This document shows, piece by piece, positions 1 through 64,000 of a stretch of DNA of 64,000 nt. Each line of letters starts with the position of its first letter. Within the stretch, counting starts at the first letter, position 1. This DNA is from Bacteroidia bacterium (lineage in GTDB: Bacteria; Bacteroidota; Bacteroidia; Chitinophagales; Chitinophagaceae): positions 1 to 64,000 of the forward strand of contig JAUIBA010000007.1 in NCBI GenBank assembly GCA_030427635.1, written 5' to 3'. The translations under genes and the position numbers were made by a program. Under the pieces are notes generated by a model. That model searched no databases. It was not told the DNA's origin and saw only the letters and a program-made list of their open reading frames with translations.

Positions 1-2
1 GT

Positions 3-76
3 TAATAGTATTCGGTTAGAGCACAGGATTCATATCCGCCGCGGCGGACCGGGTTCAAGTCCTGAGTTCGCTATTA
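3..76 (+). repeat. tRNA-Met-like repeat unit 1 (probable tRNA pseudogene)
   Basis: First of three units spaced exactly 134 bp apart. It keeps a tRNA acceptor stem (TAATAG at 3-8 pairs with CTATTA at 71-76), the D-loop motif GGTTAGAGC, a CAT triplet in the anticodon position and the T-loop motif GGGTTCAAGTCC. The 5' half of the D arm is missing, the anticodon stem is collapsed, and a 14-nt palindrome (TCCGCCGCGGCGGA) fills the variable region. It therefore resembles an elongator tRNA-Met but is unlikely to fold as a working tRNA. More units could lie upstream of the window. Confidence 0.6.
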
Positions 77-78
77 CA

Positions 79-106
79 GCCACTTCTATATGGAGGGGCT
101 TTTTTT
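79..106 (+). terminator. terminator-like hairpin after repeat unit 1
   Basis: The hairpin arms GCCaCTTC and GGAGGGGC close a TATAT loop and are followed by seven T. One mismatch distinguishes it from the perfect copy after unit 2. Confidence 0.6.
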
Positions 107-136
107 ATGTGTGCTGTTTTAGGTAGGGTGGCTGTA

Positions 137-210
137 TAGTAGTATTCGGTTAGAGCGCAGGATTCATATCCGCCGCGGCGGACTGGGTTCAACTCCCGAT
201 CTCGCTACTA
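137..210 (+). repeat. tRNA-Met-like repeat unit 2
   Basis: Second 134-bp-period unit. Its acceptor arms TAGTAG (137-142) and CTACTA (205-210) differ from unit 1 by a paired change (A-T to G-C at the third pair), so the stem has been preserved while the sequence drifted. D-loop, CAT triplet, palindrome and T-loop (GGGTTCAACTCCC) are as in unit 1, with the same truncated D arm. Confidence 0.6.
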
Positions 211-212
211 CG

Positions 213-240
213 GCCCCTTCTATATGGAGGGGCTTTTTTT
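213..240 (+). terminator. intrinsic terminator after repeat unit 2
   Basis: An eight-pair stem (GCCCCTTC / GGAGGGGC, one G-T pair) with a TATAT loop is followed by seven T: a textbook plus-strand intrinsic terminator. Its presence behind each complete unit suggests that each unit was once, or still is, a separate transcript. Confidence 0.75.
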
Positions 241-270
241 ATGTGTGCTGTTTCAGGTAAGGTGGCTGTA

Positions 271-334
271 TGATAGTATTCGGTTAGAGCACAGGATTCA
301 TATCCGCCGCGGCGGACTGGGTTCAAGTCCTGTT
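271..334 (+). repeat. tRNA-Met-like repeat unit 3, 3' end lost
   Basis: Third unit with the same D-loop, CAT triplet, palindrome and T-loop (GGGTTCAAGTCC). The 5' acceptor arm TGATAG at 271-276 has no matching 3' arm: the sequence diverges after about 332 and the unit-specific terminator is replaced by an unrelated hairpin at 350-389. This is a decayed or truncated end of the array. Confidence 0.55.
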
Positions 335-349
335 TGTTGCAATGCGAAG

Positions 350-389
350 GGGGGCTTCTGCGTTTGCTGATACAAACACAGAAGCCCCC
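350..389. terminator. strong hairpin between tRNA-like array and aldehyde dehydrogenase gene
   Basis: A 17-position stem (GGGGGCTTCTG-C-GTTTG against CAAAC-A-CAGAAGCCCCC, one mismatch) with a six-base loop. It lies about 40 bp past the stop of the minus-strand aldehyde dehydrogenase and most likely ends that transcript; only short T runs flank it on either strand. Confidence 0.6.
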
Positions 390-429
390 TTTATCACATA
401 TCCTATCTGTTATTCTATCACCCTCTCTA

Positions 430-1959
430 TCAGAAAAATCCGAGCTTGCTCTTGCTGTAAGATATCAGCATATTCTTGGTCTGGCGATAGTGGTTCAGCA
501 TCATCTTATGCGTTTCCCTGCCAAAACCTGACTTCTTATATCCACCGAATGGTGCATGTGCCGGATATGCATGATAACAGTTTACCCATACACGACCCGC
601 CTGTATAGCACGCGGTACCTGATACAGCTCATGTGCATCACGGGTCCACACGCCTGCACCCAGTCCATAGAGGGTATCATTAGCTATCGCTATTGCCTCC
701 TCTGTGGTTTTGAAGGTGGTAACACAGGTCACAGGGCCGAAAATCTCTTCCTGAAATACACGCATTTTGTTATGTCCCTTCAGTATGGTAGGCTGTATAT
801 AATAGCCGTGCTCCAGGCCACTGTTCTGATGGAAAGCTTCGCCACCGGTAAGTACCTGTGCTCCCTCCTGCTTACCTATATCCAGATAGCTGAGTATCTT
901 GTTGTACTGGTCTTCTGAGGCCTGTGCACCCATCATTACTGTCTTATCCAGCGGGTTGCCCATCTTTATAGCACGTGTGCGCTGCACCACCTTTTCCATA
1001 AACCTGTCATAGATATTCTCATGTACCAGTATGCGGCTGGGGCAGGTACATACCTCACCCTGATTGAGTGCAAACATTACAGCGCCCTCTACCGCTTTAT
1101 CAAAAAAGTCATCATCGGCATCGGCTACAGATTCAAAGAAGATGTTGGGGCTTTTGCCACCCAGCTCCATGGTTACCGGAATGAGATTTTCAGATGCATA
1201 CTGCATAATGAGACGACCCGTTGTAGTTTCTCCGGTAAAGGCTACCTTCTGTACCCGTGGCGACTGTGCCAGCGGCTTACCTGCTTCTATACCAAAACCA
1301 GTAACCACATTCAGCACACCGGCAGGCAGTATGCCGCCTATAAGCTCCATGAGGCACATAATGCCGGTAGGTGTCTGCTCGGCAGGCTTTACTACCACAC
1401 AGCAGCCGGCAGCCAGTGCCGGAGCTATCTTCCACGCTGCCATCAGCAGTGGAAAATTCCAGGGGATTATCTGTCCTACCACGCCTATAGGCTCATGCAG
1501 GTTTATGCTCACTGTAGTCTCGTCATGCTCACTGATGGTACCCTCCTCGCTACGGATAACCCCGGCAAAATAGCGGAAGTGGTCTACCGTAAGCGGGAGG
1601 TCGGCTGCCAGTGTTTCGCGCAGCGCCTTTCCGTTATCTATAGTTTCTACAGCGGCCAGATAATCAAGATTGTCTTCTATAGTCTGTGCTATCTTCAGCA
1701 GTATGTTGCTACGTGTGGCAGCTGCTGTTTTGCTCCATGTAGTGAAGGCCTGCTGTGCAGCATCAATAGCCTTTTCTATATCCTTTGCATTGCCGCGGGC
1801 CGCACGGGTAAATACTTTACCATCTACGGGAGATACATTGTCAAAGTATTCCCCGCTGTCCGGAGCTACCCATTCTCCCCCTATATAATGGTCATACTGT
1901 GCACGAAATGCGGGACGCGCTACCGTTGTGGCTGCCGCGCTTACTGTTGCTGTACTCAT
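430..1959 (-). CDS. aldB: NAD-dependent aldehyde dehydrogenase, AldB/ExaC type
   Basis: A 509-residue cytosolic enzyme that oxidises aldehydes (acetaldehyde is typical for this branch) to the acid with NAD(P)+. The fold-defining ALDH features are present in order: the NAD-binding IPWNFPLL and VVKPAEQTP segments, the catalytic glutamate in MELGGKSPN, and the nucleophilic cysteine in [10 protein letters not shown], a variant motif characteristic of the AldB/ExaC subgroup. The C-terminal KKSGFGRE motif is intact and the length is normal for the family. The start ATG at 1959 is followed by a short Ala/Thr-rich leader before YIGGEW. It is divergently transcribed from an AraC regulator across a 156-bp gap, which suggests that the regulator controls it. 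Confidence 0.93.
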
Positions 1960-2048
1960 TGTGTGCAGTTTTTTAGTTAAATGATATATTGCAAGTTTCC
2001 AATCCTAAGGCACAAACCCGTTCAGAATCATACCTTTTTATAGCACAA

Positions 2049-2075
2049 TCGTACCTGCATTTTCGTACCTTCATT
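2049..2075. promoter_or_regulatory. tandem direct repeat in aldB/araC intergenic region, likely regulator site
   Basis: Two copies of TCGTACCTkCATT (2049-2061 and 2063-2075, one mismatch) lie head to tail, 14 bp start to start, between the divergent aldehyde dehydrogenase and AraC-type genes. AraC-family proteins bind as tandem direct-repeat half-sites, so this is a plausible operator; binding itself is inferred. Confidence 0.5.
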
Positions 2076-2115
2076 ACAGATGGTTAATTTGTAATGGTTT
2101 AAAAAATGAGGAAGG

Positions 2116-3057
2116 ATGCCATCGGGAAAACAACTGGATAAAATAGCGCTTACGCAACCCCGCTATCTGCAGACACTGGTAGAGAACAGGCGTATATATA
2201 ACCTCAGGAACTGCGAACTGAACATCTTTGAAAGCTATGAGCAGGCATGGCGCGTACCGCTTACCTTTCATGATATGGTTATTACCAGCATGGTGCAGGG
2301 CAAGAAGGTAATGCATCTGTTTAACGACCCCGCCTTTGACTACCTGCCCGGCGAAACAGTAATACTACCCGCCAGCGAAACGATGGTCATAGACTTTCCC
2401 GAGGCCAGCACTGCCACACCCACCCAATGCATAGCGCTCTCTGTAGATAAAACCTATGTAAACAATACTGTCAATTATCTGAACGAATACTATAACAGTG
2501 TACGCGATGAGCAGCAGGCATGGCGACTACAGTTTGATCAGTATCATTTTGCCAACGACTATGAGATATCAGACCTCATCAATAAGATAATACGTGTATG
2601 CAGCAGCCCTGACAGAGCCAAAAACATATTTGCAGACCTGAACATGAAGGAGCTGCTCATAAGGCTCATACAGTGCCAGCACCTGCGCCAGGTGGCTACT
2701 GAGACTGCTGATGATACCAATAAAACACGGCTGCATTATGTGCTTAGCTACATTAACGAGCATATATCAGAAAAGATATCGGTAGATGTGCTGTGTCGTA
2801 AGGCTTATCTGAGCCGCAATATGTTCTTCCGCTGGTTTAAGGAACAGTGCGGCGTAAGCCCGCTGGAATACATCAATACTGAGCGCGTAAAACTGGCCAA
2901 GCAGATACTGGCCGACCCGCGTAATAATATAAAGCTGGCCAGTATGCTGGCTGGTTTCAGCGATGTTAATTACTTCGTGCGGGTATTCCGTAAAATAGAG
3001 GGCATCACCCCCGGTGCCTATCAGAGCTGCACTACCAGCCCGGCGCGTATCATCTGA
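2116..3057 (+). CDS. AraC-family transcriptional regulator
   Basis: A 313-residue DNA-binding regulator. The first 190 or so residues form a cupin-like sensing region (GETVILPASETMVIDFP) of the kind found in AraC-type activators with an N-terminal ligand domain. The last 100 residues form the double helix-turn-helix, with the first motif in ISVDVLCRKAYLSRNMFFRWFK and the signature GVSPLEYINTERVKLAKQIL / AGFSDVNYFVRVFRKIEGITPGAYQ. The ATG at 2116 sits directly behind GAGGAAGG; an overlapping ATG at 2106 is in another frame and closes quickly. Its position suggests local control of the divergent aldehyde dehydrogenase and probably of itself; the inducer is unknown. Confidence 0.88.
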   Translation: MPSGKQLDKIALTQPRYLQTLVENRRIYNLRNCELNIFESYEQAWRVPLTFHDMVITSMVQGKKVMHLFNDPAFDYLPGETVILPASETMVIDFPEASTATPTQCIALSVDKTYVNNTVNYLNEYYNSVRDEQQAWRLQFDQYHFANDYEISDLINKIIRVCSSPDRAKNIFADLNMKELLIRLIQCQHLRQVATETADDTNKTRLHYVLSYINEHISEKISVDVLCRKAYLSRNMFFRWFKEQCGVSPLEYINTERVKLAKQILADPRNNIKLASMLAGFSDVNYFVRVFRKIEGITPGAYQSCTTSPARII

Positions 3058-3104
3058 CGCAAGGCGGCACATATTTGTCTTTTTTCATTTACTTTAGCGG
3101 TAAT

Positions 3105-3269
3105 ATGAGGAAGGTATTTATCATCGTACTTATAGTGCTGAATGCAATGGTACTTGCTGGCCAGGTATGGCCGGAAGGCGCGCCACCATTTGCACATACT
3201 GTGAACATAATATTCCTGGTGCTGAGTATGCTGTATTTTATTACTGCACTGAGGCGGGGACGCTCATAA
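3105..3269 (+). CDS. small two-helix membrane protein, unknown
   Basis: A 54-residue protein of two hydrophobic helices (FIIVLIVLNAMVLAG and TVNIIFLVLSMLYFITAL) joined by a short polar loop and ending in RRGRS, so both ends are probably cytoplasmic. An upstream in-frame ATG at 3075 would add ten residues but lies over a TACTTTAG box at 3091-3098 that resembles the Bacteroidetes -7 element, so 3105 is preferred. No family recognised. Confidence 0.5.
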   Translation: MRKVFIIVLIVLNAMVLAGQVWPEGAPPFAHTVNIIFLVLSMLYFITALRRGRS

Positions 3270-3336
3270 AGCAAATATGTATGGCTGTTTCATCCTCCGC
3301 ACTGCAACAACATAAGCATCAATCAATAGAAACGAT

Positions 3337-4047
3337 ATGACTACACAGGAAATTCTGAGCCAACTGGAAAGTATGGGGCTGGACTCCTACAGAAAAACCA
3401 TTATAAAACATGGTGTACAGGAGCCGGTGTATGGCGTGAAAATAGAGGAGCTGAAAAAGATAGCGAAGAAGGTAAAGGATGGCTATAAGCTATCTCTGGA
3501 ACTGTATGACAGCGGCATATATGATGCTATGTATCTGGCGGGCCTTCTGGCACAGCCAGAGCTAATGACAAAAGCTGACCTGCAGCACTGGGCTGCAACT
3601 GCCAACTCGCAACCACTGCGGGAATATACTGTGCCGTGGGTAGCCTCAGAAAGTAAACATGGCATGGAGCTGGCACTGGAGTGGATAGAGTCGGCAGATG
3701 CGGGGATAGCATGCAGTGGCTGGGCCACGCTGGGCGACATGGTAGCTATTACTGACAATGCACTGCTGGATATGAAGCAACTGAAAAAGCTGATGCAGCG
3801 CGTACAGAAAACCATAGAAAAAAGCCCCAACAGAGTAAAGTATGTAATGAACGGCTTTATAATATGTGTAGGGAGCTATGTGCCGGAGCTGAGTGAACTG
3901 GCAAAGCAGACTGCACTGGAAATAGGAAAAGTGAAGGTAGATGTAGGCGACACCGCATGTAAGATACCATGGGCTCCGGAATACATAGAAAAAGTAGAAA
4001 AACGCAATGCTATAGGCAAGAAGCGCAAATCGGCAAGGTGCCTGTGA
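3337..4047 (+). CDS. DNA alkylation repair protein, AlkD-like
   Basis: A 236-residue all-helical protein of the AlkD family (HEAT-like repeats), whose characterised members are DNA glycosylases removing positively charged N3- and N7-alkylpurines. The N-terminal YGVKIEELKKIAKK segment, the central WVASESKHG region and the helical pairs following it are typical. Length is normal. The C-terminus is strongly basic (KRNAIGKKRKSARCL). It is flanked by a membrane protein and hipBA and seems to be a single-gene unit. Some members of this family lack glycosylase activity, so the catalytic role is inferred. Confidence 0.82.
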   Translation: MTTQEILSQLESMGLDSYRKTIIKHGVQEPVYGVKIEELKKIAKKVKDGYKLSLELYDSGIYDAMYLAGLLAQPELMTKADLQHWAATANSQPLREYTVPWVASESKHGMELALEWIESADAGIACSGWATLGDMVAITDNALLDMKQLKKLMQRVQKTIEKSPNRVKYVMNGFIICVGSYVPELSELAKQTALEIGKVKVDVGDTACKIPWAPEYIEKVEKRNAIGKKRKSARCL

Positions 4048-4085
4048 TAGCTCTGCACGTTTTTGCAACACAACAGGGGCGATAA

Positions 4086-4143
4086 TATTTTATGCTAATT
4101 ATAATATGCATTATGTGTAAAAATCTTATTTTTGCATAAAATA
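4086..4143. promoter_or_regulatory. hipBA operator: 10-bp perfect inverted repeat
   Basis: TATTTTATGC at 4086-4095 is matched exactly in inverted orientation by GCATAAAATA at 4134-4143, centred about 30 bp before hipB. HipB-type antitoxins bind palindromic operators in front of their own gene, alone or as HipAB, so this is the likely autoregulatory site. It lies over a potential TTG start at 4132, which argues for a later start of hipB. Confidence 0.6.
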
Positions 4144-4149
4144 GTATGC

Positions 4150-4413
4150 ATGGAAGGTTTGCTTACAGTTGGGGGGGTGAAGCTGAAGTTTGGGGAGCTT
4201 ATCAGGCTGCTACGTAAACGGCAGGGCCTGACCCAGGATGAACTGGGTAACAAACTTAACCTGTCCAGAATAACCATTCAGAATGTAGAAGCAGGGCGTA
4301 ATGCTACCATGGATACGATGCTTTTACTCATGCAGCACTTTGAGGTGATGAGCAGTTACAATGAACTGCTGGAGACATGGATATCCGATAATAGTTATGA
4401 CTCATTATACTGA
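4150..4413 (+). CDS. hipB: HipB-like antitoxin, XRE helix-turn-helix
   Basis: An 87-residue regulator with one XRE-type helix-turn-helix (RKRQGLTQDELGNKLNLSRITIQNVEAGRNATMDTML, residues about 23-60). It would neutralise and co-repress with the HipA kinase encoded 2 bp downstream. The ATG at 4150 is chosen over a TTG at 4132 that lies inside the operator palindrome; a GTG at 4177 behind TTGGGGGG is also possible and gives the MKLK-type start common in HipB proteins. Confidence 0.82.
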   Translation: MEGLLTVGGVKLKFGELIRLLRKRQGLTQDELGNKLNLSRITIQNVEAGRNATMDTMLLLMQHFEVMSSYNELLETWISDNSYDSLY

Positions 4414-4415
4414 TT

Positions 4416-5675
4416 ATGTCACAAAACAATCTTATCAGTGTCTTTTGCTTTGGGCAGGAAACGGGCCGGCTGGGATTTGATGAAGATCGTAATGTGTCCT
4501 ATTTCCAATACAATCCCGCATTCCTGAAAAGTGGCCGCTATATGCAATTGTTTCCGGGAATCATCAAACGGGTATTACCCACCCAGGTGTTCAGAAGCTA
4601 TACCGGAGCAACCTTCAGAGGACTGCCTCCTGCCATAGCAGACTCATTACCCGACAACTTTGGCAATACTATATTCAAAGCATGGCTGACGGGAAAAGGA
4701 TTGTCCCGGCTTTCTATACCGGAACTACTTGCATACGTGGGGCTGCGTGGTATGGGGGCGCTGGAGTACCATCCTGCAAAAGAGATAAAGGGTCCGGCAA
4801 CCATCAGCATTGATGATATAACAGATGTAGTAACGGCAGTACTGAAACAGAAAGGGGAAACAAGTGGTAAAACACTGGATACAGAAGCTCTGCTTAATAT
4901 ATTCAGGATAGGTACATCGGCTGGCGGCGTAAGACCTAAAATACTGGTAGCTGAGCATAAAGATACCGGGCAGATAATACCGGGAGACCTCGTATATACC
5001 GCCGACTATAACCACTATCTGGTGAAGCTGGGCATAGACGAACAACTTACATACCGAAGAGAAGTGATGGAGTATGCCTATTATAAAACAGCATTGGCAG
5101 CCGGTATAAACATGATGCCGGCTAAGCTGATAGATGGCAGACATTTTGCCACACTTCGCTTTGACCGTACTAACAGAGAAAAGGTACATGTGCTTACGGC
5201 ATCAGGTATATCGGGCCTGGACTTTCGTGACCCATCTGTGTCTTCCTGGGAAAACCTGTTTGATATTGCGCTGCACCTGAAAGTACCCCACCGTGATGTG
5301 GAGGAACTGTTCAGAAGAATGGTATTCAATCTGGTATATGCCAATCATGACGATCATCTGAAAAACCACTCTTTCATATACAATAAAGAAGAAGATACAT
5401 GGCAGCTGGCTCCGGCATATGACCTGACTTATTCGCTGAACCCCGAGCTGAATTTCCAGCGGATATCACGGGCATTATCGGTATGCGGGAAGAGAAGCAA
5501 CATCACACCGGAAGATATAATAGCTACAGGAGAACGTTATACAGTAAAAGACATGCGTGGTATCATTCGTGAGGTGTGCCGTGCTGTAAACGTATGGGAG
5601 ACTACCGTAAACGACCTGCATATACCAGCTGATGTAGCAGCAGGTATACAGCGCGACTTCAATATGCTGATGTAG
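4416..5675 (+). CDS. hipA: HipA-like serine/threonine kinase toxin
   Basis: A 419-residue full-length HipA kinase. The N-terminal subdomain (ending near residue 110) is followed by the glycine-rich RIGTSAGGVRPK loop, then the catalytic loop NHDDHLKNH and the metal-binding LAPAYDLTYS segment, so all kinase signatures are present. Characterised HipA proteins inactivate glutamyl- or other tRNA synthetases by phosphorylation and cause growth arrest; the target here is unknown. The start lies 2 bp after hipB, so the two are translationally linked. Intact motifs argue for an active toxin, not a relic. Confidence 0.9.
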   Translation: MSQNNLISVFCFGQETGRLGFDEDRNVSYFQYNPAFLKSGRYMQLFPGIIKRVLPTQVFRSYTGATFRGLPPAIADSLPDNFGNTIFKAWLTGKGLSRLSIPELLAYVGLRGMGALEYHPAKEIKGPATISIDDITDVVTAVLKQKGETSGKTLDTEALLNIFRIGTSAGGVRPKILVAEHKDTGQIIPGDLVYTADYNHYLVKLGIDEQLTYRREVMEYAYYKTALAAGINMMPAKLIDGRHFATLRFDRTNREKVHVLTASGISGLDFRDPSVSSWENLFDIALHLKVPHRDVEELFRRMVFNLVYANHDDHLKNHSFIYNKEEDTWQLAPAYDLTYSLNPELNFQRISRALSVCGKRSNITPEDIIATGERYTVKDMRGIIREVCRAVNVWETTVNDLHIPADVAAGIQRDFNMLM

Positions 5676-5701
5676 CAGTGACGTAGTATAGCCATGCTAC
5701 G

Positions 5702-6577
5702 CTAGCGCCTGCGGGGATAATTGAAAAGCAATGACGAAAGAATAGGCAGAATAAAGATACCGAGTGTAAGTATTGAGGTAAGAATATCGCCATTTGCTAT
5801 TTCATGCATACCCTGAGGAATGGGGGAACCCTGTGCATGAAGACATTCATGATTGCCTTCCAGAAACAAAGTAAGAGGGGCACATGGGTAGTGATGGGTA
5901 TAGAACGAAAGCAGCAGCTTAACACCCAGAATACCGATAACCAGAAATGCGCAGCTCTCCAGAAAAGGATAATGCTCCATGAGCCTCACAAACCCCTGCG
6001 CTACAAAACGCATAGCCAGTATGCCAATGAACACGCCTATCCATATAGCTATGATATTGGGCGTAAAGGCAACGGCTGCAAATACATTGTCTATAGAAAA
6101 GGCAAGGTCCATAAGCTCTACCAGGGCCACTGTAGCCCAGAAGGTGCCCAGCACGCCCACCGTATTGCGATACAGCCAGTTGGTCTTTTTGTCTATCAGG
6201 TCATCACCCTTGTTTTCTGTCTGCTTTCCCCGCCGCCACTGATATACCAGATACAGCAGATACAAACCACCCAGAGGCTTCAGCCACCAGATGGTGACAA
6301 GAAACCCCGCCAGTATAAGACAGATACCCCGGAACACATAAGCGCCTATAACCCCGAATTTGAGGGCCTTGTTGCGCTGCTCCTTTGGGAGGTCCATAAC
6401 CATGGTAGCCAGTACAGCTGCATTGTCTACCGACAGCAGGCTTTCTATAACGATGAGTACACCTATTACCGGAATATACTGCGGGAAGTGATGGATAAAA
6501 TCGCTCCACTGCGATGGGATACTATGGTAATAGTCTGATATCCGGTGTACGAAAGAAGTCGCAGGTAGCATGGTCAA
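5702..6577 (-). CDS. TerC-family integral membrane protein
   Basis: A 291-residue protein with about seven transmembrane helices. Both TerC signature motifs are present: ESLLSVDNA in the first helix and DLAFSIDNVFA in the fourth, whose acidic residues are thought to coordinate metal. Members of this family are implicated in manganese export and tellurite resistance and help load metal onto exported enzymes. No ter operon is nearby, so metal homeostasis is the safer reading. It ends 26 bp from the convergent hipA. Confidence 0.87.
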   Translation of the reverse strand: MTMLPATSFVHRISDYYHSIPSQWSDFIHHFPQYIPVIGVLIVIESLLSVDNAAVLATMVMDLPKEQRNKALKFGVIGAYVFRGICLILAGFLVTIWWLKPLGGLYLLYLVYQWRRGKQTENKGDDLIDKKTNWLYRNTVGVLGTFWATVALVELMDLAFSIDNVFAAVAFTPNIIAIWIGVFIGILAMRFVAQGFVRLMEHYPFLESCAFLVIGILGVKLLLSFYTHHYPCAPLTLFLEGNHECLHAQGSPIPQGMHEIANGDILTSILTLGIFILPILSSLLFNYPRRR

Positions 6578-6803
6578 TGTCTGTAAGTCATCTGTAAGCG
6601 GATACCTATATACCCGTAAACAAATCCGACGCGAAGATAACTGTGATTTGTGGAACGGGAATCACCTGTGTGGTGCTGGGTGGCATGAATAAAAGGCCAG
6701 ATAGTATCAGTATTATTTATAGAAATTAAGAGTACTGGTAAAATTGGTGTTTTGTTTGCTGTGTAACTGAAATAGCTGTACCCCTCTCCATGAATTAATA
6801 GAT
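6578..6803. other. intergenic region upstream of terC, no gene seen
   Basis: AT-rich spacer between the start of the minus-strand TerC gene and a doubtful short plus-strand reading frame. Frames here show no recognisable protein, and no convincing promoter or hairpin is visible. Confidence 0.4.
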
Positions 6804-6974
6804 ATGACATGGACACTATATAAAGGAATTAAACCGGCATTAAAACTATATATTGAATCGCAAAAATCATTATATGGAAAATGGATGATTCCGGACAATG
6901 TTATACTAACACCCGTTTTCGGGAGGGTTATCAGGTGTGCCAGTTTTTATAAGAAGAGGCATGAGCATGTATGA
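6804..6974 (+). CDS. possible small basic protein, doubtful
   Basis: A 56-codon open frame from ATG to TGA with a lysine- and aromatic-rich product (begins MTWTLYKGIK, ends KKRHEHV). It stops 2 bp before the end of a convergent gene. There is no recognised domain, and it may be a chance frame or the remnant of a longer gene. Confidence 0.2.
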   Translation: MTWTLYKGIKPALKLYIESQKSLYGKWMIPDNVILTPVFGRVIRCASFYKKRHEHV

Positions 6975-6975
6975 G

Positions 6976-7884
6976 CTACTGCTTCCACCATTTATTTTTC
7001 GGCTCCCACTTTTCAGCTCCAACTGATATAGTTTCTGAGCCGTCGCCGTAGGTTTTCCAGCCGTTGTTTATGTACTTGTCACAAACATGCATCTCGCCAT
7101 CTCCACAGTCAAAATCAAAGGTAAAAGGGAGTCTGTAATCGCCCCAGATACACTTTTTTACTGTGCCTGTTTTATATTCTGTCCATGTGCCAACAAAAGT
7201 TCTGTTCCAATAGCCATCAGCTACAGACATTGATTCGTCGGTCATAATGTAATTACGAGTACTGTCGATAAGGAATAAGCATTCTGTTATCCCTTTAAAA
7301 AAAACACTATGATTTTGTAATGAGTCTTCATAAAACAGGTACTCAGCAAAAAGGTTCCCACATTTCTGATCAGTTGAATTATCGCAGGAGTTATTCAAAT
7401 ATGCTTGTATCAGTCTGATGGTTCCACTGAAGTGGCAGATGTGTCCAGCAACATTAGAGGCTCCTGTTACTAAGTAACTGTCGCGATTATCGGATACAAC
7501 TACTTTATCAAAATGGATACGTATTCTACGATAATTTCTCCCAAGAACACCATTCTGCTCTGTGTTATCTGCAGGCCATATATGACTGAAGTCATAGTCT
7601 GACATTTGTGGAAGTATATTGTCAGCTTTTGAAAACTGTTTCGTTTCCAATTCCCAATACTCCCTGCTATAATCTATTTGCTCAGGATTGAAATTTTCGC
7701 AGAGGTGGCCGTTATAATATGGGTTGAAGTGCATGGGGTCATCTGAGCTCAGCGTACAGCCTGTCCCATTGCAATAGTTGTTCCTTTTCGTTCCACGAGA
7801 AGTTCTCCCTTCCTTATCCTGCCCTGAACTCAGTTTAGGTATGGTAAGTAACCATGCAAATAGCATTATCTGAGCGATATTCAT
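6976..7884 (-). CDS. exported protein of unknown function, AT-rich
   Basis: A 302-residue protein beginning with a signal peptide (MNIAQIMLFAWLLTIPKLSSGQ), so periplasmic or secreted. The mature part is rich in Asn, Asp, aromatic residues and cysteine (CNGTGC, CDNSTDQKC, FDCGDGEMHVC), suggesting disulfides. It ends in lysine/tryptophan-rich KWEPKNKWWKQ without a T9SS sorting domain. The coding sequence is visibly more AT-rich than its neighbours, which hints at acquisition. The ATG at 7884 is the first true ATG; a longer frame would need a TTG at 7896. No family recognised. Confidence 0.65.
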   Translation of the reverse strand: MNIAQIMLFAWLLTIPKLSSGQDKEGRTSRGTKRNNYCNGTGCTLSSDDPMHFNPYYNGHLCENFNPEQIDYSREYWELETKQFSKADNILPQMSDYDFSHIWPADNTEQNGVLGRNYRRIRIHFDKVVVSDNRDSYLVTGASNVAGHICHFSGTIRLIQAYLNNSCDNSTDQKCGNLFAEYLFYEDSLQNHSVFFKGITECLFLIDSTRNYIMTDESMSVADGYWNRTFVGTWTEYKTGTVKKCIWGDYRLPFTFDFDCGDGEMHVCDKYINNGWKTYGDGSETISVGAEKWEPKNKWWKQ

Positions 7885-8020
7885 GTTTAAGCTCAATCAG
7901 ATATCTGGTTATTGACAAGCAATTAAGAGTGAACAAAGATATAAGAGTAGGATTGCCCCTTTTTTTATAAAACACATATGGAATAGAAAGCAATAGATGC
8001 TACTCGCCAATGCTTCAAAA

Positions 8021-9184
8021 TTACTTAGCGTATTTGTTGATGAGTCTTACTAGGAGGTCGTTGAGCTGCTCTACCTGATACTGGCCTACTGTGGCTTCCA
8101 GATGGCTGTTGCCAATACCACTGTCGTCTGTGATGAATACATAGGTGCCATTGGTGCTAAGAGCCATTGCCCGCATCAGGTACTCAGTTTCCTTATCTAT
8201 GCCACTGGCAGTAACCGGAATGATTTTAATTCCCTTTTCGGCTGCAGTTGTGATAGCGCGCTGCAGCTCTGATATAACACCTGTTTCATGATGTGGTGGT
8301 GCATCCAGTACCAGAAACAGCAGGCGGGTGCGGGCCCCGGCAGACCATGAGAGTTCATTGACTGAGCGGGTGAGCGCTGTATGCACAGCTTCGGGGAAGT
8401 CGCCACCGCCGCCTGCACTCTGCTCCCGTATAAAGGACATTGTGTTATTGATATCTTCTGAAAACGGGCTGATGCGGGTAATATACTGGTCGCCCTGATC
8501 GCGGTAGAAGACAGAGCCTGTGCGTATAGTGGTGCCGGAGTTTGCCGCTTTTGCGTGGGTTATCACATCCTGAAGTTCTGTTTTCAGATATTCCAGCTCA
8601 TCGCCCATAGAGCCTGTGGCATCTACCATAAACGCTATTTCTATGTTTGCCGGTGGCGGTGTTACAGTGGCGATAATTTTGTTGATGCCGTCAGCATATG
8701 GTTTTGCCGGAACAGAAGCGACTAAAGTACCTGCACTATTTTTTACCATCAGCATAGCGTCGGTAAAGTTGGCAGCAGTGGAGGACTGATACAGGTTGGG
8801 CCAGAGTTCGGCCCGGCCACGGTTGTCAGTACGGGCAGTAAATACGACAAAGCCAGCCAGCTGGAGCGTTACTTCAGCATCGGCCTGCGGATTGCCGGCA
8901 CTGTCTTCCACACTTACAGATACACGGTTGCTATTATACATGCTCCAGTAGGCAGGCATAGAGCGGAATACATCCTGCTGTACGGCATTGGTCCAGAAAG
9001 ACCAGTTGTCAGCATCATTCCATTCGGCAGCCGTTATCATGCCGGGAGTTATGGTGCCATTGCCGGAGCCGCCACGGGTAGAGGATGACGGAGATGTAGT
9101 AGTGGAGGATACACTGGCCCGCTTGCTACAACCTGTGGCAATGATAAGGGCAAGAAAGAAAGAGGTAAATATCTGAAGGCGCAT
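8021..9184 (-). CDS. von Willebrand A domain lipoprotein
   Basis: A 387-residue lipoprotein. The signal peptide ends in a lipobox (ALIIATGC, lipidated Cys about residue 19), followed by a Ser/Thr-rich linker. An Ig/CarboxypepD-like beta domain follows (VSVSVEDSAGNPQADAEVTLQL). The VWA domain occupies the second half, with the MIDAS motif variant DATGSM and conserved TGSV/FRDQGDQY and LVLDAPPH strands. VWA domains mediate metal-dependent protein binding, so a surface or periplasmic adhesion or scaffolding role is likely. A TAATTTTG box (minus strand, 9235-9242) could be its promoter -7 element. Confidence 0.82.
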   Translation of the reverse strand: MRLQIFTSFFLALIIATGCSKRASVSSTTTSPSSSTRGGSGNGTITPGMITAAEWNDADNWSFWTNAVQQDVFRSMPAYWSMYNSNRVSVSVEDSAGNPQADAEVTLQLAGFVVFTARTDNRGRAELWPNLYQSSTAANFTDAMLMVKNSAGTLVASVPAKPYADGINKIIATVTPPPANIEIAFMVDATGSMGDELEYLKTELQDVITHAKAANSGTTIRTGSVFYRDQGDQYITRISPFSEDINNTMSFIREQSAGGGGDFPEAVHTALTRSVNELSWSAGARTRLLFLVLDAPPHHETGVISELQRAITTAAEKGIKIIPVTASGIDKETEYLMRAMALSTNGTYVFITDDSGIGNSHLEATVGQYQVEQLNDLLVRLINKYAK

Positions 9185-9390
9185 ATGCTGTAGTATTGAG
9201 GGTGTTTATTAATAGTGCCGGATGGGCGGATAGTCAAAATTATGCCAATACGTAACTTAAAACGTAAAAGGTATAATATTATTATGTTGTGTTACAGATA
9301 CAAAAATGCTGTCAAGGATGTGTGTATGCACATGCTATATTATTAGTTTATATGATTTAAAGTAGGTATATTGCACTACAATTCCTGCTT

Positions 9391-10092
9391 ATGAAGAAAT
9401 ATCTATTTCTGTTTTTTAGCGTCGTTGCAGGCAACCTAGCCCTTGCCCAGTCTTTTAGCACTGCTCATGATACTGTAATCATGAGTGCATCCGGTTCTTT
9501 CTCTGCCGGTAATAATATTACCAATCATACCACATCAGACATTACCCTGCAGTGGCGGATATCTGAAACCAACTTTCCTGCCGACTGGATGGAAATGATA
9601 GGGATATGTGATGCATGGTCTTGCTGGGGATCGGGGGATGTGTGGCCTGTACGGGACCGGGAGTCGGTATATGCGCCGGGTGAGGGAGATTTTCACCTGC
9701 AGGGCAATATGATGTTTGTGAGCGGTACCGGCCCCTACTATCTGAAGGTGCAGCTTACCAATAAATTTACGCCTGCAGAAACACTCACACAGACATATAT
9801 AGTAGATAAAGCATCGGCAGGAGTAATGCAGGCCGCACGTGGCACACAGGACGATGCTGTGGTACTATTCCCTAACCCTGCTACTACGAGCATTAATGTT
9901 TATTATGGCAGTATTCCCGGTGTGGCAGCCATAGGTATATATAGCATAATAGGCAGGGAGATGAAAAAATATATGACATCAGAGTCGTCGGCCAGCCTGG
10001 ATATAGAACAGCTGCCATCAGGCATTTATTTTGTGAAACTGATAGATGCTCATGGCTATGCGGTAGCCGCACAGAAGTTTACCAAGCAGTAG
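9391..10092 (+). CDS. T9SS-sorted secreted protein, paralogue A
   Basis: A 233-residue secreted protein: signal peptide (MKKYLFLFFSVVAGNLALAQ), a beta-rich domain with the motif FPADWMEMIGICDAWSC followed by WPV, then a C-terminal type IX sorting domain (VVLFPNPATTSINVYYG to GIYFVKLID and a final AQKFTKQ). The sorting domain directs passage through the outer membrane and attachment to the surface. It shares its architecture and the GICD-C-W motif with the gene 27 bp downstream, so the two are a tandem duplication and probably co-transcribed. Function of the N-terminal domain unknown. Confidence 0.82.
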   Translation: MKKYLFLFFSVVAGNLALAQSFSTAHDTVIMSASGSFSAGNNITNHTTSDITLQWRISETNFPADWMEMIGICDAWSCWGSGDVWPVRDRESVYAPGEGDFHLQGNMMFVSGTGPYYLKVQLTNKFTPAETLTQTYIVDKASAGVMQAARGTQDDAVVLFPNPATTSINVYYGSIPGVAAIGIYSIIGREMKKYMTSESSASLDIEQLPSGIYFVKLIDAHGYAVAAQKFTKQ

Positions 10093-10119
10093 GATTTATT
10101 CACTGAAAATATACCCGCT

Positions 10120-10815
10120 ATGCGCTTCGTTACTGGGTTTTTCATGGTTATCTTTTTTTGCTGCACCAGCAGGGCTGTGCATGCACAGTCATTTACCGTG
10201 CTGCATGATACGTTATACATCACTTCATCAGCATCTTCACTGGTAGCAGATACCGTTTTCAATACTACAGGAGCGCCGGTAAATATAGAGTGGCGTGTGC
10301 AGGCTACTGATTTTCCGCCGTGCTGGCAGGAGCATACAGGTATATGTGACCCGCTGGCCTGCTATCAGATGCCGGTGTTATGGCCGGCTACAGGTGCCAT
10401 ATCTACCTCATACGGAACGGTGCCGGACATTATAACGTGCGCCACTGACCTGGCAACTTGTACTCCCGGCTGCTACTACCTGACCCTGCGGCTGAATAAT
10501 GCAGCTATTCCTACCGATACAGCGTATATCACATTTAATGTATGCTATGCCACTACCGCAGTAAATGCTATGGGTGGGCAGGAGCAGATAAATGTATATC
10601 CTAATCCGGTGCAGGGGGTACTACATGTGGCGCATGCAGCCGGTATAGCAGGGGTGCAGCTGTATGACATGACGGGCAGACTGGTAAAAGAACAGATGGC
10701 AGGGGCCGCATCAACGGTTATAGCCACTGCCGGTATGCCTCAGGGTATGTATGTGCTGCGGCTTAGGGGAAGTGACGGCAGCATTGCCGCTGTGCGGAAG
10801 ATAACCATACAATAG
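10120..10815 (+). CDS. T9SS-sorted secreted protein, paralogue B
   Basis: A 231-residue paralogue of the preceding gene: signal peptide ending at VHAQ, the matching motif FPPCWQEHTGICDPLAC with WPA after it, and a C-terminal sorting domain (INVYPNPVQGVLHV to GMYVLRLRG and VRKITIQ). It has extra cysteines (CATDLATCTPGC) compared with paralogue A, so an additional disulfide is possible. Divergence between the copies is considerable, which points to an old duplication. Confidence 0.82.
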   Translation: MRFVTGFFMVIFFCCTSRAVHAQSFTVLHDTLYITSSASSLVADTVFNTTGAPVNIEWRVQATDFPPCWQEHTGICDPLACYQMPVLWPATGAISTSYGTVPDIITCATDLATCTPGCYYLTLRLNNAAIPTDTAYITFNVCYATTAVNAMGGQEQINVYPNPVQGVLHVAHAAGIAGVQLYDMTGRLVKEQMAGAASTVIATAGMPQGMYVLRLRGSDGSIAAVRKITIQ

Positions 10816-10870
10816 CCGCTACAGGTACCATGTGCAGGTACTGTATATATAAACTTTTCCCCATCTTCTT

Positions 10871-10898
10871 TTTGTTCGTGAGCGGCTCCGTACATTTG
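10871..10898 (+). promoter_or_regulatory. promoter of uvrD, predicted near-leaderless
   Basis: TTTG at 10871-10874 and TACATTTG at 10891-10898 (spacer 16) match the Bacteroidetes consensus. The -7 box ends only 5 bp before the ATG at 10904, so the transcript should start at or next to the start codon. Confidence 0.65.
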
Positions 10899-10903
10899 TC
10901 CCC

Positions 10904-13195
10904 ATGCAGAAATATTTAGAGGGATTGAATGAACAGCAGATGGCTGCTGTATTGCATATCAATGGCCCGCTGATGATAGTAGCAGGTGCGGGCAGCGGAA
11001 AGACAAAAGTACTTACATCACGCATAGCCCACCTTATCAACAGTGGTATAGATGCGTTCAATATACTGGCGCTTACATTTACCAATAAGGCAGCGGCCGA
11101 AATGAAAGAGCGTGTGGAGAAAGCGCTGGGAAATACAGAAGCAAGAAATCTTTACATAGGTACGTTTCACTCAGTATTTGCCCGCCTGCTGCGTGCAGAT
11201 GCCGACAAGCTGGGTTACCCCAACAACTTTACCATATATGATACCGATGATGCCAAGAGCGTTATAAAGGGAATTGTAAAAGACATGAACCTGGACGATA
11301 AGCACTACAAGGCATCGTATATATACAACCGTATATCTGCCGCCAAGAATGCACTGGTGGGCTATGGCGCTTACAAGCAGGATACACATATACAGCAGGA
11401 AGACTCCCGCAGCAACCGCCCGCGCATGGGCGATATCTATGAGGCGTATGCAAAGCGCTGTTTCCGCAACGGGGCAATGGACTTTGATGATCTGCTGTTC
11501 AATATGTATGTGCTGCTTACCCACTTCCCCGAGGCGCTGGCAAAGTATCAGGGGCGGTTTCAGTATGTACTCATAGATGAGTATCAGGATACGAATGTGG
11601 CGCAGTATGAAATCATTAAGATGCTGGGGGCGCGACATGAGAATATATGTGTGGTGGGTGATGATGCGCAGAGTATCTACTCCTTCCGCGGCGCTACGGT
11701 GCAGAACATACTCCAGTTTCAGACAGACTATGACGATGCCACAGTGATAAAGCTGGAACAGAACTACCGTAGTACCCGCACCATACTGGAAGTGGCCAAT
11801 ACCGTAATAGGGAACAATAAAAACCAGATACCCAAGAAGCTGTGGACCGGTAATAAGGATGGGGATAAAATAATACTGGCGCGCACAGCTACCGATAATG
11901 ATGAGGGCCGCTTTGTGGCAGATGCCATCAAGGAGCAGATGATGCGCAACCATTATGCCAATGGTGACTTTGCCGTACTGTACCGTACCAATGCACAGAG
12001 CCGCTCATTTGAAGAAAGCCTGCGCAGGCTGAATATTCCTTACAAGCTGGTGGGGGGTACATCGTTCTACCAGCGTAAAGAGATAAAGGACTATCTGGCC
12101 TATCTGCGGATAGTGGTAAACCCACAGGATGAGGAGAATATTAAACGTATCATCAACTATCCTACAAGGGGTATAGGCAAGACAACCATAGACCGCATTA
12201 CCATACGGGCCAATGAGCTGAATACCACCTTCTGGGAGGTGATAGCCAACCCCGAAATAGACGGACTGCGCAGTGGCGCTACAGATGCATTTGTACTGAT
12301 GATAAACAGCTTTCGTACCATGCTGCAGAAGCAGAATGCATATGATGTGGCATTTGCCGTAGGCAAACAGACAGGGCTGGTGGCAGACCTTTATAACGAC
12401 AAGAGTGTGGAAGGTGTAGCCCGCTATGAGAACGTGCAGGAGCTGCTGAACTCCATAAAGGAATTTACAGAAACACCCGATGAGGAAGGAGAGCTGCTGG
12501 AAAAAAGCCTGGGTAGCTATCTGCAACAGATAACCCTGCTTACCGATGCCGACCAGGAGAATGCAGAGGATGCCAATGCCGTGCGCCTGATGACGATACA
12601 TGCTGCGAAGGGGCTGGAATTTCCCTGCGTATTTTCTGTAGGGCTGGAGGAAAACCTGTTTCCCAGCGCTATGAGTATGTATGACAGGAATGACCTGGAA
12701 GAGGAGCGGCGCCTGTTTTATGTAGCCGTAACGCGGGCCAAGGAAAGACTGTGGATTACGTATGCCAACAGTCGCTATCGTTTTGGTAGTCTGGTACAGA
12801 ACGAGCCCAGCCGTTTTATACAGGAGATACCAGCGGCCTACCTGGATGCATCATATACAGGAGTAGCGGCACGCGGCCCTATAGGGGGCAATGTGCGCGG
12901 TGGCAGCATGTTTGCCAATGAGCCGGGCAAGTTTGATAAGATGCCATCATTGAAGAAGCTGGCCGATAAACTCTCGGCACCGGCACCTGCTGCACATACA
13001 CCCTCTGCCGATTTTGCACCCGATGATATCTCCGGTATAGAGATAGGGATGCAGGTAGAGCATCAGAAGTTTGGCTTTGGTAAAGTGATGACACTGGAAG
13101 GCGGCACACAGAACCGTATAGCCAGTATAGACTTTGGCACACATGGGGTAAAGAAAATCATGCTCAACTTTGCTAAACTGAGAATAGTGAAATAA
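10904..13195 (+). CDS. uvrD: ATP-dependent DNA helicase UvrD/PcrA
   Basis: A 763-residue superfamily 1A helicase unwinding DNA 3' to 5' in nucleotide excision and mismatch repair and in clearing stalled forks. The helicase motifs are all visible: Q motif and Walker A (AGAGSGKT, about residues 27-34), Ia (LTFTNKAAAEM), Walker B (VLIDEYQDTN), motif III (GDDAQSIYSFRGA), IV (LEQNYRST), V (MTIHAAKGLEF) and VI (VAVTRAKERL). The C-terminus carries the Tudor-like module (GMQVEHQKFGFGKV), which in PcrA contacts RNA polymerase. Length is normal. Stands alone, with a hairpin after the stop. Confidence 0.96.
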   Translation: MQKYLEGLNEQQMAAVLHINGPLMIVAGAGSGKTKVLTSRIAHLINSGIDAFNILALTFTNKAAAEMKERVEKALGNTEARNLYIGTFHSVFARLLRADADKLGYPNNFTIYDTDDAKSVIKGIVKDMNLDDKHYKASYIYNRISAAKNALVGYGAYKQDTHIQQEDSRSNRPRMGDIYEAYAKRCFRNGAMDFDDLLFNMYVLLTHFPEALAKYQGRFQYVLIDEYQDTNVAQYEIIKMLGARHENICVVGDDAQSIYSFRGATVQNILQFQTDYDDATVIKLEQNYRSTRTILEVANTVIGNNKNQIPKKLWTGNKDGDKIILARTATDNDEGRFVADAIKEQMMRNHYANGDFAVLYRTNAQSRSFEESLRRLNIPYKLVGGTSFYQRKEIKDYLAYLRIVVNPQDEENIKRIINYPTRGIGKTTIDRITIRANELNTTFWEVIANPEIDGLRSGATDAFVLMINSFRTMLQKQNAYDVAFAVGKQTGLVADLYNDKSVEGVARYENVQELLNSIKEFTETPDEEGELLEKSLGSYLQQITLLTDADQENAEDANAVRLMTIHAAKGLEFPCVFSVGLEENLFPSAMSMYDRNDLEEERRLFYVAVTRAKERLWITYANSRYRFGSLVQNEPSRFIQEIPAAYLDASYTGVAARGPIGGNVRGGSMFANEPGKFDKMPSLKKLADKLSAPAPAAHTPSADFAPDDISGIEIGMQVEHQKFGFGKVMTLEGGTQNRIASIDFGTHGVKKIMLNFAKLRIVK

Positions 13196-13225
13196 TCGGG
13201 AGTTTTTACCGTATCATATCTGCTG

Positions 13226-13251
13226 CAATGCCTGGCAAAAGCCAGGCATTG
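13226..13251 (+). terminator. hairpin downstream of uvrD
   Basis: A perfect 11-bp stem (CAATGCCTGGC with its complement) and an AAAA loop, 30 bp after the uvrD stop. No T tract follows, so it may act as a 3' stabiliser or a factor-assisted terminator. Confidence 0.45.
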
Positions 13252-13334
13252 TGCTGTCATATTGTTAAAATTTCTGGCCTGATTTTTGCTGATTGTTCTG
13301 AATTACAATCATTTAACCTGAAACCACACTTTTT

Positions 13335-14258
13335 ATGATGAAAAATGTACTCCTGATTTTATTGGTGTGTGCCTGCACCCTGACAGCCCGCTCGCAGACG
13401 TGGACACAATACTTTGAAGGCCCGGTGACAGCTTATACTATTCCGGTTTATATAGACACTGCAGATACGGCCCATGTGAATACCTGGCAGATAGGGCCGC
13501 CGCAGAAAACTATATTCAACAGCGCAGCTACAAGCCCCAATGTTATTGTTACAGATACGCTCAATACCTATCCTATCGGCGATACCTCAGTTTTTACTAT
13601 TGGTTTCAAGCCATCATTGTGGGCTTCATGGGGGGTACTGGCTATACGGTGGGCGCAAAAGCTGGATATGGACCATGCCCATGACTGGGGTGTTGTTGAA
13701 TATTCAATAGACAGCGGCAATACGTGGGAGAATATTTTTGCCAATCCGTTTGTATACAACCTGTACGGGTTTCAGACGGCGAATGTGGACACCATTGATA
13801 CAGGCTTCTGTGCATTTACCGGTACCGATACCACATGGCGGGATATATGGCTATGCTTCGGGCTGTCAAGTGTATCAGATATTGATACTATGCTGCTGCG
13901 CTTTACTATCATGACGGATACGGTAGACAGCATGAAAGAGGGCTGGATGATAGACAACTTCATGGCCCATATAACCTATGCACATACGGTGGCCAAAGAC
14001 CCGTTTCATAACACGGAAATAAGGGTATACCCCAACCTGTCTGCAGGGATAGTGAATATTGAAGCACCCGCTGTAAAGCAGTTTCACATCACAGAGTATC
14101 TGGGGGTCATCAACATGGCAGGGAAAGTAGTAAAGGAATACAGGAACATACCTACGAAGTATTATATAGACCTGAGCGATCAGCCACCCGGGCTGTATTA
14201 CCTCAAGGTGCGGACGAATCTGTATTCAGGCACTTACCCCGTTATGATAAGGCGGTAG
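13335..14258 (+). CDS. T9SS-sorted secreted protein
   Basis: A 307-residue secreted protein with a signal peptide (ending TARSQ), a jelly-roll-like beta domain of about 200 residues (HAHDWGVVEYSIDSGNTWENIF, GWMIDNFMAH) and a C-terminal sorting domain (IRVYPNLSAGIVNIE to GLYYLKVRTN and PVMIRR). The VEYSIDSGNTW pattern is common in MAM/laminin-G-like modules of Bacteroidetes surface proteins. The next gene begins 4 bp later and encodes a cytochrome c peroxidase, so the two probably form an operon. Confidence 0.82.
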   Translation: MMKNVLLILLVCACTLTARSQTWTQYFEGPVTAYTIPVYIDTADTAHVNTWQIGPPQKTIFNSAATSPNVIVTDTLNTYPIGDTSVFTIGFKPSLWASWGVLAIRWAQKLDMDHAHDWGVVEYSIDSGNTWENIFANPFVYNLYGFQTANVDTIDTGFCAFTGTDTTWRDIWLCFGLSSVSDIDTMLLRFTIMTDTVDSMKEGWMIDNFMAHITYAHTVAKDPFHNTEIRVYPNLSAGIVNIEAPAVKQFHITEYLGVINMAGKVVKEYRNIPTKYYIDLSDQPPGLYYLKVRTNLYSGTYPVMIRR

Positions 14259-14262
14259 TATC

Positions 14263-15324
14263 ATGTATAAGTATGGAGTTGTAGCACTGCTTCTGGCAGT
14301 ATCATTGCTGTATGGCTTTGGAAGGCACGGAGCAAAGAGACCATACAGGTTTCCCGTTCTTACATTCTTTCCCGCACTGCCCGGCGAGGCGGAAGGTACC
14401 ACCAGGGGAGGTGTAGCGCTGGGCAGGATGCTTTTCTACGACACCATACTGAGCAGGGATAGTAGCATAGCGTGTGCTTCCTGTCATAAACAGTGGGCAG
14501 CGTTCAGTGATGCGCCGCTGGCTGTGAGCAGGGGTATAGATGCACATGTGCAGCGGCGCAATACACCACCATTGTTTAACATGATGTGGCAACCGGCGTT
14601 TTTCTGGGATGGCCGTGCGGCAAATATCACAGAGCAGGTGTTTCACCCGGTAAGGGATGCCGGGGAAATGGGGATGATGTGGACTGATGTAGCAGCACGG
14701 ATAGCCGGGAATAAAACATACCGGCAGATGTTTCGCACTGTGTATGGCTCCCGCCCTATAGACAGTACGCTTATAGCAGATGCGATAGCACAGTTTGAAA
14801 GAACATTGATATCATATCGCTCAAAGTATGACCGTGTGCTGGAGGGGCTGGATACATTTACCCGTGATGAGGCGGAGGGGTTTCTGCTGGTGAATGATAT
14901 GACCAAAGGTAACTGCCTGCATTGCCATACCTCCGACTCGGACCCATTGGGAACAACATTTGCATACAGCAACAATGGGCTGGACAAAGTGGCAACCGCG
15001 GGAGGGTTCAGGGATGCGGGACGGGGCGCAGTATCAGGGAATGAGCATGACAATGGAAAGTTCAGGATACCTTCCATTCGCAATCTGGCTTTTACTGCAC
15101 CCTATATGCACGATGGCCGATATAGCACGCTGGAGCAGGTTGTTGATTTTTACAGTGACAGTGTGCAGTACTCACCTACTATAGATACAAAGATGGGATT
15201 GGTACACAGGGGAGGTGCCAGGCTTAATGCCGATGAGAAAAAGAAGATTGTCGCCTTCCTGCTCACTATGTCTGACACGGCTTTTGTACATGACCTGGAG
15301 TTTGGTAACCCGTTTGTGAGATGA
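14263..15324 (+). CDS. di-heme cytochrome c peroxidase family protein (CcpA/MauG-like)
   Basis: A 353-residue exported protein with an N-terminal signal/anchor helix. Two c-type heme sites are present, CASCH at about residue 71 and CLHCH at about residue 220, in the order and spacing of bacterial di-heme peroxidases. Family hallmarks are also visible: LGRMLFYDTILSRD before the first heme, NTPPLFNMMWQPAFFWDGRA between the hemes, and PSIRNLAFTAPYMHDGRYSTLEQV after the second. The role is periplasmic peroxide reduction or, as in MauG, oxidation of a protein partner. The 4-bp spacing to the T9SS protein before it suggests a shared function. Confidence 0.88.
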   Translation: MYKYGVVALLLAVSLLYGFGRHGAKRPYRFPVLTFFPALPGEAEGTTRGGVALGRMLFYDTILSRDSSIACASCHKQWAAFSDAPLAVSRGIDAHVQRRNTPPLFNMMWQPAFFWDGRAANITEQVFHPVRDAGEMGMMWTDVAARIAGNKTYRQMFRTVYGSRPIDSTLIADAIAQFERTLISYRSKYDRVLEGLDTFTRDEAEGFLLVNDMTKGNCLHCHTSDSDPLGTTFAYSNNGLDKVATAGGFRDAGRGAVSGNEHDNGKFRIPSIRNLAFTAPYMHDGRYSTLEQVVDFYSDSVQYSPTIDTKMGLVHRGGARLNADEKKKIVAFLLTMSDTAFVHDLEFGNPFVR

Positions 15325-15369
15325 GCACAGGTGACTGATAAGCATTGGGATGCAGCGTGAGATAGCGTA

Positions 15370-15651
15370 CTACGCAAGTATATCTTTGTAGGTGTCATTT
15401 TCCTTCATAAACGCTGTAACCAGCGGGCAGTAGACACGTATCCTGAGGTTGTGTGTGCGGGCATGATTCAGTACATGTGTGATGAGTGCATCGGACAGTC
15501 CGGTATCTCTTGCTGCCGGTGGTATTGTGGTTTGCATCAGCAGCATATCTCCCTTTAGCCAGCGGTAGGTAAGTGTGGCTGTAGTGCCATCGGGCAGTGA
15601 TGCTTCATACTGATATGCCCGCTTGTTGTTAGTAATGCTGATGTTTTCCAT
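15370..15651 (-). CDS. small GNAT-like N-acetyltransferase (YidJ/CG domain)
   Basis: A 93-residue protein of the single-domain acetyltransferase type, with the strand-turn MLLMQTTIPPAARDTGLSDALITHVLNHAR and the terminal VYCPLVTAFMKENDTYKDIL typical of this short family (V-x-C-P-[FL]-V and a Y/H-x-D-[IL][IL] end). It presumably uses acetyl-CoA; substrate unknown. The minus-strand box TACCTTTG (15667-15674) places the transcript start about ten bases before the ATG. Confidence 0.72.
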   Translation of the reverse strand: MENISITNNKRAYQYEASLPDGTTATLTYRWLKGDMLLMQTTIPPAARDTGLSDALITHVLNHARTHNLRIRVYCPLVTAFMKENDTYKDILA

Positions 15652-15666
15652 GCTGTAGTATTAATG

Positions 15667-15674
15667 CAAAGGTA
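15667..15674 (-). promoter_or_regulatory. promoter -7 box TACCTTTG for the small acetyltransferase
   Basis: Perfect TAnnTTTG on the minus strand, 15 bp before the start codon at 15651. No clear -33 TTG at standard spacing. Confidence 0.45.
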
Positions 15675-15848
15675 GGGGTGCTGTGTAGAAGATAGAAATA
15701 CTCTGTTGAACGTGTAGCGAGGGAAAGTTGCTGAACCTGAAATGACAAAAGTTATCTTCAACCATTTGTTTTCTCATACCGGACCATAAGGACACACAGA
15801 GCTTCTACAAGGATTGTGAAGACTATCGTATCTTTAAAAAAAGCAACT

Positions 15849-16799
15849 ATGAAATACGTCCTATCCCTCTTTATTGTTATCTCATTATTTATGTGCTCCT
15901 GCCACAAACAGGGAAAGGGGAAAAATGAACCGGTACAGGATATATGCAACGGCTCATATATAGTTGATATTGGGAAGAATATGTACTACAGACTTATATA
16001 CTGCCTTGATTCCAGCAACGGGAATACAATCGGACCATTTGTTAGCAATCTTCCCCGCAACTCAGGCAATGGAACTTATAATATTATTAATAACAGCTAC
16101 TATGTATTAGGGAGCATTGGGGAAAGTGTATATCTCATCAGACATGATTTCGGAGCAAAGGAAACAAAATATATACAGTATTCAGGTTGGCTGGAAAGTT
16201 ATGACGGCTTTTTTGTGCCCTTTACCTCTGTGCTATGCAATGCTGCAGCGGGAAAAGTCTATTATACTTCAAACAGTGTTTTATTTGAGTTGCAAATAAA
16301 TAATGACAGATGTATAGACAGAGAAATTTTCAGGGCTGATTGCCGCCTTGACAGTACATCGCTTACTATTGATGAAAATACAGGCTTTATTTACTACATA
16401 TGCGGTGCTTCACTGATGAAGGCAGACCCTGCCTCAGGAGTTGTGTCTACAGTGCGCACCTATACTGATGTGCGGCTCAACAACTTACAGTTTAATAAGA
16501 ATGATGGCAGTATATATGCTATAGATACACTGTCCACTCCCTGCAATTATGTAAGAATAGCGCCTGCCGACGGCAGTATTTCAGTACTGGCCCGTCTTGA
16601 TTATGTAACGGGAAATAAAAATCTGCATCACACTTTTGACGAATGTGGGAACCGTTACATGATATCTGGTAATGGTACTGTGGCTATTGAAGATTTATTT
16701 ATTCACAACGCAAGTAATGGGGCGCTGATAAAACGTATGAAGGGATTGGCTGCGTATAATCTGATATATATAAAGCATCCGCAGATGCCGAGATATTAA
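15849..16799 (+). CDS. lipoprotein of unknown function, possible beta-propeller
   Basis: A 316-residue lipoprotein with lipobox SLFMCSC (lipidated Cys near residue 18). The mature part is a series of roughly 40-residue beta units (for example DENTGFIYYICGASLMKADPASGVVSTVRTYTD and NKNDGSIYAIDTLSTPCNYVRIAPADGSISVL), which suggests a propeller fold. It is AT-rich relative to the surrounding genes. The ATG at 15849 starts directly at a normal signal peptide; an in-frame ATG at 15816 would put charged residues ahead of it. Function unknown. Confidence 0.68.
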   Translation: MKYVLSLFIVISLFMCSCHKQGKGKNEPVQDICNGSYIVDIGKNMYYRLIYCLDSSNGNTIGPFVSNLPRNSGNGTYNIINNSYYVLGSIGESVYLIRHDFGAKETKYIQYSGWLESYDGFFVPFTSVLCNAAAGKVYYTSNSVLFELQINNDRCIDREIFRADCRLDSTSLTIDENTGFIYYICGASLMKADPASGVVSTVRTYTDVRLNNLQFNKNDGSIYAIDTLSTPCNYVRIAPADGSISVLARLDYVTGNKNLHHTFDECGNRYMISGNGTVAIEDLFIHNASNGALIKRMKGLAAYNLIYIKHPQMPRY

Positions 16800-16826
16800 G
16801 TAATACTGTAAACAAAGAATAGTAAT

Positions 16827-17096
16827 ATGAGAATAGAAAGTCTTCACTCAAATACAGATGGACATACAGAAAGCAGTATTAAAGTTGACGATATAAATAA
16901 CGCACAGTACGCAGCTCACCAATTATCACCAGTGGTACCTGACAATACTATAAGGGAAAAAGCTACCTCTGCTATTGTAAAGTCATTCTATGCTGATGAT
17001 GGTTTTAGTACCGGTACACATTACTCAGGTACCGGTAAGCTCATAAAAACACGACCAGGCAGCGCGGAAAAGCCAACCAGTAATTGCGGCTGGTAA
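16827..17096 (+). CDS. small hypothetical protein ending in CGW
   Basis: An 89-residue polar protein without signal peptide or transmembrane segment. It has a single cysteine, located in the C-terminal TSNCGW. It follows the preceding lipoprotein gene by 27 bp and may share its transcript. Composition (Ser/Thr/Asn/His-rich) suggests disorder. No family recognised; a precursor-peptide role can be imagined but no modifying enzyme is nearby. Confidence 0.4.
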   Translation: MRIESLHSNTDGHTESSIKVDDINNAQYAAHQLSPVVPDNTIREKATSAIVKSFYADDGFSTGTHYSGTGKLIKTRPGSAEKPTSNCGW

Positions 17097-17381
17097 GCCT
17101 GTATTCGCATGTTTTTTATCGGGCAGATATTATACGAATAATGCAATTTATGGTTGGATAGGTATAACATTGCTTAGTCAGATGCACCATTAGTACGTTT
17201 TCTGTATAAGTGTGCTGCTCACTGCCCTGAACGTACAAGAGTGTGACACAATGGAGGGGGATTAAAGATGGCAGTGCGTGTCCGGTTAATTTCTGTCATT
17301 CTGCTGACAGGTTATTAATCAACTGAAAACTTTATGTTTATTTGCACTACTTTCATTTATATACGCTTTAATGACTACGTT

Positions 17382-20300
17382 ATGCCCACCAATTTTACCA
17401 CTAAGCAGCTCTTCCTGTCTTTTGTAGTAATGCTTCTGAGTGTCAGCTTCCATACTACCGCTCAGGTAACCTATTATGTTGACTCTGCTCATGGCAATGA
17501 TGCATTTGCCGGTACCAGCTGGGGAACAGCATTCAGGAATGTAACACGGGCCGTTACCGCTGCGGCTGCCAGTACTGCTCCAGAGGTTTCCATATGGATA
17601 GCACAGGGTACTTACACTCCCATAGAGGGTATAGCCACACTTCCTGCCGACCTGCGGGATACTGCTTTCAGCTTCTACAGGGGCGATGGCATCGGGCGTT
17701 CACTGAAGGTTTATGGTGGGTTTGCCGGGGTGGAGGTAAACGTAAATGACCGTGATGCTTTTCATTCTACCTATCTGGAAGGCAATATAGCTACCGGATT
17801 ATTCAGCTACCATGTAGTTGTTATCGCAGGCCTGGCAGCTACTTCTGACAGTGTCATTATAGATGGCATTACTATCCGGCACGGCAATGCTGTAGGCTCA
17901 TCTGTAGCTAAAACATATAATGGGGTGGCCACTGATTCCCGTGCTGGTAGTGGTATTTATCTGTCTTCTGCGGGGTCTTCAAAACTTGCTCTGCGCAACT
18001 GTAAATTTGTTACAAACTACAATGCACGCATGGGGGGAGGCGTCTACATGGCAAATTCCAATCCACTGGTGGCAGATTGCAGTTTCATATCCAACTCTGC
18101 CCTTGGTGCCGGCGCCGGTATGTACGTTTCATCATCCACGCCACGAATCATTCATTGCAGTTTTGTGCTAAATGACACAAAGCTTTACAGCATGCAGGGT
18201 TTTGGAGGCGCCATATACAATCTATCATCTTCCCCGAACATTATAGGGTGCACGTTTACCTCAAATCAGGTATATGGTCAGGGAGATGTTTACGGTGGTG
18301 TTATTTATAATTCTGCAGGCTCTGATCCGCTTATCGACAGTTGCATTTTTATTTCCAATCAGGCACGGGGACATTCTACAACAGCCAGGGCATATGGGGG
18401 GGTGATACACAATCGTCTCTGCTCTCCCACTATCACAAACTGTGTTTTTGAAAACAATGTGGCATATGGCATGGGGGCATCTCTGGCGGGTCCTGGTCCG
18501 GCATATGGAGGAGTAATTTACAACCGGGGTGGCGCAGCCATTATCAGCAACTGTAAGTTTACTGCCAATTCTGTTGTGAGCAGGGGCTATATGTCTACCT
18601 CGGCAGGAAATGGTTATGCATATGGTGGTGCCATATGTAATATGGGGGCGGCACCGGTGATTACCAACTGTACTTTTACGTCAGATACAGCCATTGGGCA
18701 TATGGGTGTTCCGTCAATCGGTGGCTTTAATGGCTATGGCTACGGTGGTGCCATATATGATTCAGCATCTACCCCTGTTATCAGTAACTGTACATTCGAT
18801 GCCAATCGTGCATTGGGTGGCTATGGTTATGATGCAGGTTATGGTTTTGGCTATGGAGGCGCCATATGCAATGCATCTCTTACTGTGCCTGTAAGTATAT
18901 CTTCCTGCCGTTTTCAGAATAACAGGAGTAATAATGACGGAGGCGCTATTTACCAGACACTGAAGAAGCTGACGGTTACCAATAGCCTGTTCAGCAATAA
19001 TATGGCAAAGACAGGTGGGGCTATTGCGCTCCGTTATATTTATCTGATGCACTTTACGGCCTATGATAATGTATTTACAGGAAACCAGTCTACCGCAAGT
19101 GGTGGCGGCGCTATCAATATTGATAATGGTGGTGGTGAGGATACAATGATCAACAATCTGTTTGTAAACAATACAGATGCCGGTGGTCTGGGTGGCGGCG
19201 CTATTCTTATAACCCGCGGTGTTCACTACATTTTCAATAATACTTTTTATGCCAACAATGCTCTGGCCGGTGGTACCGGAGGCGCCATACATGTAGTGTC
19301 GGTACCGGTATCCGGCACATTTGCCAACAATCTGTTTAACAGCAGCGTGGGTACAGGAGCCCATGCCGATACTGCACTGGCGGTCATTGGCAGCTATACA
19401 TTTACTAACAATCTTTTCAGTACTACCGATCCGCTGTTCCGGGACCCATCTGCTGTTACCGGGCCGGATGGAATATGGCGTACTGCCGATGACGGACTTC
19501 AGTTAACAGCCTGTAGCCCGGCCCGCAATGCTGGGCTAAATGCCTATGTAGTGCCGGGGGAGCTATCTGATATAACGGGTACCGCCCGTATCAAGGGGCT
19601 ATTCGTAGATATAGGTGCCTATGAAAGCAATGCTATAGGTGCTATTACCGGTGCCCATGATTTATGTGTGGGAGGCAGCGCAACACTAACTGATACAACT
19701 GCCGGTGGTGTATGGATCAGCACTAATCCTGCCATTGCTACCGTGAGCAGTGCAGGGCTGGTAACCGGGATAAGTCCCGGGCTGGATACCATCTTTTATA
19801 CCGTGACCAGCCCTTGTGGCGTGGACACTGCAATGGTTACATTTTCTGTATATCCCGCATCCTATGCAGGTACGCTCACCGGCAGCAGCAGTGTATGTGT
19901 GGGCGACACAACTATACTGACCGGGAACCTGACCGGGGGTACATGGTCGGCCAGTAATACTAATGCAACGGTTATGGACGGCATAGTGACAGGCGTAGCT
20001 GCGGGCACAGTAATAATCAGCTACAGCAATAGCTGTGCCGGTGCATTTGCTACTATTGTTGTTACTGTAAACGATGTGCCTCCTGTGGCCACAGTTACCG
20101 GAGCTTCGGTAATATGTATCGGTACCTCTGTGACGCTGACGGCAAGTGTAGCAGGGGGAACGTGGTCAGTGGTCAATCCTGTTGCAATAGTGTCAGGTGG
20201 TGGCGTTGTTACCGGACTTACCATAGGCATAGACACAGTGATATATACCCTGACTAATACATGTGGCACGAGTACAGCTACAAAAGAGGTGTCCGTGTCT

Positions 20301-21251
20301 ATTGTAGCGCCTTCGGCAGGTGTTATTTCTGGTGCGGCATCGGTATGTGTAGGTAGCAGTACTGTATTTTCTGACCCTGTTCCGGGAGGTGTGTGGAGCA
20401 CAGCCGGCTCGTATGCAACAGTGAGTAGTACAGGTATAGTAACCGGCATAGCTGCAGGGGTAGATACTGTCATCTATACAGTAAGCAGCAGCTGTGGCAG
20501 TGCAAGTGCATACCGTACCATTACTGTAAATCCGCTGCCTTCGGCAGGCACTCTTTCAGGGCCTTCTGCAGTATGTGTAGGTGCAACTATTACGTTGTCG
20601 CCTTCTGTTCCGGCTGGACTGTGGACTGTTACCAATGCCACTGCAACAGTACTGGCAGGTGTAGTGACGGGTGTGAGTGTGGGCATTGATACCATAGCGT
20701 ATACAGTAATCAATATGTGTGGGACTGCTACTGCAACATACGTTGTTACGATAGATGTGATGCCTGATGCGGGAACACTGTCGGGGCCGGATAGCGTTTG
20801 TATAGGAGATACCATCCTGCTTGCCAGCACAGTAGCCGGAGGTACATGGGGTAGTAGTAATATGCACAGCTCAGTAGTGGCCGGGATGGTTTCCGGCTTG
20901 TCGGAAGGCATGGATACCATTTACTATGCTGTTGCCGGTGTCTGTAGCACGGCTACGGTTTCCAGAATCATACGCATAGTAGATTGTGCTGCAGCTGTGC
21001 CACAGACGGGCCCGGCTGCATTTATACCTATACGGGTGTATCCTAATCCTGCCCATGACCAGCTTGTTATAGAAAACGCGGCAGGCCTTACCCTGTATGT
21101 TACAGACATATGTGGAAGGCGTATGAGCGCTCACACAGCGAAGGCGGATAATGAAGTGTTTCAGATAGCGGATCTGCTTCCCGGTGTTTACTTATTGGTC
21201 TTTGCAGACCATGAAGGTGCCAGACATACAGTGCGTTTCATAAAGCAGTAA
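17382..21251 (+). CDS. giant T9SS surface protein: parallel beta-helix plus six Ig-like repeats
   Basis: A 1289-residue surface protein. After the signal peptide (ending TTAQ) comes a domain opening YYVDSAHGNDAFAGTSWGTAFRNV, typical of right-handed beta-helix proteins. Residues about 170-690 form many beta-helix turns with the recurrent pattern YGGAIxN-x-PxIxNCTFxxN. A short closing module (CSPARNAGLN to DIGAYES) matches the choice-of-anchor type end of such helices. Six Ig-like repeats of about 75 residues follow (SVCVG...GGTWS...VTG...DTIxYTV...CG). The C-terminus is a sorting domain (IRVYPNPAHDQLVIE to RHTVRFIKQ). The ATG at 17382 is preferred over 17334 because it starts at the signal peptide. 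Likely an adhesin or polysaccharide-binding protein; no catalytic residues are obvious. Confidence 0.85.
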   Translation: MPTNFTTKQLFLSFVVMLLSVSFHTTAQVTYYVDSAHGNDAFAGTSWGTAFRNVTRAVTAAAASTAPEVSIWIAQGTYTPIEGIATLPADLRDTAFSFYRGDGIGRSLKVYGGFAGVEVNVNDRDAFHSTYLEGNIATGLFSYHVVVIAGLAATSDSVIIDGITIRHGNAVGSSVAKTYNGVATDSRAGSGIYLSSAGSSKLALRNCKFVTNYNARMGGGVYMANSNPLVADCSFISNSALGAGAGMYVSSSTPRIIHCSFVLNDTKLYSMQGFGGAIYNLSSSPNIIGCTFTSNQVYGQGDVYGGVIYNSAGSDPLIDSCIFISNQARGHSTTARAYGGVIHNRLCSPTITNCVFENNVAYGMGASLAGPGPAYGGVIYNRGGAAIISNCKFTANSVVSRGYMSTSAGNGYAYGGAICNMGAAPVITNCTFTSDTAIGHMGVPSIGGFNGYGYGGAIYDSASTPVISNCTFDANRALGGYGYDAGYGFGYGGAICNASLTVPVSISSCRFQNNRSNNDGGAIYQTLKKLTVTNSLFSNNMAKTGGAIALRYIYLMHFTAYDNVFTGNQSTASGGGAINIDNGGGEDTMINNLFVNNTDAGGLGGGAILITRGVHYIFNNTFYANNALAGGTGGAIHVVSVPVSGTFANNLFNSSVGTGAHADTALAVIGSYTFTNNLFSTTDPLFRDPSAVTGPDGIWRTADDGLQLTACSPARNAGLNAYVVPGELSDITGTARIKGLFVDIGAYESNAIGAITGAHDLCVGGSATLTDTTAGGVWISTNPAIATVSSAGLVTGISPGLDTIFYTVTSPCGVDTAMVTFSVYPASYAGTLTGSSSVCVGDTTILTGNLTGGTWSASNTNATVMDGIVTGVAAGTVIISYSNSCAGAFATIVVTVNDVPPVATVTGASVICIGTSVTLTASVAGGTWSVVNPVAIVSGGGVVTGLTIGIDTVIYTLTNTCGTSTATKEVSVSIVAPSAGVISGAASVCVGSSTVFSDPVPGGVWSTAGSYATVSSTGIVTGIAAGVDTVIYTVSSSCGSASAYRTITVNPLPSAGTLSGPSAVCVGATITLSPSVPAGLWTVTNATATVLAGVVTGVSVGIDTIAYTVINMCGTATATYVVTIDVMPDAGTLSGPDSVCIGDTILLASTVAGGTWGSSNMHSSVVAGMVSGLSEGMDTIYYAVAGVCSTATVSRIIRIVDCAAAVPQTGPAAFIPIRVYPNPAHDQLVIENAAGLTLYVTDICGRRMSAHTAKADNEVFQIADLLPGVYLLVFADHEGARHTVRFIKQ

Positions 21252-21342
21252 ACTGCTGTACCGTATCTGTTAAAGATGCCCATTGATATATGGACCTGGG
21301 AACTGCCATGTATATGGTAGCCTGTGCCATTACCCTGCTTTT

Positions 21343-21373
21343 TTTGTTGATAAAAACAATTGTACTACTTTTG
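21343..21373 (+). promoter_or_regulatory. promoter of the cobalamin-riboswitch operon
   Basis: TTTG at 21343-21346 and TACTTTTG at 21366-21373, separated by 19 bp: an exact match to the Bacteroidetes TTTG-N19-TAnnTTTG consensus. Transcription would begin near 21378-21380, immediately before the riboswitch. Confidence 0.75.
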
Positions 21374-21377
21374 CGCC

Positions 21378-21590
21378 GCACAGGTTTCTACCCGTCATGG
21401 GTGGAATTAAAAGGGAACCAGGTGAGAATCCCGGACATTTCCCGATGCTGTATGCTCCGCAAAAGCCTTTTTGCAACCTGCGAATATTGCCACTGCCATA
21501 AAACCGGATGATACCGGCGGCGGGAAGGCCGCAAAAAGGGGAGTAAGTCAGAAGACCTGCCTGAGCGCCTCACAGTTGTGAGGTTACTTA
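21378..21590 (+). ncRNA. adenosylcobalamin (B12) riboswitch
   Basis: The conserved blocks of the cobalamin riboswitch occur in the right order and spacing: CAGGTTTC near 21381, AAAAGGGAA at 21409-21417, CAGGTGAGAATCC just after it, CCCGATGCTGTA, CCACTG at 21490-21495, GGGAAGGC at 21522-21529 and AAGTCAGAAGACCTGCC at 21545-21561. A CCTCACAGTTGTGAGG hairpin follows and could form the kissing-loop/expression-platform element. It lies in the long leader of the DUF4465 gene at 21710, so B12 should repress that operon. Short open frames overlapping this region are therefore not genes. Confidence 0.9.
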
Positions 21591-21709
21591 TCGCTGCTTT
21601 CGGGACCAAAAGCACAGGTGAGACAAAGGCAGTACTTCTGTTTTTATCTACATTCTGAATTTTCCCCTTTGGCTGCATAAAAGAACGTTTTTTTAAAACC
21701 AGTTTCTAT

Positions 21710-22699
21710 ATGCGCACATTTACGCTCCTGCTTTCGGCCCTTGTACTGGGCTGCACCGCCCTCAGGGCTCAGACCGTGGCCACTTTTGAGGCCCTTACAC
21801 TGGCACATGCCGACACTTTCTACACTAACTACACGGCCTCCGGTACCGATGTGGGTTTTGACAATGGTATGGCCCATTTCCCCTGTGTTTATGATACATC
21901 GTGGGGGGGCTTATGGTCGGAAGGGGTTGCCTACTCCAATATGACCGATAGTGTAACCAGCGGCTACATGAATCAGTATTCGGCAAAGACTGCCATAGGC
22001 TTTGGTGGCTCAGAAAAGTATGTGGTGGCATATGGCAGCCAGACAATGGTAAAGCTTACCGGCGCAGCTATGGGGCATCCGGTAAAGGGTTTCCGCATCA
22101 CTAATAATACCTATGCTTATAACAGCATGAGAGACGGTGACATGTTTGCCCGTAAGTTTCATAACGGCGACTGGTACAAGATAATAGCCAGAGGTTACTA
22201 CAACGGTGTGCTGAAAGATGACAGCGTGGGTTTTTACCTGGCTAACTTTCTCCACCCAGACTCTAACGATAACTATATAGTGCGTACATGGGAGTGGTTT
22301 AACCTGGAGCCACTGGGCAAGGTAGACAGTCTGGTGTTCTCACTGTCCAGCAGTGATAATGGCTCGTTTGGTATGAATACACCAGCCTACTTCTGTATGG
22401 ACGACTTTACTACTTACGAGACGTTTGATACCACAACACCTACTACTGCTGTGAGCAATGTAGCGGTAATGCAGGTGAAGTTATATCCGGTACCTGCTAC
22501 ATCGGTACTGCATGTAGTACTGCCAGATGCCGGCGCTGCCGATATGGTGGTGACAGACATGGCCGGCCGTGTGGTGACAACCGTGCGCAGTGCTACGCAG
22601 CATACAGAGATAAATACCGCAGGTATGGCACCGGGTATGTATCAGCTGATGATAACGGGCGATGGCCGTAAAGCAACGACAAGATTTATAAAGCAATAA
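21710..22699 (+). CDS. DUF4465 domain protein with T9SS sorting domain, B12-regulated
   Basis: A 329-residue secreted protein: signal peptide (ending LRAQ), a DUF4465 domain (residues about 25-240; GVAYSNMTDSVTSGYMNQYSAKTAIG, KGFRITNNTYAYNSMRDGD, FMDDFTTYE-like end) and a C-terminal sorting domain (VKLYPVPATSVLHV to TTRFIKQ). DUF4465 proteins commonly sit in Bacteroidetes cobalamin-uptake loci. It is the first gene after a B12 riboswitch, so a role in surface capture of B12 or related corrinoids is likely; direct binding is inferred. T9SS export replaces the lipoprotein anchoring usual in gut Bacteroides. Confidence 0.85.
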   Translation: MRTFTLLLSALVLGCTALRAQTVATFEALTLAHADTFYTNYTASGTDVGFDNGMAHFPCVYDTSWGGLWSEGVAYSNMTDSVTSGYMNQYSAKTAIGFGGSEKYVVAYGSQTMVKLTGAAMGHPVKGFRITNNTYAYNSMRDGDMFARKFHNGDWYKIIARGYYNGVLKDDSVGFYLANFLHPDSNDNYIVRTWEWFNLEPLGKVDSLVFSLSSSDNGSFGMNTPAYFCMDDFTTYETFDTTTPTTAVSNVAVMQVKLYPVPATSVLHVVLPDAGAADMVVTDMAGRVVTTVRSATQHTEINTAGMAPGMYQLMITGDGRKATTRFIKQ

Positions 22700-22706
22700 T
22701 TACTGA

Positions 22707-22735
22707 TGGCCGGAGGTTGTAACTTTACCTCCGGC
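22707..22735 (+). terminator. strong hairpin inside the B12 operon
   Basis: GGCCGGAGGT and ACCTCCGGCC form a perfect 10-bp stem 7 bp after the DUF4465 stop, followed by ACTTTATTTT. It may partly terminate transcription so that the first gene is made in excess of the two behind it. Confidence 0.6.
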
Positions 22736-22758
22736 CACTTTATTTTAAAACTAAGCAC

Positions 22759-23751
22759 ATGAAGAAATTACTGCTACTGATGGCACTTGCCGTGGGCAAT
22801 ACTGCCTGGGGCCAGTTTGCACCTCAGGCGGGGCTGCCGGGTAGTACTGCCATACCTGCAGCCAGCAGCTCATTTGTGGCATGGGCCAATGCCTGTACCG
22901 TATACCGTGGTTATATAGACATAGCCAACCCCGGTGCCGGAGTTACCACACAGGGCGATGAGTCGGTAGTGGTAGGTGTGCCCGATGGCTCTCTGCTGTC
23001 GCTGGGGGATAGCGGCGTGATTGTGCTTACCTTTCCCGGTACTATCTATAACGGGCCGGGGCCTGACTTTGCTGTGTTTGAAAACGGCTTTAAAAATCCC
23101 TCCAATGATGCTATGGCCTTTCTGGAGCTGGCATTTGCCGAGGTAAGCTCAGACGGGGTAAACTACTTCCGCTTCCCTGCTACCTGCAATGTACCCACTA
23201 CTACGCAGATACCAGGCTCCGGTGTATATACCGATGCCTCACTTATCAATAATCTGGCGGGTAAATACATAGCCGGATATGGTACACCGTTTGACCTGGA
23301 AGAGCTGAAGGATGTGGCGGGGCTGGATGTGAATAACATAACCCATGTGCGTCTGGTAGATGTGATAGGCTCGGTATCGGGTCATGCATCAAAGGACCAT
23401 GAGGGGCGTGTAATCAACGACCCGTATCCTACCAACTTCCCTACGGGCGGCTTTGACCTGGATGCCGTAGGCGCTATCAATATTCATACTACGGGAGTGC
23501 CGGATGTGGGCATGAGTGCTGTGCGCATCTTCCCTAATCCTGCCAGTGACAGAATCTCCTTTTCCCTGCCTGCACATACCATACAACAGCATGTAAGTAT
23601 TATAGCTGCCACGGGTGTGGTGGTGAGCCGCTTTGATGCAGCCGGTGATACCGGTGCGGCAGACATTGCTCATCTTCCTGCAGGCGTATACAGCCTGTGT
23701 ATAACTGATGATAACGGCAGCCGATGCATGGGCAGGTTCGTAAAATACTGA
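22759..23751 (+). CDS. T9SS-sorted surface protein of B12-uptake loci type
   Basis: A 330-residue secreted protein: signal peptide (ending TAWGQ), a beta-sandwich core with GPGPDFAVFENGF, FLELAFAEVSSDGVNYFRFP and the GGFDLDAVGAI strand, and a C-terminal sorting domain (VRIFPNPASDRISF to GRFVKY). Proteins with this DFAVFENGF core are found as unnamed 'cell surface proteins' next to BtuB/BtuG genes. It is second in the riboswitch-controlled operon and overlaps the next gene by 28 bp, so translation of the two is coupled. A role in corrinoid capture is inferred from context only. Confidence 0.82.
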   Translation: MKKLLLLMALAVGNTAWGQFAPQAGLPGSTAIPAASSSFVAWANACTVYRGYIDIANPGAGVTTQGDESVVVGVPDGSLLSLGDSGVIVLTFPGTIYNGPGPDFAVFENGFKNPSNDAMAFLELAFAEVSSDGVNYFRFPATCNVPTTTQIPGSGVYTDASLINNLAGKYIAGYGTPFDLEELKDVAGLDVNNITHVRLVDVIGSVSGHASKDHEGRVINDPYPTNFPTGGFDLDAVGAINIHTTGVPDVGMSAVRIFPNPASDRISFSLPAHTIQQHVSIIAATGVVVSRFDAAGDTGAADIAHLPAGVYSLCITDDNGSRCMGRFVKY

Positions 23752-24791
23752 TAGCAGCGCTGGTGTGCCTGCTGCAGGCATGCGTAAAGGACCGGCCTGG
23801 GCCGGTGGTGGCAACTACTGCACGCGGCAATGTGTATGTAGTATGTGAGGGTAGCCTTAGTAACGGTAATGCCACGCTTTATAACTACAACCCGGCTACA
23901 GACAGCGCCTATGGCGATGTGTATGCTGCGGTAAATCATCAGCCGCTGGGCGATGTGTTTCAGAGCATGACCCGCATGGGCGACAGCCTGTATCTCTGCA
24001 TCAATAACTCTGATAAGATAATAGTACTGAATGCTGCCGATAAGACACTGGCAGGCACTATAAGCATACCCAAGCCCCGCTATATGCAGCAGGTAGCTGC
24101 AGACAGGGCTTATGTATCTACCCTCTTCAGCCACGATGTGTATGTGATAAACCCGCGCACGCTGCAGGTGATACAGACCATAACTATGCCGTATGAGAAT
24201 GTGGAGCGCATGTGTGCCACACAGGGCAGCATTATTCTATGCCCGTGGGATACCCTGTGCAGCAAGGTGTATAAGCTGGATGCGCTTACGGGCGCACAGC
24301 AGCAGGCTATAAACATAGCGGGCAATGCACCCCACTCTGTACTGATGGACAGGGAGCAGATGCTGTGGGTGATGAGTGGGAATGTAACCCGGGGGCGCAC
24401 GGCGGCCCTTACGCGTATAGACCCATCTACCGGCAATGTGCTGCGCAGCTATACCTTTCCCGCCACTGCCGACCCTATAAAGCCGGTATTCAATGCCAGC
24501 CGCGATACACTCTACTACATACAGGTAAAGTATGATGGCAGCAATGCCGATAATGGCATATACCGCATGGGCATACATGAGGCATCACTGCCTGCTGTAC
24601 CATTAATAGCTGCTGCAAAATATCAGTACTTCTGGGCGCTGGGTACAGAACCTGCTACGGGCAACATATACGTAGGCGACCCGAAAGGCTTTGTGCAGAA
24701 GGGTAGTGTATCTGTGTACCGCCCCGATGGCAGCCAGGTGACCACCTTTGCGACAGGGCTGGGGCCGGGGGAGTTTTATTTTGAGGAGTGA
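23724..24791 (+). CDS. btuG: BtuG-like cobamide-binding beta-propeller lipoprotein (DUF5074/YncE-like)
   Basis: A 355-residue lipoprotein with lipobox CLLQAC (lipidated Cys near residue 20). The rest is a beta-propeller: repeated units such as GNVYVVCEGSLSNGNATLYNYNPATDSAYGDVY, DSLYLCINNSDKIIVLNAADKTLAGTI and TGNIYVGDPKGFVQKGSVSVYRPDG, with the final blade ending GLGPGEFYFEE. This matches BtuG, the surface lipoprotein that binds cobamides with very high affinity and passes them to BtuB in Bacteroides. The start overlaps the previous gene. No BtuB gene adjoins it, which is unusual; the partner transporter must lie elsewhere. Confidence 0.82.
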   Translation: MHGQVRKILIAALVCLLQACVKDRPGPVVATTARGNVYVVCEGSLSNGNATLYNYNPATDSAYGDVYAAVNHQPLGDVFQSMTRMGDSLYLCINNSDKIIVLNAADKTLAGTISIPKPRYMQQVAADRAYVSTLFSHDVYVINPRTLQVIQTITMPYENVERMCATQGSIILCPWDTLCSKVYKLDALTGAQQQAINIAGNAPHSVLMDREQMLWVMSGNVTRGRTAALTRIDPSTGNVLRSYTFPATADPIKPVFNASRDTLYYIQVKYDGSNADNGIYRMGIHEASLPAVPLIAAAKYQYFWALGTEPATGNIYVGDPKGFVQKGSVSVYRPDGSQVTTFATGLGPGEFYFEE

Positions 24792-24800
24792 GAGGAAACA

Positions 24801-25694
24801 TTATTCTCCTTTGTGCTTGATAAGAGTTTTAATGTAGAAATTATACCCATCGTTGCTAAATCTAAAATCACGAAAACCATTAGAAATTACTCTTTCAAGA
24901 ACTTTATAAAAATGTAGTTTTTTTAATACTGCTTCTTCATCTTTAGAATTGTATGAATAGGAGCGGGTGAGTTTCTCTCCGTTTGACAGTAGGTAATCAA
25001 AAAGGTTTAATGCATTATTGTCATATATGCAGCTTTGGCTTCTTAGTAAATCTTCAAGTTCATCGTAAGAAAGGCCATTATATAATGCAGTGTCGATTTT
25101 GCTATTTAGCTTCTCCCTTAGCTCTGCATTTTCTTTACTCAGTCTGGCAATTTCTTCAGCCAGTTGTGTAGAGTTAACAGCCTGATCGCCTTTCACCCAT
25201 CCTGTCAAATCTTTCCTGAATGCGAACTCAGATAGCGTATCGTATATGGCCAATTTGATGTCTTTAGCGTCGTCCCAGAACTTAACCAGTTTTGTAAGTA
25301 CGTTATCGCGAAAGCTATTCAATGCAAGGATGTTTTTCTCCTGTCCTGCAAGCCCGGCATCTCTTATGCGCACATCAAGAGTTGCGTCACTTATTACCAC
25401 AGCAAATAGTGGTTTGTTTTGTGCTACTGCGTATTCATATTCCAGTTGTGTATAGCTCTTGCCTGTTTCAGGGTCTGTGCTGCCATAACGGCCTCCAAGG
25501 ATAAGCATATATACATCCGACTCGTCTATCCATCTTTTGATGACGGTCATCTGGCTTTCATCGCCTGCGGAGAATAGCTCCATACCAGCCGGTATATGAC
25601 CAGCAGACAGGATGGCTTCTACGGCGGCCTGCCGTTCTTCTTTAAGATCGGTATAGGTAGAGGATACAAACACCTGAAGTTTTCTGTCGCGCAT
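24801..25694 (-). CDS. DUF4062 domain protein with coiled coil
   Basis: A 297-residue cytosolic protein. Residues 1-140 form a DUF4062 domain (LQVFVSSTYTDLKEERQAAVEAIL, RWIDESDVYMLILGGRYGS, SYTQLEYEYAVAQNKPLFAVV), a Rossmann-like fold related to TIR and nucleoside-deoxyribosyltransferase domains. A coiled coil follows (LAEEIARLSKENAELREKL), then an unrecognised C-terminal region. DUF4062 is often fused to NTPase/STAND sensors in defence or signalling proteins; here it stands alone. The ATG at 25694 is chosen because a longer frame to 25757 would run over the pepP terminator hairpin. The gene is AT-rich compared with its neighbours. Confidence 0.75.
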   Translation of the reverse strand: MRDRKLQVFVSSTYTDLKEERQAAVEAILSAGHIPAGMELFSAGDESQMTVIKRWIDESDVYMLILGGRYGSTDPETGKSYTQLEYEYAVAQNKPLFAVVISDATLDVRIRDAGLAGQEKNILALNSFRDNVLTKLVKFWDDAKDIKLAIYDTLSEFAFRKDLTGWVKGDQAVNSTQLAEEIARLSKENAELREKLNSKIDTALYNGLSYDELEDLLRSQSCIYDNNALNLFDYLLSNGEKLTRSYSYNSKDEEAVLKKLHFYKVLERVISNGFRDFRFSNDGYNFYIKTLIKHKGE

Positions 25695-25721
25695 AGAAAT
25701 AGGTTTACTGCTAAAATAAAT

Positions 25722-25745
25722 AAAGCACCCCAACAGGGATGCTTT
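25722..25745 (-). terminator. terminator of the aminopeptidase gene
   Basis: On the minus strand, AAAGCATCCC and GGGGTGCTTT pair (one G-T) around a TGTT loop and are followed by ATTTATTTTA. It lies 24 bp past the aminopeptidase stop. Confidence 0.6.
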
Positions 25746-25768
25746 ATCAGTTATCATTTTTTGCTGCT

Positions 25769-27061
25769 TTACTTCTTTTTCATCACGGCTTCTATCTCTT
25801 CGGTAGTGATAGGTATGCCTTTGAAGAGGTCTGTATTGCCGTTTTTGGTAATCCAGATGTTGTTTTCAATACGTATGCCCATCTGCTCTTCTTCTATGTA
25901 TATACCGGGCTCTATGGTAAAGAGCATGCCCTCTTTCACGGCATCGGTATAGGAGCCTACATCATGTACTACCAGCCCCAGGTGGTGCGATACGCCATGA
26001 TAGAAGTACTTGCGGAAGGCAGGATTGTCAGGGTCCTGATTTTTGATGTCGGCTTTGGTGAGCAGGCCTATCTTCAGCAGTTGCTTTTCCATCTCGGCAT
26101 TGATGCTCTTCACATAGTCGGGGAAGAGGATGCCGGGTTTCAGTATGCTCTTGCCATGGTTATGTACGGCTAGGCAGGCATCGTATACTTCCTTCTGTCG
26201 TTTGGTGTATTTACCGTTTACGGGTATGGTGCGGGAGAGGTCGGCATTATAGTTGCCATACTCAGCGCCAAAGTCCATAAGCAGCAGCTCGCCATCCTTA
26301 CACTCCTGGTTGTTCTCCTCATAGTGCAGGGTACGTGCTCTGTCGCCCGATGCTATGATACAGCCATACGCATGACCGGTAGCACGGTTGCGCAGAAACT
26401 CATGTGTTATCTCTGCCTCTATCTCATGCTCCATTACGCCCGGCTGTACAAACTTCAGTACACGGTCAAATGTTTTGGCGGTGATGGCTATGGCCTGCTT
26501 TACTACATCTATCTCTTCTTTGGTCTTGATGGCGCGCAGCTCCCTCATGATGCGAGCGGCACGCTCATAGTTGTGTGCAGGATACTTCTTCCTCAGATCC
26601 TGTACAAAAAGCAGGTCGGTGCGGGGTAATTCTGTATCCAGCCGGTTGTGTTCGTTGGTATTTACATACACATAGTCGGCACTGTTCATCATTACCTGCA
26701 GCATGGCATCCAGGCCATCCAGATACTGTATGTTTTTTATGCCAGATATGGTGGTAGCCTCGTCTTTGCGCAGCTTGTGGCCCATCCATTTTTCCAGCAG
26801 TTCATTGGGGCGCAGCAGTACCAGCACCTCCCGCATATTCTTGTCGGGATTGTCGGGGTACAGCACTACTATGGTCTTTTCCTGTACTATGCCAGAGAGC
26901 CATACTACATCTGCATCCGGCTTATATCCGTATGTGCCGTCACCACCTTTGGAGAAGGTAGGGCTGGCCGGAAAAATAGCTACGGAGTTGGGCTTCATTT
27001 TTTTGATGAAGCGCTGCCGGTTCTGTTCGTACAGTTTTGACGGTATTGGTAAGTATTTCAT
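25769..27061 (-). CDS. pepP: Xaa-Pro aminopeptidase, M24 family
   Basis: A 430-residue dinuclear-metal peptidase releasing the N-terminal residue before proline. The N-terminal creatinase-like domain spans residues 1-170 (FPASPTFSKGGDGTYGYKPDADVVWLSG). The pita-bread catalytic domain carries the expected metal ligands: Asp in LLLMDFGAEYGNYNADLSRT, His in YFYHGVSHHLGLVVHD, Glu in FTIEPGIYIEEEQMGIRIENN. Length and order fit bacterial PepP. It is a single gene with its own terminator; the next gene upstream (rtcB) also has one. Confidence 0.93.
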   Translation of the reverse strand: MKYLPIPSKLYEQNRQRFIKKMKPNSVAIFPASPTFSKGGDGTYGYKPDADVVWLSGIVQEKTIVVLYPDNPDKNMREVLVLLRPNELLEKWMGHKLRKDEATTISGIKNIQYLDGLDAMLQVMMNSADYVYVNTNEHNRLDTELPRTDLLFVQDLRKKYPAHNYERAARIMRELRAIKTKEEIDVVKQAIAITAKTFDRVLKFVQPGVMEHEIEAEITHEFLRNRATGHAYGCIIASGDRARTLHYEENNQECKDGELLLMDFGAEYGNYNADLSRTIPVNGKYTKRQKEVYDACLAVHNHGKSILKPGILFPDYVKSINAEMEKQLLKIGLLTKADIKNQDPDNPAFRKYFYHGVSHHLGLVVHDVGSYTDAVKEGMLFTIEPGIYIEEEQMGIRIENNIWITKNGNTDLFKGIPITTEEIEAVMKKK

Positions 27062-27119
27062 TGCTCTTACTGATTTTTTGCTGACGGTGAAGTTATGAAT
27101 GTATCGCGAGAGGGAAAAA

Positions 27120-27154
27120 GAAAGCGGGCTGCCTTATGCAAATCACCCGCTTTC
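27120..27154 (-). terminator. terminator of the rtcB transcript
   Basis: GAAAGCGGG and CCCGCTTTC form a 9-bp stem; on the minus strand it is followed by TTTTTCCCTC. It lies just after the rtcB stop. Confidence 0.6.
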
Positions 27155-27166
27155 TGCCACTCCGGC

Positions 27167-28567
27167 CTATTCTTTGTTCATACGCACAATGCGCGGATGG
27201 AATACGCCTTCTGTACGCACCAGTGTGGTCTGTGCCTGCATTACCCGTTCTATATCCTTATAGGCTGCGGGATGCTCTTCTATGCTTCCACCCAGGAGGG
27301 TAACGCCTGCACCGGACAGATGTTTTTTCATCTCTGATACGGTGAAGTGATCTCTGGCCCGGCTGCGGCTCATGGCACGCCCGGCGCCATGAGCTGCCGA
27401 TGACAGTGCACGCGGCTCACCGGTACCCGTTACCAGCCAGGCGGGTGTGCTCATACTGCCGGGTATGATACCCGGCTGCCCTGCAGCGGCAGGCGTGGCC
27501 CCCTTGCGGTGTACAATGCCTGTAGTGCCATCGGGCAGGGGTTCCTGCCAGGCAAAGTTGTGATGGTTAGATACCTGCGCTACCGCTCTGAGGCCCGTGG
27601 CCTTCAGCAGGCTGTGGTGTATGCGGTTGTGGCATGCTGTGGCGTAGTCGCCGGCCAGCTGCATACCCAGCCAGTATTCCTGCCCCTCCTGGGTATCCAT
27701 ATCCAGCCATGCCAGCTGGCGCACCTCGCGTGGCAGGCGGCACACATCAGTAGCTATACGTGTGTAATGCTCTGCAATGCCTGCGCCTAGCCCCCTGCTG
27801 CCGGAGTGTGAGAGTATGGCTACATACTGCCGGGGAGGCAGGCCCAGATAGTTGTCTTCTGCCAGGCTAATGACACCGAAGTCCACAAAATGATTGCCGC
27901 TGCCGGAGCTGCCCAGCTGGCGTACCGCCTTGCCATGCAGCCTGCGCAGCAGCTCTGTACTGCGAAAACGGTCATCGTCCAGTATCTCATGCTCATGCCT
28001 GAAAGGGGGCAGGGTATCGGTACCGAAATGGGTATGCTCCCGCAGTATGGTTTTCATCATATAGCTGTGCCTGTGAAAAAAACTCTCTGTCTCATCGGTA
28101 ATAGTGAGCGCCATACGGCAGCCTATATCCACGCCTACAGCGTAGGGTATGACCGCATTGCGGGTAGCCAGGACACCACCTACCGGCAGGCCATAGCCGG
28201 CATGTGCATCGGGCATGAGTGCCCCCTGCACGGCTACGGGCAGGTGCATGGCAGTATCCATCTGCCGGCGGGCAGTAGCCTCTATGCCTTTGCCTCCGTA
28301 CACTGCCAGTGGCGCAGGTGTATCTGTAAGCTCATGCACTGTATAGCCGGTTTCTTTTTCTACCGTATAGAAGGCGCGTGCTATCTTCCCGTTTACAGGG
28401 TCGTCTATGTATTGCTGCGGTGTTTCCTTTATGTGCTGCAGCAGGGTAAGTATTGCATCTTTTGTATGATGCTTGTAGTGCCGGCTTATTACCTCCAGTG
28501 CCAGGCTCCTGGCCCGGTCGTCGGTATATCCGGCTTTACTCAGTTCTTTCAGTTTTATGGTACTCAT
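27167..28567 (-). CDS. rtcB: RtcB RNA-splicing ligase
   Basis: A 466-residue ligase that joins RNA ends bearing 2',3'-cyclic phosphate (or 3'-phosphate) to 5'-OH using GTP and Mn2+, repairing tRNA and rRNA cleaved by toxins or stress. Signature sites are visible: MPDAHAGYGLPVGGVLA, the metal-binding cysteine in AVGVDIGCRM, LGSSGSGNHFVDFG, ILSHSGSRGLG, VSNHHNFAW, and the guanylylated histidine in SSAAHGAGRAMSR. The ATG at 28567 gives the standard N-terminus (MSTIKLKELSKAGYT) and lies 16 bp after an unrecognised gene with which it must be co-transcribed. No RtcA, PrfH or archease gene adjoins it. Confidence 0.94.
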   Translation of the reverse strand: MSTIKLKELSKAGYTDDRARSLALEVISRHYKHHTKDAILTLLQHIKETPQQYIDDPVNGKIARAFYTVEKETGYTVHELTDTPAPLAVYGGKGIEATARRQMDTAMHLPVAVQGALMPDAHAGYGLPVGGVLATRNAVIPYAVGVDIGCRMALTITDETESFFHRHSYMMKTILREHTHFGTDTLPPFRHEHEILDDDRFRSTELLRRLHGKAVRQLGSSGSGNHFVDFGVISLAEDNYLGLPPRQYVAILSHSGSRGLGAGIAEHYTRIATDVCRLPREVRQLAWLDMDTQEGQEYWLGMQLAGDYATACHNRIHHSLLKATGLRAVAQVSNHHNFAWQEPLPDGTTGIVHRKGATPAAAGQPGIIPGSMSTPAWLVTGTGEPRALSSAAHGAGRAMSRSRARDHFTVSEMKKHLSGAGVTLLGGSIEEHPAAYKDIERVMQAQTTLVRTEGVFHPRIVRMNKE

Positions 28568-28583
28568 TTGTAGTTTTTTGTTT

Positions 28584-29327
28584 TTAATAATCTTCATTGC
28601 ATGCTATGAGTGCATGCAGGGGTACATTTTTTGTTGGGTCGTATTCCGGTTGCCTTATCCGGAATTTCCATTTGCCGTATCCTTCCGTTAGTCTTTGCAT
28701 TACCGGCTCCAGCTTATTTTGTGTAAGATGCTGCTCCAGTTTCTGCTCCCGGCTTTCCAGGTCTGCATCCAGCATCTGTACTTCTGTTATCATATGGGGC
28801 CTTATGCGCAGTACGTAGCGCCATGGCTCTGCAAATTCATAAAGGATAGAGGGTACATATTTCCTGCCGCATAGCTCATAATGGAGCACGGTAGTGAATA
28901 GTTCCCGTTCCTTTTCCGTAAGCGGACAGCTGCGGTGTACCCATTCCCAATGCCTGAATGTTTTCAGATATTGTGGCACAGGCTCAGCTACCCATTTACG
29001 GTTGTGACGGTATTTCACCTTTTTTATAAAGCGCCCGTCCCGGTCGTACATCACGGTATTTATTTTTTCCAGCAGCCGGGCATAAAACTCATGCTGCTCT
29101 GACCGCTGCACCTCATCTTTTACCTCAAAGGTGCGTATCCAGCCACGCTGGTAAGGCTCCTCCAATGGTATCATAGGTAGTGCGCCTTTTGCAGCCCATA
29201 TACTCCTGCGCTCATTATGCAGGGCTATCAGCTCCTGCTCCCTGTCCTGCATCAGGGCGCGGCGTCGTTGTCGTGCTGTTCTGAGTCCATACAGGTCTAT
29301 CAGTTCTTCTGTGGCATTGTTTGCCAT
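28584..29327 (-). CDS. unrecognised protein co-transcribed with rtcB
   Basis: A 247-residue, strongly charged soluble protein with many Arg, Glu, Lys and aromatic residues (for example TARQRRRALMQDREQELIALHNERRSIWAAKG and KKVKYRHNRKWVAEP). It appears mostly helical at the N-terminus, with mixed strands (WRYVLRIRPHMITEVQML) later. There is no signal peptide, membrane helix or motif I recognise. Its position 16 bp upstream of rtcB in one transcript suggests a role in RNA repair or its control, for example substrate binding or an archease-like helper; this is inference from context. Confidence 0.72.
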   Translation of the reverse strand: MANNATEELIDLYGLRTARQRRRALMQDREQELIALHNERRSIWAAKGALPMIPLEEPYQRGWIRTFEVKDEVQRSEQHEFYARLLEKINTVMYDRDGRFIKKVKYRHNRKWVAEPVPQYLKTFRHWEWVHRSCPLTEKERELFTTVLHYELCGRKYVPSILYEFAEPWRYVLRIRPHMITEVQMLDADLESREQKLEQHLTQNKLEPVMQRLTEGYGKWKFRIRQPEYDPTKNVPLHALIACNEDY

Positions 29328-29732
29328 AAGAAAGGGTATTAATCATATTGTTCAATTGATTTTACAACAGAAATTCATCCTTGCCATAAGGATATACCCT
29401 TGCCCGTGCGGAATGGCTACGGCTACTGAACAACAGCTACGCCGTGGGCGTGCATGTGCAGTTCAGAAAATACTATCCGGAAAAAGGAAAAGTGATGCCG
29501 GTTCAGGCACGGAATGCAAGGGGCGATATGTGGAGACAGTACAGCAGGGTAAAAGTGTATTTAAGAGAGATACACAATGACTTGTCGGGCGCAAAGGTAG
29601 GAAACGCATTTGTAATAGTAAAACTTATTTTATGTGTCCTGTATGGGCGACAACTATGTACGTATATACCTGCAGGCTGCTCATATATTATACTATTACG
29701 GGGTATTTTCTTATTTTCACGCCCGTTCATTC
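29328..29732. other. intergenic region, no gene seen
   Basis: About 400 bp between the rtcB operon start (minus) and the promoter of the outer-membrane barrel gene (plus). Open frames here lack any recognisable sequence. No clear promoter for the rtcB operon is visible. Confidence 0.4.
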
Positions 29733-29761
29733 TTTGTCAGAGGAAAATTTGCTTAGATTTG
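29733..29761 (+). promoter_or_regulatory. promoter of the outer-membrane barrel gene
   Basis: TTTG at 29733-29736 and TAGATTTG at 29754-29761, spacer 17, a good match to the Bacteroidetes consensus. It gives a 5' leader of about 25 nt before the ATG at 29792. Confidence 0.65.
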
Positions 29762-29791
29762 ATACTTATTTTAAAAACCGTAGCTCAAAGT

Positions 29792-30517
29792 ATGAAGTCA
29801 TTCTTACTCACAGCAGCTGCCTGTATGGCGTTTGCGGCTGGTGTCTCTGCGCAGAATCTGCCCCCGGTATATCGCTGGGAGATAGGCGCAAATGGCGGCT
29901 ATAGTACAATAACCCGGCCGTCGGGACCGCCTGCAGTATATAGCGGCAACAGTACCAGCGTAGTGAAGGACTATTCGCTGCGTGCCAGCTATTATTTCAA
30001 CTGGCACTGGATGCTATCGCTGGATGTAGGAAACCGCCGTTGGGAAAGTTTCGGACAGTGGAAGCTGGACGACCGTTATGGCAGGCCGCTGAAGCCCTAT
30101 GATGTGAAGTTTCTCATAGCTGACCATGCTATTACCACTGCTGCGCAGATGAACTATGTGATACCTTTCTACTCACAGTTCACTACGTTCAACAGGGCCA
30201 ATCTGTACTTTGGTGTGCATGCCGGTCTGGTAAATACTATCAATGACGGCTCGCGCCAGTATGACCGTTACAATACCGGTACTGACTCCAGTACTACTTA
30301 TGTAAAAGGCGTTCACTATAATTCCGGTATGGGTTATACGCTGGGTCTCCAGGCTGGCTTTATCTATTACATAGTACCCCGCTTTGGTGTAACTGCCGAG
30401 GTGGCACTGCGCTATGTGAATGTAAATACGATAGCCGATAACTGGGCTGCACCTATGTCCAACTATCAGTTGATGCACTTCCCGCAGACGATAGGCGTAA
30501 GATACAGGCTATACTAA
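29792..30517 (+). CDS. outer-membrane beta-barrel protein
   Basis: A 241-residue protein with a signal peptide (ending GVSAQ) followed by alternating amphipathic strands ending in aromatic residues (YSLRASYYFNWHWMLSLDVGNRRW, ANLYFGVHAGLVNTI, YTLGLQAGFIYYIVPRFGVTAEVALRYVNV) and a C-terminal IGVRYRLY, the classic last strand recognised by the BAM complex. It resembles the OmpA/porin-like eight-strand barrels common in Bacteroidetes. Longer frames reaching back to 29444 cross the promoter, so 29792 is the start. Precise function unknown. Confidence 0.82.
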   Translation: MKSFLLTAAACMAFAAGVSAQNLPPVYRWEIGANGGYSTITRPSGPPAVYSGNSTSVVKDYSLRASYYFNWHWMLSLDVGNRRWESFGQWKLDDRYGRPLKPYDVKFLIADHAITTAAQMNYVIPFYSQFTTFNRANLYFGVHAGLVNTINDGSRQYDRYNTGTDSSTTYVKGVHYNSGMGYTLGLQAGFIYYIVPRFGVTAEVALRYVNVNTIADNWAAPMSNYQLMHFPQTIGVRYRLY

Positions 30518-30547
30518 CAGCACTTTCATCACACACATATTCTCACA

Positions 30548-30577
30548 TTCCCGGAGTAACACTCCGGGAATTATTTT
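30548..30577. terminator. terminator between barrel gene and convergent acetyltransferase
   Basis: TTCCCGGAGT and ACTCCGGGAA form a perfect 10-bp stem with a three-base loop, followed on the plus strand by TTATTTTTT. It probably serves both converging genes. Confidence 0.75.
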
Positions 30578-31015
30578 TTATAATGCTTTCTGCATATACA
30601 GGTGGGGGATGCCTACCTCGGTAAACTCCTGACCCATAGCGGTGTATCCCAGTGTTTCATAAAAGCCGGTAGCATGCTTACGCGCATGAAGTACCATAGT
30701 GGTATAGCCATGCTCTGCAGCCCATGCTTCTGCGGCAGCTACCAGCTCACGCCCCAGCCCTTTACCCTGCCATGTATCACTTACGGCCATCTGGCGCAGT
30801 TTCAGGGTATCGGGGTTTACCTCGTGCAGTATCAGGCAGCAGGCAACGCTGCCGTTAATGCTGCCGGCCAGTATTACATCAGTATGGTCCTGAGACAGGT
30901 CTTCATTATGTAATGAAAGGCCCAGCGGGCGGCGTAGTATAGCCTCGCGCAGGTCAAATACTTCACGGTATGCAGGCGATGAAGTGGCTACAACCGATAC
31001 GGATAGCTGTGACAT
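30578..31015 (-). CDS. GNAT family N-acetyltransferase
   Basis: A 145-residue acetyltransferase. The acetyl-CoA-binding strand-loop is plain (LRQMAVSDTWQGKGLGRELVAAAEAWA, with the Q/R-x-x-G-x-G/A type loop QGKGLG), and the later HARKHATGFYETLGYTAMGQEF segment is typical of the ElaA-like/PA4534 branch. Substrate unknown. It begins 3 bp after the stop of the upstream VWA gene, so the two are probably co-transcribed. Confidence 0.85.
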   Translation of the reverse strand: MSQLSVSVVATSSPAYREVFDLREAILRRPLGLSLHNEDLSQDHTDVILAGSINGSVACCLILHEVNPDTLKLRQMAVSDTWQGKGLGRELVAAAEAWAAEHGYTTMVLHARKHATGFYETLGYTAMGQEFTEVGIPHLYMQKAL

Positions 31016-31018
31016 ATA

Positions 31019-33178
31019 TTAGTTGAGTATTACCTCTGTCTGCTCGTTTGATTTGATGATAAAGGACACCACTTTTTCTGAGCCGAAGTTTCCACCCGGT
31101 CCTTTATGGTAGTGTGCCTGATATTCGCCCGGCTGTATCTGCAGGTTCTGTGCCACAGGGTCAGCCAGCTTCAGGGTAAAGAAGGAAAGGTATTTATTGC
31201 CCAGACGCTGGTAAAGGGTTACACTGGTCATGCCAGCCTCGCCCGTAAACTTAGCAAAGCCAGGCTGCAGGATGGTGATTACCTTTTCTGAGAAGTCGAG
31301 GTCTATGTTTCGGCGGTCCATAGGGAAGGTATTGATTTCCACATGGTAATTGCCTGGTTCATATTCCAGTCTTTCGGTACAGTTCTGGCGCACTACTGCA
31401 CCCCCTTCTATCTTGTTGCGCTCTATTACTACCGCTTCAAACTCTTTTACAGGGCGCTTGTGGTTACCGGAATATTCAAAGCTGAGGCTGGCTTTTTTCA
31501 CTACCACTACTATCTTGTTCTTCTTATCCTTTTCTATCACCACATCCTTTACTATGAGGCTGCGTGTTTCAGAAAGGGCCATTTTGTACTCGCCCGGCAG
31601 TATGTCTTTACGTGGGTCGGGGTTGCCATCGGCATCTACCGTACGGTAAAAGCGCTTGATGAGCTTATCTGTTTTAGGGTCCAGCAGATATACCTGTGGT
31701 GTTACCGCAAAGTACTTGCCATTGCCGTTAGTGAAATATACTTCTACTGTGGTCTCGTCAGCATCTTCAGTCTCTACTGTATATTCTGCCAGCTTATCGG
31801 CCTCAGGGTCGGGCGTAGTGGTTTTGGCCGGAGGTGTTTTTGCTACGGGTTTTGGCGGTGGTACCGGGTCAAACTTTAATGGCGGCAGGGACGGTATTCT
31901 GTTACGGCTTCTCATGGAAAGGCCATTGTCCAGTACCTGTATGGCAATGATACGCCTAGGTGGTGCCGGTATGAGCCTGGTTATTTTTTCAGGTGCCGGA
32001 AGCTCTGCCTGTATCACCGGGGTGTATGAGAGCTCTCTGGTACGTGCAGGCTGCGGCAGTGCAGCATAAGTCACGTTATATGGCTTCAGGTCGTTACGTG
32101 GTTGTAGTTTTGATATGGCTTCAGGTACCGGACGTTCTTCTATAATCACCGGTGCGGGTATTACCGCCCGTGTGGGGGTAGGCCGGGGCAGGCTGGGTGG
32201 AGGGAGCTTTATGGCTATTATGCTGCCGGGGGCCAGCATACTTACAGCCAGTTTTTCACGGGGTTCGGGTACCTGCTCCTCCTCTCTGAATACCGGCTGC
32301 CAGGGGTAGGGGTTTCTGGGGCGCACCAGAATGGGCGTTGAGGCTGGCTCTTTTGCCATATAGGTGGCTACCGGCAGGCTGCTGATAACTACAGGGGTAT
32401 GTACTGATACTGTTTTTACTGTGTCTATGACCCTTACATCCGGTATTTTCACCCCCATTACGGTAGGTGTTTTTGCGGCTACTTCTTTTACCTGTGTATA
32501 TTCAGTTTTGCTCACATTAATCACAGGCCTGAAAGCCTGTACTATTTTGCTTACTGCTACCGGCAGGTCGGCGCTTTTTGTTACTTCCAGGTAGTCGCCC
32601 ATACAGGTATAAGATGCCTTTACGGTTGCTGAGCTTTCCAGATTTACAATGTAAGGGCGGAAAAACACTTTGCTTTGCGATAGTTTCTGCATTACAGCAC
32701 ATATATCGCCGCCGCAGCTTTCGCCCCCATCGGTAATGAGGATGATGCTGTAGGCATTCCTGCTTACGTCTACCAGGTCATTATCTGCGGCCTGCTCCAG
32801 TGCATAGGCTATTGATGTTACTCCCAGTGGCCTTATGTCAGAGAGGCGGTACTCCATCTGTAGTCTGTTATCTCTGGCAAAAGGAACCTCATTGCGTGTG
32901 TCGCGGCAGTCATTTTCCTGTACTGTAGACTGGTGCCCAAATACACGCAGGGAGAACTCCACATTGGGGTTTACCCGGTACACACTGTCCATGATGCGTA
33001 GAATAAGCTCGTCGGCTACTTTGGTTTTCGGCTTATTGCCATCCCACAGGTAGGTCATACTGCTGGAGCGGTCCAGGAGCAGCAATATTCTGGGCTGTGG
33101 GGCATCCCCTCCGCTCTGCGCAAAACAGGAAAATATGATCCCCGTCAGAAACAGGGATATAAAGAAACGCTTTAACAT
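31019..33178 (-). CDS. exported VWA-domain protein with long proline-rich centre
   Basis: A 719-residue exported protein with a signal peptide (ending CFAQ). Residues about 25-215 are a VWA domain with the complete MIDAS motif DRSSSM and the LITDGGESCGGD strand. Residues about 260-450 are an extended Pro/Ala/Arg/Val-rich segment (LPPPSLPRPTPTRAVIPAPVI) likely to be an unfolded spacer. The last 250 residues are beta-rich repeats (GEYKMALSETRSLIVKDV, PGNYHVEINTF, PGEYQAHYHK) resembling carboxypeptidase-D-like modules. The likely job is cell-envelope protein binding. The start follows a TAGGTTTG promoter box. Confidence 0.78.
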   Translation of the reverse strand: MLKRFFISLFLTGIIFSCFAQSGGDAPQPRILLLLDRSSSMTYLWDGNKPKTKVADELILRIMDSVYRVNPNVEFSLRVFGHQSTVQENDCRDTRNEVPFARDNRLQMEYRLSDIRPLGVTSIAYALEQAADNDLVDVSRNAYSIILITDGGESCGGDICAVMQKLSQSKVFFRPYIVNLESSATVKASYTCMGDYLEVTKSADLPVAVSKIVQAFRPVINVSKTEYTQVKEVAAKTPTVMGVKIPDVRVIDTVKTVSVHTPVVISSLPVATYMAKEPASTPILVRPRNPYPWQPVFREEEQVPEPREKLAVSMLAPGSIIAIKLPPPSLPRPTPTRAVIPAPVIIEERPVPEAISKLQPRNDLKPYNVTYAALPQPARTRELSYTPVIQAELPAPEKITRLIPAPPRRIIAIQVLDNGLSMRSRNRIPSLPPLKFDPVPPPKPVAKTPPAKTTTPDPEADKLAEYTVETEDADETTVEVYFTNGNGKYFAVTPQVYLLDPKTDKLIKRFYRTVDADGNPDPRKDILPGEYKMALSETRSLIVKDVVIEKDKKNKIVVVVKKASLSFEYSGNHKRPVKEFEAVVIERNKIEGGAVVRQNCTERLEYEPGNYHVEINTFPMDRRNIDLDFSEKVITILQPGFAKFTGEAGMTSVTLYQRLGNKYLSFFTLKLADPVAQNLQIQPGEYQAHYHKGPGGNFGSEKVVSFIIKSNEQTEVILN

Positions 33179-33193
33179 GATAACTATTAGCTA

Positions 33194-33201
33194 CAAACCT
33201 A
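33194..33201 (-). promoter_or_regulatory. promoter -7 box TAGGTTTG of the VWA gene
   Basis: Perfect TAnnTTTG on the minus strand ending 15 bp before the start codon at 33178, giving a very short leader. A -33 element is not clear. Confidence 0.45.
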
Positions 33202-33365
33202 CATTATTTGCGGGAAAACGTATCCATTTCCTGTATATGAGAGCCGGGCAGAAAGGGGGATTTTATCGCTGTGGTCAACTGAAAATACCCGCGGGCCCGG
33301 CCCTCTGTGCGCCATGCACAACTTATTCACACAGGCGCATTTCACCCTCTTTAGTACCTTATATA
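33202..33365. other. intergenic region between VWA gene and gyrB promoter
   Basis: Divergent spacer with no gene-like frame. It carries the two promoters at its edges and no other structure that I can support. Confidence 0.4.
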
Positions 33366-33399
33366 TTGTTGCTCAGTACCTATATTAAAACTATCTTTG
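33366..33399 (+). promoter_or_regulatory. promoter of gyrB
   Basis: TATCTTTG at 33392-33399 with TTG at 33369-33371 (spacer 20) or 33366-33368. It predicts a leader of about 100 nt before the ATG at 33502. Supercoiling-sensitive control, common for gyrase, cannot be judged from the sequence. Confidence 0.6.
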
Positions 33400-33444
33400 T
33401 AATACAGGATATTAGTTGATATCCTTATGGTTTCATGCACATAA

Positions 33445-35475
<2,031 letters not shown>

Positions 35476-35508
35476 ATAATTGCTGTGCATATCACAGATA
35501 TTTTTTAC

Positions 35509-35541
35509 AGAGCGGCAGGGGCATCCCGGGCCGCTCTTTTT
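35509..35541 (+). terminator. terminator of gyrB
   Basis: AGAGCGGC and GCCGCTCT enclose an inner GGG/CCC pairing and are followed by TTTTTAT. It ends just before the next ATG. Confidence 0.8.
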
Positions 35542-35546
35542 ATACT

Positions 35547-36266
35547 ATGACAGATATGCTTACAGATAAGGGATATATGGTTGCTGCTGGTATATACAAC
35601 GGGCAGGAACTGGAGGCTATAGGCAGGGTAGTGGAAGGAATGCAGGAAAGCGGGCCTAATTACCTGCGCTCTGGTGCCCTGTTTGCCGTAAGGCAGTTTC
35701 TGAACGAAGTGCCACAGATAGGTCCACTCCTGTTTAACCCGGGACTGCTGCGGCTCATAGAGCGGGAGATAGGGCAGGCGCAGTTTGTTGTCAGGGCTGT
35801 GTATTTCGATAAGCCACCCGGCTCAGACTGGGCCGTACCATGGCATCAGGATATGACTATATCTGTCAGAGAGCGTAAAGAGATAGCCGGGTTTCATGGC
35901 TGGACACGTAAGGAAGGGCAATATTCAGTTTGTCCGCCTGCAGTATATATGGATGCTGTATCCACTATCCGCATTCACCTTGATGACACCGATGAAACCA
36001 ACGGAGCCCTGAGAGTACTGCCAGCCTCGCACAGGAATGGCGTAGTACGCACTACTGAAATGCAGATTGTAGCCGATGATGTGGTAACCGTATGTGTGCC
36101 GCGTGGGGGAGTAATGCTCATGAAGCCACTGATATACCATGCTTCAGACAGAAGCCGGTCGCAGAAGGCACGCAGGGTTATCCATATAGAAGTATCGGCA
36201 ATGGAGTTGCCTCATGGTATGGAATGGTCAGAGCGGCAGCAAATACCGGACATGCCGCCGCTGTAG
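35547..36266 (+). CDS. phytanoyl-CoA dioxygenase (PhyH) family protein
   Basis: A 239-residue Fe(II)/2-oxoglutarate-dependent oxygenase. The iron triad is visible: His and Asp in PWHQDMTI and the distal His in LIYHASDRS; the 2-oxoglutarate arginine lies in QKARRVIHIEV. The middle RIHLDDTDETNGALRVLPASHRNG segment is diagnostic of PhyH-type hydroxylases. The substrate of bacterial members is usually a small metabolite or lipid; here unknown. It begins a few bases after the gyrB terminator, so a dedicated promoter is not evident. Confidence 0.87.
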   Translation: MTDMLTDKGYMVAAGIYNGQELEAIGRVVEGMQESGPNYLRSGALFAVRQFLNEVPQIGPLLFNPGLLRLIEREIGQAQFVVRAVYFDKPPGSDWAVPWHQDMTISVRERKEIAGFHGWTRKEGQYSVCPPAVYMDAVSTIRIHLDDTDETNGALRVLPASHRNGVVRTTEMQIVADDVVTVCVPRGGVMLMKPLIYHASDRSRSQKARRVIHIEVSAMELPHGMEWSERQQIPDMPPL

Positions 36267-36352
36267 CATGCCCGGTATAATGATAGCTACAGTATATAAA
36301 GCTATATCTGCTGTGTAGTGGTTTTCCCACAGGAATGGGCGATATTTGCCAC

Positions 36353-37039
36353 ATGAGATGGTTGCCTTTGTTATTATGTATGTTTATTGTCAGCGTCACT
36401 TCCCGGGCGCAGATGAAAGTAGATACTACCCGTACAAGCGTTACCGTACATTATACCGTAGCCGGAGTGCAGAAGACACTCAGTATATTCCGGTCTTATG
36501 TTCCTGATGAGGGTTTGCGTTATCAGGCTGTATATCAGCCATCGGCGGCAGAGGTAGGCAGGGAGTCTGAAATATCAAGGGCAAAGTTTACAGAAGAGGT
36601 AGTGCATCTTAAAAGTATGCTGGATGCTGCAATGCAGCGCAAGATGCTCAACTTTTCCCGCTTCTCTATCAATATGCTTCCTTATATAGATTTCTCTTCC
36701 CGCCTGGTTCAGGTTTACACTACATCTCCGGTATGGAAAGCTTACATACAGAAAGCCGGAGGACAGCTGTACCGCGATATAGACCTGATGGATGGCTCTA
36801 CGGTAAAGGAATTATCCTACGATATAAAAGTGGCTGCGGCAGTTTTTGACAGCAGTGACCTGCTACGGGAAATGACTCAGTTATTTGCACCGTATGGCTA
36901 CAAGGTCATTTCCGGAGGATTCCCTGAGGAGCATCAACAGATTATCAGTACCGACAAGCTCATGATGCTGGGCAAAGACCCTAATCTTTTTGTTCCTGTA
37001 CCTAACATGTACTGTAAACTAGTACGTATAAAGAAATAG
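36353..37039 (+). CDS. exported protein of unknown function
   Basis: A 228-residue protein with a signal peptide (MRWLPLLLCMFIVSVTSRAQ), probably periplasmic. The rest is mixed alpha/beta with a DIDLMDGSTVKELSYDIKVAAAVFDSSDLLREM segment that I do not recognise. An ATG at 36335 is in frame but a GATATTTG box (36341-36348, one mismatch to the -7 consensus) lies between, so 36353 is preferred and the mRNA would be nearly leaderless. It is 2 bp from the downstream DUF721 gene and probably shares its transcript. Confidence 0.68.
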   Translation: MRWLPLLLCMFIVSVTSRAQMKVDTTRTSVTVHYTVAGVQKTLSIFRSYVPDEGLRYQAVYQPSAAEVGRESEISRAKFTEEVVHLKSMLDAAMQRKMLNFSRFSINMLPYIDFSSRLVQVYTTSPVWKAYIQKAGGQLYRDIDLMDGSTVKELSYDIKVAAAVFDSSDLLREMTQLFAPYGYKVISGGFPEEHQQIISTDKLMMLGKDPNLFVPVPNMYCKLVRIKK

Positions 37040-37041
37040 CT

Positions 37042-37323
37042 ATGGGAAGTTATAGTATAGGAGAGGCACTGGACCATCTTTTTGAGCGCTCGCACTGGAA
37101 GCCAAAGATGATAGCACTGCGTATGAGCAATGAGTGGGAAGCTATTACCGGAAGGGCTATTGCTAAATATACGCGCTCTGTAGACCTGCGGGAGAAGACA
37201 CTGATTATCTACACCGATGTGGCGCCACTGAAACAGGAGTTGCAGTATGGCCGGGAAGCACTTATTGAGCGGATTAATGAATACTTTGGAGAGCAGGTAA
37301 TAGAGCAGATAATCATTAAATAA
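37042..37323 (+). CDS. DUF721/DciA-like protein
   Basis: A 93-residue protein of the DUF721 family (IGEALDHLFERSHWKPKM, WEAITGRAIAKYTRSVDLREKTLIIYTDVAPLKQELQYGREALIERIN). The longer proteobacterial relatives (DciA) help load the replicative helicase DnaB. In Bacteroidetes short versions like this one are typical, and the same helicase-loading role is plausible but inferred. It follows an exported protein by 2 bp. Confidence 0.85.
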   Translation: MGSYSIGEALDHLFERSHWKPKMIALRMSNEWEAITGRAIAKYTRSVDLREKTLIIYTDVAPLKQELQYGREALIERINEYFGEQVIEQIIIK

Positions 37324-37325
37324 TA

Positions 37326-37718
37326 TCATCTGCGGCTGAAAGCTGCACCCATCCGGTACAGTACTACGCCCAGCAACCCGCCTATAGCATCAGCTACAGC
37401 ATCCATTAATTCCATGCTGCGCCCCAGAGAGGTGAATGTACCCTGCATATACTCTATCAGGCAGCCGGTAAAGAGTGCTGTAAGTAATACAATGAGCTGC
37501 ACTTTTACAGATGATGCACCGTTTACAGCCAGCAACCATAGAAAAGAAAACATGCCGAACATGACAAAATGGGTCCACTTATCTATAAGTGGCACATCTA
37601 CATGCGGTATCTCCCGGGCAGGCATAAGACAGCCAATAAAAATGAGCAAGGTCCATGCTATTGCGATGGACCTTGCAGTTTTTTTATAAGGAGATTGTGC
37701 TGAAAAAAGCTTTTTCAT
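37326..37718 (-). CDS. VanZ-family membrane protein
   Basis: A 130-residue protein with four hydrophobic helices and the VanZ-like signature: DKWTHFVMFGMFSFLW in the second helix, GCLIEYMQGTF, and GRSMELMDAVADAIGGLLG in the last loop. VanZ homologues affect envelope sensitivity to glycopeptides, but the biochemical role is unknown. It starts 2 bp after gcvH and is probably transcribed with it. A perfect hairpin (37647-37675) lies within its first codons. Confidence 0.83.
   Translation of the reverse strand: MKKLFSAQSPYKKTARSIAIAWTLLIFIGCLMPAREIPHVDVPLIDKWTHFVMFGMFSFLWLLAVNGASSVKVQLIVLLTALFTGCLIEYMQGTFTSLGRSMELMDAVADAIGGLLGVVLYRMGAAFSRR
37647..37675. promoter_or_regulatory. perfect hairpin inside the start of vanZ
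   Basis: CAAGGTCCAT and ATGGACCTTG form a perfect 10-bp stem with a nine-base loop; on the plus strand seven T follow at once, on the minus strand CTCATTTTT. It could attenuate expression of vanZ relative to gcvH, while also coding KTARSIAIAWTLL. Confidence 0.4.
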
Positions 37719-37720
37719 GC

Positions 37721-38098
37721 TTAGCCTACCAGCTTTTCGTATGCTGCAGCGTCCAGCAGAGCAGCTACGTCTGCAGGGTTATCTACAGTCATTTTTATCA
37801 TCCAGCCTTCGCCATATGCATCCTTGTTTACATTTTCAGGCGCGCCTTCCAGACCACCGTTTACTTCGGTGATGGTACCGCTTACCGGCAGATACAGGTC
37901 TGACACTGTTTTTACAGCTTCTACCGTGCCAAATATTTCATTGGCAGCAAGTGGTTTACCCACAGATGTAATGTCAACAAATACGATATCACCCAGCTCT
38001 TTCTGGGCAAAGTCTGTAATACCTACGGTGGCGGTGTTGCCTTCAAGGCTTATCCACTCGTGATCTTTGGTGTAGCGAAGTGTGGCCGGAAATTCCAT
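37721..38098 (-). CDS. gcvH: glycine cleavage system H protein
   Basis: A 125-residue lipoyl carrier that shuttles the methylamine group between the P, T and L proteins of the glycine cleavage system. The hallmark [33 protein letters not shown] opening is present, and the lipoylated lysine lies in [18 protein letters not shown]. The ATG at 38098 gives the normal N-terminus ([10 protein letters not shown]); an upstream in-frame start at 38137 would add 13 residues unlike the family. No gcvP or gcvT is adjacent. Confidence 0.95.
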
Positions 38099-38245
38099 GT
38101 GTTCTATTTTGCGATAAAAATACACTAAAAAAAACAATAGCGTATATGCTTCTGGTCAGTATATACTATACAGTGTTACAGTATGGTGCTTTGTGCTATG
38201 GTGTAGCAGTGGCGCTATGTAGCCTGTAGCCGGTGTGTGGCAATG

Positions 38246-39496
38246 CTATACTATGAGCAGATACATAGCTGTACCTGCCGCCAGTGCGGCAATGGTAGCT
38301 ATTATCAGATGCCCCCAGTAGGCTTTGGGGCCAGCCACAATAGCCAGTGAAAGTCGTCCCAGTGCATTGGCAAAGAGCCCGGCAAGAACTGCTTTCCCTA
38401 CCATGGTAATATCTAACGACACACCGGTGAGGCGTAGTGCGCTCAGCACTGCCACATCTACATCAAACGCACCCGAAAGGCCGGAAGTAACAATAACACT
38501 GGATGCCCCGAACTTAGGTATTACAATAGCACTGATAATAGACATAACTCCGAAGCCTGCGGCAAAAGCAAGTAAAGGCAGTAACCGGAAGGGGTTTTTA
38601 TGTATGCCGGCCGGCTCAGGATTGCTGCCGCTGTGCGATGTGAGCTGGTAGCCATATATGCCAAATACTGCAGCGGCCGCCAGTGCCGGGCCCGCTATCA
38701 CCTTCAGTACGGCAGGCTGCAGTATTAATACTATGCTCATTACTCTCAGTATGGATACCATGGCTGCGCCCGATGCGGCACCGGCCAGAGCCAGCCTGTC
38801 TTTACTGGTTCTGGCAATGTTGGCAAATGCTACAGTAACGGCAGTAGATGATACTACGGCCCCCACCAGACCACTTACCAGCAGCCCTCTGGCAGGACCG
38901 GCTATGCGTGTAGCTATATAACCAATGTAGGAGATAGTAGCAGTAATAACGGTAAACAGCCATATCTCCCAGGGGTTAAATCCATGCCAGGGATCTATTG
39001 TTTTATCGGGTAGTAATGGCAGTACGATGGTAGTCATTACCATCAGTATGAGTGCAGAGCGCAGCTCTTCCCAGGTAAGGCGTTTCAGCAGGCCATGCAG
39101 CAACTCCCTGCTGGCCAGGATAGATGCCAGTGCTACGCCGCCCCCACCGGCTATGCGGTAGTCGCCGGATACCGCCAGGCTGCCCAGGGCAAATACACAC
39201 ATCCCGGCTACCGTACCTGTGACACTGTAGGTTTTGTCCTGAATGGATTCCCGCATCTGAAACCAGCCGAATATGCCCGCATAACCCAGAAAACCGAAAG
39301 CTACCATTGCCGGAAAGTCCAGTGCCTGACCCAGGGCCGCAAAAACACCACCGGTCAGGGCCGAAATACCATAAGTACGTATGCCCGCAGTACGGCTGCC
39401 ATCGGGTCGGTTTCTGTCTTTCCATCCCCGTTCCATCCCGACCAGCAGGCCTATGGCAAGCGATACGGTCAGTCTGAGTACAAGATTATCTGTCAT
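38246..39496 (-). CDS. MgtC/DUF4010 integral membrane protein
   Basis: A 416-residue membrane protein with about twelve helices. The first 140 residues match the MgtC/SapB module (LAIGLLVGMERGWKDR, AGIRTYGISALTGGVFAALG), and the rest the DUF4010 module (LPLLPDKTIDPWHGFNPWEIW, GLVGAVVSSTAVTVAFA, SGAFDVDVAVLS). This two-module form is common in Bacteria and is of unknown transport function; single MgtC modulates ATPase activity and survival at low Mg2+. It is a single gene with no clear partner. Confidence 0.85.
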   Translation of the reverse strand: MTDNLVLRLTVSLAIGLLVGMERGWKDRNRPDGSRTAGIRTYGISALTGGVFAALGQALDFPAMVAFGFLGYAGIFGWFQMRESIQDKTYSVTGTVAGMCVFALGSLAVSGDYRIAGGGGVALASILASRELLHGLLKRLTWEELRSALILMVMTTIVLPLLPDKTIDPWHGFNPWEIWLFTVITATISYIGYIATRIAGPARGLLVSGLVGAVVSSTAVTVAFANIARTSKDRLALAGAASGAAMVSILRVMSIVLILQPAVLKVIAGPALAAAAVFGIYGYQLTSHSGSNPEPAGIHKNPFRLLPLLAFAAGFGVMSIISAIVIPKFGASSVIVTSGLSGAFDVDVAVLSALRLTGVSLDITMVGKAVLAGLFANALGRLSLAIVAGPKAYWGHLIIATIAALAAGTAMYLLIV

Positions 39497-39780
39497 TTTT
39501 CTACTCTACTACTACGCTATGTCTGTTAACATATACCGGTGCTTATGTAATGTTAGCGGAAAGTTACGCCCGATTTTATTAATCTCAGGGTCATAGGTAA
39601 AGTTTTAAAATTGCCATTAATATTCGTTGCGCGAAACGGCTGATGGTATATTTATGTTCAGTGAATTAGTGCCGGCATAACGCAATTTGTGTTTTCAATA
39701 TAACAGGATGCTATATTTTTATAGTTTTACACAATATATCGGTGTGGAATTTTATTAATTCATGAGACTGATACCGGACT

Positions 39781-40785
39781 ATGCGTAAGTTATATGTAAA
39801 GATTTTTGTCGCATCTCTCCCGTTGCTTATCATCGTTGCTGTCTATTTTATCAATGATCCTTTTCAGGTATTGAGAAAAAAAGAACGCTTCTTTCCTGTA
39901 GATGGCGTACAGTATGTATCCGTAAACAAGGATTACGCATCTACCGAGATGTTTCTGATGAATTATCCTCAGTATCATTATGACTCGTACATATTTGGCA
40001 GCTCCCGCTCCATGTATTACCATGTAGCTGAGTGGCAGCGGCATATACATTCAGACCGTATTTTTCATTTTGATGCATATGGCGAAAGTCTTTATGGAAT
40101 AGAGCGAAAATTTCAGTTGTTGAAAAGGATGAAGGTGCCTGTGAAAAATGCCTTACTTATCCTCAGCGCAGATGATGGACTTGACATGGTAGAAGACAAT
40201 GAATTTACCGCCAGAAAACATCCTGCCATTACCGGCCAGAGTGCGTTTATATTCCAGATAAAGTGCTTTTCTGATTATATGGACCCCGGTTTTCTGAAGC
40301 AATATTTTCGTTTGCTGCTTACTGGTACGGTTCAGGTACGCCCTTTTGATAATACACTCAACATTCTACCTACTCATTATGAAGCAAAATGGAATGAGGT
40401 TACTTTTCCGCTGGTAGATGAAGATATTGCGCGCAACAGAGATTCTTTCTATAGTGCCAGAAGTCACTTCTTTTATGACCGGGACACGGCCGAGACCTGG
40501 GAACCACAACACATTTTTGAGAAGCAGAAAAGACTATTTCAGAATATTCACGATATACTGAAGGAAAATAATACTGCATATAAAGTGGTGATAAGCCCCT
40601 TGTACTGTCAGCGAAGAATGCATAAAGAGGATCTGGCCTATCTGCAGCAGTTGTTTGGTGCCGCACATGTGTATGATTTTTCAGGTCGTAATAAATTTAC
40701 TGCCAGCAAATACAATTATTACGAAGACTCTCATTACAAGCCCTTCATAGCTACGGCAATTATGGATAGTATATATCAGAATTGA
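39781..40785 (+). CDS. membrane-anchored SGNH-like protein, envelope polysaccharide type
   Basis: A 334-residue protein with one N-terminal transmembrane helix (residues about 7-24) and a periplasmic domain. The block SYIFGSSRSMYYHV resembles the nucleophile block (GxSxS) of SGNH hydrolase/acyltransferases, and near the C-terminus YYEDSHYKP offers the Asp-x-x-His pair. DltD- and AlgX-like proteins with this layout acylate or bind cell-surface polysaccharides. No MBOAT gene is adjacent here. Function and catalytic competence are inferred; conservation of the triad should be checked by alignment. Confidence 0.62.
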   Translation: MRKLYVKIFVASLPLLIIVAVYFINDPFQVLRKKERFFPVDGVQYVSVNKDYASTEMFLMNYPQYHYDSYIFGSSRSMYYHVAEWQRHIHSDRIFHFDAYGESLYGIERKFQLLKRMKVPVKNALLILSADDGLDMVEDNEFTARKHPAITGQSAFIFQIKCFSDYMDPGFLKQYFRLLLTGTVQVRPFDNTLNILPTHYEAKWNEVTFPLVDEDIARNRDSFYSARSHFFYDRDTAETWEPQHIFEKQKRLFQNIHDILKENNTAYKVVISPLYCQRRMHKEDLAYLQQLFGAAHVYDFSGRNKFTASKYNYYEDSHYKPFIATAIMDSIYQN

Positions 40786-40854
40786 CGCGGTATTCATTGC
40801 CCGACCGGGAGTTTTCCGGTTGAGGTATGCTTTAGATAATGCTTGAAAAGTAAA

Positions 40855-40896
40855 ACGGGAGTGTATACAAGCCGTATACAACTCCCGTTTTTTTTG
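40855..40896. terminator. bidirectional terminator between SGNH-like gene and tRNA-Leu
   Basis: ACGGGAGT-GTATAC and GTATAC-A-ACTCCCGT form a 14-bp stem with one bulged A, followed by eight T on the plus strand and by TTTTAC on the minus strand. It can end both converging transcripts. Confidence 0.8.
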
Positions 40897-40904
40897 CTTT
40901 GAGG

Positions 40905-40986
40905 TGCGGGTGGAGGGACTCGAACCCCCATGCCGCAAAGCACTAGATCCTAAGTCTAGCGTGTCTACCAATTTCACCACACCCGC
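40905..40986 (-). tRNA. tRNA-Leu (anticodon TAG)
   Basis: Read on the minus strand: acceptor arms GCGGGTG and CACCCGC plus discriminator A, D-loop TTGGTAGA, anticodon stem CTAGA/TCTAG with loop CTTAGGA (anticodon TAG), a long class II variable arm and T-loop GGTTCGAGTCC. The CCA end is not encoded. The long variable arm and the anticodon agree on leucine. Confidence 0.95.
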
Positions 40987-40998
40987 TTTGGAGGACGG

Positions 40999-41006
40999 CA
41001 AAGGTA
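40999..41006 (-). promoter_or_regulatory. promoter -7 box TACCTTTG of tRNA-Leu
   Basis: Perfect TAnnTTTG on the minus strand, 12 bp before the tRNA 5' end, consistent with a short precursor leader. Confidence 0.55.
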
Positions 41007-41070
41007 GGGAAATCATTCAATAAAAAAAGTGTTGCCGTTTAAATTCTGTTAGCGGGCAGTGAAAAAGAAA

Positions 41071-41094
41071 AACCGGAGCATTTCGGCTCCGGTT
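41071..41094 (-). terminator. terminator of the small basic lipoprotein gene
   Basis: AACCGGAGC and GCTCCGGTT form a perfect 9-bp stem; on the minus strand it is followed by TTTCTTTTT. It lies 12 bp after the stop. Confidence 0.75.
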
Positions 41095-41105
41095 TTGTAG
41101 TATCA

Positions 41106-41336
41106 TCAATATTTGTATCTGCCTCTGTGGCGGTATGGCCTGGGCCCGTAATGTTTACGGCCCCATACCTCTCTCCTGTTTTTATAATTGCGGCGGGCTC
41201 CATAGTGTCGCTTTGTTTTGCTGGGGTTGTCTTTGTATATCTTATACGACGTACCCTGCGGATACCGCATGCGGCAACTGGTCATTCCCAGCGCCATTGT
41301 GAGGCAGGCAAGCAACAGAAGTAGTAGTCTCTTCAT
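41106..41336 (-). CDS. small basic lipoprotein, unknown
   Basis: A 76-residue lipoprotein: signal peptide with lipobox LGMTSC (lipidated Cys near residue 21), then a very basic, Tyr/Arg/Lys-rich tail (KTKRHYGARRNYKNRREVWGRKHYGPRPYRHRGRYKY). Such tails bind acidic polymers or RNA-like ligands, but no function is known. The ATG at 41336 starts at the signal peptide; the in-frame ATG at 41342 adds two residues. Confidence 0.65.
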   Translation of the reverse strand: MKRLLLLLLACLTMALGMTSCRMRYPQGTSYKIYKDNPSKTKRHYGARRNYKNRREVWGRKHYGPRPYRHRGRYKY

Positions 41337-41419
41337 CAGCAATTACTTTTTCGGAGTGGTGGCATTAAAGATATAAAAGTATTCCATTAAAAGAAAAGTC
41401 ACAGATGCCTATGTTTATA

Positions 41420-42007
41420 CTATTCCTCTGTCTTCTTCTTTTTTGCTGTCTTTTTAGCAGGTTTGTCTTCTCCTGTGCTGTCTGCGTCACCCTCTGCAGG
41501 TTCGGCTTTTTTCTTTTTGGCAGCCTTTTTAGCAGGTTTTGCCTCGGTAGTTTCTTCTGCAGCGGCTTCTGTTACCTCTTCTGCTACAGGAGCTTCGTCA
41601 CCTTCAGCAGTTGGTTCCTCAAAGTTCAGCAGGTCATTATTCTTAAGAATCTCAAACCATTTCAGCATTTTCTTCATGTCGCTCACATACACACGCTCCT
41701 CGTCAAACTCAGGGAAAACACTCTTGAAATAGCCTTTAATAGCTGCATTGTCATTAACCTTAACAGCTGATGGCGGGAAGGCAGTTTCCTGCTCCAGCAT
41801 TTTCTGAAATACCACCTGCAGGCGCACATTATCGCCCATAGTGTACACTTCTATACTCTCCAGCGGGGTCACGTTGTGCTGGCGCGCCGAGATGAATTTG
41901 GTCGTCTTGTCGGCCACACTTCTTACTATGGCGCCATCACTCTTGGTGGTGAGCAGTTGGTATAATCCACTGAGACCAGTTACCGCTACAATTTCTCTGT
42001 ATTCCAT
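41420..42007 (-). CDS. DUF5606 domain protein
   Basis: A 195-residue cytosolic protein. Residues 1-140 are the DUF5606 domain (YREIVAVTGLSGLYQLLTTKSDGAIVRSV, FISARQHNVTPLESIEVYT), a Bacteroidetes-specific family of unknown function. The last 55 residues are a low-complexity tail of Ala, Glu and Lys (AKPAKKAAKKKKAEPAE), similar to nucleic-acid-binding tails. A TATTTTTG box (minus strand, 42042-42049) about 35 bp upstream is the likely -7 element. Confidence 0.85.
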   Translation of the reverse strand: MEYREIVAVTGLSGLYQLLTTKSDGAIVRSVADKTTKFISARQHNVTPLESIEVYTMGDNVRLQVVFQKMLEQETAFPPSAVKVNDNAAIKGYFKSVFPEFDEERVYVSDMKKMLKWFEILKNNDLLNFEEPTAEGDEAPVAEEVTEAAAEETTEAKPAKKAAKKKKAEPAEGDADSTGEDKPAKKTAKKKKTEE

Positions 42008-42041
42008 GTTATGTATTGAAAATGTGTATTAAAAAGGGCAG

Positions 42042-42049
42042 CAAAAATA
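42042..42049 (-). promoter_or_regulatory. promoter -7 box TATTTTTG of the DUF5606 gene
   Basis: TAnnTTTG on the minus strand 34 bp before the start codon. Confidence 0.4.
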
Positions 42050-42103
42050 TCATTTTTATATTTATCACCCCTGTTCAGGGGTAAAAAAGTTGCCAGACCC
42101 CGG

Positions 42104-42132
42104 TTGGCACGATACGGAATATTATATATTTG
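42104..42132 (+). promoter_or_regulatory. promoter of dcd, predicted leaderless
   Basis: TTG at 42104-42106 and TATATTTG at 42125-42132 (spacer 18). The -7 box ends 4 bp before the ATG at 42137, so the mRNA should begin at the start codon. Confidence 0.65.
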
Positions 42133-42136
42133 CGAC

Positions 42137-42673
42137 ATGATACTCTCAGACTCAAGGATACTGGAAGAAATTCAGAAGGGCACAATTGTCATAGAGCCAT
42201 TCGACAGGGCTGATCTGGGGTCTAACTCCTATGATGTCCATCTGGGCAAATACCTTGCTATGTATAACGATACGCTGCTGGACGCGCGTAAACACAACCA
42301 GATTACTCATTTCGAAATTCCCGAAGAAGGCTATGTACTGCAGCCCAATGTACTGTACCTGGGGGTAACCCTGGAGTACACAGAAACACATGCACATGTA
42401 CCATTTTTGGAAGGGAAGTCATCTACAGGTAGATTAGGGATAGACATCCATGCTACTGCCGGTAAGGGAGATGTAGGCTTCTGCAATACCTGGACACTGG
42501 AAATATCCTGTGTGCAGCCGGTACGCATATATGCAGGCATGCCTATAGGCCAGCTTATATACTTCCCGGTAGAAGGTGAAGTGATCAATAAGTACAACAA
42601 TAAAGAAGGTGCAAAGTATAATGTGCGTAATATAAAACCGGTAGAAAGCATGATGTGGAAGAATAAATTCTGA
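42137..42673 (+). CDS. dcd: dCTP deaminase
   Basis: A 178-residue homotrimeric enzyme converting dCTP to dUTP, the source of dUMP for thymidylate synthesis. Conserved parts are visible: the substrate-binding SSTGRLGI motif (EGKSSTGRLGIDIHATAG), followed by GFCNTWTLEISC with the catalytic Glu and MPIGQLIYFPVEGE. Length is normal. The ATG at 42137 gives the standard N-terminus MILSDSRILEEI; the in-frame upstream ATG at 42104 would include the promoter. cdsA follows after 50 bp. Confidence 0.94.
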   Translation: MILSDSRILEEIQKGTIVIEPFDRADLGSNSYDVHLGKYLAMYNDTLLDARKHNQITHFEIPEEGYVLQPNVLYLGVTLEYTETHAHVPFLEGKSSTGRLGIDIHATAGKGDVGFCNTWTLEISCVQPVRIYAGMPIGQLIYFPVEGEVINKYNNKEGAKYNVRNIKPVESMMWKNKF

Positions 42674-42723
42674 CACATAACCGGCTTACAACATTCTTTC
42701 ACTCAGATTCAAATGCTACTGCT

Positions 42724-43554
42724 ATGGCGCTGAACATGCCCACTTTTTATAAGCGTACGGGTAGCGCCATTGTATTTGGCGCTATTATGCTCACTGGTCT
42801 GCTTTGGGACAATGAGTGGGCTTTCCTTACACTTATAGCCGTAATTAATGTCCTGTGCCTGCACGACTATTTTCGCCTCATGCAGAAGATAGATAAGACG
42901 GCACATTGGCCTGCATGGCTGCCCTATAAGTTTTACTTTATTTCCCTGCTGCTGCTCATTACATTTTCATGGCAGAGTGGCGGTACTCCTGAGACGGTAC
43001 TTTGGGGCATATTCAGGTTATTGCCTCTGGCCGTACCTGGCCTGCTGATGGCGGTAACACTCTTTAAGCGTACATCCCTGCTGGCCTTGTGGCAGGCTAT
43101 AGGAGGTTTGTTTTACATTACCCTGCCTATGATATTTCTGGGCTATATGCACCGGCACGATGCGCTGCTGCCTATGTCGCTGGTAGCGCTTATATGGGTC
43201 AATGATACTATGGCCTACATAGTGGGTTCTTTTATAGGTAAAACTCCTTTTTCTCCTATATCGCCCAAGAAAACATGGGAAGGTACTGCCGGTGGTGGTA
43301 TCCTTACTATACTGGCAGCCATCACATATGGCCGGTTATCCCATCAGTACAGGGTAGTGGACTGGATTGCTATAGCCACACTGGTGGCAGTATTTGGTAC
43401 CCTGGGCGACCTGCTGGAGTCTAAACTGAAGCGTATGGCCGATGTAAAAGATAGCGGCAATATGATGCCCGGCCATGGTGGCGCAATGGACCGTTTCGAT
43501 TCACTGCTGGTAGCGGCGCCGGTAGTATTTGTGTATGTGCTGTGGTTTATGTAG
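42724..43554 (+). CDS. cdsA: phosphatidate cytidylyltransferase
   Basis: A 276-residue integral membrane enzyme making CDP-diacylglycerol from phosphatidic acid and CTP, the branch point for all phospholipids. About eight helices are predictable. The signature region near the C-terminus is complete: SPKKTWEGTAGGG and GDLLESKLKRMADVKDSGNMMPGHGGAMDRFDSL, which holds the metal-binding acidic residues. Transcribed after dcd, possibly together. It stops 4 bp before the convergent arfB. Confidence 0.94.
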   Translation: MALNMPTFYKRTGSAIVFGAIMLTGLLWDNEWAFLTLIAVINVLCLHDYFRLMQKIDKTAHWPAWLPYKFYFISLLLLITFSWQSGGTPETVLWGIFRLLPLAVPGLLMAVTLFKRTSLLALWQAIGGLFYITLPMIFLGYMHRHDALLPMSLVALIWVNDTMAYIVGSFIGKTPFSPISPKKTWEGTAGGGILTILAAITYGRLSHQYRVVDWIAIATLVAVFGTLGDLLESKLKRMADVKDSGNMMPGHGGAMDRFDSLLVAAPVVFVYVLWFM

Positions 43555-43557
43555 CGC

Positions 43558-43953
43558 CTATTCCATACCGGGCCTGCGTCTCATTTCCTTTTTCTGCGAT
43601 TCCCGCTTTTTACTTTCCAGCCGTTTTTCCCGTGCGGCAGCGCTGGGCTTTGTAGCAGTACGTTTTTTAGGTACTATCAGGCTGCGGCGCACTAGCTCAT
43701 GCATTTTGCGCACTGCTATTTCTTTATTCTCCAGTTGGGAGCGGGTATCGCTGGCTTTTACTGAGAGGTAGCCATCGGCATTGATACGGGCTGCCAGTTT
43801 ATGCAGTATCCGCTCGCGCTCTTCGGCGGTAAAAAAGCGCGTAGCATTCACCGGCCACAGTGCTTCTACTGCAGTCTCTACCTTGTTCACATTCTGGCCG
43901 CCTTTGCCGCCGCTGCGTGAGGTCTTAAATGATATTTCCGATGAAAAGTCCAT
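43558..43953 (-). CDS. arfB: alternative ribosome-rescue factor ArfB-like (GGQ protein)
   Basis: A 131-residue peptidyl-tRNA hydrolase rescuing ribosomes stalled at mRNA ends. The catalytic GGQ motif is in SRSGGKGGQNVNKVET near residue 20, and the C-terminus is the basic, helical tail (KPSAAAREKRLESKKRESQKKEMRRRPGME) that enters the empty mRNA channel. Length fits ArfB/YaeJ (about 140) and excludes a full release factor. The ATG at 43953 places the GGQ loop at the usual position; 43974 is an alternative. Confidence 0.88.
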   Translation of the reverse strand: MDFSSEISFKTSRSGGKGGQNVNKVETAVEALWPVNATRFFTAEERERILHKLAARINADGYLSVKASDTRSQLENKEIAVRKMHELVRRSLIVPKKRTATKPSAAAREKRLESKKRESQKKEMRRRPGME

Positions 43954-43983
43954 TAACGGTATGCATCTGTGCAATAATCATGC

Positions 43984-45699
43984 CTAAAACTGAGTGTCGC
44001 GCCGCGCCATATCCACACGCTTCCATTCATCCCCTTTCTGATAATACAGTGCATAGTCACTGGCAGCATGTGTTAGTATTACTTTATAATATCCATCGCG
44101 TATGTGTACATGGTAGTCGGCAGTCTCGTAATCATGCCCGCCAAAGCCGGCATACCACCACCATGTAGCCCACTGGTTCAGCGCTACGTGTACCGTGCTG
44201 TCATTAACAACAGTTACATTGGCCCCATCTTCCGGCGATGCCATGTTGTAAGACATCACATCATATACCTTACCACACAGTGGCAGCTCCGGTGTCAGCA
44301 GTCGGCGCATCAGTGCATATTCACTTTCCTGTGCCGAGCCTATCATAGCTGCGCCGTGCATAGAGTCTGGCAGGTTAAGGAGGAGTGTTGTTTTACACCC
44401 GTTATCGGGCAGGTGGTGCAGCAGTGCATCGGTAATGCGTTGTCCCTTGCCCCAGTATCGCGCCGCCTGCACAGCGTAGCGCAGGTTTATAAGTAGTAAG
44501 AATACTATCCATCCTTTACGCAGCCATGAACGCTTTATGCTGTATATAAGTGTAGCTGTAAGCATAAACAGGAATGGTGCGGCAAAATAGCTGTACCGGT
44601 CATATATTATCAGCAGCAGGTCGCCAAAGGGTAGGGGTGTTACCAGCAGCAGGCATAGCAGTGTCCATATAAGCAGGGTATATACTGCCCGGGCATGGCC
44701 AATTACATACCTGTACCGGAATCGGTACCACAACAGAACGAGCATATTGACACCATAAAACAGCACTATGCCCGTAGTACTATCACAGAACTGGTAGATG
44801 CTTTTCCGTATTGCTGCCATGGTAAGCGCTCCTGCATGCCACTCGCCGGGCAGGTATCTCAGTGGTATCAGCAGGTGGCACAGATATTTCATCGGTTTGC
44901 CCAGTCCGGTTTCCGGCGCCAGTAGTGCAGCATTGCTGCCAATGCGCGACACCCAGTCGCCATAATACAACCTGAATCCCACCATGCGGCCAGCAAAGAG
45001 CAGCAGCATGGGTATGAAAAAGAGCAGTATTGCTTTTCTGTATTGTACTTTACCCTCAGCATGCACATACTTATAAAACCCCGCCAGAGATAATACCAGC
45101 CATGGCGTGAGGTAAAATATCTCCAGAGAAAAAAGAGACAGGAAATAGAGGGCTGCAGCTATGCGGGCATAATGCGCTGCCGGGGTGTGAAAGTACTGCT
45201 GCAACTGGCGCAGTATCAGTAACACCAGCAGCATCCCCTGCAGGTAATGGAATGATGGCTCCCATACTACCACCTCGGCAATAGCCGGTGTGACGCAGAA
45301 GAGTAATGCCCCTGTGCGGGCAATGGCTTTGCCAGCTTTTACCCCGGCATCATTCAGCATGGTACCTACCACCCTGTATAGCAGAGTAGCATTAGCAGCA
45401 TGCAGTGTTATGAACAGCAGATGCCACAGCCATGCATGTACACCAAACAGCTTATAGAATATCCATGTTACCAGTTGGGTAAACTGATAAAGGCTTACTA
45501 CGCCAAAGTTTGTCCGGTTTATATACTCACTGAAGGAGTGATTCCGTATCTGGTCCAGCCATCCGGTAAAATCAGACACAAATCCTGCCTTTGCCGCCGG
45601 AAGGTATAGCAGGAACATCAGCACCCATAGCAATGCAAACATCCGCCATACGGGCAGCGGAGGAGCAGAGGTGGCAGGATGCGGGTCGGTAGTATTCAT
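43984..45699 (-). CDS. large multi-spanning membrane protein, possible GT-C glycosyltransferase
   Basis: A 571-residue protein with about eleven transmembrane helices and a soluble C-terminal domain of about 150 residues. The first external loop after helix 1 contains FVSDFTGWLDQIRN, where an Asp at that place resembles the catalytic acidic residue of GT-C enzymes, and HAANATLLYRVV follows. This layout is common in lipid-phosphate-sugar glycosyltransferases of envelope assembly, but I cannot assign a substrate. The ATG at 45699 removes a seven-residue stretch preceding the polar N-terminus. Confidence 0.6.
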   Translation of the reverse strand: MNTTDPHPATSAPPLPVWRMFALLWVLMFLLYLPAAKAGFVSDFTGWLDQIRNHSFSEYINRTNFGVVSLYQFTQLVTWIFYKLFGVHAWLWHLLFITLHAANATLLYRVVGTMLNDAGVKAGKAIARTGALLFCVTPAIAEVVVWEPSFHYLQGMLLVLLILRQLQQYFHTPAAHYARIAAALYFLSLFSLEIFYLTPWLVLSLAGFYKYVHAEGKVQYRKAILLFFIPMLLLFAGRMVGFRLYYGDWVSRIGSNAALLAPETGLGKPMKYLCHLLIPLRYLPGEWHAGALTMAAIRKSIYQFCDSTTGIVLFYGVNMLVLLWYRFRYRYVIGHARAVYTLLIWTLLCLLLVTPLPFGDLLLIIYDRYSYFAAPFLFMLTATLIYSIKRSWLRKGWIVFLLLINLRYAVQAARYWGKGQRITDALLHHLPDNGCKTTLLLNLPDSMHGAAMIGSAQESEYALMRRLLTPELPLCGKVYDVMSYNMASPEDGANVTVVNDSTVHVALNQWATWWWYAGFGGHDYETADYHVHIRDGYYKVILTHAASDYALYYQKGDEWKRVDMARRDTQF

Positions 45700-45747
45700 A
45701 TGCCGGGACACAGAAAACAAATATAGTGAAACCCCTTTTGGTGTGTA

Positions 45748-47118
45748 TTATATGCCCAGCAGTAAAGCCGCTAGTGAGAAGTAGATGATGAGTCCGGTAA
45801 CATCTACCAGCGTAGCCACAAATGGCGCCGATGAGGTGGCAGGGTCCAGATTGAACCGTTTCAGCACCATGGGTATCATAGAGCCGGAGAGCGTACCCCA
45901 TAGCACTACACCTATTACAGACAGAGATACGGTAAGGCCTACCAGTACCCAGTTAAACGTTTCGCCATAGTTATACCAGCCCAGATATTGCCATACTACT
46001 ATACGCACAAATCCTATAAAGCCCAGTATGAGCCCCAGTGTAAGACCCGAAAATATCTCACGCTTCATTACATACCACCAGTCCTTATAGGAAAGCTCTT
46101 TCAGCGCCATGGCACGGATGATAAGCGTAGCGGCCTGTGAGCCGGTATTACCACCGCTGGATATAATGAGCGGAATGAATAACTGCAGTACAATGGCTTT
46201 TTTCAGCTCCAGCTCAAAGAACGCCATAGCTGTGGCGGTAAACAGCTCACCTATAAACAGGATGATAAGCCATACCGCACGCTTCTGTATCATGGTAAAG
46301 AACCCTGTCTTTACGTAGGGCAGGTCCAGAGACTCCACACCACCAAACTGCTGCATGTCCTTGGTGTCCTTTTCTTCAGCTTCATCTATCACATCGTCTA
46401 TGGTCACCACTCCCATTACCACATTGTTACTGTTGGTAACCGGGATAGCTACGCGGTCATACTCCTTAAACTTCTGTATGGCATCTTCTATGCTATCCTG
46501 TATATCCAGTTTCACATAGTAGCCGTCCATGATATCCTCTATCTTTTTAGTAGGGTCGTTCAGCGCCAGCTTACGTATGTGCAGGTCATCTACCAGCCGG
46601 CCGTTATTATCCACCACAAAAACAACGTTGGCCGCAGGCGTATCTGTATAAAACCGGCGCAGGTGTTCTATAGCCTGTCCCAGAGTCCACTCTTTCCGCA
46701 CTGTGGTAAACCGGGTGTTAATCATCCTGGCTACACTCTGTTCAGGATATCCCAGCAGGTCGTAGGTAGCCAGCCGGTTTTTATCGTTCAGCAGATTCAG
46801 GAATTCAGTAACCTCTATACCATCCAGATTTTCGAAGAAGGCAACCCTGTCATTCGATTCCAGATTATTAAGTATAGATGATATCTGTGTTTTGGGTAGC
46901 TCTTCCGAAATGATGTGCTGCTGCACATAATCCAGAAAAGGGAAAACTTTTGTCTGTATGTCTTCGGGGAATGAGAGAAATACGCTTGTGGCTTCGTCGT
47001 TATCGAGAGATTGGAGCAAACGGGCTACCTCAGCAGGATATTCATCATATCCGCTGTGTTGCAGCACCTCTGAAAAGTTGCCTTCCAGAATTTTCTCCCT
47101 CAGTTCCTGCGCCAGCAT
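45748..47118 (-). CDS. mgtE: magnesium transporter MgtE
   Basis: A 456-residue Mg2+ channel. The N-domain of helical repeats occupies residues 1-130 (EVARLLQSLDNDEATSVFLSFPEDIQTKVF), the two CBS domains about 130-255 (DDLHIRKLALNDPTKKIEDIMD, YDRVAIPVTNSNNVVMGVVTIDDVID), and the five-helix pore the rest, with the conserved PLIISSGGNTGSQAA motif and a pore-lining Asp in VDVTGLIIYF. The cytosolic domains sense Mg2+ and gate the pore. Transcribed away from rho across a 460-bp gap. Confidence 0.94.
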   Translation of the reverse strand: MLAQELREKILEGNFSEVLQHSGYDEYPAEVARLLQSLDNDEATSVFLSFPEDIQTKVFPFLDYVQQHIISEELPKTQISSILNNLESNDRVAFFENLDGIEVTEFLNLLNDKNRLATYDLLGYPEQSVARMINTRFTTVRKEWTLGQAIEHLRRFYTDTPAANVVFVVDNNGRLVDDLHIRKLALNDPTKKIEDIMDGYYVKLDIQDSIEDAIQKFKEYDRVAIPVTNSNNVVMGVVTIDDVIDEAEEKDTKDMQQFGGVESLDLPYVKTGFFTMIQKRAVWLIILFIGELFTATAMAFFELELKKAIVLQLFIPLIISSGGNTGSQAATLIIRAMALKELSYKDWWYVMKREIFSGLTLGLILGFIGFVRIVVWQYLGWYNYGETFNWVLVGLTVSLSVIGVVLWGTLSGSMIPMVLKRFNLDPATSSAPFVATLVDVTGLIIYFSLAALLLGI

Positions 47119-47578
47119 TATTGCTCATGTATTGGATTTTAGTCAGAAAACAGGTAATTGACGACAACTACCCATGCAGCTAAAAAGCACGCAAAGTTAT
47201 GTTTATTCCGCCTAAATTGTGTTAAGTTTTCATCATGTACACTTATTCTTAAAGGCTTTCTGCACTACATATCGGGTCTCTGTTTTGTAATAACAGAGGG
47301 TTAATTACCTCAGTTTCAGTAGGTGGGCATGCTTTAAGTAAATTTTTGTGACGATATCTCATGTTAAGTTCTTTTTAACTAATGCCGGGGATGTATTGGA
47401 ACAAATTTTTTTTATTTTTTAAAAAACAGTTGTAATGTTGCATCAGGGAAACATTAATTCTTCATTCCTTTTCAGCACATAGCTGACATTTTCCTTTTAA
47501 ATCATAAGTTTTTTTTGAGATTAGACTTTTCAGGATTTTACCGACGTTTTTCAAACCATTACAGGAAAAAAAATTAGC
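47119..47578. other. 460-bp divergent regulatory gap between mgtE and rho
   Basis: AT-rich, with several T runs (for example near 47406-47420 and 47509-47517) and no gene-like frame. It must carry the promoters of both genes; rho probably has a long leader, as often seen for this autoregulated gene. I found no recognisable Mg2+-sensing riboswitch. Confidence 0.5.
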
Positions 47579-49300
47579 ATGCCTTACGATATTACGCAGC
47601 TAAATGATATGCTCATTCCTGAGCTCATGGATATAGCTGATTCATTGAAAATTCAGGGTGCAGCAGCACTGGAGAAACAGACACTTATATACCGGATTCT
47701 TGATCGCCAGGCCGAAGCAGCAGCTCCGGCAGCAACATCGGAACCTAAAAAGAAGCGCGGCAGAAAGCCACGCGCAGCTGCAGATACTGCTGAAGAAGCA
47801 GCACCTGCACAAGAGGAGCCTGCTGTATCCGCAGAAGCCCCGGTAGCAGAAGCTACACCTGCACCCGCACCGGAAGCGCCAGCTAACCCGGCTGCTGATG
47901 GTGAGCGCAAGCGCAAACCCCGCAGAAGGGAAGATGCACAGCGTGGTGCGCCGCAGAAAAATGCTGCGCCAGAGCCAGCCGCTACACCAGAGCCTACAGA
48001 AAAGGAAGAAACTCCTAAAACAGCCGCAGAAGAATCTGGCATAATAATGCCTGATACCGAGACACCTGAGGTGCAGGCGCCGCAGCAGGCACCTGAAGCA
48101 GAGCCGGTACGCCATGAGCGTCCGCACCACCAGCAGCATAACAACAGACACCGCCGCGAGCAGCAGAGCAACTTTAACCTGGAGTTTGAAGGTGTAGTTG
48201 CAAGTGAGGGTGTGCTGGAGATGATGCCTGATGGTTATGGCTTCCTGCGTAGCAGCGATTATAACTATCTCAGCTCACCCGATGATATTTATGTATCACC
48301 ATCACAGATAAAACTCTTTGGTCTTAAAACCGGCGATACGGTAAAAGGCACGGTTCGTCCGCCTAAAGAAGGGGAGAAATATTTTGCGCTGCTGAAGGTA
48401 GAGACCATAAATGGTAAACTGCCCGATGAGATACGCGACCGTGTACCGTTCGATTATCTTACACCACTCTTTCCGTTCGAAAAGCTCAACCTTACATCGT
48501 CTTCGGCCAGCTATGGTACACGTATCATGGACCTCTTTACCCCTATAGGTAAAGGACAGCGTGGCCTGATAGTGGCACAGCCCAAGACAGGTAAAACCAT
48601 GTTGCTGAAAGAGGTGGCCAATGCTATTGCTGCTAATCATCCTGAGTGCTATCTGATGATCGTGCTGGTAGATGAGCGCCCTGAGGAGGTTACAGATATG
48701 CAGCGCAGTGTGCGTGCCGAGGTGATAGCATCTACATTTGATGAGCCGGCCGATAAGCACGTAAAAGTATCTACTATAGCACTGCAGAAGGCTAAACGCC
48801 TGGTGGAAGTAGGCCATGATGTAGTAATCCTGCTGGATTCTATCACCCGCCTGGCACGTGCACACAACACCGTTGCGCCTGCCAGTGGCAAGGTGCTTAG
48901 TGGTGGTGTGGAAGCAAACGCTATGCAGAAGCCCAAACAGTTCTTTGGCGCTGCCCGTAAAATAGAAAATGGTGGTTCACTTACCATCCTTGCTACGGCG
49001 CTTATTGATACCGGCTCCAAGATGGATGAAGTAATCTTTGAAGAATTTAAGGGTACCGGTAACATGGAGCTGCAGCTGGATCGTAAACTGGCCAACAAGC
49101 GTATATTCCCTGCTATTGACATCACATCTTCATCTACCCGCCGTGACGACCTGCTGCTGGAAAAAGATGTACAAAACAAAATGTGGCTGCTGCGCAATCA
49201 TATCTCTGATATGAATACAGACGAGGCTATGCACTTCCTCCTGCAGCAGATGAGAGGTACAAAGAGCAATGAGGAATTCCTTGCTACTATGAACAAATAA
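47579..49300 (+). CDS. rho: transcription termination factor Rho with long disordered insertion
   Basis: A 573-residue hexameric RNA helicase that ends transcription. The N-terminal helical part (residues 1-44) precedes a 150-residue low-complexity insertion of Ala, Pro, Glu, Arg and His (about residues 45-198; [34 protein letters not shown]). The RNA-binding cold-shock-like domain follows ([20 protein letters not shown]), then the motor with Walker [14 protein letters not shown], Walker [15 protein letters not shown] and the Q/R loops ([20 protein letters not shown]). Similar insertions in other Bacteroidetes Rho proteins drive phase separation. The start is preceded by ACAGGAAAAAA. Confidence 0.95.
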
Positions 49301-49331
49301 GCACTGAATTATCATGCATATTTCATACCGG

Positions 49332-49363
49332 GAGGGGCAGCAAACAGCTGCTCCTCTTTGTTT
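49332..49363 (+). terminator. terminator of rho
   Basis: GAGGGGCAGC and GCTGCTCCTC pair over ten positions (one G-T) around AAACA and are followed by TTTGTTTAT. Confidence 0.75.
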
Positions 49364-49426
49364 ATATATAATCCCCCTTTTTATCACCCGTCCGGTTTCG
49401 TAAATTAGAGGGGCAAAACGGTAGCT

Positions 49427-51082
49427 ATGACCCGCATAATTTTATTCTTTGTTATATCGTTGTTTCTGGGCAGTACTGGTGTATATGCCGGGGAAGACTA
49501 TGAAATAAGTACATCACTTAACCTGGATGAGGTAGGTATCAATAAGGTATTGTGCATGCGCAATGGGTTTACAATGCTTTTTCATCTGGAAATTGGTAAA
49601 CCCATCAGGGTCATGGTGTTCGATACAGGACATAAGCGTCTGGTGAGCAGGGAGCAGCAGTGCCGCGAGCTGGACCTTTTTGCTTTGCCTACTACTACTT
49701 TCAAGGGGTTGTTTGAGGTTAATGGAGAGGCTGTTATATTTTTTGAGCAGGCCAATACCGGCAGGCACTCTTTGCTCATGCTACGGTTCAGCGGCATTAA
49801 TGGTAAGCTTATAGAGGAGCGCAGGGTGGGCCGCTCACGAAGCATGGCAAGGCCCAGCCGTTTTTATGTAATGCATCAGCCCGCAAAAGATGGCTACCAG
49901 ATATTGTATGCACAGGATGCTATGCAGTATAAAGAAAGCCGCATTCATGTAGCTTACTATAATAAGAATCATGAAATGTATCAGGACATCCCCCTGGAGT
50001 TTGACCGCGGGCAGTATGATTATATGACTGTGGTAGGGGCAGAATCGCAGCCCGAGGGTGTTTGTGTAACCCTTGGCTTATCCAACATGCTGGTGAACGG
50101 GAGTCATGCAAATAATGTTTCTGTAGCGAATCCCATATATAATCACTACCTGCAGATATTTTATATCCCTGCAGATAGTACGAAGCCATTTATGCATAAT
50201 GTGGATCTTTCTGAAAATGCTATACCCTACAATACTCACCTCAGCCACAACCCATTTGCCAATACTTTCAATCTGCTCTTGCTCAGCTATAGCGATGCAC
50301 TCTATCGTTATGGTATAGAGATGCGCCCTACTTCGCTGCTGTCTGATATCTTCTTTTCGTTCAATCCGCTTACTATGGATAGCAGGTACAAGTGGGTGAC
50401 TCATAAGAAGGCTAATGAGTACCTGATAAAGAAGACAGATACTACTGCGTGGTTTGCCGGTATTCCGCTCAGTTTTTTTACTAATCGTCAGGGACTTTCT
50501 ACCATTGTATCAGAGTCTTATGAGCGCAACATAGCCAGTGAAACCCATAACAGGGCTTATGTACAGGAGACATTTCTGGGCAATCTTTGTGTCACTCAGC
50601 TCGATGATGAAGGTAATGAGATGTGGGGTACAGTGCTGCCACGGTCACAGTATTATAAGAGTTACCGGCACTACTATAGCCCGTCATATATAGGGAAGCG
50701 GTGGCAGCAGCACGCACTGTTCAATGATATGCCGCCTCAGGTATATGAGCGCCAGTTTCTGTCGGCCAATGTTTATAATAACAATACGGGCAATATTTAT
50801 ATTGTATATAATGATGGCAGCAATGTGATACCTGATTCATTCGTTGTCAATACCGATACGATGTATGTTTCTGCCCTCTCCAATGCCGTATACTATACCA
50901 TAGACCGCGCACACAACATTACCAGGAAGTACCTCTTTGGTGAGCCCATGAAGCGGGAGTACAAGAGCAGCTTTATTGAAGGAGGTGACTTTGATGAGCA
51001 GCGCAGTACATACGCTTCTGTTATCCGCTATAAGCGCAGCGGTTATGTATCACTGCGTATGGCCTGGGCAAAGCTACAGTAA
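49427..51082 (+). CDS. large exported protein of unknown function
   Basis: A 551-residue protein with a signal peptide (MTRIILFFVISLFLGSTGVYAG) and no sorting domain, so periplasmic or secreted by another route. The mature protein has many beta strands and Tyr/Asn/His-rich loops (YDYMTVVGAESQPEGVCVTLGLSN, YNNNTGNIYIVYNDGSNVIPDS) resembling WD/propeller-like cell-surface proteins of this phylum. I recognise no family. It sits between rho and a lipid prenyltransferase, neither of which explains it. Confidence 0.65.
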   Translation: MTRIILFFVISLFLGSTGVYAGEDYEISTSLNLDEVGINKVLCMRNGFTMLFHLEIGKPIRVMVFDTGHKRLVSREQQCRELDLFALPTTTFKGLFEVNGEAVIFFEQANTGRHSLLMLRFSGINGKLIEERRVGRSRSMARPSRFYVMHQPAKDGYQILYAQDAMQYKESRIHVAYYNKNHEMYQDIPLEFDRGQYDYMTVVGAESQPEGVCVTLGLSNMLVNGSHANNVSVANPIYNHYLQIFYIPADSTKPFMHNVDLSENAIPYNTHLSHNPFANTFNLLLLSYSDALYRYGIEMRPTSLLSDIFFSFNPLTMDSRYKWVTHKKANEYLIKKTDTTAWFAGIPLSFFTNRQGLSTIVSESYERNIASETHNRAYVQETFLGNLCVTQLDDEGNEMWGTVLPRSQYYKSYRHYYSPSYIGKRWQQHALFNDMPPQVYERQFLSANVYNNNTGNIYIVYNDGSNVIPDSFVVNTDTMYVSALSNAVYYTIDRAHNITRKYLFGEPMKREYKSSFIEGGDFDEQRSTYASVIRYKRSGYVSLRMAWAKLQ

Positions 51083-51164
51083 GCATACTTTTGATTTTCT
51101 TAGCATTTGCAGTACTTGTGGCTGGCGGTATTATGTGTAAATTGCTGCTTTCTTAATACTGTTT

Positions 51165-52100
51165 ATGACCGCCTGGCTTCGCCTGATAAGATGGCAGAAT
51201 CTATTGATAATCCTGTTTACGCAGTTACTGGCGTGGTGGTGTCTGGTGGCTCCTGTTTATCCCCTGGTACTGGATTTTCCGGCATTGCTTATGCTTTCTG
51301 TATCTACCGTACTCGTAGCAGCCGCCGGTTATATAATCAATGACTACTTTGATGTAAAGATTGACCAGATTAACCACCCCGACCGGGTGGTACTGGGCCG
51401 GCAGATACCGCGCAAGTCGGCCATTATAGCGCATACTGTAATTAATATAGTAGCAATAGCTCTGGCAGCTCTGGTAGCAGTTCCTGCCGGGCATCCTGAG
51501 TGGCTCTTACTGCAGCTGGGTTGTACCGGGCTTTTGTGGGTTTACTCTACTACCTACAAACGTAGGTATATGAGTGGCAATATTATTGTAGCAGCACTCA
51601 CGGCGCTTACCGTGCTGGCACTGTATATATATGAGCCGCGGCTGCAGCAGGCAGCACTGGCCCGCCTGCTGCATCACGATAGTGCAGGTGAGGTATCATC
51701 TCTGCCTGTATGGATACTGGGCGTGTACACATTCTTTGCCTTTATGCTTACCTGGATACGGGAGATAGTAAAGGATATGGAGGATATGGAGGGCGATGCT
51801 GCCGATGGTTGTGTTACCATGCCCATCAGCCGTGGGCTGGGGTATGCCGCCCGCTTTGCCACTGTGCTGGGCGCATTGGCATTATTGCCATTACTGGCCT
51901 CGGGAGGTGTGCTGCTGCAGTATGGCTATCTGCTCTCTGGCTTGTATGTACTTTTGCTGCTGGCATTGCCACTGGTAGCATGGATGGTATATTTGTGGCG
52001 GGGAGAGGCAGGGCCGGCTCATTATCATACCGCCAGCACCACGCTAAAGGTGATAATGCTGTTGGGTATATGTCTCCTTATCGTTTATAAATTCAGTTAA
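51165..52100 (+). CDS. UbiA-family prenyltransferase
   Basis: A 311-residue integral membrane enzyme with about nine helices. Both Asp-rich motifs that bind Mg2+ and the prenyl diphosphate are present: NDYFDVKID in the first half and DMEDMEGD in the second. It most resembles geranylgeranylglycerol-phosphate or related UbiA-type transferases used for quinone or membrane-lipid synthesis; the acceptor cannot be told from sequence. A Maf gene follows after 13 bp, an arrangement common in Bacteroidetes. Confidence 0.88.
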   Translation: MTAWLRLIRWQNLLIILFTQLLAWWCLVAPVYPLVLDFPALLMLSVSTVLVAAAGYIINDYFDVKIDQINHPDRVVLGRQIPRKSAIIAHTVINIVAIALAALVAVPAGHPEWLLLQLGCTGLLWVYSTTYKRRYMSGNIIVAALTALTVLALYIYEPRLQQAALARLLHHDSAGEVSSLPVWILGVYTFFAFMLTWIREIVKDMEDMEGDAADGCVTMPISRGLGYAARFATVLGALALLPLLASGGVLLQYGYLLSGLYVLLLLALPLVAWMVYLWRGEAGPAHYHTASTTLKVIMLLGICLLIVYKFS

Positions 52101-52113
52101 AAAACAGGAATAC

Positions 52114-52686
52114 GTGACAAAACTTGTATTGGCTTCACAGTCGCCGCGGCGGCGGCAGCTTATGGAAATGGCAGAGCTTCAGTTTGACGTAATTGTAGCA
52201 GATGTGGACGAAACCAATCCTCCCGGTATGCCCGGTGAGCAGGTGCCCGCACATCTGGCCCGTAAGAAGGCCGATGCAATTGCCCATCGTGTGCCGGATG
52301 CTATAGTGATAGCTGCCGATACTATTGTACTGCTGGATGGCGATATCCTGGGTAAGCCTGTAGATGCTGCCGATGCAGTATCTATTCTCAGCCGGTTGTC
52401 AGGCAGGGCGCACCGTGTTATTACAGGGGTTTGTATCCGCCATCAGGAGCAGGAAAAAGTGTTTTCTGTTACTACAGAGGTTTACTTCAGGCCGCTCAGT
52501 GAGCCGCAGATAGCACACTATGTAGCACAGTATAAGCCCTACGACAAGGCAGGTGCTTATGCCATACAGGAATGGATAGGAGTTTCCGGCATTGAGAAAA
52601 TAAACGGCGACTACTACAATGTTATGGGGCTACCCATAGGCGATGTACTTCAGGTGCTGAAAGCCGGGTTTGGCTATCAGGCCTAG
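52114..52686 (+). CDS. maf: Maf-like nucleotide pyrophosphatase
   Basis: A 190-residue pyrophosphatase that hydrolyses non-standard or dTTP/UTP-type nucleoside triphosphates. Hallmarks: LASQSPRRRQLM at the N-terminus, the catalytic Asp in IAADTIVLLDGDILGKP, and the DKAGAYAIQEW motif. The start is a GTG at 52114, the only in-frame start near the conserved LVLAS strand. The last 4 bp overlap the end of a convergent gene. It is likely transcribed with the prenyltransferase. Confidence 0.92.
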   Translation: MTKLVLASQSPRRRQLMEMAELQFDVIVADVDETNPPGMPGEQVPAHLARKKADAIAHRVPDAIVIAADTIVLLDGDILGKPVDAADAVSILSRLSGRAHRVITGVCIRHQEQEKVFSVTTEVYFRPLSEPQIAHYVAQYKPYDKAGAYAIQEWIGVSGIEKINGDYYNVMGLPIGDVLQVLKAGFGYQA

Positions 52687-53363
52687 TTGTGGCTTATCAG
52701 CGTCAGCTTCAGGGCCGATGTACCAGTGCCCGACAGGGAGCCGGTAAGCATCAGCGTATATATCTTGCCTGCTGCCAGTGTTTTGTTGCCTGTGGTTACA
52801 ACGGTATTAATATTGGTAGGGTCTCCGGCTTTCAGCTCATAGTTGCCTGCCGTTATGGGCAGAAACCCTGATACCTCCATTGCAGTAACAGCCGTATCTA
52901 TAGATGTGTTTGCCACAGTAGCGGTAACACTCATGCCGTCCGGAGACAGATTGGCAAAACGTATTTTGGCATTCGTAGAGCCAGGGGAGCCCATGTCATC
53001 AGTAACAAATACAAAAGAGGGCGCAGTTACCAGCCCGCCGGCAAATGCAGTATAGTGCGCATTGCTCGTTATGTCCAGAGACCTGTTTGTAACCGGAGTG
53101 CCTACATTGGTAAGGTACCATGCTATGTTTACGCCATTACCCGATTTTATGAATCTGTAACCCGATGTGCCGGTAAAGGGGATATTAAGTGCGCCCGATA
53201 CATTTACATCATCCACTTTTACATCCACTGCAGGCAGGGTACCGGCACAGCCGTTTACAAATAGTACACTGGCACTGTTGGCAGGTGCATTGTCTTTCTT
53301 CTTGCACGAGCTACCATATACAACTACAAGCAGGGATAATAAAGGAATGATGATTTTATGCAT
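52683..53363 (-). CDS. DUF4397 domain lipoprotein
   Basis: A 226-residue lipoprotein: lipobox YGSSC (lipidated Cys near residue 20), then a DUF4397 beta domain (SASVLFVNGCAGTLPAVDVKVDDVNV, AKIRFANLSPDGMSVTATVAN) that is common in Bacteroidetes and Actinobacteria exported proteins. Its role is unknown, likely cell-surface binding. Ends in a 4-bp convergent overlap with maf. Confidence 0.83.
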   Translation of the reverse strand: MHKIIIPLLSLLVVVYGSSCKKKDNAPANSASVLFVNGCAGTLPAVDVKVDDVNVSGALNIPFTGTSGYRFIKSGNGVNIAWYLTNVGTPVTNRSLDITSNAHYTAFAGGLVTAPSFVFVTDDMGSPGSTNAKIRFANLSPDGMSVTATVANTSIDTAVTAMEVSGFLPITAGNYELKAGDPTNINTVVTTGNKTLAAGKIYTLMLTGSLSGTGTSALKLTLISHN

Positions 53364-53460
53364 ATTGACGATTTTGATATTCTATCAAAAATAAGCAAAA
53401 AACGCATCGCCTACGCTGTGTTCATTGCATTGGTCTATCTTGCAGCAGATAGCAGCAGCA

Positions 53461-54888
53461 ATGGTATTCAGCAGCATAGCATTCATATTTTATTTCCTGC
53501 CGTTGTTCTTCCTGCTCTATTATCTGGCTGGCCCCAGGTATAAGAGCTGGGTGATAGTAGCGGGTAGTATGCTGTTTTATGCATGGAGTGCCCCTCGTTT
53601 TTTATTTGTCATACTGGCTACAACCCTGGTAGACTTTTATGCAGTAAGGGCTATGGCCGGTACACAGGTAGCAGCCAGGCGCCGGGCATGGTTATTACTG
53701 TCCGTATCTGTAAATCTGGGACTGCTCTGTTACTTTAAGTATGCAGGCTTCTTTGTCAGCAATGTAAATGCGGTGTTGGAAAAAGCAGGCATGCAGCCAT
53801 TACAGTGGCTGCAGGTAGCGCTGCCTGTAGGTATCTCCTTCTATACTTTTGAGACGATTACCTATGTGGTAGATGTATACAGAGGCACACATCAGCCCCT
53901 GCGCCGCTTCCGCGATTATCTGCTGTACATCATTTTCTTTCCCAAGCTTATAGCAGGCCCCATTGTGCAGTTTCATGATTTTGCCACACAGATACCGGAG
54001 CATACCCGGCGGGATACATACGATGCGCGCCTGCGGGGGCTGTACCGGTTTATCATGGGGCTGGCTAAAAAAGTACTTATTGCCAATGCACTGGCAGCCG
54101 TGGCAGATGATATATTCTCTACCAATGGTTATCACCGCTTGGATACGCTGTCGGCATGGGCAGGTGCGCTCAGCTACACCTTTCAGATATATTTCGACTT
54201 CTCAGGCTATTCTGACATGGCGCTGGGCCTGGCACAGATGATGGGTTTTCGCCTGCCGGAAAATTTTAATAATCCTTATACCGCTGTTTCTGTTACCGAC
54301 TTTTGGCGCAGGTGGCATATAACGCTGGGTGCCTGGATGCGCAACTATCTGTATATACCCCTGGGGGGTAATCGTACAGGCTCCAGGGTGCGTACGCTTT
54401 TCAATCTGTGGATTGTGTTTGTAGCTTCCGGTCTGTGGCATGGGGCCGCATGGGCTTTTGTGCTGTGGGGTATTTATCACGGCTGTTTTATGGTAGCAGA
54501 GCGTCTCTTTCTGGGGCGCTGGCTGCAGCGGGCAGGCCGGTGGAGTGTGCTGTACACTTTTCTCATTGTGTCTGTAGGCTGGGTGCTGTTTCGTATAGAA
54601 TATGTGCGGCCATCTGTGGAATATATGAAGGCTATGTTTTCCCTGCGCTCATGGAACAATGTCTGGATGATGGATGGTGAGTTTCTGCCGGTAATATTTA
54701 CCGCTGCATTCTTTTCATTCATTACACTCACAGGTGTGGGGCGTGTATGGCAGCAGAAGGTATTCTTTGATGCTTACACCAGAAAGATGCATCTGGTTAT
54801 GTGTGGTTTATCTGTAGTGCTGCTGGTGTTATGTGCTGCCCGCATTACTTCAGGTGGGTTTAATCCGTTTATTTATTTCCGCTTCTGA
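53461..54888 (+). CDS. MBOAT-family membrane O-acyltransferase (AlgI-like)
   Basis: A 475-residue multi-spanning enzyme that moves acyl groups across the inner membrane for O-acetylation of polysaccharides. The conserved MBOAT signatures are seen: YFDFSGYSDMALGLAQMMGF, FNNPYTAVSVTDFWRRWHITL with the family's His/Asp surroundings, and the active-site His in FVASGLWHGAAW. The ATG at 53461 gives the typical N-terminus MVFSSIAFIFYF; the track-like longer frame from 53425 is rejected. An AlgJ/AlgX-like SGNH gene starts 6 bp downstream, confirming the O-acetylation role. Confidence 0.92.
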   Translation: MVFSSIAFIFYFLPLFFLLYYLAGPRYKSWVIVAGSMLFYAWSAPRFLFVILATTLVDFYAVRAMAGTQVAARRRAWLLLSVSVNLGLLCYFKYAGFFVSNVNAVLEKAGMQPLQWLQVALPVGISFYTFETITYVVDVYRGTHQPLRRFRDYLLYIIFFPKLIAGPIVQFHDFATQIPEHTRRDTYDARLRGLYRFIMGLAKKVLIANALAAVADDIFSTNGYHRLDTLSAWAGALSYTFQIYFDFSGYSDMALGLAQMMGFRLPENFNNPYTAVSVTDFWRRWHITLGAWMRNYLYIPLGGNRTGSRVRTLFNLWIVFVASGLWHGAAWAFVLWGIYHGCFMVAERLFLGRWLQRAGRWSVLYTFLIVSVGWVLFRIEYVRPSVEYMKAMFSLRSWNNVWMMDGEFLPVIFTAAFFSFITLTGVGRVWQQKVFFDAYTRKMHLVMCGLSVVLLVLCAARITSGGFNPFIYFRF

Positions 54889-54894
54889 TAAGGT

Positions 54895-56055
54895 ATGGGA
54901 AAGGAACGATATAAAATGGGGCTTTTTGCTGCACTGATGATGGTGCTGCTGCTACCTGCTATACAGCAGCTGTTGCAGTTGCATACCTCAGCCCCACTGG
55001 CTGGCGATGTGCGCATGGCTGGTCGTCCCTCTTTCTCATTACAGGCATGGTGGGATGGTAACTATCAGGCGGCACAGAATGAGTATCTGAATGATAACAT
55101 GGGTTTCAGGCCGGAGCTGGTGCGTATGAACAATGAACTGGATATGCGCCTGTTTCGCAAGGTGCACGCACGGGGTGTGGTAATAGGGAGGAATGGTTGC
55201 CTGTATGAGCAGGGCTATATAGATGAGTACACAGGGCTGGAGTATATACAGGATAGCCTGCTGCGGAAGGAACTTATAATGCTGCGGATGGTGCAGGACA
55301 CACTGGAGCGTATGGGGAAAACATTCGTGTTTGTTGAGGCGGCATCCAAGGCATATTACTATCCTGAATTATTCCCGGACAATGTACGTAACCGCAGAGC
55401 CCGGGAAGTGACTACGCTTACAAAGCACACCCACCTGTGCGACTCACTGGGCATTCATCATATCAATATGAATGCATGGTTTACAGCTATGCGCCATCAG
55501 ACAGATAAAGAGCCATTGTTTTCCTATACAGGTACACACTGGTCGGTATATGGAGCACTCAAAGCAGCAGATAGTCTTTCGGTCTATCTGAGCAGTGTGC
55601 GTCACATATCCATACCAGCTCCGCGCATAACATCATTGCATTATACCGATACACCACGGTTTACAGATGATGATATAGCGCGTGGGCTCAATGTATTTAC
55701 ACCATTGCATCACCAGCAGTTATGCTATCCACAGTATGACTATCCCGGGGATACTTCTTCCCGGCGCCCGCATATCATTTTTGTAGGAGACAGCTTTCTC
55801 TGGACATGGGTTAACAATGGCTATATGCAGGCAGTATCAGACAGCCCGCAGTTCTGGTACTACTTTAACGAGGTATGGAAGCCCGGACAGGATGCCGGGC
55901 CTGTGAGGATGGCAGATTACAACTGGCAGCAGGCGCTCATGCATACAGATTGCCTTGTAGCGCTATATGGTACTATCAATCTTAAATCCCTTATAATTGG
56001 CGACTCATTTATAGCACAGATGTATGCATGGTTTTACCCGGGTCGGCCGCTTTAG
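54895..56055 (+). CDS. AlgJ/AlgX-like SGNH acetyltransferase
   Basis: A 386-residue protein with an N-terminal signal-anchor helix and a periplasmic SGNH domain. Residues resembling the catalytic triad are visible: Ser in FVGDSFLWTW and the Asp/Thr-x-His block in YTGTHWSVYGA. With the MBOAT protein 6 bp upstream it should transfer acetyl groups onto an exported polysaccharide. The pair is not next to a polysaccharide cluster, so the substrate polymer is unknown. It overlaps the convergent kinase gene by 4 bp. Confidence 0.85.
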   Translation: MGKERYKMGLFAALMMVLLLPAIQQLLQLHTSAPLAGDVRMAGRPSFSLQAWWDGNYQAAQNEYLNDNMGFRPELVRMNNELDMRLFRKVHARGVVIGRNGCLYEQGYIDEYTGLEYIQDSLLRKELIMLRMVQDTLERMGKTFVFVEAASKAYYYPELFPDNVRNRRAREVTTLTKHTHLCDSLGIHHINMNAWFTAMRHQTDKEPLFSYTGTHWSVYGALKAADSLSVYLSSVRHISIPAPRITSLHYTDTPRFTDDDIARGLNVFTPLHHQQLCYPQYDYPGDTSSRRPHIIFVGDSFLWTWVNNGYMQAVSDSPQFWYYFNEVWKPGQDAGPVRMADYNWQQALMHTDCLVALYGTINLKSLIIGDSFIAQMYAWFYPGRPL

Positions 56056-58019
56056 GCAGCTTTGAATGCTACAGAGAATGTAGCACCCTCGCCCTCCTTA
56101 CTTTCTACCCATATTTCGCCGCCATTCATTTCGGCAAATTCACGGCACAGTACCAGCCCTATGCCTGTACCTTTTTCATCGGCAGTGCCTGGGGTGCTGC
56201 GTATAGGGTTAAAGATGCGCGGCAGCATATCAGGCGCTATACCCACTCCGGTATCTTTTACTGATATTACTACATAACCCGGTTTGCCTGTGCTGTCAGA
56301 GCCTACCGTTATCGTACCTCCGTTGTGCGAATATTTGATGGCATTGGTAAGCAGGTTGCGAACTATGAAGTCAAAGTGTGTAGGGTCGCACATTACTTCC
56401 TGTCCATCTGCGGTATTGTCAATGACATTGATATTCTTTTCAGCCAGTGCCAGCTTTTTCAGGTTCATATCCTGCTGTACAGATGGCTTTACGGCTACCC
56501 GTTGCTGCTGGATGATAGTGCCTTTCATGAGCGACTGTCCCCACAGCAGCAGCTTCTCCAGCATCTCTATCAGGTCCTGTGTATGGGTACGCAGGTTCTC
56601 CAGCAGAAATGTCCGCTCATCTTCGCCCGTATCTTCATCTTCAAATATGTCCAGTAAAGCCGGTATGCGTGCCACAGGGCCGCGCATATCATGTGCAATG
56701 ATAGAGAACAACTTGTCCTTCATATCATTCAGCTCCTGCAGTGATGCTTCATGTGCTTTCAGCCGCGAATTCAGCACTACCATGCGCCTGGTAAAGAATA
56801 CAAGTACTACGCATAATATAGCCACACCTATCACTATACCTATCAGCATATTGCGCTGCGCGGTACGCTTGCTGTTATTCAGTTCCAGGTCTTTGATGCG
56901 GGAGTGTGAGCGTTCCAGCTCATATTCAGCCATCAGCCCCGATACCTCCGCCAGTTTGTTACTGCGGAAAAGGCTGTCGGTAAGTTTCTGTTTCAGCTCA
57001 GTGATGGCAAGTGCTTCTTTATAGTCTTTTATCTGTTTGTACACATCTGCCAGTTGCACATATACCGTTACCATGAAGCTCTTATTGCCCATTTCAGAGG
57101 CTATCTGCAATGCCTCCTTAAGGTAAGCAATAGCTGCCTTCGGGTCCTGCTCCTGTACCCCTGCTGCCAGCGCTTCCAGTATATTGGACCGCATTTCTGT
57201 GAGCTGGTAGCGGGTAGCCAGCTCCAGCCCCTGCTTCAGGTAGCTCTCTGCCTTGGATACATCGCCGGCCTCCAGATAAAACTGACCCAGATAAGAGAGA
57301 CATTCCACATGACCGGCTCTCAGGCCCTTGTCATCACTCATCTCCAGATTGTTGAGGAATATCTCCAGTGCTTTTTCGGGTTGTCCTTTCAGCGCATGCA
57401 GTACCCCTACCATGTTGTACAGCCCTATTATTTTTTCATTGAGTACATCACCCTTTACTGCAGCAGTAGCTTTATTCAGATATGTGGTAGCGTTCAGGGT
57501 GTCATTCATCTGCATGTATATAGCAGCTATATTCATATAGCCAGCTATCAGTATTTCAGAGTCTTCATCACCGCCCAGTCGTAATGACTCTATCAGGTAT
57601 TTCAGCGCCTCGTCATATTCTCCCCTGCTGGCCAGTACGGCGCCCATATCCCCGGTAAGCCGTGCCATACCTGGGGTGTCATTTAGCTCTCTGTATATGT
57701 TTAGTGCATGCTCTGTTCTCTTTTTTGCCATCAGCGTCCGGCCAAAACTCTGGTCGGTAATACTCATCTGCTCTACAATACGTGCCTCTCCCGGCTTGTA
57801 GTTATTGTTGCCAAAGTAAGTCAGGCCCAGGTCTGCGTAATGAAGATATGAGTCATTGTTGCTGCGTACAAAGTGTCGCATTGCATCTATATAAGTCACT
57901 AAGCGCTGGGAGTCGTTTGCGGCATGCAGCAACCTATGTGCATAGTTCGTATCCACTCTTCCCGCACGGGCACATAACATGCCGGCAAGGCCAGTAAGTA
58001 ATAAAAGAATTTTTTTCAT
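56052..58019 (-). CDS. TPR-containing sensor histidine kinase
   Basis: A 655-residue sensor kinase. After a signal peptide (ending ARAGR), a periplasmic array of TPR repeats extends to about residue 360 (EALKYLIESLRLGG, ALEIFLNNLEM, KAESYLKQGLELA). One transmembrane helix (MLIGIVIGVAILCVVLVFF) and a short coiled coil lead to the HisKA helix with the phospho-acceptor in IAHDMRGPVARI. The HATPase domain has N box NLLTNAIKYS, G1 DTGVGIAP and G2 GTGIGLVL. No response regulator adjoins it, so it is an orphan. The ATG at 58019 starts at the signal peptide. Confidence 0.88.
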   Translation of the reverse strand: MKKILLLLTGLAGMLCARAGRVDTNYAHRLLHAANDSQRLVTYIDAMRHFVRSNNDSYLHYADLGLTYFGNNNYKPGEARIVEQMSITDQSFGRTLMAKKRTEHALNIYRELNDTPGMARLTGDMGAVLASRGEYDEALKYLIESLRLGGDEDSEILIAGYMNIAAIYMQMNDTLNATTYLNKATAAVKGDVLNEKIIGLYNMVGVLHALKGQPEKALEIFLNNLEMSDDKGLRAGHVECLSYLGQFYLEAGDVSKAESYLKQGLELATRYQLTEMRSNILEALAAGVQEQDPKAAIAYLKEALQIASEMGNKSFMVTVYVQLADVYKQIKDYKEALAITELKQKLTDSLFRSNKLAEVSGLMAEYELERSHSRIKDLELNNSKRTAQRNMLIGIVIGVAILCVVLVFFTRRMVVLNSRLKAHEASLQELNDMKDKLFSIIAHDMRGPVARIPALLDIFEDEDTGEDERTFLLENLRTHTQDLIEMLEKLLLWGQSLMKGTIIQQQRVAVKPSVQQDMNLKKLALAEKNINVIDNTADGQEVMCDPTHFDFIVRNLLTNAIKYSHNGGTITVGSDSTGKPGYVVISVKDTGVGIAPDMLPRIFNPIRSTPGTADEKGTGIGLVLCREFAEMNGGEIWVESKEGEGATFSVAFKAA

Positions 58020-58103
58020 GCAAGGGGGATTGGCGCAAGCTATAGTTGTCACAATATAGCCTATTGACAAAAAATTACCAAACCATAGCATGTGTAGTGC
58101 CGG

Positions 58104-59378
58104 TTACAGCTCTGTATCCACCAGCGCTAATATTGCTTCATACAGATAATTCAGCTCCCCTTCTGTAATACTGTAAGGGGGGAGTATATAGATGATATTC
58201 CCTAACGGGCGCATAATGATACCCCGCTGCAGGAAGAAGCGGTACACCTTATCGCGCAGCCCTGAGTGGTAGCTGGCAGTATCATCTTTCAGCTCTATAG
58301 CCAGTATTGTACCTGTCTGTCTTACATCAGCCACATGTTTATGAGCGGCTATTCTTTCTGCAAATTTGCTATGGCTTGCTGCAATGAGCTGCCGCGATGC
58401 AGTACACGTTTCTGTAAGCAGCAGGTCCAGGCTGGCCAGGCATGCAGCACAGGTTGTGGCATTGGCAGTGAAGGAGTGACCATGATACAGCATCCGGCTT
58501 TTGTCATCATCCAGAAACGCATCAAATATTGCCTGTGTGGTAGCCGTAATGCCCATAGGCATAGAGCCGCCCGTAAGCCCTTTGGACAGGCATACTATAT
58601 CAGGTCCGGTAGTTATCTGCTCCCCGGCAAAGAGGGTGCCGGTTCTGCCAAATCCCGTCATTACTTCATCATCTATTATCAGGGCATTGTACTCCCTGCA
58701 TAGTGCAAAGTATGTTTCCAGTACTTCAGGTGCATACATCCTCATTCCTGCCGAGCCCTGTACCAGCGGCTCAGCTATAAAGGCTGCCACATCTCCTGTA
58801 GCCAGTACTTCTTTCAGGGCATCAGTACTTTCCTGCACATTATCTGTTCCCGGAAAGGGAATGAACGTTACATCAAACAGAAGGTCGGCAAAAGCCTCAG
58901 TAAATATACTTCGTGCGCTTACAGACATGGCCCCGAAGGTATCGCCATGGTATGCACCCTCTATGGCTACTATACGCGTTTTGGGAGTGCCGGTATTGCG
59001 CCAGTACTGCAGGCTCATTTTTATGGCTACTTCCACAGCAGTGGAGCCATTGTCAGAGTAAAATATGCGGCGCATATCGCCGGGCAGCAATGGCAGCAGC
59101 CGCTCTGCAAGGGTCACAGCAGGCTCATGGGTAAACCCTGCAAACATGCAGTGCTCCATAGTCTGCATCTGTTCTGCTACTTTCTCTGCTATATAGGGAT
59201 GTCCGTGTCCGTGCAGGTTCACCCACCACGATGATACGGCATCTATATACTGTTTACCATGCTCATCTATCAGGTAGCTACCCTTGCCCCGCACTATAGC
59301 CACAGCCTCAGGCCATGCCTTCATGGGAGTATAAGGGTGCCACATCACTTTACTGTCGCGGGCAGATATTGTTTGCAT
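58104..59378 (-). CDS. bioA: adenosylmethionine-8-amino-7-oxononanoate aminotransferase
   Basis: A 424-residue PLP enzyme of biotin synthesis, converting KAPA to DAPA with S-adenosylmethionine as amino donor. The cues are SSWWVNLHGHGHP near the start, the PLP-aspartate in ALIIDDEVMTGFGRTGTLFA, the Schiff-base lysine in CLSKGLTGGSMPMG, and FTANATTCAACLASLDLL. Length is normal and the family is clearly BioA, not ornithine or GABA transaminase. The other bio genes are not in the window. Confidence 0.94.
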   Translation of the reverse strand: MQTISARDSKVMWHPYTPMKAWPEAVAIVRGKGSYLIDEHGKQYIDAVSSWWVNLHGHGHPYIAEKVAEQMQTMEHCMFAGFTHEPAVTLAERLLPLLPGDMRRIFYSDNGSTAVEVAIKMSLQYWRNTGTPKTRIVAIEGAYHGDTFGAMSVSARSIFTEAFADLLFDVTFIPFPGTDNVQESTDALKEVLATGDVAAFIAEPLVQGSAGMRMYAPEVLETYFALCREYNALIIDDEVMTGFGRTGTLFAGEQITTGPDIVCLSKGLTGGSMPMGITATTQAIFDAFLDDDKSRMLYHGHSFTANATTCAACLASLDLLLTETCTASRQLIAASHSKFAERIAAHKHVADVRQTGTILAIELKDDTASYHSGLRDKVYRFFLQRGIIMRPLGNIIYILPPYSITEGELNYLYEAILALVDTEL

Positions 59379-59417
59379 CCGGCAAATGTAAAGAGAAATG
59401 GCCGCTGCTATGGCTTG

Positions 59418-60560
59418 TTACGGCGCTTTGTGGCCAAATGCGGTATCCATCATCACCTGTGTGAATGTGTCCCATGAGTACCGCGCTTTCTCTGTCAGTA
59501 TGTTGGCATGCAGGTCTGGTATCGGAGGCTGTGTGTAAAAGCGTAGTATAGCTTCTGCTATTGCTGCCGGTTCAGGTGCTGCTACATAGCCGGTTTTACC
59601 ATCAGGTACTACCTCCGGCAGGCCACCTACATTGGTCACTACCATCGGCTTTTCAAAGTGGTAGGCTATCTGTGTAATACCGCTCTGTGTAGCATGCTTG
59701 TAGGGTTGCACTACAAGGTCTGCGGCCGAGAAGTAGTAGCGCACCTCACTGTTAGGTATGAAGTCTGTATGCATGTGCACGATGTCACTCAGGTGGTGCC
59801 GGGCTATGATGGCTTCATTAGCAGCGGCGGCATCTTTGCTGTAATATTCGCCTGCAGCTATCAGGTGTATGCCTGCGGCTCTTATGCGGCTGTCAGCCAT
59901 GGCTTCCAGCAGCCAGTCCAGCCCCTTATAGTCTCTTATGAAGCCAAAGAAAAGTATGTATTTCTTCTCCTTATCCAGCTTCAGGTGAGCGCATGCTTCA
60001 TCCTTGCTTACAGCCTCTTTATAGCTGTCATATATTGGGTGTGGCGAGTATTGTGCAGGTTTTGAGGTAAAGGTTTTTACATCCTTCAGCACATCGCGAC
60101 TCATGGTTACAAATGCATCTACACTGCCTATGAAGTAGTTGGTAAACTGCTTGTCTCCGGGGCGGCTTTCATGGGGTATGATGTTGTCTACTATACACAG
60201 CACACGGGTGCCTCCGTTTTTCTTTGCCCGCCGCAGTATGGTGCCAAATGCAGGCCCCATAAACGGTAGCCAGTATTTTACTATAATCAGGTCATAACGC
60301 TCCTGGTTCATGCGGCTACCCACGGCCAGCCAGTTCAGCGGATTTACAGAGTTTACCTCTGTGCGTATATGTATGCCTTCCGGTGCAGGCTCATCAGTGT
60401 ACTGCGTCTTGCCGGGAAACAGAAAGCCCGGATATTGCAGTGAGAATGACCATATTGTTACCTCATGCCCCTGCTGCTGCAGTTGCTGTGCCAGCCGCTC
60501 ATTAAAGGCCGCCAGCCCGCCCCGCAGCGGGTGCGCCGTTCCCAGTATGGCTATCTTCAT
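59418..60560 (-). CDS. glycosyltransferase family 4 (GT-B fold)
   Basis: A 380-residue retaining glycosyltransferase. The N-domain starts ILGTAHPLRGGLAAFNERLAQQL; the C-domain holds the GT4 E-x7-E type block (GGLPEVVPDGKTGYV after HATQSGITQIAYHFEKPMVVTN). It probably adds a sugar to an envelope polysaccharide or glycolipid. Its start overlaps the preceding nucleotidyltransferase by 4 bp (ATGA), showing translational coupling; that gene should supply its activated sugar or modify the same glycan. Confidence 0.86.
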   Translation of the reverse strand: MKIAILGTAHPLRGGLAAFNERLAQQLQQQGHEVTIWSFSLQYPGFLFPGKTQYTDEPAPEGIHIRTEVNSVNPLNWLAVGSRMNQERYDLIIVKYWLPFMGPAFGTILRRAKKNGGTRVLCIVDNIIPHESRPGDKQFTNYFIGSVDAFVTMSRDVLKDVKTFTSKPAQYSPHPIYDSYKEAVSKDEACAHLKLDKEKKYILFFGFIRDYKGLDWLLEAMADSRIRAAGIHLIAAGEYYSKDAAAANEAIIARHHLSDIVHMHTDFIPNSEVRYYFSAADLVVQPYKHATQSGITQIAYHFEKPMVVTNVGGLPEVVPDGKTGYVAAPEPAAIAEAILRFYTQPPIPDLHANILTEKARYSWDTFTQVMMDTAFGHKAP

Positions 60561-61255
60561 ACAAACATTGTTTTAAAATCCTGCTGTGCCTGCTCATAGT
60601 CGGCAGGTATTCCTATGTCTATGAAATAGCCGGTACCGGTAAACCCGTAAAACCGGCCCTCTTGTGTATATCTTTCCAGATAGTCCTTTTCAAAAGAGTG
60701 CTTTTCCGGCAGATGTTTGCTGTGGTATAGCCGGGTGTCTATGATATACACCCCGGCATTAATAAGCCCTTCATTCCGGTGCTGCTTTTCTTCAAACGAT
60801 GTTATTCTTCCGCCATCATTGGTGTTGACCACACCATACCGGTCAAAGTCATACATCTTTTTCAGTCCCAGTGTCACTGCGGCATGCATACCCCGGTGGT
60901 AGCTCATCTGCTCTTTCAGGTCGGCCATGAACATTGTATCTCCGTTCAGTACCACTACATGGTCAGCCACAGCTTCTTTCATAGCCAGCTGCATGCCACC
61001 GCCTGTGCCCAGTGGCTCATGCTCCACCACATAGTCCACTACAAATGGTAGTTCCTGCTGTTTCAGCCATTCTGTGATAATCTCATGCTTAAAACCCAGC
61101 GATAGTATCACCCTTGTACACCCTTGTGTGGCCAGATATTCAAACAGGTAAGAAAGGAATGGCCTGCCATTCACGGCAGCCATGCACTTAGGGTATTGGC
61201 CTATTACTCCCTGTAGTCTTGTACCAAGGCCACCGGCCAGTACTATTACTTCCAT
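60557..61255 (-). CDS. sugar-phosphate nucleotidyltransferase (HddC-like)
   Basis: A 232-residue enzyme activating a sugar 1-phosphate to its nucleotide sugar. The nucleotidyltransferase signature LAGGLGTRLQGVIGQYPKCM opens the protein; the metal-binding Asp is in VVLNGDTMF, followed by the GTGGG and GYFIDIGIP motifs. Length and end match D-glycero-D-manno-heptose 1-phosphate guanylyltransferase-type and related short enzymes, so GDP-heptose or mannose are candidates. It overlaps the glycosyltransferase behind it. Confidence 0.82.
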   Translation of the reverse strand: MEVIVLAGGLGTRLQGVIGQYPKCMAAVNGRPFLSYLFEYLATQGCTRVILSLGFKHEIITEWLKQQELPFVVDYVVEHEPLGTGGGMQLAMKEAVADHVVVLNGDTMFMADLKEQMSYHRGMHAAVTLGLKKMYDFDRYGVVNTNDGGRITSFEEKQHRNEGLINAGVYIIDTRLYHSKHLPEKHSFEKDYLERYTQEGRFYGFTGTGYFIDIGIPADYEQAQQDFKTMFV

Positions 61256-61417
61256 TGTTTCTTTTTAAAAGGTATCTGGTACAAATGTAAGCCTGCTGCC
61301 CCATGTGTGGCATCTACGGCTATAATATTGTCTGGTATGTAAGATTAACAATCTCTTGTGTAACTCATCAACCACTTTAACGATTCATATTACAGTTATC
61401 AACAAATATTTGCATCC

Positions 61418-61432
61418 ACATCTAAAACACTC
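61418..61432 (+). repeat. 15-nt leader element, copy 1
   Basis: ACATCTAAAACACTC occurs 5 bp before the ATG at 61437 and again, exactly, before the paralogous gene at 63132. Confidence 0.7.
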
Positions 61433-61436
61433 CCGT

Positions 61437-62930
61437 ATGAAGTCTTCATTTATTACGTTTATTACATTGATTGCAGCCCTGTCAGCATCGGCACAGCCAC
61501 ACAGGCATAAACAGCACTGCCCCCACAGCACGCAGGCCCGGCAGCTGCTATCCCGCATTATGACAAAGCAGGTAGCCCATACTGCCCCGGCAGCCCGTAC
61601 CACAGCTACCAGCCAGCGGGTCATAGCACAGGCTCAGTATTCAGAACCATTTACTGATATCTCTGATTCTTTCAGCTTCAGGTACAACAGCAGTAGCAGA
61701 GGTTCTACGTTTCTGCCTGAGTATATGACATTTACACCGCAGTACACAGGCGCGTCATTCGACCATTTTTATGATGTCTTTGGTTATGATGCAACTTATG
61801 GTACGCCACTATTGCACAACGAAGACCTGCTGGTAAAAAGCGATACCACTTATATGTACACTACATCATGGTCATCAGGTTCAGCTGTTTTTGGCTTGAT
61901 GGCTACAGAAACACACCAGTTTGATGCTGCCGGAAATCTGCTAGATAATACATTCTTAGGCGATGCCAGCTATTACAGCAAACGTGATTCCATGACATAT
62001 AACAGCGATGGTAACATAGCTACTGTCTATCAGTATCAGTGGGTAGACTGGGCATCTCCTGCTTACTGGCAGATAGAATATGCTTCTCATTTTTCTTACG
62101 ATGCTTCAGGCCGTATGGTTGCAGATAGTCAGAGTATATATTCGGCAGGATGGATACCCCAGTGGAAATACACCTACGACTATGATGCTTCCGGTAATAT
62201 GGTACTTGCTCAGAAGTGGGACTGGGATTTTCCCGGCTATATACTTACAGGGTCTTATGTTATGAGCTACGATGCTTCCGACAGGCTGGTAAGGTATAAG
62301 TATTACAATCATGATGCAGCTACGGCAGAGCTGGAAGTTGATGATTCCATAGCATATACACCAGGTGTCTCTTATCCTACATATTTTCATGTAAAAGAAT
62401 ACTATGAAGGTGCGTTGCTGTGGTTAGATATTCTTACTAAGAACACCAGCGCAAATGGCAAGCCCGATACGATGCGTTACACTTCTTATGACGAAGATTC
62501 TGCAACGGTATTGGGTAGCGCACTTATTGCGTATGTGTACAACTCATTTGCAAACCCTGAAAGGATGACCGTTTATTATGACGATAATACCACTACTCCT
62601 GTCACAGAGTCGGAGCGCATATTCTATTATTACGAAACATACGATCCCGCAGCTGTTACTGATGTTCATTCATACAGTGCTCCCAGTATCAGCCTGCAGC
62701 CCAATCCTGCAGGTGCATCTGTTACCGCCGTCTTGTCTGGCACGATGTCACCGGGCTTGGTAACGGTACATATTGCCGATATGGCTGGCCGTGTACTATC
62801 TGTAGCCAATGTTGTACCTGTTGGCAACAGGGTACAGTTGTCAGTAGCTGATTTACCCGCAGGCTGCTATCTGCTCTCTGCTACACAGAATGGTCATGTA
62901 CTGGGTAGGGAGAAGTTTATAAAGCAATAA
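61437..62930 (+). CDS. T9SS-sorted secreted protein with YD-like repeats, paralogue 1
   Basis: A 497-residue secreted protein. Signal peptide (ending SASAQ), a basic, His-rich linker, then a series of YD-like repeats of about 35 residues (FDAAGNLLDNTFLG, YNSDGNIATVYQYQW, YDASGRMVADSQSIY, YDASGNMVLAQKWDW, YDASDRLVRYKYYNHD), and a C-terminal sorting domain (ISLQPNPAGASVTAVL to GREKFIKQ). YD repeats bind carbohydrate or form shells in RHS/teneurin proteins, but here no RHS core or toxin is attached. The ATG at 61437 starts at the signal peptide. It is followed by a strong terminator and by a close paralogue. Confidence 0.85.
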   Translation: MKSSFITFITLIAALSASAQPHRHKQHCPHSTQARQLLSRIMTKQVAHTAPAARTTATSQRVIAQAQYSEPFTDISDSFSFRYNSSSRGSTFLPEYMTFTPQYTGASFDHFYDVFGYDATYGTPLLHNEDLLVKSDTTYMYTTSWSSGSAVFGLMATETHQFDAAGNLLDNTFLGDASYYSKRDSMTYNSDGNIATVYQYQWVDWASPAYWQIEYASHFSYDASGRMVADSQSIYSAGWIPQWKYTYDYDASGNMVLAQKWDWDFPGYILTGSYVMSYDASDRLVRYKYYNHDAATAELEVDDSIAYTPGVSYPTYFHVKEYYEGALLWLDILTKNTSANGKPDTMRYTSYDEDSATVLGSALIAYVYNSFANPERMTVYYDDNTTTPVTESERIFYYYETYDPAAVTDVHSYSAPSISLQPNPAGASVTAVLSGTMSPGLVTVHIADMAGRVLSVANVVPVGNRVQLSVADLPAGCYLLSATQNGHVLGREKFIKQ

Positions 62931-62952
62931 TCGCACATCATCTTCATTGTTA

Positions 62953-62989
62953 CCGGCGGCAGGGAATCCCATTCCCTGCCGCCGGCTTT
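62953..62989 (+). terminator. terminator after YD-repeat paralogue 1
   Basis: A perfect 15-bp stem (CCGGCGGCAGGGAAT and its complement) with a CCC loop, followed by CTTTAT. Confidence 0.75.
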
Positions 62990-63111
62990 ATAGCACATAT
63001 TCAGCACATTTTCTGAATGTCATTTTCAGGATTTGCGCTCAATGTTAACTTTCTGTGTGAAAACCAGGGTAATGCAGTCTGGCTTACGTCTTTATTGGTA
63101 GAGTCTTACTT

Positions 63112-63126
63112 ACATCTAAAACACTC
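63112..63126 (+). repeat. 15-nt leader element, copy 2
   Basis: Exact second copy of ACATCTAAAACACTC, 6 bp before the ATG at 63132. The surrounding intergenic sequence is not conserved. Confidence 0.7.
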
Positions 63127-63131
63127 AGACA

Positions 63132-64000
63132 ATGAAAAGCAATATCCTCACTCTTCTTGCCCTTGTTACATTCAGCATTGCTCACGCACAGTTACATGAC
63201 GTTAATGAGCCGGTTAGTAATAATAAACACACCTTGTTGCATCGGGTACTGAACGTACAGGCCCTGCGCTATGCACCCATAATGCGTACCACTGCCGTCA
63301 CCCAGCGGCTTGTGGCACAGGCAAATTATTTTTCTCCGCCGTTTGCAGCACGCACAGATTCTGTCGTTTTTCGCTATTCCGGTGGCCGTGGTTCTGTATT
63401 CCTTCCCGCCTTTATGTCTTACCTGCCTTTGGTTTCTCACCGCGCAGTAGATCCTTTTGACGGTGGTATATCTGGTTATGATGTGTTTTCGGGTACACCA
63501 CTATTACATAATGAGGCTCCCGTTGTAAAAAGCGACAGTAGCATTTACTATAAGCCATCAGGGGCAGGCACCTCTGTTTATGATGCCAGGGGGGGTGAGG
63601 TGCATACATTCGATGCTGCCGGAAATCTGCTGGAGAGCTACAATTATAGCACTTCAGGTGGTCTGATACCATATCGCGATTCTATGACTTATGCCGCTGA
63701 TGGAAATATCAGTACAATATTCGAATACACAGCAGAATCCACTACTACCGTATCCGATATGGTGCCTGAGTTTTTCGCGACTTTTACCTATGGTGCAGCC
63801 GGGCGTTTGCTCGCAGATGAGCAGTATAGGTATTATTCCGGTGTCTGGTACCCTTACAGTACGTTTACATACAGCTATGATGCTGCAGGCAATTTGGTTC
63901 TGGCACATCAGCTTGATTGGAATGGAACTGTATTTGCACCAGCATATGATTATGTACTGGAATACGGTACGGCAAACCGTCTGGTACGATACAGCATTTA
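63132..64000 (+). CDS. secreted YD-repeat protein, paralogue 2 (cut by window end)
   Basis: The first 289 codons of a gene running off the window with no stop. Signal peptide (ending AHAQ), then the same N-terminal layout as paralogue 1 (VTQRLVAQANYF, SFLPAF-like GSVFLPAFMSYLP) and the same YD-like repeats (FDAAGNLLESYNYS, YAADGNISTIFEY, YGAAGRLLADEQYRYY, YDAAGNLVLAHQLDW). A C-terminal T9SS sorting domain is expected beyond the edge. It was absent from a list of closed frames only because it has no stop here. Confidence 0.85.
   Translation, partial: MKSNILTLLALVTFSIAHAQLHDVNEPVSNNKHTLLHRVLNVQALRYAPIMRTTAVTQRLVAQANYFSPPFAARTDSVVFRYSGGRGSVFLPAFMSYLPLVSHRAVDPFDGGISGYDVFSGTPLLHNEAPVVKSDSSIYYKPSGAGTSVYDARGGEVHTFDAAGNLLESYNYSTSGGLIPYRDSMTYAADGNISTIFEYTAESTTTVSDMVPEFFATFTYGAAGRLLADEQYRYYSGVWYPYSTFTYSYDAAGNLVLAHQLDWNGTVFAPAYDYVLEYGTANRLVRYSI

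Follow-up and report, generated by a model that had tools for sequence, protein, structure and literature searches.

The 64,000-nt stretch of DNA analysed here (hereafter the window, corresponding to positions 1-64000 of the 184-kb contig C6) contains what is very probably a B12-repressed operon for surface cobamide capture, with the gene order btuJ-btuH-btuG, from which btuB has been moved out and is probably B12-independent. The host assembly (G000) is a 4.25 Mb draft of 49 contigs, 99.5% complete, and C6 carries both the operon and the relocated btuB. Judging from its named relatives, the bacterium may be a Chitinophagaceae member of the Flavipsychrobacter/Taibaiella type.

All the elements of the operon are on the + strand, with the open reading frames at 21710-22699, 22759-23751 and 23724-24791, in agreement with the first-pass annotation, which had described promoter, riboswitch and three genes as one unit. 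The full Bacteroidetes promoter of that description was found as an exact TTTG-N19-TACTTTTG at 21343-21373 (+ strand). This was the sole exact match within the window, compared with 0.56 expected by chance, and the promoter assignment leans chiefly on its position before the operon. The cobalamin riboswitch aptamer (21365-21578, + strand) matched the RF00174 covariance model with 96.2 bits (gathering cut-off 31.5, E 1e-22) from model position 1 to 189, that is over the full aptamer, and the riboswitch is complete, as had been claimed. A simple scan found no intrinsic terminator between the riboswitch and btuJ, and the expression of the operon is predicted to be repressed by B12. In the whole genome RF00174 has only one other match (L002, G000:C44:15543-15776), upstream of the gene for the class I ribonucleotide reductase beta subunit. 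Just upstream of the operon (17334-21251) there is a gene for a T9SS-tailed protein of 1305 aa, a right-handed beta-helix with Big_2-like repeats, probably unrelated. Of 20 loci of relatives, 12 have a MarR-type regulator gene (cluster c4) ahead of the riboswitch operon; in this window it is absent.

The first gene (21710-22699, + strand, 329 aa) encodes what by its domains is a DUF4465/BtuJ protein, with a signal peptide, a DUF4465 jelly roll of the B12-binding type (PF14717, 180.7 bits, cut-off 25) and a type A tail for the type IX secretion system (T9SS), detected by both Por_Secre_tail in Pfam and TIGR04183 (48.5 bits, cut-off 23); a T9SS-sorted DUF4465 protein was therefore correctly proposed. 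The protein aligns with solved DUF4465 proteins and, at 22373-22390 (+ strand), has the motif MNTPAY, which, when compared with PMC12751083, corresponds to MNTPSY, the loop motif conserved in BtuJ, and keeps the conserved Tyr. Since binding of B12 was shown for the DUF4465 family (PMC12751083, PMC13398666), and precisely for eight diverse members of it (PMC13398666), we infer that the gene 1 protein may bind B12 as well. Compared with this family (IPR027828), gene 1 has the same PF14717 domain, the MNTPxY loop motif and the surface targeting, without any essential difference. In fact, T9SS-tailed members had already been counted, IPR026444 being carried by 229 of 824 DUF4465 members (PMC12751083).

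The second gene (22759-23751, + strand, 330 aa) encodes a signal peptide, a putative BtuH-type domain and a T9SS type A tail, the last being the sole domain recognised by Pfam (Por_Secre_tail). The tail reached 32.9 bits with TIGR04183 (cut-off 23) and the motif DFAVFENGF is at 23065-23091 (+ strand), so that the earlier description of a T9SS-sorted DFAVFENGF protein holds. The structure of the protein was modelled by AlphaFold (AF2) using an alignment of relatives as input (pLDDT 93.7, pTM 0.91). Foldseek gave no match under E 0.001 for this model, and the VIA comparison ranked BtuH2 (7biz) at the top (Z 12.5, 157 aligned, 3.3 A) and the C-terminal BtuH-type domain of BtuG1 (8blw_B) second (Z 12.1), followed by PAPP-A and CBM32/discoidin folds with Z of 9.5 and below. 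A weak similarity to AlyQ was remarked in the BtuH paper (PMC8941943).

At the sequence level, profiles of the gene 2 family run against the PDB retrieved either T9SS tails or nothing, and BtuH was not recovered in this way. As a query we then considered a BtuH signature which, when checked, matched 7biz at 5e-44. Genomes with this signature contain bridging proteins, which matched the signature at 5e-29 and 1e-32 and were also retrieved by the gene 2 profile (1.6e-8 and 3e-7, in a search of some ten ORFs); one of them matched solved BtuG1 at 1e-55 and BtuH2 at 1e-47. The hhalign comparison between the gene 2 profile and BtuH gave E 1e-4 to 2e-3 with a probability of 13-57%. In the profile alignment, DFAVFENGF falls on the BtuH stretch DFxVxGNAF. 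The residues of BtuH2 that contact B12 are Q333, N399, F401, H476, Y510, W511, W577 and L578, of which N399 and F401 contact the phosphate and the lower ligand (PMC8941943). N109 and F111 of the motif correspond to N399 and F401, hence two of the eight contacts were mapped (BtuH2 numbering was taken from the construct of PMC8941943, residues 103-593, assuming two vector residues). In an 18-member comparison of the gene 2 family, N109 never varies and F111 hardly does.

On the basis of fold, bridging sequences and one motif, gene 2 is most likely a T9SS-sorted BtuH rather than something new in kind, and its protein may bind B12. It shares with BtuH (BtuH2 of B. theta, 7biz, and the C-terminal domain of BtuG1, 8blw) the predicted fold, the motif aligned with N399/F401 and the operon position, whereas the T9SS tail, the lack of PKD and propeller domains and the lack of a direct sequence match set it apart. 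A limited literature search found no report of a T9SS-sorted BtuH. We also considered BtuL as a candidate identity, given the place before btuG, and rejected it: the Bacteroides protein in that place has no match to the gene 2 profile and contains a Receptor L domain.

The gene 2 family is represented by at least 546 confirmed loci in a scan of named genomes (the class-wide profile search was dominated by T9SS tail matches). For the best 80 of these loci, a simple proxy detected a riboswitch motif at 67; the same proxy found 21/21 control loci, plus two stray hits there. Within five genes of the gene 2 homologs we found BtuG at 60, BtuB at 47 and DUF4465 at 48 of 79 loci. Three stand-alone homologs (L151, L152 and L188) are directly behind a cobalamin riboswitch motif, and in three cases the BtuH-like and DUF4465 (BtuJ) domains are fused in one protein (L243:5760-7685, which also bears a T9SS tail, L242:6818-8416 and L134:2835-4541). 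Taken together, the riboswitch association, the neighbours and the fusions connect the family with the uptake of cobamides. More distantly related versions of the gene 2 core (L234-L241) occur in other Bacteroidota, not beside B12 genes.

These data also bear on another possible identity of gene 2, that is a discoidin/CBM32-type domain with an adhesin-like or carbohydrate-binding role at the surface, which would not bind B12 and would simply be carried in a B12 operon. We consider it unlikely: such folds do match the model at Z 8 to 9.5 and the domain has distant relatives away from B12 genes, but two B12-binding BtuH domains rank clearly above, the riboswitch motif accompanies most of the best loci, stand-alone members included, and some proteins have the domain fused to the B12-binding DUF4465 domain.

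The third gene (23724-24791, + strand, 355 aa) overlaps the BtuH-like gene by 28 bp, an overlap that recurs in most related operons, and encodes a predicted surface lipoprotein with a beta-propeller, DUF5074 and the lipobox LLQAC, read in the sequence. It matched the solved BtuG structures with a phmmer E of about 1e-33 over 337 aa (residues 16-352), and the BtuG-like lipoprotein overlapping gene 2 was thus confirmed. Compared with BtuG, a DUF5074 surface lipoprotein that forms a stable complex with BtuB (PMC10404256), gene 3 shares the full-length homology and the lipobox, but has no adjoining btuB in this genome. As for the other two products, they are predicted to be T9SS type A cargo, with tails above the TIGR04183 cut-off and the T9SS components SprA and PorQ encoded in the genome, in line with the proposed T9SS anchoring of two of the partners.

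No TonB-dependent transporter was found in the window, as had been noticed, and the whole contig has just two Plug domains, located at 165 and 178 kb. The BtuB ortholog is encoded at C6:165316-167181, about 140 kb downstream from the operon and on the same strand (51% identity). Hence the transporter is encoded elsewhere, as suggested, and a btuB directly beside the operon, which the first-pass annotation had named as contrary to its reading, was not seen. The best NCBIfam model for the relocated protein is TonB-B12 (TIGR01779), with 70 bits, far from the cut-off of 599.7; since the operon-linked BtuB relatives are likewise low (72-74 bits), the assignment to BtuB was made by orthology and synteny.

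The relocated btuB starts 71 bp after the gene for phosphosulfolactate synthase (comA), and between the two there is a terminator-like hairpin with a T-run (L038:3695-3765), so that btuB may depend on read-through or on an unrecognised promoter. No RF00174 match was found near it, even at E 10, and no Bacteroidetes promoter consensus was found close to it. A genome search for further B12-riboswitch loci with BtuB had been proposed; its outcome was negative, the second riboswitch being that of the ribonucleotide reductase. From these sequence features, the relocated btuB is probably expressed independently of B12, although it could be B12-controlled by another route. The PorQ gene of the T9SS (L038:5713-6846) is convergent with the relocated btuB.

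We searched 34 congeners, finding gene 2 in 32 and a BtuB ortholog in 34/34. In 31 of the 32 with both, btuB and gene 2 are no more than about 3 kb apart, and the operons that were read out have the order DUF4465-gene 2-BtuG-BtuB behind the riboswitch, with btuB after btuG in nearly all. The sole exception is a sister species (G018), in which btuB is gone from the operon and a comA-btuB junction is present. An assembly artefact could in principle explain the missing btuB, the genome being a 49-contig draft. We consider this extremely improbable, given that operon and btuB are on one 184-kb contig and that the sister species, assembled independently, has the comA-btuB junction too. This genome and G018 come out as sisters both in the tree of the capture proteins (0.90) and in that of BtuB (0.89), a pairing for which one btuB move in their common ancestor is the simplest reading; hence btuB most likely left the operon in that ancestor. 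In a genome of another genus (G035) btuB is on a contig without any riboswitch, and in Taibaiella chishuiensis, T. koreensis and T. lutea we found btuJ-H-G and no btuB beside it, whereas T. soli keeps btuB there. Since these lineages are also split, the separation of btuB probably happened more than once.

The explanation that we favour is as follows. When B12 is scarce, the riboswitch would leave the operon on; the T9SS would export BtuJ and the BtuH-like protein, and on the cell surface these would bind cobamides. BtuG, a surface lipoprotein, would then receive the cobamide and act as the lid of a BtuB supplied from the gene about 140 kb away. We infer the B12 binding, the order of hand-over, the repression by B12 and the pairing of this BtuG with this BtuB. 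As the BtuH2 of B. theta does not associate stably with either BtuG2 or BtuB2 (PMC8941943), the hand-over is put forward as a hypothesis. The B12-using enzymes MetH and IcmF are present in the genome. No FecCD (BtuC-type) permease was found in this genome, nor in 31 of 35 genomes of the genus.

The first-pass annotation had considered the three proteins as a satellite corrinoid-capture layer serving a distant transporter. The capture operon and the transporter encoded elsewhere stand; a separate satellite kind is not supported, because btuB is at the operon in nearly all the congeners, which makes this an ordinary operon after btuB left. A stronger form of the idea, a free-standing layer whose three proteins act without BtuB (for example on vesicles or as released protein), storing or denying B12, appears improbable. 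It would fit a btuB located away from the operon in three genomes (this one, G018 and G035), three Taibaiella species whose operons had no btuB found next to them, and the loading of vesicles with B12 by BtuJ in B. theta (PMC12751083); against it are the retention of btuB at the operon in 31 of 32 congeners, the BtuB ortholog kept by this genome, and the stable BtuG-BtuB complex (PMC10404256).

The operon with relocated btuB is best compared with the Bacteroides locus, whose gene order is BtuJ, BtuH, a protein in the BtuL position, BtuG and BtuB. Precisely, cobamide transport locus 2 (BtuJ2-BtuH2-BtuL-BtuG2-BtuB2; PMC12751083) has in common with it the riboswitch, the J-H-G order and the surface capture of B12. 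In contrast, the J and H proteins here carry T9SS tails where those of Bacteroides have lipid anchors, the operon lacks BtuL, the genome has yielded no FecCD permease, and btuB is about 140 kb off, without a riboswitch. The system is thus nothing new in kind: it is the B12-capture system already known from Bacteroidetes, here in a T9SS form and with btuB relocated, T9SS-tailed DUF4465 proteins having been counted before (PMC12751083) and gene 2 being most likely BtuH-like. What is new is a likely identity for a large BtuH-like family that had no annotation, and an apparent split regulation. A limited literature search found no report of a riboswitch-free btuB with riboswitch-controlled btuJHG elsewhere in the genome. 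With chances that we put only a little above even, the riboswitch controls the capture proteins only (T9SS-anchored BtuJ and BtuH-like protein, and BtuG), btuB has come to lack a riboswitch in at least two lineages (one made up of this genome and G018, the other being G035), and the gene 2 family represents a large T9SS branch of the B12-binding BtuH proteins that had so far escaped recognition.

This provides a likely function for a family without a name in Pfam and NCBIfam, whose loci in Bacteroidota number more than 500 and mostly follow a B12 riboswitch. It also extends the gut model of B12 capture to environmental bacteria anchoring their capture proteins via T9SS, and offers a natural case in which B12 capture and transport seem to be separately regulated, in a genus mostly without a BtuC-type permease.
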